From the IMG/VR virus record IMGVR_UViG_3300048928_000660, positions 1-28,794 of that record: 28,794 bases of DNA; one strand, given 5' to 3'. The stretch is from a virus. Below the pieces are notes generated by a model. The model saw nothing but the letters and a program-made list of their open reading frames with translations, was not told where the DNA came from and ran no database searches. Of the stretch, positions 1 to 28,794 are shown in pieces. Made by a program: the position numbers and the translations under genes. The stretch's first letter is position 1, and each line of letters opens with the position of its first letter.

Positions 1-390
1 TCAAGCCCGAACCTTGGCGGCTGTTTTCTTCGCTCCGCCCCGAACTCTCGCTTTGGCCCTTGCTTTGGCGCGCTCGTCTCTCGCCTCTGCGAGCACCTTG
101 GCCATGTTCGCCCGCCAGTGAGCGCCTTTCTTTTTGAAGAACGCGACAGTCTCCGGGTCAAGGCGCAGGGTCACGGCTTCTTTTGGGTTCTCGACGCGAG
201 GCCGACCACGCTTGGCAATCTCCTGCTCCATGGCCTTCGCCATGCCGGGGAACACTTCTGCGAAGGGCTTGGCGTTGGCGATCTGTTCGTCGGTCAATTC
301 GGGGCTATCCGGGTCAGCGGCAATCATCTTCTGAACTTCGGCCTCTTCCTCTTGGGTGAGGGGGCGCTTGGAAGAGAACTTGTTGGTCAT
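1..390 (-). CDS. brnA: BrnA-type antitoxin
   Basis: This 129-residue protein is the likely antitoxin and autorepressor of a BrnT/BrnA type II pair. Residues 61-80 hold a basic RGRPR run followed by TLRLDPE, the strand and helix start of the ribbon-helix-helix fold that BrnA proteins use to bind DNA and to pair with BrnT. The ATG at 390 was chosen because an AAGGAAG ribosome site precedes it and because it overlaps the toxin stop by 4 bases (ATGA). A longer reading frame runs upstream but only antisense to the toxin. The last 26 residues (104-129) are almost purely Arg, Lys, Ala and Gly, like a histone tail, and could add non-specific DNA binding. The stop codon occupies the first three bases of the window, so the gene is complete. 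Identification is by motif and partner. Confidence 0.82.
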   Translation of the reverse strand: MTNKFSSKRPLTQEEEAEVQKMIAADPDSPELTDEQIANAKPFAEVFPGMAKAMEQEIAKRGRPRVENPKEAVTLRLDPETVAFFKKKGAHWRANMAKVLAEARDERAKARAKARVRGGAKKTAAKVRA

Positions 391-635
391 AACAGCTTCC
401 TTTCCTTGGTGCTGGCCGGCCGCATCGAGATAACGGACAGGGCTTCCGAACCAAGCGGCTTGAAGACGACGGCGATGATGATCATGCCGTTGAACTCGCC
501 GATGGCAACGTGGCGGCCTTCCTTCGACGGAACGACCGTTGACGACAGGAAGAACTCGAAAGACAGGTCCGCGAAGTCCAAGCCGTGCTTGGCAATATTC
601 GTTTCGCGCTTCGGTTCGTCCCATACGATCTTCAT
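387..635 (-). CDS. brnT: BrnT-type toxin (ribonuclease)
   Basis: This 82-residue protein matches the BrnT toxin pattern: an N-terminal WDEPKRETNIAKHGLDF (the family's W-D-x-x-K-x-x-x-N-x-x-K-H-G-x-x-F) and a C-terminal VISMRPASTKER (the family's I-S-x-R-x-A-x-x-x-E-R). BrnT is a small RelE-like ribonuclease that arrests translation when BrnA is lost. The ATG at 635 puts the start at the family position; a start 12 codons upstream would read through the operator repeat. It is the first gene of the operon and overlaps brnA by 4 bases. The Arg that normally precedes the ISxR motif appears to be Leu or Ser here, so activity is not certain. The pair may stabilise the prophage or act in defence. 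Confidence 0.82.
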   Translation of the reverse strand: MKIVWDEPKRETNIAKHGLDFADLSFEFFLSSTVVPSKEGRHVAIGEFNGMIIIAVVFKPLGSEALSVISMRPASTKERKLL

Positions 636-640
636 GGGAT

Positions 641-695
641 TATTCGTACACGGAAAATACCCGTGGAGCAATTATTTTCGTGCACGGAAAATAAG
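641..695. promoter_or_regulatory. Tandem operator-like repeats upstream of brnTA
   Basis: Two copies of TTCGTRCACGGAAAATA lie at 643-659 and 677-693, exactly 34 bases apart (about three helical turns). They differ only at one purine. The second copy is part of a near-palindrome with TTTTC to its left and GGAAAA to its right around CGTGCACG. The spacing and the position just upstream of brnT fit cooperative binding by BrnA dimers, since BrnA is known to repress its own operon. The repeats are seen; the binding is inferred. Confidence 0.6.
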
Positions 696-798
696 AATTC
701 ATTCGAAATGTCTTGGGAGCGGGCAGTCTCCTACCTCGCCACCCGGCACGAGGGACAAGGCTACACTCTTGCCTGAAGAAGGCGCGGCGACCGCTCCG

Positions 799-811
799 GG
801 GTTCTGAACCC
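799..811. promoter_or_regulatory. Short perfect palindrome GGGTTC-T-GAACCC
   Basis: A perfect 6+1+6 inverted repeat lies 48 bases upstream of the first late gene, in the divergent 224-base gap between brnT and the late operon. It could be an operator or a small hairpin. No convincing -35/-10 pair could be placed around it, so its role is open. Nothing else gene-like was seen in this gap apart from the BrnA-type operator. Confidence 0.25.
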
Positions 812-859
812 TGCATATGCGCCGTGAAGTGGGCAAGCCGGCAATCATCTGGAGATGCC

Positions 860-1078
860 ATGAGCAACGTCCGCGTCTTCACAGGCATTACGCCGTTACC
901 GTTTGATGCCGACGTGATGCTCGAAAATGCCAAGGGGCATCTCAAGAGCGTACTGATCATCGGAGAGACAGAAGACGGCGAGGAATTCTTCTCCGCCTCG
1001 ATCGCCGACGGCCCGGAAACGCTCTGGATGCTGGAGAGGGCAAAGCACAAGCTGATGAAGATCTGCGATGACGAATGA
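860..1078 (+). CDS. Small hypothetical phage protein
   Basis: This 72-residue protein heads the late operon. The ATG at 860 has a GGAG site 5 bases upstream; longer frames extend left but lack a ribosome site. The sequence is acidic with alternating hydrophobic residues and resembles small conserved proteins often found just upstream of terminase genes in rhizobial prophages. No catalytic or binding motif is visible. It overlaps the next gene by 11 bases, so the two are probably co-translated. No function is proposed. Confidence 0.6.
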   Translation: MSNVRVFTGITPLPFDADVMLENAKGHLKSVLIIGETEDGEEFFSASIADGPETLWMLERAKHKLMKICDDE

Positions 1079-1607
1079 GACGAATGAACAGGCAGCTATC
1101 GGCCGGCCGTCCAGCTTCACCCAGGAGACAGCCGACGTGATCTGCGAACGGATCGCCAACGGGGAAAGCCTCCGGTCGATTTGCGATGATGAGGATATGC
1201 CGGACAAGGCCACGGTGTTCCGCTGGCTGAAGGCTGAACAAGAGTTCTGCGACCAGTACGCCCGCGCGCGCGAAGCCCAGGCCGACGCTCTCTTCGATGA
1301 CATCCTGACGATCGCCGATGACGGCCGGAACGACTGGATGGAGAAGGTGAACGCCGACGGTGAAAACATCGGCTGGCAGGTCAACGGCGAGGCCATGCGC
1401 CGTTCTCAGCTGCGCATTGATGCGCGCAAGTGGATGGCCGGCAAGCTGAAGCCGAAGAAGTACGGCGAAAAGCTCGACCTGAACGTCTCCGGCAGCCTTG
1501 AGACGGCATCCGAGGAACAGATTGATGCACGAATCGCTCAGCTTCTCGGAAAAGCGGGAACTCATGGCGCTGCTGGAGGAGCAGGAGCGCCGGAAGAGGC
1601 GGAATAA
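1068..1607 (+). CDS. terS: Terminase small subunit
   Basis: This 179-residue protein lies directly before the large terminase. Residues 31-56 (starting NGESLRSICDDEDMP, ending FRWLK) form a helix-turn-helix typical of the Sf6-type small terminase family. That family recognises the packaging site on phage DNA and forms a ring that feeds the large subunit. The middle part, rich in Ala, Asp and Arg, is probably the oligomerising helical region. The C-terminus (AGGAGAPEEAE) is low complexity and is encoded where the large subunit has already begun, giving an 83-base overlap. Identification rests on the helix-turn-helix, length and neighbour. Confidence 0.8.
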   Translation: MTNETNEQAAIGRPSSFTQETADVICERIANGESLRSICDDEDMPDKATVFRWLKAEQEFCDQYARAREAQADALFDDILTIADDGRNDWMEKVNADGENIGWQVNGEAMRRSQLRIDARKWMAGKLKPKKYGEKLDLNVSGSLETASEEQIDARIAQLLGKAGTHGAAGGAGAPEEAE

Positions 1608-2967
1608 GCTCCGGCTATATGCGCCGTATGCCAAGCAGCGGGAGTTTCACGCCGCCGGCCGTCTGAAGTCCGAACGCCTCTTCATGGCCGGCAACCAGCT
1701 CGGCAAGACGATCGCTGGCGGCGCTGAGTGGGCGATGCACCTGACCGGCCGTTATCCTGATTGGTGGGACGGCGCGACATTCAACCAGGCGCCTGTCTTG
1801 TGGGCAGGATCGGTCACAAGCGAAAGCACGCGCGACAATCCGCAGCGCATCCTTGTCGGACCGCCTGCCAAGGAAGAGGAATGGGGAACTGGCTTTATTC
1901 CAGCTGATTGCATTGTAAGCCGCAGCCGCGCGCAGGGCGTGCCGAACCTGCTCGACAGCGTTGTCGTCCGGTGGGGCGGTGGTGGCGACATTCAGGCAGG
2001 AGAAAGCATCCTTGCCTTCAAGGCCTATGAGAAAGGCCGCGAGAAGTGGCAGGGACCGACGGTCGACGGCGTGTGGTTCGATGAAGAACCGCCGGAAGCG
2101 ATCTACAGCGAGGGCCTGACGCGCACGAACAACGGTCAGCGCGGCCAGTTCGCCCAGGTCACGTTCACGCCGCTGCTGGGTATGTCCACGGTCGTTTCCC
2201 GGTTTGTGATGCCGGCAGCGACAGACGTCGGGACGGAAAGCCGCAGCGTCACGACAATGACGATCGACGACGCGGAACACTATACGCCGGAGGAGCGGGC
2301 GAAGATCATCGCCAGCTATCCGGCCCACGAACGCGAGGCGCGCGCGAAGGGTATCCCGACGCTTGGCTCCGGCCTGATCTTCCCGGTGCTGGAAGAGAGC
2401 GTTGTCGTTGAGCCGTTCGTGATTCCGAAACACTGGCCGCAGATCGGCGCATTGGATTTCGGCTGGGACCACCCGACAGCCGCGGTCAACCTGGCATGGG
2501 ATCGGGACGCCGATATCATCTATGTGGCGAAGGACTATCGCGAGCGGCACCAGACACCCGTTCTTCATGCTGCGGCATTGAAGCCCTGGGGCGTGTGGTT
2601 GCCATGGGCCTGGCCGCACGACGGCAATAACGACACGGCGGCCGGCGAGGCTTTGGCCAAGCAGTACGGCGCTCAGGGGCTCGACATGCTGCCCGAACAC
2701 GCGACGTTCCTTGAGGGCGGCAACAGTGTCGAGGCCGGCCTTATGGAAATGCTGGACCGGATGAAGACAGGGCGCTGGAAGGTGTTCCGCACCTGCCCGC
2801 ACTGGCTTGAGGAACGGCGCCTTTATCACCGCAAGGACGGCAAGGTCGTGAAAGAGCGGGATGATACGATCTCCGCGTCTCGGTACGGAATGATGATGCT
2901 GCGCTTTGCCAAGACGAAGCCGGTCGACAGCGAATGGAACTTTGTTCCGAGGAAGGGCATAGTCTGA
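1525..2967 (+). CDS. terL: Terminase large subunit
   Basis: The 480-residue protein is the ATP-driven DNA packaging motor and nuclease. Walker A is GNQLGKT at residues 56-62. Walker B is VDGVWFDEE at 180-188. A FTPLLG segment at 214-219 fits the coupling motif. The nuclease half starts with ALDFGWDHP (Asp311); Asp366 in WPHDGNND and an Asp in ERDDTISASRY near 452 could complete the RNase H-like metal site. The ATG at 1525 was preferred to the TTG at 1498 because GAGGAA lies 8 bases before it. The stop overlaps the portal start by one base (TGATG). Length and all motifs are intact. Confidence 0.93.
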   Translation: MHESLSFSEKRELMALLEEQERRKRRNKLRLYAPYAKQREFHAAGRLKSERLFMAGNQLGKTIAGGAEWAMHLTGRYPDWWDGATFNQAPVLWAGSVTSESTRDNPQRILVGPPAKEEEWGTGFIPADCIVSRSRAQGVPNLLDSVVVRWGGGGDIQAGESILAFKAYEKGREKWQGPTVDGVWFDEEPPEAIYSEGLTRTNNGQRGQFAQVTFTPLLGMSTVVSRFVMPAATDVGTESRSVTTMTIDDAEHYTPEERAKIIASYPAHEREARAKGIPTLGSGLIFPVLEESVVVEPFVIPKHWPQIGALDFGWDHPTAAVNLAWDRDADIIYVAKDYRERHQTPVLHAAALKPWGVWLPWAWPHDGNNDTAAGEALAKQYGAQGLDMLPEHATFLEGGNSVEAGLMEMLDRMKTGRWKVFRTCPHWLEERRLYHRKDGKVVKERDDTISASRYGMMMLRFAKTKPVDSEWNFVPRKGIV

Positions 2968-5234
2968 TGGCGAAACGCAAACAGAGCATGTCCGCACCCG
3001 AGCTTTGCGCGGCTGTCTCGTCCCTCGTCGATGACGCGCGCACGTACAGCGAGGAGCGTGCAGCCGATCGGATCAAGGCTACCGAGTATTTCGACGGCGA
3101 GATGTCGGACGTCAAAGCGGAGGAGGGGCGATCCAAGGTCGTTTCGCGTGACACACGGTCGACGATCAAGAAGGTTCTCCCGTCAATCCGACGCACGCTG
3201 CTTGGCAATACCGAGCTCGTCGAGTACCTGCCGCAGAGCGAGGAGGACGAGGCTGGCGCGGATCAGGCGAGCGACTATGTGAACTTCATCGCCCTGCCGG
3301 AGTGCGACGGCCGCAAGGCCATCTGGAGCGCCATCCATGACGCGGTGAAGCTGCGCAACGGCATCGTGAAGTGGTTCCAGAAGAAGATTGTGGACGTCAA
3401 GGTCAGCCACCACACCGGCCTTGATGACGCTGCATTCGCGCAGCTCGTTTCGGAAGACGATGTTGAGGTGCTGGCCTATTCCGAACGGCCGGAGATCATC
3501 CAGACGCCACAGGGGCCGGTCCAACTGATCGCCCACGACGTAAAGATCAAGCGTCGGGTGGAAACGTCTTTCCCGGCTATCTCAGCGGTACCGCCCGAAC
3601 ACTGGTTGATCCACCCCGACGCCGTTTCGCTTGAGGATAGCCCGATCCTTGGGGAGAACTACAAGGTTCGGCGATCGGATCTCGTGAAGATGGGATACGA
3701 CCGCGAGATCGTCGACACCCTGCCTGGATCGGCCGGCGAGTCGACGGAGCAGAAGGCAGAGGAGGATGCGCGCCGCCGCGACGTGTTCAGCCGGGATGAT
3801 GCGCCGACATGGGGACTGGAGGAGATCGATTTCTACGACCTTCTCGTCCGGATCGACTACGACGACGACGGTATTGCCGAGCTTCGCCGCATGGTCTTTG
3901 CCGGCGGACTGAAAGAGGAAAACCTGCTCGAGAATACCGAGTGGGACGAAGTGAACTATGCCGATATCGTCGCCGAGAGCCGTCCGCACCAGTGGGAAGG
4001 AAATTCCGTCCCCGACGATACGATGGATATCCAGCGGATCAAGACAGTTCTGCTGCGCGGCACGCTCGATAACCTCTATTGGCAAAACAACCTTCAGCCG
4101 ATCGTGCAGGAGGGCAAGGTCGTCAATCCCGATGCGGTGCTGAACCCATCATTCGGCAAGGTGATCCGCGTCCCGCAGGGCACGCCAGTAAACGAGGCAG
4201 TCGGATACAGTCAGGTCCCCATGGTCGCCGACAAGTCGTTTGCGATGCTGTCCTACCTTGACGGCGAGTTGACCGACCGTACCGGGATTTCCGATACGGC
4301 CAGCGGCCTACCGCCCGATGCTCTCCAGAACGTCACGGCTAAGGCGTCGGCTCTGATAGAGCAATCCGGTATCGGGCAGGTGGAAATGATGGTGGGATGC
4401 ATCGCCGAGAGCCTTGCGCCCGTCTTCAAGGGCTTGCTCCGACTGGTCGTGCAGCACCAGGACAAGCCGCGCACGGTTCGCCTGCGCAATGAGTGGGTGA
4501 CCGTCGATCCGCGGTCCTGGAACGCGAATATGGACGCGGAGGTCAACACGGGCCTCGGCGCCGGCACGCGCGAACGCGACATGCTGGCTGTTCAGCAGGT
4601 GATCGCCCTCCAGAAGGAGTTGCTAGCGACCCTGGGGCCGAACAATCCGTTCGTGAAGCCGGAACAGCTATACAACGCGATTTCAAAGCTTGTTCAGGCC
4701 ACCGGCCTCAAGAACGTCGCGCAGTTCTTCACCAAGCCGGATCCGCAGGAAATCAAGGCGCTACAGGATGCGCAGCAGAACGAACCGAACCCTGAGCAGG
4801 TCAAACTTCAAGGTGCGATCCAGCTTGAGCAGGCCCGAACACAGGGGCGAATGCAGGTCGAGCAGATGAAGGCGCAAACCCGCCTGGCTGAGTACGACAA
4901 GAAGATGCAGGCCGACGCCAGCCGCGAGCAGGCACAGCGGGACGCCGATCTCGAAGTCAAGCTTGCCGAGCTGGAAAAGGAGACGGAAGCCCGGCGGCAG
5001 GAGCTTATCGCCAATGCCGAACGCGAGGCCGACCGCCGCCAGACGGAAATTGAGAAGGCCTCTATCCAGCAGCAAACAGAACGCGAGTGGATGGCAACGC
5101 AGGTGGAAATCCTTGACCGCAAGATCGAGGCCGATGCCATCAATGCGGCGCGATCAGGCCTTGCAGCAGTGATGTCCGGCCGGACGACGGACCGGATGCA
5201 GTCCGGCAGTCAGTTGGGCCGACAGGCTCGGTGA
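2967..5234 (+). CDS. Portal protein, P22/SU10-like, with C-terminal coil
   Basis: The 755-residue protein follows the terminase, the usual place for the portal that forms the dodecameric DNA gate at one capsid vertex. Its size matches the large portals of P22- and SU10-like podoviruses rather than the roughly 450-550 residues of siphovirus portals. The N-terminal half has portal-like segments such as the helical DTRSTIKKVLPSIRRTLLG. Residues about 600-735 are a long Gln-, Glu- and Ala-rich helix with heptad-like spacing. This would form the barrel that projects into the capsid in P22-type portals. The start at 2967 is preceded by AGGAAGGG and overlaps the terminase stop. Confidence 0.85.
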   Translation: MAKRKQSMSAPELCAAVSSLVDDARTYSEERAADRIKATEYFDGEMSDVKAEEGRSKVVSRDTRSTIKKVLPSIRRTLLGNTELVEYLPQSEEDEAGADQASDYVNFIALPECDGRKAIWSAIHDAVKLRNGIVKWFQKKIVDVKVSHHTGLDDAAFAQLVSEDDVEVLAYSERPEIIQTPQGPVQLIAHDVKIKRRVETSFPAISAVPPEHWLIHPDAVSLEDSPILGENYKVRRSDLVKMGYDREIVDTLPGSAGESTEQKAEEDARRRDVFSRDDAPTWGLEEIDFYDLLVRIDYDDDGIAELRRMVFAGGLKEENLLENTEWDEVNYADIVAESRPHQWEGNSVPDDTMDIQRIKTVLLRGTLDNLYWQNNLQPIVQEGKVVNPDAVLNPSFGKVIRVPQGTPVNEAVGYSQVPMVADKSFAMLSYLDGELTDRTGISDTASGLPPDALQNVTAKASALIEQSGIGQVEMMVGCIAESLAPVFKGLLRLVVQHQDKPRTVRLRNEWVTVDPRSWNANMDAEVNTGLGAGTRERDMLAVQQVIALQKELLATLGPNNPFVKPEQLYNAISKLVQATGLKNVAQFFTKPDPQEIKALQDAQQNEPNPEQVKLQGAIQLEQARTQGRMQVEQMKAQTRLAEYDKKMQADASREQAQRDADLEVKLAELEKETEARRQELIANAEREADRRQTEIEKASIQQQTEREWMATQVEILDRKIEADAINAARSGLAAVMSGRTTDRMQSGSQLGRQAR

Positions 5235-5246
5235 GGTTTGAACGAT

Positions 5247-5486
5247 ATGTCACCAGATGATCGCCGCCGCGCCGCGGACGCCATCCTGAACGTCCCTCTC
5301 TTTCATGATCTCTTCAACGAGATCGAGGCCCAGGCGGTCGACGCCTGCGTATACGCCAAACATGACGATCACGAAGCCCGGCAGGCCTACGCCGCCGAGG
5401 TCCGCGTGATCCGCACCCTTCGCCTGCGATTGGAAGCCATCTCGAAAGAGGGCCAATCCGGTTCAGGCCGATCAGCGCCGGCATAA
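5247..5486 (+). CDS. Small hypothetical head-region protein
   Basis: This 79-residue, charged, mostly helical protein lies between portal and scaffold. The ATG at 5247 is 10 bases after GTGAGG; a TTG at 5238 would sit directly on that site and is less likely. The first half (PDDRRRAADAILNVPLFHDL) and the Arg-rich second half are amphipathic. No known motif is visible. Its place suggests an accessory head-assembly protein, but that is inference from position only. Confidence 0.6.
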   Translation: MSPDDRRRAADAILNVPLFHDLFNEIEAQAVDACVYAKHDDHEARQAYAAEVRVIRTLRLRLEAISKEGQSGSGRSAPA

Positions 5487-5516
5487 CGCCCGCGCACCAA
5501 CCTCCAAGAGGAAAAC

Positions 5517-6494
5517 ATGGACAGCGAAACCACCAACCTGCCGAACAGCGGGAGTGATAGTGCGCACCCCTCCAACGCTCTCGACAACCCGGCCAACCTG
5601 AACTTCTGGGAACCTGACGACGAAGATGTCGAGGTCAACCCGGCAGTGCAGGGAGACGGGATCGAAACCGACAGCGAGACGGATGAGACCGGTGATGACG
5701 GTCAAGAGGCCGATGTCACGCAGAACGACGACACGCCCGGGGAAGACGACGGCCAAGGCGACGACCAGCCGATCGTACCGGACGATGCCCTGATTTCGGT
5801 CGGCGGCCAGCAGCTCACTTTCGGTGAGGTGAAGGCCGGTTACATGCGTGAAGCAGACTACCGCCGAAAGACGCAGGTGCTGGGCAACCGCTCCCGCGAT
5901 CTGGAGGCACTATCCGGTCGCGTGAACGGTGCCGTTCACAAGATCGCTGACTTCCTGGCAAAGCAAATCCCGGATGCTCCGAACCCGGCGCTTGCAATGT
6001 CTGACCCGGCCCGTTTCGTCCGGGAAAAGGCAATGCATGAATCGGCAATGCAGCAGCTCGGGGAGATCTTCAACTCCGTCGAAGACGTGCGAGGCGTCCA
6101 GCAGACGCTTACCGACGAGCAGCATCAAGCGGTCATCGATCGCGAGAGCGCCAAGCTCGCGGAGGTCCTGCCTCACCTGCGCAAACCCGGCGAGAGCAAG
6201 AAGTTTTTCGACGCCGTATTCGAGACCGGGCGCGAGCTTGGTTACTCCGATGACGAGATGCAGGAGGCAACGGACAGTCGTCTGTTCCTGCTGGCGCATT
6301 TCGCGCGCATCGGCATGGCGGCGGAGAGGGCGAAGCAGGTGGCGAAGCGGAAAGTGCAGGACGTCCCCCCGTACTCTCCCCAGAGGCGCCCCCAGGGTCC
6401 GAACGCAAACCGCGTGCGGGCCAATCAGGAAGCGGTGAAGCGGCTGGAGAAAAGCGGCTCGATCTATGACGCGGTCAAGGTCGATTTTGATTAA
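5517..6494 (+). CDS. Capsid scaffolding protein
   Basis: The 325-residue protein lies directly before the major capsid gene, where scaffolds usually sit. Residues about 31-90 are extremely rich in Asp and Glu and probably disordered. A segment VGGQQLTFGEVKAGYMREAD follows, a pattern I associate with phage scaffolds. The rest is predicted helical and ends with a basic stretch (RKVQDVPPYSPQRRPQG) suited to binding the coat protein. AGAGGAAAA precedes the ATG. Scaffolds guide coat assembly and leave before DNA packaging. No protease is encoded nearby. Confidence 0.75.
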   Translation: MDSETTNLPNSGSDSAHPSNALDNPANLNFWEPDDEDVEVNPAVQGDGIETDSETDETGDDGQEADVTQNDDTPGEDDGQGDDQPIVPDDALISVGGQQLTFGEVKAGYMREADYRRKTQVLGNRSRDLEALSGRVNGAVHKIADFLAKQIPDAPNPALAMSDPARFVREKAMHESAMQQLGEIFNSVEDVRGVQQTLTDEQHQAVIDRESAKLAEVLPHLRKPGESKKFFDAVFETGRELGYSDDEMQEATDSRLFLLAHFARIGMAAERAKQVAKRKVQDVPPYSPQRRPQGPNANRVRANQEAVKRLEKSGSIYDAVKVDFD

Positions 6495-6517
6495 TCGTCA
6501 TCAAGGACACCCAGACA

Positions 6518-7510
6518 ATGGCAGCACCCGCCAACACCTATACCAGCAACAACGCTGTTGGTAATCGCGAACAGCTTTCGGACGTGGTGAACCGCATCAC
6601 GCCCGAAGACACCCCGATTTACTCGCTGATCCCCAAGGATACGGTGAAGGGCACCCATCCCGAATGGGAAATCGACGAACTCGCCCCTCCGGGCGCGAAC
6701 GTCCATACCGAAGGTGACGAATACACCTTCGGCGCGGTCGCACCGCCGGACCGTGTGGGCAACTACACGCAGATTTTCCGCAAGGAAGGTATCGTGTCGA
6801 ACACGCAGGAAAGCGTGGAGAACGCCGGCAACGTCGAGAAGATCAAGTACCAGAAGCTCAAGAAGGGCGTCGAGCTGAAGAAGGACGTCGAATTCTCGAT
6901 CGTCTCGAACGTCGGCTCGGTCGGTGGCGCAACGCGCGTCTCTGCCGGTCTTCCCGCCTGGCTGACCACGAACGTCTCTCGCGGCGCCACCGGTGCCAAC
7001 GGCGGCTTCGATGATGCTGATGGTCTTGTCGATCCGGCAACGAACGGCACGCAGCGCGCTTTCACCAAGGAGCTCGCTGACAACGTCATGGGCCAGGCGT
7101 TCCGCTCCGGCGGCAACGTCCGCCATCTCGTCTTCGCGCCTTATGTCAAGGAGGTGTTCGTCACCTTCATGTCGGACGCCAACGTCGCATCGTTCCGTTA
7201 CGCAGCGGACGAGAAGGGCCGAAATACCATCATCAGCAATGCTGATGTGTACGAAGGTCCGCACGGCAAGGTGCTGGTGCACTCCAACCGCGTTCAGGCA
7301 ACGAACGTGGCCGTCGCCCGCAACGCCTTCTTCCTCGATCCGGACATGGCCGCATGGGTCTGGCTCCGCAAGATCAAGGAAGACAAGGACCTCGCCAAGA
7401 CCGGTGACAACACGAAGTTCGTGCTCATCGGCGAAGGTGCGCTGAAGGTGAAGAACGAGGCTGGCCACGGCATCGTCGCTGACATCTTCGGCATGAGCCC
7501 GTCCACCTGA
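6518..7510 (+). CDS. Major capsid protein, SU10/DUF5309 type
   Basis: The 330-residue protein begins ANTYTSNNAVGNREQLSDVV and continues with RITPEDTPIYSLIPKD, the characteristic opening of the SU10-type (DUF5309) major capsid family with an HK97 fold. A hundreds-copy shell is expected. Unlike HK97 there is no long cleaved N-terminal arm, which fits the separate scaffold upstream. A CAAGGACA site precedes the start. The gene is followed at once by a strong terminator, which would help set a high level of transcript for this gene relative to those downstream. Confidence 0.88.
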   Translation: MAAPANTYTSNNAVGNREQLSDVVNRITPEDTPIYSLIPKDTVKGTHPEWEIDELAPPGANVHTEGDEYTFGAVAPPDRVGNYTQIFRKEGIVSNTQESVENAGNVEKIKYQKLKKGVELKKDVEFSIVSNVGSVGGATRVSAGLPAWLTTNVSRGATGANGGFDDADGLVDPATNGTQRAFTKELADNVMGQAFRSGGNVRHLVFAPYVKEVFVTFMSDANVASFRYAADEKGRNTIISNADVYEGPHGKVLVHSNRVQATNVAVARNAFFLDPDMAAWVWLRKIKEDKDLAKTGDNTKFVLIGEGALKVKNEAGHGIVADIFGMSPST

Positions 7511-7529
7511 TCCAACGCCACACGCTTAG

Positions 7530-7561
7530 CCAGCCCTCAATCCCGGGGGCTGGTTTTCTTT
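7530..7561 (+). terminator. Rho-independent terminator after capsid gene
   Basis: CCAGCCC (7530-7536) pairs perfectly with GGGCTGG (7547-7553) and is followed by TTTTCTTTG. The hairpin lies 19 bases after the capsid stop and 22 bases before the next start. It would trim the capsid transcript while letting some polymerase read on into the neck and tail genes. Confidence 0.8.
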
Positions 7562-7575
7562 GCGAGGAAAAAGAA

Positions 7576-8151
7576 ATGTCAAATCTCAAGAAAGAAGCCG
7601 AAGCTCTCGGCCTTGAAGTTGACGGCCGCTGGTCGGACGAAACGCTCAAGCAGAAGGTCGACGACGCCAAGGCCGCAAAGGCCGGCAAGAAGCCCGACGA
7701 TGCGAACGCGACCGTCACCTCTCCGAACGGGGCGCACACGTCCGCGGCCCCCACCACCGCGCCCGTCAACACCGCAGACGCTCGCGATGTCCCGTCGATG
7801 GGCGGTGTTCGCGTCGAAACGTCGGCGGAGATCCGGCAGGCCGATGCAGGCGAAAACCTGCCCGTGCCGCCCTACGAGGGCGATGCGAAGGCACTGCACG
7901 ACATCGCCGCCGGCCTGTCGCAGCAGGCGCCCCGCGGGCCGGAGCTCGACACCCGAAACATCGAGAACAAGGCGGATCAGGGCGAGAAGGAAGAACTCTA
8001 CCCGATCCGCCTGCTCGTCGACTGGTGGGACGGCCAGGGTATTCGCCGCGCGCGCAATACCGAAATCGACGTTCCGTGGAACGAGGCGAAGAAGCTCGTC
8101 ACTGAGGGCAAGGCCGAACGCGCCGACGCCTGGACGGCGAAGCGGGGCTGA
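7576..8151 (+). CDS. Putative head decoration/accessory protein with HeH-like N-terminus
   Basis: This 191-residue protein has three parts. Residues 1-27 (LKKEAEALGLEVDGRWSDET and onward) look like a HeH/SAP-type two-helix unit, which is often found at the end of phage head proteins. Residues about 35-135 are Ala-, Pro-, Asp- and Thr-rich and probably flexible. The C-terminal part (YPIRLLVDWWDGQG, then VPWNEAKKLVTEGKAERAD) is a small beta-rich unit I recognise from other phage head regions: a strand, a loop and a helix ending in GKAERAD. AGGAAAAAG precedes the ATG. A capsid accessory role is inferred from domain type and position after the coat gene. Confidence 0.55.
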   Translation: MSNLKKEAEALGLEVDGRWSDETLKQKVDDAKAAKAGKKPDDANATVTSPNGAHTSAAPTTAPVNTADARDVPSMGGVRVETSAEIRQADAGENLPVPPYEGDAKALHDIAAGLSQQAPRGPELDTRNIENKADQGEKEELYPIRLLVDWWDGQGIRRARNTEIDVPWNEAKKLVTEGKAERADAWTAKRG

Positions 8152-8155
8152 CACC

Positions 8156-8479
8156 ATGACCATACGGGACGGCGATTTCACGCTGATCGACTACGACTTT
8201 CAGACGGGCCGTTCCGTATGGGCCCTTTTCGACGGCGAAAAGACCGTCATTCGGACATCCTACCCGGTGGCGCAGGCCATCGAGCAGAACCTGTTGCTGC
8301 GAAACAATGTCAGCGACGGGTGGAAGGAAGATTGGCACCACGTCGGTTCGGTGCCGCAGAACATCGCTTGGGATAGCGGCCTCGTCGAAGCGTTTACGCA
8401 GGGCGACGACCGGTTCATCTCCCGATTCCTCAATGACAGCGACAATCGCGCATGGCGCACGAAGGAGGGCAGGGTATGA
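8156..8479 (+). CDS. Hypothetical phage neck-region protein
   Basis: A 107-residue protein with several Trp residues and acidic patches. It starts 4 bases after the previous stop and its stop overlaps the next start (ATGA), so it is part of a translationally coupled string. No recognisable motif. The position between the capsid and the adaptor genes suggests a structural or assembly role, but nothing in the sequence proves it. Confidence 0.6.
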   Translation: MTIRDGDFTLIDYDFQTGRSVWALFDGEKTVIRTSYPVAQAIEQNLLLRNNVSDGWKEDWHHVGSVPQNIAWDSGLVEAFTQGDDRFISRFLNDSDNRAWRTKEGRV

Positions 8480-8694
8480 GCCGAGTTCTCGTTGCCACCG
8501 CACCGTGCGAAGGCGGCCTCTACAGCACGATCAAGGACCCCTCAGCGCCAATCCGCATCTACTCCGACCGGTGGATTGAAGACGACATCATCGTTCGGTT
8601 CGGTCTGCCCAAAAAGCGCCAGCGGCTGAGCCGTAAGGAATTCCGGTTCGTGAAGCGTGCGGCCAAGCGAAATGCGAAAGAGGGCTTTGCATGA
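8476..8694 (+). CDS. Small basic hypothetical phage protein
   Basis: A 72-residue protein with a strongly basic C-terminal third (KKRQRLSRKEFRFVKRAAKR). The ATG at 8476 overlaps the previous stop and follows a GAGGGCAGGG region; a start eight codons upstream has no ribosome site of its own. It overlaps the next gene by 4 bases. The basic tail could bind DNA or RNA or acidic capsid surfaces. Function unknown. Confidence 0.6.
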   Translation: MSRVLVATAPCEGGLYSTIKDPSAPIRIYSDRWIEDDIIVRFGLPKKRQRLSRKEFRFVKRAAKRNAKEGFA

Positions 8695-9275
8695 GCATCG
8701 ACTATGCGACCCTCCTCGTCGATGCTGGCGAGTATGCCGGGCGTGATGATATTGCCCAGCACTTCGACCGTTTTCTTCGCCTCGCCGAGGGGAAGCTCAA
8801 CCGCGTGCTGCGTGTCGCCGAGATGGAGGTTCAGGACGGCCTCGCGCTGACCGAGGGTGACGGCACACTGCCTGACGACTTCCTGCATGTGCGTGAGGTG
8901 CTGTTGCCGAACGGCTCGGTGCTGAACGCCGTCGCGCTCCAGAAGCTCGCCGATGCGGGTGGTTGGCCGCGTGGATACGCCATCGTAGGCCGGAAGCTGT
9001 CCCTGCGCCCGAAGTGGTCCGGCACGATCTCGCTCACCTATTATGCTGCGATCCCGCCCCTTACGCCCCAGGCGCCGACGAACTGGCTGCTGGAGAAGGC
9101 ACCGGACGTCTACCTTTACGGCGTCGTGGAAGAAATCGCGATCTGGTCCCGAAATGCAGATCAGGCGTCGGCCGCGCAGTCTCTCCGGGTGCAGGCGATG
9201 CAGGGCCTGAGCCTTCTCGACGAGCGTCTTCGCTGGGGTAATTCCAGCATCTCGATCGGAGGTCCGACCCCATGA
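8691..9275 (+). CDS. Head-tail adaptor protein, SU10-type
   Basis: The 194-residue protein has the features of the SU10-type phage adaptor family. An N-terminal helical part (MSIDYATLLVDAGEYAGRDD) precedes a segment on loss or gain of DNA contacts (EGDGTLPDDFLHVREVLL) and a hydrophobic WLLEKAPDVYLYG helix. Adaptors form a ring beneath the portal and join it to the tail nozzle. It lies between capsid and nozzle genes and overlaps both neighbours by 4 bases. Assignment is by pattern and order. Confidence 0.68.
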   Translation: MSIDYATLLVDAGEYAGRDDIAQHFDRFLRLAEGKLNRVLRVAEMEVQDGLALTEGDGTLPDDFLHVREVLLPNGSVLNAVALQKLADAGGWPRGYAIVGRKLSLRPKWSGTISLTYYAAIPPLTPQAPTNWLLEKAPDVYLYGVVEEIAIWSRNADQASAAQSLRVQAMQGLSLLDERLRWGNSSISIGGPTP

Positions 9276-9874
9276 CGCTGATAACGGCCGTGAATGAAGT
9301 GTGCGACGTGGTTTCGCTCGATCAGTTCGATAGCGTGTACGGCGCTGACGATGCGAACGCTCAGACGATGCTCGCGCTGGCAAAGGAGGCCGGCGACGAA
9401 ATTGCTCGCCGTGTCGACTGGCAATCGATGCTGAAGTCGGAAACGGCCGGCGTCAGTCCCTTCGAGCTTCCCGAAGACTTCCAGCGCCTTATCCCGGGCG
9501 GCGCGGTGCGAACGGCGGCCGGTGCCTTCTGTCGGGCTATCACCGTCGGTTCGCAGTGGTCTGTGATCGCCGCCAGTGCTTCAATCCAGCCGTTCTTTTT
9601 CGTGCGCGGCGATACGATGCTTTTTGCGCCCGTCGACGCGGCTGTCGGGGCTGCGGTTGAGTATGTGTCGAAGAACTGGATCATCGGTGATCCCTACGAG
9701 GAGCGCGACACGTTCCAGGCCGACGACGACAAAGTCGCATTTCCGGAACGCCTCCTCGTCAAGGGAATCCTCTGGCGTTGGAAGCGGCAGAAGGGGTTGC
9801 CCTACGAGGACAATCTTGCGGAATTCGAAGCGGACCTTGCGCAGGAGATCAATGCAGACAGGGGGGCGGCATGA
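9272..9874 (+). CDS. Second head-tail connector-like protein
   Basis: This 200-residue protein resembles its upstream neighbour in layout: an N-terminal helical half (ALAKEAGDEIARRVDWQSML), a strand-rich middle with LPEDFQRLIPGG, and a C-terminal YLW-type helical end with RLLVKGILWRWKRQKG. The shared LP-x-DF element suggests that the two proteins are related by an old duplication. It could be a second adaptor ring or a gp4-like stabilising protein. It starts 4 bases before the previous stop and overlaps the next start by 4 bases. Confidence 0.6.
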   Translation: MTLITAVNEVCDVVSLDQFDSVYGADDANAQTMLALAKEAGDEIARRVDWQSMLKSETAGVSPFELPEDFQRLIPGGAVRTAAGAFCRAITVGSQWSVIAASASIQPFFFVRGDTMLFAPVDAAVGAAVEYVSKNWIIGDPYEERDTFQADDDKVAFPERLLVKGILWRWKRQKGLPYEDNLAEFEADLAQEINADRGAA

Positions 9875-11481
9875 TCAACGTTCGTCCCGGCCGTGTCGCG
9901 GGCCGCGGTGGGCGGAATGTTCAGCCCGCGCCGCAGGCGTCTCAGCCTCTCACCTTCCCGGCACCCACCGGTGGGCTTGTGACGGCGGCTGATATGGCGT
10001 CAGTCCAACCCGGCAGCGCGTCCGTCCTACGCAACTTCCTCCCGACGCTCACCGGATGCCGTGTCCGTGGAGGGAGCATAAAGCATGGACTTGCAGCCGG
10101 CGCCGCCGATCTCATCAGCGCGTTCAAGTACAAATACGGCGTCGTCGAGCGCATGTTCATGGCGACGAGCGCGGCGATATTCGAGATGACCTCACCGGCA
10201 GCGCCGCCGGCCACGACGCCAGCCGCAGTGAGCGGCATGAATGGCGGGGACTGGTGCACCTTCATGCATGCAAATGCCGGTGCCGCCAACCTCGTTTGTG
10301 TCAATGGTGCCGACGCTCGCCGGCTTTTCAACGGGACGGCCTGGACCACGACGCCGGCGATAACTTTCACCGACGGGACGACATCCGCGCAGCTGAACTA
10401 TGGTTGGCTGTTCAAAAACCGGGAGTTCTTCCTGAAGAACAGCACGCTTGATGCCTATTACCTCCAGGTGAACGCCATCGGCGGCGCAGCAGCCGTTTTC
10501 CCGCTTGGCGGCGTCATGAAGAAGGGCGGCAGCCTGCTCACAGGGTTCACATGGTCGATCGAAAGTGGTTCCGGCCTGTCCGACATGTGCGTATTCGTGT
10601 CCACCGAAGGCGAGGTTGCGGTATATGGCGGGTCCAACCCTGAAGACGCCAACGACTTCGCGCTTCAGGGCGTCTATCAGATTGGCAAGCCTCTCGGTAA
10701 GAACTGCTGGATCCGGGCAGGCGGCGACGTGCTTATCGCCACCGTGGACGGACTGATGCCGATCTCGCAGGTGTTCACGCGAGATCGCGCGGCACTTTCT
10801 CTCGTCTCGGTTTCCCGGCCGATTGAGGATCTGTGGAAGCTTGCAGCAAACGCTACCGGAACGGGCTGGACCCTAAAGCAATGGCCGGAGCAGAACCTTG
10901 TGTTCGTCGCTTTCCCGCTCAATCCCGTCATGAGCGATCAAGCTTTCGTCCTCAATGTCCAGACCGGCAAATGGTCGATTATCAGCAACTGGCAGCCGCT
11001 CTGCTACGAGACATTGCAAGGCAGCCTCTTCTTCGGTTCGATCGGGGGCTATTGCTGGCAGGGCGATGTCACGGGTACCGACGACGAGCTGCCCTTCGCA
11101 GCTGTTTACCTGTCGCAATTTAGCCCGTCAGGCAGTTTCGGGCAGCGGTCTGTCGCCAACCTGGCGCATATGTATTTTCGCGGGAAGACGAAGCCCGCGG
11201 TCAAGCTGTTCGCGCGTGCTGACATGGATATCTCGGAGCCGGCTTTCTCGCGAGTTTCACTCGGGGGAACCGCATCCAGCGAATGGGATGTCGGTCTTTG
11301 GGATGTCGGCCTCTGGGACTCCCCGTCAGTGAAGCAACGCTTCGACTTCCGCCAGAATGTCAGGGCGAGTGGTGACACGCTTGCGCTCGGCTGCGTGATA
11401 ATCTCCGGCGGCCCGGTTCGGCTGGACGTCGATGTCGACTTGGGGACGCTCCAGATTTCGCAGGGTGAGGCGAGCGCGTGA
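9871..11481 (+). CDS. Tail nozzle / DNA-stabilisation-like protein
   Basis: This 536-residue, strand-rich protein follows the connector genes, the position of the nozzle protein in SU10-type phages and of the beta-propeller plug in P22-type phages. It contains repeated Gly- and Trp-rich strand segments (for example NVQTGKWSIISNWQPLCYE and GSLFFGSIGGYCWQGD) that fit propeller blades. Near residue 475 it carries a tandem WDVGLWDVGLWD, a duplicated strand hairpin. Start at the ATG overlapping the previous stop (ATGA), behind CAGGGGGGCGG. It probably extends the DNA channel and closes it after packaging. Nozzle versus plug cannot be decided from sequence alone. Confidence 0.68.
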   Translation: MINVRPGRVAGRGGRNVQPAPQASQPLTFPAPTGGLVTAADMASVQPGSASVLRNFLPTLTGCRVRGGSIKHGLAAGAADLISAFKYKYGVVERMFMATSAAIFEMTSPAAPPATTPAAVSGMNGGDWCTFMHANAGAANLVCVNGADARRLFNGTAWTTTPAITFTDGTTSAQLNYGWLFKNREFFLKNSTLDAYYLQVNAIGGAAAVFPLGGVMKKGGSLLTGFTWSIESGSGLSDMCVFVSTEGEVAVYGGSNPEDANDFALQGVYQIGKPLGKNCWIRAGGDVLIATVDGLMPISQVFTRDRAALSLVSVSRPIEDLWKLAANATGTGWTLKQWPEQNLVFVAFPLNPVMSDQAFVLNVQTGKWSIISNWQPLCYETLQGSLFFGSIGGYCWQGDVTGTDDELPFAAVYLSQFSPSGSFGQRSVANLAHMYFRGKTKPAVKLFARADMDISEPAFSRVSLGGTASSEWDVGLWDVGLWDSPSVKQRFDFRQNVRASGDTLALGCVIISGGPVRLDVDVDLGTLQISQGEASA

Positions 11482-11927
11482 ACCTCGTATGGGGCGGCCC
11501 GCGCGCGCCAGACTTGAATGAGGCCTTGGCACGTTTTGTCGCGCTCAGGATTGGCGCCGATCGTGGTTTCGGCCCATGCGCCACGCTCGGGGGTATCAGC
11601 GGCGAAAACATTGTGGCTGCGGTCGTCTTCCACAACTGGCAGCCGGAAGAGGGCGTGATGGAGATGTCCTCCGCGTCCGACAGCAAGCGCTGGCTCACCC
11701 GTGGGATGATCAACGCCATGTTCGGCTTCTGCTTTGATGAGTGCGGTTGCCAGCTTGCCGTTCTGCGGGTGTCCGAGCGCAACGCCGGCATGGTCCATAT
11801 TGCGCGCCGCTTTGGCTTCTCAGAAACCCGCATCGAACGCCTGCGTGGCCGCGACGATGCGGAAATAATCTTCACGCTCACCGATGACGCCTGGAAGGTC
11901 CATCGAATGAATGAAAGGAACCGGTAA
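11478..11927 (+). CDS. GNAT-family acetyltransferase
   Basis: The 149-residue protein has the GNAT layout: an N-terminal helix, strands ending in ENIVAAVVFHNW, a long helix after MEMSSASDSKRWLTRG, then LAVLRVSERNAGMVHIARRFGF, where the N-x-x-M/A-x-x-x-x-x-x-x-GF pattern is the acetyl-CoA binding and C-terminal helix region. It starts with GTG overlapping the previous stop (GTGA) and ends one base into the next gene (TAATGG). An acetyltransferase in the middle of tail and ejection genes is found in related phages, but its substrate is unknown. It could modify a virion protein or a host target early after entry. Confidence 0.72.
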   Translation: MNLVWGGPRAPDLNEALARFVALRIGADRGFGPCATLGGISGENIVAAVVFHNWQPEEGVMEMSSASDSKRWLTRGMINAMFGFCFDECGCQLAVLRVSERNAGMVHIARRFGFSETRIERLRGRDDAEIIFTLTDDAWKVHRMNERNR

Positions 11928-13216
11928 TGGGTAAAAAGGCACCGAAGGCCCCGGACCCGAAGGAAACGGCATCCGCGCAAACCGCAACGAATATCGGGAC
12001 CGCGATTGCCAATTCCTACATGGGCAATGTCAATCAGGTCACGCCCGATGGCAGCCTGACATACACCCAGAGCGGCACTCAGAAGTGGACGGACCCGCTC
12101 AGCGGCAAAACCTATAGCATCCCGACGCTGACCGCGACGCAGACCCTTTCCGCGCAGCAGCAGGCGATAAAGGGCCAGAACGACGCGGCCGAGCTCAACC
12201 TTGCCAAGCTGGCAAACACACAGTCGGGCAAGCTCAATGATCTGCTTGCTTCGCCGGTCGACACGTCCGGTCTGCCAGCCTGGGGCGATCCGTCGAAAGT
12301 CGCCCAGCCGCAGTACACGCAGTTTCAGACCTCGCTCGGCGATGCCGGACCAATCCAGTCCAGCTACGAAACGGATTTTTCCGCAGATCGCCAGCGCGTC
12401 GAGGATGCGCTTCTTGCCCGCATGAACCCGCAGCTCGAGCGTGATCGTTCGGCGCTGGAACAGCGTCTTGCCAACCAGGGACTACAGCCGGGTTCGGTAT
12501 CGTACGATCGCGCGATCGACGAAGCCAACCGCTCGGCGTCCGATGCCCGATATGGTGCAATCCTCAATGCGGGCCAGGAGCAGTCGCGCCTTGCCGGCCT
12601 TGCACGCGATGCCGCCACGTTCGGCAACAGCGCGCAGCAGCAGAAGTTTTCGCAGGGGCTAGCCGGCGCCGAGTTTGGGAACTCCGCGACGGCGGGCAAT
12701 AACGCGCTTCAGGATCAGACCTTCAATTCGCAGATGGCGAAGGTCAACGCCCAGAACCAGCAGCGACAGGCGCAGTTGCAGGAGGTCTTTGCCCAGCGCA
12801 ACCAGCCGATCAACGAAATCTCGGCACTGCTGTCCGGCTCGCAGGTCTCGAACCCGCAGTTCATGAACATCCAGGGCCAGACCATGCCGACCGTCGACTA
12901 TGCCGGTCTGGTGAATTCGAACTATGCCCAGCAGATGCAGGCCTATCAGGCGAACCAGTCGGCGCTTGGCGGCCTGCTCGGCGGCATCGGCTCGCTGTTC
13001 AGCCTGTCTGATGACAATGCGAAGAAGAACAAGGCCCGCCATGGCGACGTGAAGGGCAAGATGGGCTTGTGGACCTATAACTACAAGGATGAGCCCGCAG
13101 GCACTCCGAAGCACGTCGGCCTTATGGCCTCGGAGGTCGAGAAGACCGTCCCGAGCGCTATCAAGCGCCGCGGCGGCCTTCGCTATGTCAACTACGAGAA
13201 AGCGCTGGGGGCGTGA
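11927..13216 (+). CDS. Virion protein with tail-fibre S74-like C-terminal domain
   Basis: The 429-residue protein has two parts. Residues 1-360 are rich in Gln, Asn, Ala and Ser and mostly helical, with an N-terminus of the GKKAPKAPDPKETAS kind seen in short-tailed phage internal proteins. Residues about 365-429 start with SLSDDNAKKNKARHGDV and continue with a YNYKDEPAGTPKHVGLMASE segment and a final VNYEKALGA. This matches the short form of the Peptidase_S74 intramolecular chaperone end found on tail fibres. The Ser-Lys catalytic pair of true S74 domains cannot be assigned with confidence. It may be an ejection protein or a fibre-linked subunit. It follows the GNAT gene with a one-base overlap. 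Confidence 0.65.
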   Translation: MGKKAPKAPDPKETASAQTATNIGTAIANSYMGNVNQVTPDGSLTYTQSGTQKWTDPLSGKTYSIPTLTATQTLSAQQQAIKGQNDAAELNLAKLANTQSGKLNDLLASPVDTSGLPAWGDPSKVAQPQYTQFQTSLGDAGPIQSSYETDFSADRQRVEDALLARMNPQLERDRSALEQRLANQGLQPGSVSYDRAIDEANRSASDARYGAILNAGQEQSRLAGLARDAATFGNSAQQQKFSQGLAGAEFGNSATAGNNALQDQTFNSQMAKVNAQNQQRQAQLQEVFAQRNQPINEISALLSGSQVSNPQFMNIQGQTMPTVDYAGLVNSNYAQQMQAYQANQSALGGLLGGIGSLFSLSDDNAKKNKARHGDVKGKMGLWTYNYKDEPAGTPKHVGLMASEVEKTVPSAIKRRGGLRYVNYEKALGA

Positions 13217-13269
13217 TGATCGAGCTGGCCGACTTCTTCACCAGCGCCCGCAATGGAGGGCTTTACTGA
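13216..13269 (+). CDS. 17-codon mini-cistron coupled on both sides
   Basis: Between two large virion genes lies an open frame coding MIELADFFTSARNGGLY. Its ATG overlaps the upstream stop as TGATG, and its TGA overlaps the next ATG in the same way. Its last codons contain the ATGGAGGG ribosome site of the downstream gene. It may simply pass ribosomes on to the next gene, encode a real 17-residue peptide, or be the remnant of a longer gene. It is far below the length at which coding bias can be judged. Confidence 0.35.
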   Translation: MIELADFFTSARNGGLY

Positions 13270-15380
13270 TGGTCCAGTATATCTACGGCGGGAATACGGG
13301 TGAAACCCCGGAATCGCTCAAGCGCCGACGTGAGGCGATCGAGGCGCTTATCATGGGCCAGCAAACCCCTAAAAATTGGGGGGAAGGCTGGGGAGCCGTG
13401 ATGCGGGGCATTGCTTCCGGCGTCGAGAAAAGCCGTATCGGAAAGGCTGAACGGGCCGGCCGCGAGAGTGGCGACAGCGTGTTCAACAAGATTTTCTCCG
13501 GCATTACCGGTGGCGCCTCCCCGCAGCAGTTGGGCGGCCAGTCGGCAGCCGGCAATCTGCCGATGTCCGATGCTGCCGGTGAAGTCGCGGCGACGACGCC
13601 CGGCGCCACGCCCGACATGACCGGAAACCAGGTCTATTCTGGCTTCATGGACACAGTGAAGCGCGGGGGCGTGGACAATCCCTTCGCGCTAGCTGCGATT
13701 GCGGCAACCGGCAATGCCGAAAGCGGCTTTTCACCCGGCAATGTCAACCGTACTTGGAGCGATCCGAGCGAGAGCGGGCAGGCGGGCACGGCCGGCGGCA
13801 TTATGTCGTGGCGCGGTCCGCGGTATCAGGCGCTCGCTGCGTCGGGTGATCTCTCGCCCGAAGGGCAGGCCAACTTCTTCCTTCAGGAGAACCCGCAGCT
13901 TATCGCCCAGCTCCAGAACGCCAAGAGCGTCGAAGAGGCACAAAGCCTCATGAACAACGCTTGGAAATTCGCGGGCTACAATCGCCCAGGCGGCGAGGCG
14001 GCAAATCGTCTGGCGTCCGCCCGTAGCTATCTGCCATCCTTCCAGAATAGCGGCGACGTGGCGGCAGCTTCCCCGCAGCAGGCCTTCAGCGCCGTCATGC
14101 CAGAGCTCGCAACGGGCGAAGTGCCACTGTCCGCCGAAGTGGCGGAGTTTCGGCAGTCGCCTGAATTCATGCAAGCCTATCCGGGTGGTTTCAACCAGCA
14201 GCCGCTTTCCGACCAGCAGTTCGATGACCGGTGGGGCGGCCCCGCATCTTCTCCGGTATCGGGCTATGCCTCCGGTGACCAGAACCCGCAGCAACTGGCG
14301 GATGCCTCGGGCGGCATGATGCCTGCACTGAATGGCGGACAGCCGGCCACAGCGGAACAGCTTGGACAGGCCCGACAGATCGGCCAGCAGCAGGCGCAGA
14401 ATATGTCGGGGCCCTCGCTCCAGCAGCTCTATGAGGCCGCGGCGAACCCGTGGCTTTCGCAGGAGCAGCGATCGGTCGTGAACCTTCTGCTTGAGCAGGA
14501 GCTTCAGAAACAGCAGAGCGAACGCGGTGAACAGGCCTGGCGCGGTCGGCAGGAGTATGAGCAGCAGCTTCGGCAGAGCGATCCGTCATACCAGCTGGAG
14601 CAGGATCTTCGGCGGGCTCAGATCGAGAAGATGAACCGCGAGGCTTCGACCGGTGGGGAAACGTTCTTCGGAAACCCGGTTGCGGTCCAGAACGATGACG
14701 GCTCGATTTCATACGGGCAGATCGGCAACAAAGGCACCTTCCGACCTATCCAGCTCGGAGAAGGGCAGAAGTTCGCTCCGCCGACGAAGACCGTGGACAC
14801 CCCGACCGAGAGCATTCTTATGGATCAGGCGGGGAACGTGATTTCCCGCACGCCGAAGATGCACCGCGAGGCCGAGCGGGAGAAGGCCATCGGTTCCGGC
14901 GAAGGCAAGGTGCAGGCGGAGACACAGGCCGAATACAACAGCATCACAAGCAAGATGCCCGGCCTTTATGGCGTGGTTGACCGGCTCGAAACATTGGCTG
15001 AGGACGCGACCTATACGATGGCGGGCAAGAGCTACGATTGGGCTCGAAACCAGCTCGGGCTTGATCCTCGCGAGGGCGCCGTTGCTCGGGCGGAATACAC
15101 AGCGGTCGTTGATAACCAGATCCTCCCCCTGCTTCGCGATACGTTCGGCGCGCAGTTCACGCAGGAGGAGGGTCAGCGCCTCGCTCGTACCCTCGGCGAC
15201 CCGGATAAGTCCCCCGTCGAGAAGCAAGCTCTTCTGCGGGCCTTCATCCAGCAGAAGGAGCGCGACATCCAGGGGCTTGCGGCGCGTCTCGGTATGCCCG
15301 GCGGTTCTCAGGCCGGTGCCGACAAGGGCAAGCGTCAGCCGGTTTCGATCGGCGGCTACACGATTGAGGAGGTCGATTGA
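13269..15380 (+). CDS. Ejection protein with tail-lysozyme-like domain
   Basis: The 703-residue protein carries at about residues 120-255 a domain resembling the phage tail lysozyme family: FALAAIAATGNAESGFSPG with Glu151 as the likely acid, then GGIMSWRGPRYQAL and a helical end. This would cut peptidoglycan as DNA enters. The rest is Gln- and Ala-rich, with a long helical region at about 400-470 and a helical C-terminus, like T7-type internal core proteins. Start at 13269 behind GGAGGG. The TGA overlaps the next ATG (TGATG), so it is coupled to the following ejection protein. Confidence 0.7.
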   Translation: MVQYIYGGNTGETPESLKRRREAIEALIMGQQTPKNWGEGWGAVMRGIASGVEKSRIGKAERAGRESGDSVFNKIFSGITGGASPQQLGGQSAAGNLPMSDAAGEVAATTPGATPDMTGNQVYSGFMDTVKRGGVDNPFALAAIAATGNAESGFSPGNVNRTWSDPSESGQAGTAGGIMSWRGPRYQALAASGDLSPEGQANFFLQENPQLIAQLQNAKSVEEAQSLMNNAWKFAGYNRPGGEAANRLASARSYLPSFQNSGDVAAASPQQAFSAVMPELATGEVPLSAEVAEFRQSPEFMQAYPGGFNQQPLSDQQFDDRWGGPASSPVSGYASGDQNPQQLADASGGMMPALNGGQPATAEQLGQARQIGQQQAQNMSGPSLQQLYEAAANPWLSQEQRSVVNLLLEQELQKQQSERGEQAWRGRQEYEQQLRQSDPSYQLEQDLRRAQIEKMNREASTGGETFFGNPVAVQNDDGSISYGQIGNKGTFRPIQLGEGQKFAPPTKTVDTPTESILMDQAGNVISRTPKMHREAEREKAIGSGEGKVQAETQAEYNSITSKMPGLYGVVDRLETLAEDATYTMAGKSYDWARNQLGLDPREGAVARAEYTAVVDNQILPLLRDTFGAQFTQEEGQRLARTLGDPDKSPVEKQALLRAFIQQKERDIQGLAARLGMPGGSQAGADKGKRQPVSIGGYTIEEVD

Positions 15381-17353
15381 TGGGAACCTACCAGATCACC
15401 GGCCCGGACGGGAAAAAGTACCGTGTCACCGGCGACACGCCTGAAGGCGCGTTCGAAGCCCTGCAGCAGCATATCGGCGGCCAGGCTGGGGCGGGACAGG
15501 AGCAAGGTGGCGGGATCACCGGCATGGCGGATGCTTTCGGCCGTGGCATCGTCAATTCGACGACACTCGGCTTCGGTGACGAAATCGGAGCTGGTGCCCG
15601 ATGGCTGGGTGGCAAGGTGCTGCCATGGCGCGATGAAGTGACGTGGGAACAGGCATTGGACGAGGTGCGCGGCAGCGACGAGGCTGTGGCCAACGCCAAC
15701 CCGGGCTCAAGCATTGCCGGCAATGTCACCGGCGCTCTCGGTCTCGGCGCTGGCCTCGCGAAAAGCGGACTTTCGATGTCTGCGAATGCGATCGAGCGCG
15801 GCGCACGCCTTGGCCGTGTCGCTGCCACCTCGGCAGGCGAAGGGGCGATCCTCGGCGGTATCTCCGGCTTCGGGAGCGGCGAAGGTGTGGATGATCGTAT
15901 CGGCAAATCTGTAACGGGAGGGTTGCTTGGTGGCAGCATTGGCCTCGCGACCCCGCTCGTTGTTGCAGGCGGCGGCAAGCTTGCCAAGACAGTAACCGCC
16001 CCCGTGATGGCACGCCTCATGCCCGAGCGATACGCCGATGATGCTATTGGAACGGCGCTCAAACGCTCCGGCCGAACGCCGGACCAGATCGCGAATATTA
16101 TGCAGGGCGCCATTGAGGACGGGCAGCGGGGCTATGCCGTCATGGATGCGATGGGGCATACCGGCCAGCGCCTCGCATCGACGGTGACCCGCAATCCCCA
16201 TGAAGAGCGTCAGGCCTTTGTGGAGTTTATCCGTAACCGCCAGGCCGGTGCCGGCGAACGGCTTTCGAATGCGATTGCCGAAGGATTCGACGCGTTCGAC
16301 ACGGCCGCACAGCGCGCCGGCAGAATGACGGCAGACCGGACGAAAGATGCGAACCGCCTGTACGCGGCCGCGCGGCGGGACGCTGGAGCCGTCGATATCT
16401 CCGGCGCTCTCGCGAAAATTGACGAAACGCTCAACCCCGGGCTCTCGGGCATCTTCAATCCGCGTGACAAGATTGCCAATGACAGCATCGAGGGCGCACT
16501 TGCTCGTGTTCGTTCGATGATCAGCGACGGCCGTTCGAACCTTACGGATTTCGATGCCGTCTTCCGGGCCAAGCTCGATATCGACGACATGATCGAACGC
16601 GCAGTCGGGCAGGGGGCAGGAAACCGGGTACATTACCTTTCTCAGGTTCAGCAGCAAATTGACGATGCGCTCGCCGGTGCCTCCAAGTCTTACGCTAAGG
16701 CTCGGGATGCGTTCTCCCGGGCTTCGCGCGAGATCGATGCGGTTGACATTGGCAAGGCGGCCACGCGGCCATCGTCTCGAGCGGAGGACAACATCGCTGC
16801 CTTCGGAAACATGACGCCCAGGGAACAGGCAGCATTTCGCTCCGGCTATGCTGACCCGCTTATCGCGCGTGTTGACAGCATGTCGCTGTCCCCGACCACC
16901 AACAAGGCCCGTGCGCTCCAGACGCCGAAACTGGAGCAGGAGCTTCAGGCGTTCGCCGTGCCCGGGAAGTCGGACCAGCTCGGCCGACGGATCGGGCGGG
17001 AACAGCGTATGTTCGACACTGCAAATGCGGCGCTCGGCGGCTCGAAGACCGCAGACAATCTGGCCGATGCCGCAGATTTCGCGCAGTTCGATCCGTCCAT
17101 TCTGGCGTCCTTCGCCACGGGTGGATTTTCCGGGGCGCTGATGAACGGCATCGGGCGTGTGGCGAGTGAGTTGAAAGGCACCCCGCCGAGCGTTGCGAAG
17201 AGGATTGCTCAAGCAATCATGGAAGCCGACCCGGAAGCTGCGCGGCAGATCCTTACGCAGGGTGCGCAGAAGGTTCAGGGCAATGACCGCTTGCGTGCGC
17301 TGATCGGAACGATGCTTACGACCGGTGGTGCATCAGGCGCCGGGCGGCTTTGA
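15380..17353 (+). CDS. Large internal/ejection protein
   Basis: This 657-residue protein opens with YQITGPDGKKYRVTGDTPEG, a short strand-rich module seen at the start of other large phage virion proteins. Residues about 90-215 hold several Gly- and Ala-rich hydrophobic stretches (GALGLGAGLAKSG, GAILGGISGFGSGEG, GGLLGGSIGLATPLVVAGGG), able to cross or insert into a membrane. The rest is long and helical with charged faces. This layout fits a protein that forms part of the trans-envelope channel during DNA entry. GAGGAGG lies 6 bases before the ATG. The last 21 bases overlap the end of a gene on the other strand. Confidence 0.62.
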   Translation: MGTYQITGPDGKKYRVTGDTPEGAFEALQQHIGGQAGAGQEQGGGITGMADAFGRGIVNSTTLGFGDEIGAGARWLGGKVLPWRDEVTWEQALDEVRGSDEAVANANPGSSIAGNVTGALGLGAGLAKSGLSMSANAIERGARLGRVAATSAGEGAILGGISGFGSGEGVDDRIGKSVTGGLLGGSIGLATPLVVAGGGKLAKTVTAPVMARLMPERYADDAIGTALKRSGRTPDQIANIMQGAIEDGQRGYAVMDAMGHTGQRLASTVTRNPHEERQAFVEFIRNRQAGAGERLSNAIAEGFDAFDTAAQRAGRMTADRTKDANRLYAAARRDAGAVDISGALAKIDETLNPGLSGIFNPRDKIANDSIEGALARVRSMISDGRSNLTDFDAVFRAKLDIDDMIERAVGQGAGNRVHYLSQVQQQIDDALAGASKSYAKARDAFSRASREIDAVDIGKAATRPSSRAEDNIAAFGNMTPREQAAFRSGYADPLIARVDSMSLSPTTNKARALQTPKLEQELQAFAVPGKSDQLGRRIGREQRMFDTANAALGGSKTADNLADAADFAQFDPSILASFATGGFSGALMNGIGRVASELKGTPPSVAKRIAQAIMEADPEAARQILTQGAQKVQGNDRLRALIGTMLTTGGASGAGRL

Positions 17354-17569
17354 TCTCCACCAGTCCGGGACCTTGTTGCCGGTAAGATCTATCGCCCACA
17401 CAGCAAGCAAACCTCCGGTGATGAACCCGAGCGCGATCGACCGCCAGTCGAAGCCGAAGGAGTATGCGGTGCCGGCCCACAGGAGTGCCACGATAGGCCA
17501 TACCCACCACCAAGGCCCGCGGGTGCGGTCTACAGGCGGTTCGTTCGGATCGTGGTCAATGGTGGGCAT
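17333..17569 (-). CDS. Small membrane protein (moron candidate)
   Basis: This 78-residue protein has two predicted membrane spans, about residues 19-38 (PWWWVWPIVALLWAGTAYSF) and 45-63 (IALGFITGGLLAVWAIDL), with Trp-rich borders and a polar tail. It is on the opposite strand to the late operon and overlaps its last gene by 21 bases tail to tail. It lies 48 bases downstream of the lipoprotein gene, so the two probably share a promoter. A frame on the plus strand covers the same DNA but has no membrane or domain pattern and was judged a shadow. Function unknown. Confidence 0.6.
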   Translation of the reverse strand: MPTIDHDPNEPPVDRTRGPWWWVWPIVALLWAGTAYSFGFDWRSIALGFITGGLLAVWAIDLTGNKVPDWWRSKPPGA

Positions 17570-17617
17570 GGCCGCACAATGCGGCGAGTGTCTTGGTTTG
17601 TCCAGTCTCAGGCCGCA

Positions 17618-17968
17618 TCAGTAGCAAGATGTGCTGTAGCTACTTGGGGTTCCCCCGACAAACGTGCTTCGCGGCGTCGTGGTGCATCGTAGCGTCCGAT
17701 TGGCATAGGCGTTTCGCTGCATGCTCGCGCCAGCGGCCTGCATGCCGGCGCCAGCTCTGGCAAAGGCTGCCCGGTGGGATTGGCCGCGCTCTGCGGTCCT
17801 GAACATCCGGCATTGAACATAGGCGTCGGATTTCGGCCTTGCGCCGATCGACTGGCAATACTCGTCATCCATCTGCGCGAGTTTTTCCTTGCCGATCATC
17901 GCGTCTCCGATCGGCGTTCCCTGGCAGCCCACCAACAACACGGCTGCAACAACCAAAAAGCGTTTCAT
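17618..17968 (-). CDS. Small lipoprotein (moron candidate)
   Basis: The 116-residue protein begins MKRFLVVAAVLLVGCQG, a lipoprotein signal with lipobox LVGC; after cleavage the Cys would be lipidated. The mature part has DDEYCQSIGARPKSDAYVQC, a two-Cys motif (C-x-S-x-G-x(6)-AYVQCR) that I know from short rhizobial lipoproteins. The C-terminus is Ser- and Thr-rich. GGAGG lies 4 bases before the ATG at 17968. The gene runs against the late operon, so it can be expressed in the lysogen. It may change the cell surface, for example to block superinfection, but that is inference. It could alternatively be an outer-membrane spanin, though it is far from the lysis genes. Confidence 0.7.
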   Translation of the reverse strand: MKRFLVVAAVLLVGCQGTPIGDAMIGKEKLAQMDDEYCQSIGARPKSDAYVQCRMFRTAERGQSHRAAFARAGAGMQAAGASMQRNAYANRTLRCTTTPRSTFVGGTPSSYSTSCY

Positions 17969-18048
17969 CCCCACCTCCATATCGAAGCGGCCACGATATC
18001 CGAATGCAACCGGATGTCGAGTAGCCGCACATTCCGAAAGGATAGCCC

Positions 18049-19026
18049 ATGCCCAGAACCAACGGGGTATACGCACCGCCTGCGGGAACGAAAGGCGTGC
18101 CAAACACCACGATCCTCAGCGCTCGTTACAACGCGCTTGTTGAGGATCTGACTGCGGATGCAAACGCTGCCCGCCCTGTGACCGCCGGCGGCACTGGCGC
18201 AACGAGTGCGAGCGGCGCCCGTACTGCGTTGGGCCTTGCGATCGGATCCGACGTCCAGGCCCAAAATCTGCTGCTACAGGCCATCGCCGGACTTAACACC
18301 GCCGCCAACCAGATCATCTATACAACGGCGCCAAACGTCGTTGCTACCGCAGCGCTCACCGCCTTCGGCCGATCCGTAATTTCTGCAGCCGACGCAGCAG
18401 CGCTCAGAACTTTGCTCACGCTTGATACGCTGTACTACACGAAGACCGAGGCCGACGCGCGCTATTTCACCCAGACTCAAGTGAACAACTTGATCTCGCG
18501 TAATCGGGTGCAAATCGGAGAGTCTATCCTTTGGAACAGCGCGACCGTACCGACAGGCTATCTTAAGGAGAACGGCGCCGCGATCTCTCGCACTGCATAT
18601 CCGGAGCTCTTCGCGGCTATCGGAACGACGTTCGGTGCGGGCGATGGGAGCACCACGTTCAACCTGCCGGATAGCCGCGCCGAGTTCTTCCGCGGCTTGG
18701 ATGATGGGCGCGGCATTGATACAGGGCGTACCCTCGGCTCATCGCAGTCCAGCCAGAACCTGTTGCATGCGCATCAGAGGGGCACTCTCGCGGTCACGAT
18801 CAGCAGCGCGGGCGCCCACAATCATGATTCTCCCGGGGATGTTAACGCGGCGACCGGAACCCTGAACGTGGCGACCGGTCCCGGCTACCGTTTTGGTCCG
18901 CGTGCCACGTCAACCGATGGTGCCCACGTTCACGGCGCCACTGTTTCCGGGGCGACAGCGGCAGAAGGCGGGGATGAAGCTCGTCCGCGTAACGTCGCCA
19001 AGCTCATCCTGATCCGCGCATTCTAA
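18049..19026 (+). CDS. Tail fibre with phage tail-collar domain
   Basis: This 325-residue protein has a tail-collar domain at about 155-222 (IGESILWNSATVPTGYLKEN, then TFNLPDSRAEFFRG). The N-terminal half is repetitive and Ala/Thr-rich, as in fibre shafts, and includes GGTGAT and YYTKTEADARYFTQTQV, a motif common in fibre trimer shafts. The C-terminal part has spaced His-x-His pairs (HAH, HNH, HVH) that may bind metal in a trimeric tip. It resumes the plus-strand late genes after the inverted lipoprotein pair, with AAAGGAT before the ATG. Likely the host-recognition fibre. Confidence 0.82.
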   Translation: MPRTNGVYAPPAGTKGVPNTTILSARYNALVEDLTADANAARPVTAGGTGATSASGARTALGLAIGSDVQAQNLLLQAIAGLNTAANQIIYTTAPNVVATAALTAFGRSVISAADAAALRTLLTLDTLYYTKTEADARYFTQTQVNNLISRNRVQIGESILWNSATVPTGYLKENGAAISRTAYPELFAAIGTTFGAGDGSTTFNLPDSRAEFFRGLDDGRGIDTGRTLGSSQSSQNLLHAHQRGTLAVTISSAGAHNHDSPGDVNAATGTLNVATGPGYRFGPRATSTDGAHVHGATVSGATAAEGGDEARPRNVAKLILIRAF

Positions 19027-19035
19027 GAGGTCATC

Positions 19036-19617
19036 ATGAAAGTCTATCACTACCACCCCGAGACCGGGGAATACCTTGGCGCGTCCGAGGCCGACGAGAG
19101 CCCACGCGAGCCTGGCGTTTTTCTGGTTCCGGCCCATGCCACGGAAACGCCGCCGCCGGCAGAAGAGCCCGGCTTTATCGCTCGGTTTGTCGATGGGGCT
19201 TGGGGTTATTCGCCGGTCGTCTCACCCGACGAGCCACCAGAAGATACGCCGGTGGTCACGCCCGCCATGGTCGACCTTGAGCGCGATCGGCGCATTGCGG
19301 CGGGTTTCGAGTTCGGCGGAGCCATCTTCCAGACACGCCCGGAGGATCGGGAGAACATCGCCGGCGCATCCACCGCCGCGCTCGCTGCGATCGTCGCCGG
19401 TGCAGAGCCGGGCGATCTCCGGTGGCATGGCGAGGAAGCGGATTTTGAGTGGATCGCAGAGGACAACTCGACCCACGCCATGGACGCGCAGACCATGTTC
19501 GCCTTCGGCCAGGCCGCAATGCTCCACAAGTCGCGCCATATCTTCGCAGCCCGCGCCCTCAAGGATGCGGACCCGATACCGGTCGATTTTGCTGATGACG
19601 AATACTGGCCGAATTAG
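19036..19617 (+). CDS. Tail-fibre assembly-like protein (DUF4376-like)
   Basis: The 193-residue protein begins with YHYHPETGEYLGASEADESP, continues with a Pro-rich stretch (PPPAEEPGF) and ARFVDGAWG, the usual opening of DUF4376 and fibre-assembly proteins. The C-terminal half (RRIAAGFEFGGAIFQTRPED onward) is the DUF4376-like part. It lies 9 bases after the fibre gene behind AGAGGTC, the normal order of fibre and its assembly partner. It probably acts as chaperone or cap of the fibre. Confidence 0.72.
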   Translation: MKVYHYHPETGEYLGASEADESPREPGVFLVPAHATETPPPAEEPGFIARFVDGAWGYSPVVSPDEPPEDTPVVTPAMVDLERDRRIAAGFEFGGAIFQTRPEDRENIAGASTAALAAIVAGAEPGDLRWHGEEADFEWIAEDNSTHAMDAQTMFAFGQAAMLHKSRHIFAARALKDADPIPVDFADDEYWPN

Positions 19618-19637
19618 CAGTCACCGGGTTCCCTTAG

Positions 19638-19660
19638 AACGCGGGGACCTTCCCCGCGTT
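19638..19660 (+). terminator. Strong hairpin after tail-fibre genes
   Basis: AACGCGGGGA pairs perfectly with TCCCCGCGTT across a 3-base loop, and an outer CGGGT/ACCCG pair (19625-19629 and 19663-19667) extends it. It lies 20 bases after the fibre-assembly stop. There is no T-run, so it may be a stabilising 3' end, a bidirectional pause or a Rho-aided terminator. The 19618-19925 gap holds this hairpin, an inverted repeat and no convincing gene. Confidence 0.55.
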
Positions 19661-19819
19661 GGACCCGCTCAATAGCTTTCTGAAGGGTTGCTGCGAGCGC
19701 GAGCAGGCGAAACGGTATCTGTTCGCCCGGGGCACATCGCTTATTATCGTTTGCGTGTTTCATGGCCCATCCTCTTGGAACTACTTCTGCGATCGCCTAG
19801 CGAACCACCGGACCCGACT

Positions 19820-19848
19820 TTCGTTCCAAAAGAATCGAGTGGAACGAA
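19820..19848. promoter_or_regulatory. Perfect inverted repeat, operator-like
   Basis: TTCGTTCCA (19820-19828) and TGGAACGAA (19840-19848) form a 9-base perfect inverted repeat around an 11-base spacer. Dyads of this size and spacing are common operators. It lies about 80 bases upstream of the small winged-helix-like gene. The spacing does not fit the alphaproteobacterial LexA form GTTC-N7-GTTC. Confidence 0.45.
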
Positions 19849-19925
19849 CATGTACAGGGCTGGTTAGGTTGAGATTTTGCGTCATGCTTCGGGACTGGCT
19901 GCCGAGAAGTGATTGCGAGAAAGCC

Positions 19926-20156
19926 ATGCAGTTATCAAACGACGCACGGATGCTTCTATTTCTGGAGCATCTAAGCGAGCATGAGTTTAGAGGTCTGCCG
20001 CCCAACGTGGGTCTCAAGACCGCAATCATCGCTCGCGATCTTGGTTTGGTCGAGTGGAAGGACGTCGGCCAGGGCAAATGGGCCTTCCGCTTGACCCCAG
20101 ATGGCAAGCAAGCACGGGACAACATGCGTCTCGACACCGGCCTCCGCCGACGCTGA
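19926..20156 (+). CDS. Small winged-helix-like protein
   Basis: A 76-residue protein with an N-terminal helical part (QLSNDARMLLFLEHLSEHEF) and LGLVEWKDVGQGKWAFRLTPDGKQAR, the turn, wing and closing helix of a winged helix fold (compare the LTPxGxxA end of many small regulators). Two starts are possible: 19926 (used) and 19884, which adds 14 residues; neither has a strong ribosome site. It may be a regulator that uses the inverted repeat upstream, but this is inference. Called real because its reading frame has a clear fold-like pattern. Confidence 0.5.
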   Translation: MQLSNDARMLLFLEHLSEHEFRGLPPNVGLKTAIIARDLGLVEWKDVGQGKWAFRLTPDGKQARDNMRLDTGLRRR

Positions 20157-20203
20157 CCGTCTTCCATCTCACTGATGGTTTGTTTCCTCTCTGAGCAGAC
20201 CGC

Positions 20204-20440
20204 TCATGGAAGCCGAATCGCCTCGTTAAACGAGACAACCTCGACAATCGTACCTGCCTCATCGGCTATTTCGAACCATCGACCGTCAATGGTTTGGCCA
20301 CGCGACATGGCCTGGGACAGAGCATCCCTTATGGCCGCGATTGCCCCCGAACGTGCGAGCGCGCTCGATCCGAATTCCAGCCCCTCCTCGTCAGGTTGGA
20401 AGTTGAACGCAGTCCTGATGTGGAAAAAGAACTTCGGCAC
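20204..20440 (-). CDS. DUF6894-like protein
   Basis: This 78-residue protein begins PKFFFHIRTAFNFQPDEEGL and ends with DGRWFEIADEAGTIVEVVSF. This is the layout of the DUF6894 family, common in rhizobia: a strand with FFHIR, an acidic DEEG turn, an Ala-rich helix, then DGRxFEI-DE-G. It starts with GTG at 20440, preceded by AGAGGTGG; a longer frame upstream adds only low-complexity residues. It runs against the endolysin gene. Function unknown; it may be a host-derived moron. The 219 bases between this start and the endolysin hold no convincing gene. Confidence 0.62.
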   Translation of the reverse strand: MPKFFFHIRTAFNFQPDEEGLEFGSSALARSGAIAAIRDALSQAMSRGQTIDGRWFEIADEAGTIVEVVSFNEAIRLP

Positions 20441-20659
20441 AGTGCCACCTCTTCTCAAACAGCCAGGAGAAAAGGGGCTGCGTCGGCGCAAGCGGCTGCT
20501 GCGGACCCCGACGCGTTCATGCACCTACAAACACCGAGCCTACCAGTTTGTTCCTCGACGTTACATCGCTCATTGGAGCCAAAGGGCGACTACCCGAGCG
20601 AAGCGACGCCCGTGTCATGCCGGTCTCACGGCAACATCACCCCAACGAAGGAATCCTCC

Positions 20660-21487
20660 ATGAACCGCTCCGCATTTTACGCGTCGGTGCGCGAGCGCGC
20701 GCCCGGCGTTTTCGGCACGTCTATCAGCCAGAGCCAGGTGCAGGGCACCGAGGCCATCCTTGACGAGGCAGAGCGGCGAGGAACGCCACTTCGGCAACTG
20801 GCCTATATCCTCGCCACCGCCTACCACGAATCCGCACACACCATGCAGGCGGTGCGCGAGACGCTAGCCAAGACCGATGCAGGCGCGATTGCCGCGCTGG
20901 AAAAGGCTTGGAAGACCGGCCAGCTGACTTGGGTGAAGACGCCCTACTGGCGCAAGGACGCGGACGGCAAGTCGTGGTTCGGCCGCGGGCTCGTGCAGAT
21001 CACCCACAAGGCCAATTACCAGAAGCTCGGCCTGCTGATCGGCGTCGATCTCGTGAAAGATCCGTCGAAGGCGCTGGAGCTTTCCACGGCAGTCCAGATC
21101 CTGTTCGTTGGCGTGGAGCTCGGCAGCTTCACCGGCAAATCGCTCTCCGACTACATCAGCGACGGCCGGGCCGACTACGAGGGCGCGCGCCGAATCGTGA
21201 ACGGCACGGATAAGGCCGCGCTGATCGCCGGCTATGCGAAGGCCTTCGAGCGCGCGCTTGTGGCGGCAGGCTACAGCCCGAAAAAGCCTTCTCCGGGCAC
21301 TACCCCGAAACCCTCGGAACCCAGCACCTCCAGCGCGAAAGAGCTCGGTTTGGGCACCGCCCCCGAATGGGGGCCAGTCTCGCCCGGTACGGCCGCTGCC
21401 GGCGCCGGAATCGTCGCCCTCATCGCCGCTGCCGGCGCTTACCTCTCCAACCTGCCGTGCTCCTGGTTCGGCTTCATGTGTGGGTGA
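20660..21487 (+). CDS. GH19 endolysin with C-terminal hydrophobic anchor
   Basis: The 275-residue protein has a glycoside hydrolase family 19 domain at about 1-205, with LAYILATAYHESAHTMQAVRE holding the catalytic Glu57 and second acid Glu67 and with a matching FGRGLVQITHKANYQKLG core. It would cut the glycan chains of the cell wall at lysis. A Pro- and Ser-rich linker at about 210-230 leads to a hydrophobic segment (AAAGAGIVALIAAAGAYL) near 245-262 and a final PCSWFGFMCG. The hydrophobic tail could anchor the enzyme in the inner membrane until release. GAAGGA precedes the ATG. First gene of the lysis cassette. Confidence 0.85.
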   Translation: MNRSAFYASVRERAPGVFGTSISQSQVQGTEAILDEAERRGTPLRQLAYILATAYHESAHTMQAVRETLAKTDAGAIAALEKAWKTGQLTWVKTPYWRKDADGKSWFGRGLVQITHKANYQKLGLLIGVDLVKDPSKALELSTAVQILFVGVELGSFTGKSLSDYISDGRADYEGARRIVNGTDKAALIAGYAKAFERALVAAGYSPKKPSPGTTPKPSEPSTSSAKELGLGTAPEWGPVSPGTAAAGAGIVALIAAAGAYLSNLPCSWFGFMCG

Positions 21488-21492
21488 TCATC

Positions 21493-21744
21493 ATGAAAGC
21501 GTTTGTTTCGAAACTCGCCACGGCGCTTGCCCGCTGGCGGACTTGGGTCGTTAACGGCCTTCTCGCTCTTGCCGTTGTCGCGCCGGAGCTCGCGAATTCC
21601 CCCGAGATCCTCGCCGTTGTTCCGCGCGAGTGGCAGCGCTGGTTCCTGGCCGGCGTGTTCATGCTCAATATCTGGATGCGTCCGCGCCCTGCGGTCCTTC
21701 CTGGCGATCCAGAGGTGCAGATGAAAAGGGGTGACCCGAAATGA
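21493..21744 (+). CDS. Small membrane protein, holin candidate
   Basis: The 83-residue protein has two hydrophobic segments, VVNGLLALAVVAPELA and WFLAGVFMLNIWM, with a basic N-terminus (KLATALARWR). It starts 5 bases after the endolysin stop and its stop overlaps the next start (ATGA). Its size, membrane spans and place fit a class II-like holin or an anti-holin. Similar small proteins are usual in rhizobial lysis cassettes. Which of this and the next protein forms the pore cannot be told. Confidence 0.6.
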   Translation: MKAFVSKLATALARWRTWVVNGLLALAVVAPELANSPEILAVVPREWQRWFLAGVFMLNIWMRPRPAVLPGDPEVQMKRGDPK

Positions 21745-22127
21745 TCAACCTCTTCGGCAAGGTGCTCGGCTGGCTGACCGGCGGCACGCTCGATCGCATC
21801 CTTGATATCGTCGACCATAAGCTCGACAACGATACAGCGCGCGAGCGGATCAAGGCGGAGGCCGTCCAGACCTATGTAACGGCGCAGGCTTCCGTCCTCG
21901 CCGGCCGGGGCTGGTGGTTTCCGCTCTTCTTCATCGCGCCGCTCGGCCTGTGGTTCGGAGCCGTCTGCCTCTATTCCGTCTTGTGGTGCGCGCGGTGCTA
22001 CTATCCGCAGGACTGGACCATCGCTGCCCTGCCGGCCCCATTGAACGATTGGGCCGGCGCAATCATCGGGTCTCTCTTTCTCGCGAAGACAGGCGAGCAG
22101 ATCATCGCGAAGTGGAAATCCAAATGA
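21741..22127 (+). CDS. 3-TM-type holin-like protein
   Basis: The 128-residue protein has an amphipathic start (INLFGKVLGWLTGGTLDRIL), then a helix with QTYVTAQASVLAGRGWW, a long hydrophobic span (PLFFIAPLGLWFGAVCLYSV) and another near the C-terminus (AGAIIGSLFLAKTGEQII). This resembles the three-span holin family used in gene transfer agents and rhizobial phages. AAAAGGGGTGA precedes the ATG. It is coupled on both sides within the lysis cassette, where it probably makes the inner-membrane lesion. Confidence 0.68.
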   Translation: MINLFGKVLGWLTGGTLDRILDIVDHKLDNDTARERIKAEAVQTYVTAQASVLAGRGWWFPLFFIAPLGLWFGAVCLYSVLWCARCYYPQDWTIAALPAPLNDWAGAIIGSLFLAKTGEQIIAKWKSK

Positions 22128-22585
22128 CCTCACTGAAGCCCGTCGAAGCAGCCTGGCAGCGGTTCGGCTCCATGATCAACACGGTGCTCATCGTTGCCGC
22201 GGCCCTGGGAATGATCTGGAAGGGCGGGGCCTACACACAGCAGGTGGAGGCTGACATCAACAGGAACGCAGCCGGCATAGAGAGGATCGATCGAGAGCAA
22301 GCGGCGCGATGGTCGGCCCACGACGCGCTCCATAAAGATCGCTTGGCGGAAGTGAAGTCGAATGAGGCGCGCACCGACGAGCGCTTCAAGGCGATCGAGG
22401 GGGAGGTCCGAAAGATCGAACGGCTGGACTACCGACTGACGGTTACCGAGCAGACCACAAGCACGACGGCCGGGGCTATCAAGGAACTGCAATCGACCCT
22501 GAGCGAGACATCGGGCGACTTGAAGGTGGTGCGGGAGATTCTGCAAAGGATCGAGGCGGCGCAGCGGCGATCGCCGGCGCAGTAA
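22124..22585 (+). CDS. Spanin-like membrane-anchored coiled-coil protein
   Basis: This 153-residue protein has one N-terminal membrane span at about residues 17-33 (SMINTVLIVAAALGMIW) and then a long charged coiled coil (EADINRNAAGIERIDREQAA and onward) to the end. The layout is that of inner-membrane spanins (Rz-like). Those bridge to the outer membrane and fuse it at the last step of lysis. It overlaps the previous gene by 4 bases. No small outer-membrane partner was found nested within it, so the outer partner is unknown; the lipoprotein at 17618-17968 is one distant candidate. Confidence 0.6.
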   Translation: MTSLKPVEAAWQRFGSMINTVLIVAAALGMIWKGGAYTQQVEADINRNAAGIERIDREQAARWSAHDALHKDRLAEVKSNEARTDERFKAIEGEVRKIERLDYRLTVTEQTTSTTAGAIKELQSTLSETSGDLKVVREILQRIEAAQRRSPAQ

Positions 22586-22600
22586 AGTGGCGTGCTTCCG

Positions 22601-22632
22601 AGACGTGGACAGGGCATATAGGCGTCTTTTTA
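22601..22632 (+). terminator. Possible terminator at end of lysis cassette
   Basis: AGACG (22601-22605) pairs with CGTCT (22623-22627), extended by one T-G pair, and runs into TTTTT. The loop of about 17 bases makes it weak. It lies between the convergent spanin-like gene and the minus-strand membrane gene, where a terminator is expected. Confidence 0.35.
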
Positions 22633-23223
22633 GTGCTTTTCTTTATCTGACGCTTTCAAGTCTTCGAGCGTAACAACCTTCCCGAAGTCGGGGTGTGTCG
22701 GGAAAATCTGCTTACCGCTCGTCGACGTGGCAGATTTGGAGAGTTTAGTCCGCGCCTCGGCGACCGCAATTTCTTTCCGCAGCTTGAGCGTCCTTCTCAA
22801 GATGCCAGGGATCTGCCCCGCACGAAGTAGGATCAAGCCTGTCGTGGACACTACGATGCATTGACCTACGCGCGGCAATACCTCTGACGTGAGATAAGGG
22901 ACCTTTTTCAACACGTCAGGCGGCGCGATCGAAAGCGAAACGAGCGCACCCACTGAAACGATTACGCAGCCAAAGAGCAGAAACAGGGCGTCCATCGCAG
23001 CCTCGAGCTCTTTCTCAAGTTCGCTGACTGCTTTAACTGAGCGTCCGCTCGCCGTCATGCTATTCACAAGCAAGGTGACGGTAGGCAGAATGCTAGCGGC
23101 AAAAAGGCCAAGAAACGTCGCGAGCGTTCGGGCCGCGTCTCCAGAAATAGTTCCTGGAGCTAACGCGGCGCCGATAGCCAATAGTGCTATCAAGCCGAGC
23201 TTATCGATTAGCCGAAGTCGCAA
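22630..23223 (-). CDS. Four-span membrane protein, partner of 329-residue protein
   Basis: This 197-residue protein has four predicted spans, about residues 8-25, 33-53, 78-98 and 117-137, followed by a charged tail of about 60 residues (ending DLKASDKEKH). It starts with TTG at 23223, directly after an in-frame TGA, with a weak GGGAAA site; its start lies 16 bases inside the end of the upstream gene, so translation is coupled. A short charged helix (SELEKELEAAMDA) joins spans 2 and 3 and would face the cytoplasm. I know no named family. Paired with a soluble partner at the edge of a prophage, it could be a membrane effector of a defence or exclusion system. Confidence 0.62.
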   Translation of the reverse strand: MRLRLIDKLGLIALLAIGAALAPGTISGDAARTLATFLGLFAASILPTVTLLVNSMTASGRSVKAVSELEKELEAAMDALFLLFGCVIVSVGALVSLSIAPPDVLKKVPYLTSEVLPRVGQCIVVSTTGLILLRAGQIPGILRRTLKLRKEIAVAEARTKLSKSATSTSGKQIFPTHPDFGKVVTLEDLKASDKEKH

Positions 23224-24197
23224 TCAATTTTTCCCGCTTCTGTCCATTCACGCAAAGCGTTCACAATCTGTTCCATAGCATCAGAGGGGTCCAAAAGCGA
23301 TTGATTTGTTCTGACGAAGCGCTGGACGGAAAGCTTCACAATTCCGTTCTTCTCGGTGCCGTCGCCTCGCAATCCTAGATCGGATGGGTCGATGTTTCTG
23401 AGTGCCTCATTGATCGTCGCACGAGAAATTGGCCGGCGTTTGCGTTTCTCTTTGATAAATACCCTGAAAAAGCCTTCAATCCAGCCGTCGTCTGGCACCT
23501 CTGCTCTAAGGCTGGCAATCGCTTCGGGGCTCCATCCCAAGGTTGCCAGGACGTCGAAAACCGTAGCCCCTCGATCCCGCGCCGCTGCCGCTTCCCTCCC
23601 AACTATCTCTTCGATCTGCCCCGCTTGACCTGGCGCCGCGCCGAAATTGGGTTTTGCTGCTACGGTTACCTCGGTGGAATTATCAAGCTCCTTGCCATCG
23701 CCGGCTAGAAACTTGCTATTGAGAATTATTGCCTGACCTACTTCGATCTCTTCGGCCTTGGAAAGCAGCGCTGTGAGATACCTTTCAAGGGTTCGGCCAC
23801 GAACTTGTGCGCCCTCAATCATGCCGACATGATTTCCAACCACGGCGAAATATAGCGCGCCTTTCAGCACACGAGCGCGCTCGCCGACGTTCAGGCTTTG
23901 AACAACGAATTCCGGTGCGTCGTCTTCGAGTGACTGTATCACTGCGTGAACGTCTGCACCCTGCTGTAGGTGGATAATCTGTCCAGCAAAAATAGGCCCG
24001 TCCCAGGTTTCGGGTGGTGAGACCTTGTTCAAAATCACGTAGCTTTGATCTTGGTCGAGATCGATAACTCTGTGCTTCGCATTGTCGGTCCAGCCACGCC
24101 GACGTAGTACGTCAACAATCATCGGCTTGAGTTCGATCCCTTCCCAGAGACCTTCTGTCTTGAGTTGCCGGTACTGTATAGTTGTCTTTGTTGCCAT
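23208..24197 (-). CDS. Unrecognised 329-residue soluble protein, first gene of accessory pair
   Basis: This soluble protein has no membrane span and no motif I can name. The N-terminal half is strand-rich (TTIQYRQLKTEGLWEGIELK, then FVVQSLNVGERARVLKGALY and a conspicuous FAVVGNHVGMIEG with LERYLTALL after it). Residues about 180-215 are Gly-, Ala- and Glu-rich. The C-terminal part (SRATINEALRNIDPSDLGLR, then FVRTNQSLLDPSDAMEQIVN) is helical and might bind nucleic acid. GGAGGG precedes the ATG. It is co-transcribed with the four-span protein and overlaps it by 16 bases. A sensor or toxin role in a two-gene phage-defence system is a hypothesis from architecture and position. Confidence 0.65.
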   Translation of the reverse strand: MATKTTIQYRQLKTEGLWEGIELKPMIVDVLRRRGWTDNAKHRVIDLDQDQSYVILNKVSPPETWDGPIFAGQIIHLQQGADVHAVIQSLEDDAPEFVVQSLNVGERARVLKGALYFAVVGNHVGMIEGAQVRGRTLERYLTALLSKAEEIEVGQAIILNSKFLAGDGKELDNSTEVTVAAKPNFGAAPGQAGQIEEIVGREAAAARDRGATVFDVLATLGWSPEAIASLRAEVPDDGWIEGFFRVFIKEKRKRRPISRATINEALRNIDPSDLGLRGDGTEKNGIVKLSVQRFVRTNQSLLDPSDAMEQIVNALREWTEAGKIDCDFG

Positions 24198-24236
24198 TGT
24201 GCCCTCCGTCGCGACGATAGAGACATAAAGACAACT
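24180..24236. promoter_or_regulatory. Inverted repeat bracketing the start codon of the accessory pair
   Basis: AGTTGTCTTT (24180-24189) and AAAGACAACT (24227-24236) are a perfect 10-base inverted repeat. The 37 bases between them contain the start codon (24195-24197), the ribosome site and a perfect palindrome CGTCGCGACG (24207-24216). In mRNA the arms could close a stem that hides the start; as DNA it could be an operator for a self-repressing protein. Confidence 0.5.
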
Positions 24237-24288
24237 TCCAGTCTAGTGGGCGCCATTGAGGTCGCCCATCGAGAGTCGTTCGACGGCG

Positions 24289-24993
24289 CTATAAAGAGTT
24301 CAGTATCGGCGCTGGCCGGTCGGTGAACTTCGAACTGTTGATGTCGCGGCTGACGCGATGCATCTGCATCTGTCCGTCCAGATGATGTGCCAGAATCCCT
24401 TTGAGGTCACTCACCGGCGTAGCCGGATCGAGCCATGCATCAAATACCTCTGGCGCCAGAATGATCGGCATTCGGTCATGAATCTGGCTAATGGGCGACA
24501 CGGCCGGCGCCGTGATGATCGTACAGCTGGTGACCGGCGTTTCCATTCTGGTGTTGTGCGCCCACAGGCCAGCGAAGGCGTATGGGGCACCGCCGGGCAT
24601 CTGGATCAGCCAAGGATCCTTTCCGCCGTCGAGAGCTTTCGTCCACTCATAGAAGCCGTCGGCCGGGATGAGGCAGCGTCTTGTCTTGAAGGCGTCGCGA
24701 AAAGCCGGCGACGAATCTACTGTCTCGATACGCGCGTTGAACATCGCCGCTTTCGGCATGTCCTTGGCCCAGTGAGGCACCAGCCACCACCGGCCGTCGT
24801 CGACGGTCTGGTTGCCTTCATCGTCCATGCGGACGAACGGCACGATCTGGGTCGGCGCTACATTGAAGCGCGCCATGCCGAAGCCGCCCCATTCATTGCA
24901 GCCGGTGTGCTCGCAGTAATGTTCGTCGGGGCCGTGGGGATGGGTGTCTGTCTGCTCTATAGCCATGTCGGCGGTGTATGTGAGTCTCGACAT
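24289..24993 (-). CDS. SRAP-domain protein lacking catalytic Cys2
   Basis: The 234-residue protein has the SRAP (YedK/HMCES) layout. FNVAPTQ lies at 43-49, FNARIET at 85-91 with the conserved Asn86, RCLIPADGFYEW at 106-117 with Glu116, and HDRMP with His172. These proteins normally start Met-Cys, and Cys2 forms a covalent shield on abasic sites in single-stranded DNA. Here the protein starts MSRLTYT: Cys2 is Ser. An unusual insert at about 18-40 has YCEHTGC. No other in-frame start supplies a Cys. Start 4 bases after the previous stop; last gene of an SOS-box operon. Either it cannot crosslink, uses another residue, or acts as a reader only. Confidence 0.8.
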   Translation of the reverse strand: MSRLTYTADMAIEQTDTHPHGPDEHYCEHTGCNEWGGFGMARFNVAPTQIVPFVRMDDEGNQTVDDGRWWLVPHWAKDMPKAAMFNARIETVDSSPAFRDAFKTRRCLIPADGFYEWTKALDGGKDPWLIQMPGGAPYAFAGLWAHNTRMETPVTSCTIITAPAVSPISQIHDRMPIILAPEVFDAWLDPATPVSDLKGILAHHLDGQMQMHRVSRDINSSKFTDRPAPILNSL

Positions 24994-24997
24994 CGGG

Positions 24998-25324
24998 TCA
25001 CCGCCTCACGGGCTTGTTGGCGAACTTCCCTTTATACCAGAAGTGCCACTTGTGGCCGCGGCCGCGCTCGCGTGGGTCAAACCACTCGCCGCCGAAGTGC
25101 TGCAGGAATGCCTCCGCGTCCTCCCGGTTTGCGAAGCAATAGACCTGATACCATTCGTCTTCCCGTGTGACGCTGTGACTGCGAGGGCAGAGGGAGAGGT
25201 CGGCGCAGAACGCGTCGATCACATCGCTTTGCTTTCCCGTACCGAGGGAGTGCAGGCGCGCAATCTGAAAAGGCCAGTCACGGTCAACGCCGGCGGGAGT
25301 TAGTTCGCCCTTCCTATACGCCAT
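24998..25324 (-). CDS. Hypothetical rhizobial phage protein
   Basis: This 108-residue protein has many aromatic residues: RKGELTPAGVDRDWPFQIAR at the start, LSLCPRSHSVTREDEWYQVY in the middle and AFLQHFGGEWFDPRERGRG near the end. I recognise it as a common small protein in rhizobial prophages, with a fixed CxxD-LSLCPR block, but know no function. The ATG at 25324 has GGAG about 11 bases upstream; a longer frame lacks a site. It overlaps the preceding gene by 11 bases and ends 4 bases before the SRAP start, so the three genes form an operon. Confidence 0.68.
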   Translation of the reverse strand: MAYRKGELTPAGVDRDWPFQIARLHSLGTGKQSDVIDAFCADLSLCPRSHSVTREDEWYQVYCFANREDAEAFLQHFGGEWFDPRERGRGHKWHFWYKGKFANKPVRR

Positions 25325-25520
25325 CGGGCCGTTCTCCACTCGGATGCCAGCCCCGGGCGAAGCCGGCGCCCATCGCCCGGCCGGCGAGATCGAGCTGCCA
25401 GCGCAGATAGGCGCAGTCGGCAAGAAGGGTCGCGATTGCTGCTCGGGCATCACCGTTGTGCCAGGCTAGAGCTTCATCGATGGCGGTCATCGTTTCAGGT
25501 CGCGTTTCGAGCGGGCGCAC
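25314..25520 (-). CDS. Small hypothetical protein, first of SRAP operon
   Basis: The 68-residue protein is predicted helical (AIDEALAWHNGDARAAIATLLADCAYLRWQLDLAG in two helices), a pattern common in rhizobial genomes. It starts with GTG at 25520 preceded by AGGAG 9 bases before; an ATG ten codons later has no such site. It lies 76 bases from a LexA-type box and should therefore be induced by DNA damage together with the two genes downstream. Function unknown. Confidence 0.62.
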   Translation of the reverse strand: MRPLETRPETMTAIDEALAWHNGDARAAIATLLADCAYLRWQLDLAGRAMGAGFARGWHPSGERPDGV

Positions 25521-25596
25521 GTCGTCGTTCTCCTGTGTCTATGCCACAGCAGGCATCATTCCATTTGGATCAGATTAACGGCCGTATCGCCGGTTT

Positions 25597-25611
25597 GTTC
25601 TCAATATGTTC
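25597..25611. promoter_or_regulatory. LexA (SOS) box, GTTC-N7-GTTC
   Basis: GTTC at 25597-25600 and GTTC at 25608-25611 are separated by exactly 7 bases (TCAATAT), the direct-repeat form of the SOS box used by LexA in alphaproteobacteria (GAAC-N7-GAAC on the other strand). It lies upstream of the minus-strand operon that ends with the SRAP gene. Reading toward that operon, TTGAGA inside the box could serve as a -35 element, so LexA would block polymerase. The 167-base gap between 25520 and 25688 holds nothing else identified. Confidence 0.65.
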
Positions 25612-25687
25612 TGGGAACGCCAAGAGTCAACCATCATCTTGGGGGATGGTGCAGCGACGGTGGCCCAAGCAGGGGAATTATAGTCCG

Positions 25688-26860
25688 TCACTCATCTTCT
25701 TCTGGTGGAAGCACATGATCGCGGAACTGTCCTGAGAGAATAGGATCAAGTCTATCCGCTTCATTAAGCGCCCAACTTTCCCACGCAGCGAGTATCGAGG
25801 CATCGACCTGTTGAGAGCCGTTTTTTACGGCGTCATTAACTAGTGCGACGAGTTCTCTGATCTCCTTGGCTTGCCGGAGCAAATCGCCGGACGTCCGTAG
25901 GGCTTGGATTCGCTGTTCATTACGTGCTTGCCGTCGGCGCCTTTCCTCATCGTCACGCCGAGCGACTTCCAGGGCCGCACGTTCCTCCGCCTCGCGCAAG
26001 CCGGCCCGTAAGACTGCCTCTCCTGCGACAATTGTCGACGCGGCGATGGTCCCCACTTTCTCTTCAAGCAAGCTCCCGCTGCCGTCTTGCCAGCTTTTTT
26101 TGAAGCGGCCGTGGAACCCCGGATTTATGGTGATGATTAGAGGCGTGCCGGGAGGAAGGGTATCGAGGTGGCGTCTGCCACTGTGATGTCGGCCTCCACC
26201 CAATATCTCGATCTGAACGGCGATAGGGCTATCACCTATTCTGATTAGGCCTGTGAGCTGTCCTTCTTGCTCATAGGCGTGTCCCGCGTGGCCTCGCTTA
26301 ACAATGGTGGAGTACAACGTGCTCCATAATCTCAGTTGACGTTGCCCAACAGGCGAGTCGAACACCGGGCCAGCGTAGGACCAACCGGTGCGAGCGGCTT
26401 TCACCCGCCGCTTTTCTTCTTTCAGAAGTATGTCGCGTAGGCCGGGAGGTGCATGACCGAGGGTCTTCGGCACCTTCACTGCCCCGATCGCCTCCATTTC
26501 AATTTTGAGAAGTTCGTCCAAATCCTCGGGAACGAGCTCTGACGCGAAAGGCCCCATTGACGACATCGGCGCAGCAGTTTGGATGATGTCCCTGAAGCGC
26601 CTATCTATCGCGACTGTGCTTAACTGGCCAGGCTTTCGCGGAGCGGAGTGCGGAACTATGGGGACCCTTTTGCCTGCTTCTACCTTGTTCCAGTACCCCT
26701 GAGGCGGGAGCGGAACTCCGTAGCTCAGCAATTGTTTTTTCAACCCGACATCGGACAAACCAACCCTCGCAGCCAGATCCCGAAGGGGCGCTGACCATGC
26801 AAGGGCGATCAAGTCACTGGGATGAACGTTGATAGTATGCATGTTGCTGTGGTGATGCAT
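25688..26860 (-). CDS. Hypothetical protein with GYW-type helix-turn-helix and coiled coil
   Basis: This 390-residue protein starts with a conserved helix-turn-helix at about 17-64: LIALAWSAPLRDLAARVGLS, then GLKKQLLSYGVPLPPQGYWN. The W-S-x-P-x-x-x-L-A and P-x-P-x-x-GYW pattern is widespread in bacteria but of unknown function. The middle (about 150-260) is strand-rich. Residues about 288-330 are a charged coiled coil (EERAALEVARRDDEERRRRQ) and the end has WESWALNEADRLDPI, a second conserved block of this protein type. The start is uncertain: MHHHSN at 26860 is used, an ATG six codons later is possible. It may regulate transcription or belong to a defence cargo. Confidence 0.65.
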   Translation of the reverse strand: MHHHSNMHTINVHPSDLIALAWSAPLRDLAARVGLSDVGLKKQLLSYGVPLPPQGYWNKVEAGKRVPIVPHSAPRKPGQLSTVAIDRRFRDIIQTAAPMSSMGPFASELVPEDLDELLKIEMEAIGAVKVPKTLGHAPPGLRDILLKEEKRRVKAARTGWSYAGPVFDSPVGQRQLRLWSTLYSTIVKRGHAGHAYEQEGQLTGLIRIGDSPIAVQIEILGGGRHHSGRRHLDTLPPGTPLIITINPGFHGRFKKSWQDGSGSLLEEKVGTIAASTIVAGEAVLRAGLREAEERAALEVARRDDEERRRRQARNEQRIQALRTSGDLLRQAKEIRELVALVNDAVKNGSQQVDASILAAWESWALNEADRLDPILSGQFRDHVLPPEEDE

Positions 26861-27001
26861 GCAGGGCTCAAATGTGTGATTGGCTCAAGCGCCATGATCA
26901 TCGAATTTGAAGAGGCAGTCCATGCCGTACCCGGGCAATGCGGTGTCACTATCTCTGAGGCGGAGATTCTAAGGGTCGCGCTTGGGCCGTTTCGGCTTTG
27001 C

Positions 27002-27205
27002 CTACCAGTCTTTAAGGCCTGGTGGCTCAGTTGCCGTTGAAGTAATTTCTGCCGGAACGACAGCGTGCACCTCGATGGTCGCGCCAACGACCACCAACTT
27101 ACTTACCTGCAAGCCCGAATTCTGCATCGCTTTTATCGCGACCTTTACCGCACGTTCGCTGGCGCGGACACGGGGCGAGCCCATAATGGTTTTAGGATTG
27201 GCCAA
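27002..27205 (-). CDS. Small hypothetical protein of excision module
   Basis: A 67-residue basic protein (SPRVRASERAVKVAIKAMQN, then VSKLVVVGATIEVHAVV). The TTG at 27205 was chosen because GGAGGT lies 6 bases before it; a frame starting at 27292 overlaps the neighbour and lacks a site. It sits third in a minus-strand operon after the excisionase-like gene. Small proteins of this look occur next to integrase genes in rhizobial elements. Function unknown. The 141 bases between this gene and the HTH gene at 26860 hold no convincing gene. Confidence 0.58.
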   Translation of the reverse strand: MANPKTIMGSPRVRASERAVKVAIKAMQNSGLQVSKLVVVGATIEVHAVVPAEITSTATEPPGLKDW

Positions 27206-27233
27206 CGTACACCTCCGAGCGAATGTAGAAGAC

Positions 27234-27461
27234 CTAGAGCGCGAAATCATCGGGCAGTTCGGTTTGGCTGTTCCAGCCACCTGTGCCGTCATTCTCGAAG
27301 CCGCGGGTTGCAGCGAGCCGCTCGTCCTCCGTCATCTCAGATAAGGGAAGCACGGCGGCGACGAGCGTTTTCATATCGATACGGACGAAGCTGTTGGTGT
27401 TCTCAGCGGCTTTGATCAGGCGTTCAAGGTCCTTCTGGCGGAGCGTGGCTCTTTGCGTCAT
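27234..27461 (-). CDS. Small hypothetical protein of excision module
   Basis: A 75-residue protein starting MTQRATLRQKDLERLIKAAE, an N-terminus I recognise from proteins encoded just before tyrosine integrases in rhizobial prophages and islands. The acidic end (ENDGTGGWNSQTELPDDFAL) is specific to this copy. Its ATG overlaps the stop of the excisionase-like gene (ATGA) and it lies 28 bases before the next gene. Likely works with Xis or integrase, but this is inference from company. Confidence 0.62.
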   Translation of the reverse strand: MTQRATLRQKDLERLIKAAENTNSFVRIDMKTLVAAVLPLSEMTEDERLAATRGFENDGTGGWNSQTELPDDFAL

Positions 27462-27703
27462 GGCCGGCCGCGTGCCAATATTTCATCGACCTTGTTTTCC
27501 GCCTCGGTTGGCAAGTCGGAAAACGCCGCATCGATGGCGATCCGATCCCAGACCACCCGGCCGTCAACGCGCTTGGGCTTTGGCATCCGGCGGTCCGACA
27601 CCATCTCATCAAACTTCGTGGTCCCGACCCCGATGTACCTGGCCGCTTCCTCTCGTGACATTCCGCGCGGAGGATAGGCGAGAACGTCTATCAGTCTGGT
27701 CAT
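27458..27703 (-). CDS. Excisionase/AlpA-like DNA-binding protein
   Basis: The 81-residue protein has a MerR/AlpA-like helix-turn-helix at about 15-55: MSREEAARYIGVGTTKFDEM, then RRMPKPKRVDGRVVWDR, in which the R-x-P-x-P-x-R block is the wing. Such proteins act as recombination directionality factors or as transcription activators of excision. It heads a three-gene minus-strand operon, preceded by TGAGAA and a palindrome ACTTAAGT at 27715-27722. In related rhizobial elements an integrase follows these genes; here it does not, which is odd. Confidence 0.75.
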   Translation of the reverse strand: MTRLIDVLAYPPRGMSREEAARYIGVGTTKFDEMVSDRRMPKPKRVDGRVVWDRIAIDAAFSDLPTEAENKVDEILARGRP

Positions 27704-27802
27704 GACGTATTCTCACTTAAGTTAAAGCGACTGGTGACGCTGGTAGACCATGTCGCATTGGATCTGCCGGGTATGGCGAGAGGAACGAGCAGTGAACAGG
27801 CT

Positions 27803-27856
27803 GCTACCATTTTGCTACCCAACTCGGTAGCACGTTGTGGGATGGTTGGGTACAAC
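27803..27856. repeat. Nested direct and inverted repeats near putative attachment site
   Basis: GCTACC occurs at 27803-27808 and 27814-27819 and inverted (GGTAGC) at 27826-27831. TACCCAAC at 27816-27823 is inverted as GTTGGGTA at 27845-27852, and GTTGT at 27834-27838 as ACAAC at 27852-27856. Such clustered short repeats beside an excisionase gene fit arm-type binding sites of an integrase or Xis. No protein binding is shown by the sequence alone. The gene-free stretch 27704-28118 holds these repeats, the tRNA remnant and a hairpin. Confidence 0.4.
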
Positions 27857-27902
27857 GGCAAGCAGAGAATGGTTGAAGCCGCTGAGAATTGAGGACGTCA
27901 GG

Positions 27903-27978
27903 GGAGGGGTGGGTATGACCGGTGACAGCACAAAGCGAATTTCAAGACCGGTGCCTTAAACCGCTCGGCCACCCATCC
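27903..27978 (-). pseudogene. Damaged tRNA-Ser(TGA)-like gene, possible att remnant
   Basis: Reading down the minus strand from 27978, the first 39 bases match a tRNA-Ser 5' half: acceptor strand GGATGGG, TGGCCGAGCGGTTTAAGGC D-arm region, then CCGGTCTTGAAA, the anticodon arm with TGA. After this the expected ACCGG closing strand and the long variable arm are missing. The end has CATACCCA followed by CCCCTCC, which pairs with GGATGGG with one mismatch (U4-C69). The total is 76 bases, about 14 short of a serine tRNA. It looks like a tRNA broken by recombination in the anticodon loop. A functional tRNA is unlikely. Confidence 0.6.
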
Positions 27979-27980
27979 TT

Positions 27981-28010
27981 GCATCGGGGCGTGCCCCGTC
28001 CAAGCGATGC
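27981..28010. other. Hairpin immediately upstream of tRNA-like remnant
   Basis: GCATCG (27981-27986) pairs with CGATGC (28005-28010), and inside it GGGC pairs with GCCC. The structure ends 2 bases before the tRNA-like sequence. It may be the leader of the original tRNA transcript or a terminator for something upstream. Visible structure only; no function assigned. Confidence 0.35.
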
Positions 28011-28118
28011 GGCTTTGTAGCAGCTTTGCCCGGCGCGTCAACGGGAGGCACGTGCGGTGGCTGACCGCGGTGGGCATCAGCGCAAGAAATATCCCAGCAC
28101 CATATTCAGAGATAGAAG

Positions 28119-28295
28119 TCAGTTTGCTGCGGTGAAAATTCCGTAGAGCACGGTGAAGGTGTAGAGCACGAAGGCTGCAATGCCGACGCCGCAAATCACC
28201 ATGATGGCGCCCCGGCCGATCTGGAGTTTGCGCCTCTTCTCTTTTGCGGAATCCGCTGAAGGTGCGAGGCCAACAGGGGTCTCATCTTTATCCAT
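28119..28295 (-). CDS. Small single-span membrane protein
   Basis: A 58-residue protein with a charged N-terminal third (SADSAKEKRRKLQ) and one span (AIMVICGVGIAAFVLYTFTV), ending in a short tail. GAGGAC precedes the ATG at 28295. It follows a similar small protein by 7 bases on the same strand. It lies outside the recognisable phage genes, right of the tRNA remnant, so it is probably host chromosome. Function unknown. Confidence 0.55.
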   Translation of the reverse strand: MDKDETPVGLAPSADSAKEKRRKLQIGRGAIMVICGVGIAAFVLYTFTVLYGIFTAAN

Positions 28296-28302
28296 GTCGT
28301 CC

Positions 28303-28461
28303 TCATTCAGACTGGTTGATCGCGTTCGGCAATGGAGGCCGCTCCGTGGCGCCTGGCGTCCAGAACACGATGTAGAAGCCGGCCAGAAGCAGGGCGATCC
28401 CGAAGAGGATGACGACGAACCGGTACATTCCGGCCTTGGCTTTGCGTTCGGTGTCTTTCAT
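28303..28461 (-). CDS. Small single-span membrane protein
   Basis: A 52-residue protein with a basic start (KDTERKAKAGMYR), one membrane span (FVVIFGIALLLAGFYIVFW-like, residues about 15-34) and a short Pro-rich outer tail. It lies directly before the other small membrane gene, in the same operon. Identity and function unknown. It is real rather than chance: span, charge asymmetry and spacing are all as expected for a small membrane protein. Confidence 0.52.
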   Translation of the reverse strand: MKDTERKAKAGMYRFVVILFGIALLLAGFYIVFWTPGATERPPLPNAINQSE

Positions 28462-28478
28462 TCAGCCCGAACGGCGCA

Positions 28479-28510
28479 GACTCGCGAATGTTCCAGATAT
28501 GGAACGAGTC
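28479..28510. other. Interrupted hairpin between small genes
   Basis: GTTCCA (28490-28495) pairs with TGGAAC (28500-28505) across GATA, and GACTC (28479-28483) pairs with GAGTC (28506-28510) outside a short bulge. It lies between the 28531-28794 gene and the next small gene on the minus strand. There is no T-run, so it could be a pause, a processing site or an attenuator. Confidence 0.4.
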
Positions 28511-28530
28511 CGCTTGGTGGGGTTTCCGCG

Positions 28531-28794
28531 CTACCGCAGGATTTTACCCCAGGACGGATCCCATTCCACGCCCTCCACGAGCTCCACATAGATCGGCGCT
28601 TCGCCCTCGCTGTGGGATGCGGCCAGCTGGAATGCCTTGGCCGGCTCCATTTCCTCGCCCGGAAATATCGTGTCGTTCTCGGCGGGGTCGGCGATCTTGC
28701 GGACATAGCCCCTGATCTTGTCGCCGGACGTGTAAAGCTTGACGACGATCGCGTCCGGAACGGATGTGTTGGGGTCGAAGGTTCTGTAATCCAT
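28531..28794 (-). CDS. Small conserved hypothetical protein
   Basis: An 87-residue acidic protein (YRTFDPNTSVPDAIVVKLYT, then GYVRKIADPAENDTIFPGEE and AFQLAASHSEGEAPIYVELV). The strand-rich pattern with a small helix in the middle looks like a conserved rhizobial chromosomal protein. The ATG is the last codon of the window (28792-28794), so its ribosome site lies outside and a further upstream start cannot be excluded. No motif of known function. Confidence 0.55.
   Translation of the reverse strand: MDYRTFDPNTSVPDAIVVKLYTSGDKIRGYVRKIADPAENDTIFPGEEMEPAKAFQLAASHSEGEAPIYVELVEGVEWDPSWGKILR

Follow-up and report, generated by a model that had tools for sequence, protein, structure and literature searches.

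A LexA-type promoter conserved among prophage loci heads a gene cassette that often includes SRAP

The LexA motif of alphaproteobacteria is named as the direct repeat GTTC-N7-GTTC in the available portion of PMC7987155. The SRAP proteins YedK and HMCES are established to crosslink to abasic sites. This reaction requires the cysteine at position 2, which becomes exposed after removal of the initiator Met, and YedK without the Cys2 thiol forms no crosslink and shows lyase activity instead (sections available of PMC9436759, from which we also take the roles of the SRAP active-site residues). Aravind et al. 2013 had already noted SRAP in prophages, had described SRAP neighbourhoods containing translesion polymerases, Ku, ATP-dependent ligase and zinc-chelating proteins, and had proposed that phage SRAP might sense damage for lysis (accessible part of PMC3765255). 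For Sphingopyxis granuli, another alphaproteobacterium, an excerpt of PMC6472365 reports that anaerobic growth raises the SRAP genes in parallel with lexA, recA and imuABdnaE2, consistent with SOS control of SRAP in that species. As far as the available texts of these papers go, the earlier tie between SRAP and the SOS response consists mainly of gene neighbourhood and co-induction in one alphaproteobacterium. At the locus described here, the tie is the promoter.

The stretch analysed, referred to below as the window, is an entire record of 28,794 bases of viral DNA from a prophage of soil bacteria. Shinella gives the best genome-contig match for its SRAP part. Portal, virion-structural, tail-fibre and endolysin family matches were obtained in the left part for several of ten scanned proteins. 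The right side carries a tightly packed minus-strand operon of ORF1, ORF2 and the SRAP-like ORF3, in which ORF1 and ORF2 overlap and ORF2 and ORF3 are 4 nt apart. This is the three-gene operon, ending in a DNA-damage-related gene, that the preliminary description had given. The features of the region are as follows.

24289..24993, minus strand: ORF3, 234 aa, an in-frame chimera of about 40 aa from a zinc-finger-like protein and a SRAP domain without its first ~30 aa
24864..24874, minus strand: fusion junction, about 11 nt matched by both parent genes
24998..25324, minus strand: ORF2, 108 aa, ATG at 25324, from an unnamed family that adjoins SRAP in Shinella and Mesorhizobium
25314..25520, minus strand: ORF1, 68 aa, GTG start, a small helical protein with GFxRGW near its end, from an unnamed family
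25533..25549, minus strand: hairpin CTGTG...CACAG just ahead of the Shine-Dalgarno sequence AGGAG, with both arms invariant in 13 aligned sequences and the structure also obtained by folding
25597..25611, minus strand: LexA-type SOS box, GTTCTCAATATGTTC on the plus strand and GAACATATTGAGAAC in the operon direction
25603..25608, minus strand: -10 element CATATT, inside the SOS box (promoter scan, 16-nt spacer)
25624..25630, minus strand: -35 element TTGACTC, which holds a GANTC (CcrM-type) site (promoter scan)
25688-26860, same strand as the operon (minus): ORF4, 390 aa, ending 57 nt ahead of the -35 element

ORF1 has no match in Pfam, PHROGs, NCBIfam or PADLOC, and is predicted to fold into two helices (mean pLDDT 79). 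The same four libraries returned a single sub-threshold Pfam match for ORF2. Its predicted fold is a low-confidence beta-alpha-beta-beta-alpha arrangement (mean pLDDT 63) with no PDB match at E ≤0.001 (best 0.035), and a ferredoxin-like outline is the most that this model allows. ORF4 has no match in Pfam, PHROGs or PADLOC. No terminator was seen on the minus strand between ORF4 and the operon promoter, and read-through transcription is therefore possible. ARAGORN reports no tRNA in the window; by eye, 27918-27977 on the minus strand resembles the 5' half of a serine tRNA and is perhaps an attachment site.

ORF3 matches the Pfam SRAP family PF02586 with an E value of 1.9e-57 over residues 40-220 (profile positions 30-213 of 214), and its best PDB matches likewise begin at residue 40-42. 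In common with YedK and HMCES, it has the core domain with the active-site Asn, Glu and His, found in MFNAR, DGFYEW and IHDRMP when aligned to 2bdv. Unlike those proteins, it lacks the first ~30 residues together with Met-Cys2, and has about 40 residues of another protein in their place. ORF3 starts MSRLTYT, with no Cys2 (the fuller N-terminal sequence is MSRLTYTADMAIEQTDTHPH), and SRAP begins at about residue 41. Its relatives start MCGRF, MCGRY, MCNLY or MCNKY, with MCGRFTQM in most of the Shinella SRAPs that we fetched. The first ~40 residues of ORF3 correspond to the start of a separate 64-aa zinc-finger-like protein. In the intact relative L049, this protein lies upstream, followed by a 74-aa ORF and then SRAP, so the whole operon there comprises five genes, with ORF1 and ORF2 at its head. 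The proximity of SRAP to small zinc-finger-like proteins resembles the neighbourhoods in the available part of PMC3765255; ORF1, ORF2 and the promoter are not mentioned in that part.

Compared with L049 and also with L001 (genome G001), the window lacks 458 bp, with Met-Cys2 of SRAP lost and the reading frame kept. A non-functional SRAP is expected because far more than one residue is gone, and the window copy has probably lost normal SRAP chemistry. By analogy with YedK and HMCES, intact phage copies may crosslink to abasic sites. The fusion could instead be an assembly error, with the real phage carrying the usual five-gene operon, an explanation that we judge unlikely but take seriously. 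The junction was seen in this record alone: a degenerate junction pattern was found in no other viral contig, and among 21 Shinella genomes, eight gave matches that each covered one side only, none of them spanning the join. The junction also sits on the ~11 nt matched by both genes. However, it is clean and in frame, and identity to L049 and L001 reaches only about 87-91% on the two sides, which means that these known sequences were not themselves joined. We treat the fusion as the probable product of a deletion.

The preliminary description had reported an exact GTTC-N7-GTTC direct repeat ahead of the operon, and GTTCTCAATATGTTC matches that motif exactly, 76 nt from the ORF1 GTG. The bare pattern is weak evidence because GTTCN7GTTC occurs three times in the whole window against 0.88 expected, and three or more were found in 6 of 100 shuffles. 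Scaled from the window expectation, about 0.005 occurrences would be expected in the 167-nt gap between ORF4 and ORF1. We scored the site with a matrix built solely from host boxes (lexA, uvrA, imuA, recA and one radical-SAM gene), from which the window box was excluded. The window box received 19.06 bits, the best score in the window, compared with 17.27-20.64 for lexA boxes and 18.58-21.94 for recA boxes; 8 of 300 whole-window shuffles contained a site scoring at least as high. Elsewhere in the window, GAACAGATTGTGAAC at 23259-23273 (16.85 bits, inside ORF5 with no TTGAC ahead) and a box-like site at 27783-27797 (10.48 bits) are probably chance occurrences.

The box overlaps the -10 element of a sigma70-type promoter, TTGACT-16-CATATT. 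We aligned this region with 12 relatives, three of which had been fetched by the box pattern. The relatives read CATATT, CATAAT or CATACT at the -10 position, and the columns invariant across all 13 sequences include TTGAC, GAACATA, the second GAAC and the CTGTG...CACAG hairpin before AGGAG. The hairpin, which is not general beyond Shinella-type loci, could affect translation. Judging from its position, LexA on the box would hide the -10 element from RNA polymerase.

Host genes have operators of the same type. An exact box lies just upstream of lexA in all 12 genomes examined, which had been reached via SRAP loci, and in the same number (12/12) a box with one mismatch, always at the same place, lies ~116 nt ahead of the recA match. 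All seven Shinella genomes have GAACAAAAAAAGAAC upstream of uvrA. For dnaE2, 14 matches exceeded the cut-off and 13 stretches were fetched from Shinella genomes, one at a contig end being omitted; each of the 13 has a box ~2.3 kb upstream. The intervening genes encode ImuA-like proteins (5/5 scanned, below the curated cut-off) and Y-family-polymerase-like proteins (5/5 scanned), as expected for imuA and imuB. Across the seven Shinella genomes, GAACAYANNNNGAAC occurs at 47 sites, versus 4 for the reversed pattern. The window box has the direct repeat of an alphaproteobacterial LexA operator, resembles the SOS operators of lexA, uvrA, recA and imuA in the host genus, and overlaps a promoter-like sequence in a conserved, fixed position. 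It differs from those operators in sitting within a prophage ahead of unnamed genes. In three other loci (L125, L127 and L128), a box reading GAACATATAGTGAAC lies a few bases ahead of the start of a radical-SAM protein of 409 aa, which by the scan of L127 also has helix-hairpin-helix motifs, and this exact box is present in 4 of 7 Shinella genomes.

The -35 region of the prophage promoters resembles that of host imuA. Among the unique prophage promoters, including that of the window, TTGAC is present in 64 of 64, and the full element is TTGACTC in 61, TTGACAC in two and TTGACTG in one. This set leaves out L227, whose 600-nt stretch holds under 60 nt ahead of the box and which reads TTGACGA. 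All 13 Shinella imuA promoters and 2 of 3 radical-SAM genes likewise have TTGACTC ~20 nt from the box, but it precedes none of the boxes at lexA (0/12), recA (0/12) or uvrA (0/7). The Shinella imuA-imuB-dnaE2 SOS promoter and the prophage promoters therefore have TTGACTC and the ~20-nt spacing in common. They differ in the box itself, which is mostly GAACAT... in prophages and mostly GAACAA... at imuA, and in the genes downstream. TTGACTC followed by a box is rare across the order (16 sites in 13 of 150 genomes, control 0), and for this reason we claim the likeness to imuA for Shinella only.

The GACTC within TTGACTC conforms to GANTC, the sequence that CcrM targets (PMC11514494 and PMC6813329, parts available). 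As in a CcrM/GcrA-type promoter, this site lies within the core promoter, and its presence over the -35 element in 61 of 64 promoters points to a possible cell-cycle input. Under such dual control, LexA would act at -10 while GANTC acted through CcrM methylation and GcrA, giving best expression at a given replication stage and after damage. We regard this only as a tentative idea and on balance doubtful. The distribution of TTGACTC among prophage, imuA and radical-SAM promoters, and its absence from lexA, recA and uvrA, is in its favour. Available sections of the two papers add that in Brucella abortus lexA and uvrA are among the genes with GcrA ChIP peaks (PMC6813329) and that CcrM depletion in Agrobacterium raises SOS-related genes, ImuA orthologs among them (PMC11514494). 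However, TTGACT is itself a good -35 hexamer and only the last C goes beyond it, other Shinella prophage-type SOS-box promoters read TTGACA, TTGACC or TTGACTT, and the combination of TTGACTC with a box is rare in the order, as noted above. Moreover, damage still induces Brucella lexA without GcrA (PMC6813329, as excerpted), and GANTC sites near ruvC and imuA are conserved in Caulobacter relatives with no apparent regulatory effect, for which overlap with the LexA motif is offered as an explanation (PMC7987155, as excerpted).

Conservation of the box in related prophages had been proposed as a check on LexA control, and we examined it through ORF1. An aligned set of 14 ORF1 proteins served as the query against viral contigs. 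The search itself made no use of boxes or SRAP, although for five of these 14 proteins the locus had been fetched by a box pattern. The search found 83 relatives, and of the 80 that were kept, seven are contigs already met via SRAP. Every one of the 63 loci with at least 380 nt upstream has an exact box in operon orientation within 600 nt upstream of ORF1, whereas the reversed motif occurs in 0 of 63 and any box in the 600 nt downstream in 3 of 63. The 380-nt cut was set after the distances were seen; of the 17 loci that it excludes, 3 have a box and 14 do not. Over all 80 loci, an exact box is present in 66, and the 14 without one have at most 312 nt upstream. Because many of the viral loci are closely related, some 18 clusters come nearer to the number of independent cases. 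Grouping at 80% identity gives 21 clusters; TTGAC lies 19-21 nt ahead of the box in all 18 that could be tested, and the remaining three, which have no box, are cut short.

Within ~2.7 kb downstream of ORF1, home-made profiles that include a small number of sequences from these ORF1 loci detected SRAP in 46 of the 80 loci and a small zinc-finger-like protein in 57. Pfam confirmed SRAP in the five loci scanned (L189, L223, L228, L250 and L049). We also compiled a set centred on SRAP. Of its 57 loci, 12 had flanks that were too short and were removed; another 12 of 69 earlier loci, being partial matches, were not entered. A box lies no more than 1.84 kb upstream of SRAP in 24 of the 45 loci retained, downstream in 6 and in reversed form in 1, and 21 of the 45 have no exact box in the stretch examined. 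Therefore, not every such SRAP gene is under a box.

Two named phages share the arrangement. Agrobacterium phage Rivra (gp30-gp33) and Sinorhizobium phage phi2LM21 (p58-p64) each have TTGACTC, the box, ORF1 and SRAP, and their ORF1 proteins are 52% and 53% identical, respectively, to that of the window. Unlike the window copy, their SRAP is intact, starting MCNKY or MCNLY, and other small genes lie between. Rivra has an annotated tyrosine integrase and is probably temperate. The phi2LM21 SRAP operon (L277) is flanked by two annotated ATP-dependent DNA ligases, one noted as LigD type, which recalls the SRAP-Ku-ligase neighbourhoods in the available part of PMC3765255. Two exceptions were encountered. 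L005 has ORF1 and a TTGACTC promoter with one changed base in the box. A Shinella oryzae megaplasmid (L278, 2950-3300, reverse strand numbering) has decayed versions of the box, ORF1 and ORF2; over the 7.3 kb read, no query for SRAP or the zinc-finger-like protein gave a match. Its broken box and damaged ORF1 are as expected for a relic.

Together, the host operators, the fixed promoter architecture and the box in 63 of 63 loci strongly support the LexA-type control that the preliminary description had proposed, and from these sequence comparisons we consider LexA control of the operon very likely. We hold it highly probable that the box is a host LexA operator over the -10 element, that the operon is silent until damage occurs, and that the SRAP gene of the window has been cut and fused by deletion. 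LexA on GAAC-N7-GAAC would cover the -10 element and keep the minus-strand operon silent, and DNA damage would free the operon through RecA-driven cleavage of LexA. In L049, damage would then lead to synthesis of ORF1, ORF2, the zinc-finger-like protein, the 74-aa ORF and a SRAP predicted to capture abasic sites, from a promoter of the same design as that of the host translesion-polymerase operon imuA-imuB-dnaE2. In the window, where the promoter is intact and SRAP is broken, ORF1 and ORF2 would probably still be made. Damage control of SRAP, as originally suggested, is thus supported for the relatives and does not apply cleanly to the window, whose SRAP is without its first ~30 residues and Met-Cys2. 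The suggested link of the two unknown proteins to SOS gains support, above all for ORF1 through its 63 loci. The link between operon and SOS holds, and is wider than was known at the outset.

The box might instead be bound by a phage-encoded repressor with the specificity of LexA, making the operon part of a phage switch. This is improbable. The ORF1 loci do come from viral contigs, and 10 of 12 genomes searched have weak, partial matches to the LexA family elsewhere, but the motif matches the operators of host lexA, uvrA, recA and imuA. Among the scanned window proteins, which are part of the ORFs, a transcription-regulator match was obtained only for the small protein at 27703-27458, which is MerR- or excisionase-like; the early region may be missing from the record. 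The further suggestion of a link to prophage induction found no support, as library scans of ORF1-ORF3 (for ORF3, without PHROGs) gave no hit to any family of repressors, antirepressors or lysis proteins, and we found nothing here in support of the lysis-sensing role proposed for phage SRAP. Finally, the three bare matches in the window and the lack of a terminator between ORF4 and ORF1 would suit a chance match in an operon that is constitutive or driven from ORF4, but with the box in 63 of 63 loci, its reverse in none, and a fixed spacing from -35 to box, such a coincidence is scarcely credible.

Host LexA thus remains our candidate for the regulator of a prophage-borne cassette whose conserved promoter is built like that of the host error-prone polymerases. 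We found no description of the ORF1/ORF2/SRAP cassette or its promoter in the open-access texts available, and this conserved SOS cassette of Rhizobiales prophages is possibly new, as is the GANTC site over its -35 element. If the proposed control is correct, prophages would supply DNA-damage tolerance genes just as the host makes its mutagenic polymerases. The unnamed families of ORF1 and ORF2 gain a concrete condition under which to search for function, and Rivra is a phage in which to try. More speculatively, and with considerable doubt, Rhizobiales prophages may have converged on or captured the host imuA-class promoter, with its TTGACTC and LexA box, so that a module for abasic-site capture (ORF1, zinc-finger-like protein and SRAP) is expressed in step with the host mutasome. 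In this scenario, GANTC methylation would be a second, replication-timed input, and ORF1 would represent a new SOS-dedicated family working with SRAP or at the replication fork.

Further boxes were seen near related genes. At L135, L138 and L150 (the same places as L043, L046 and L007), the box is of the class GAACACATRRAGAAC, with ATTTACNNCTC upstream instead of TTGACTC. Boxes of this class precede zinc-ribbon-like or other small genes, followed by the zinc-finger-like protein, and a similar box is present in L049 at 1362-1376. In six further loci from Shinella genomes (L148, L149, L137, L131, L136 and L152), SOS boxes lie ahead of proteins of 55-66 aa that end in QLELRLQ, followed by an ORF1-like gene. 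The C-terminal QLELRL resembles a sliding-clamp-binding hexapeptide.
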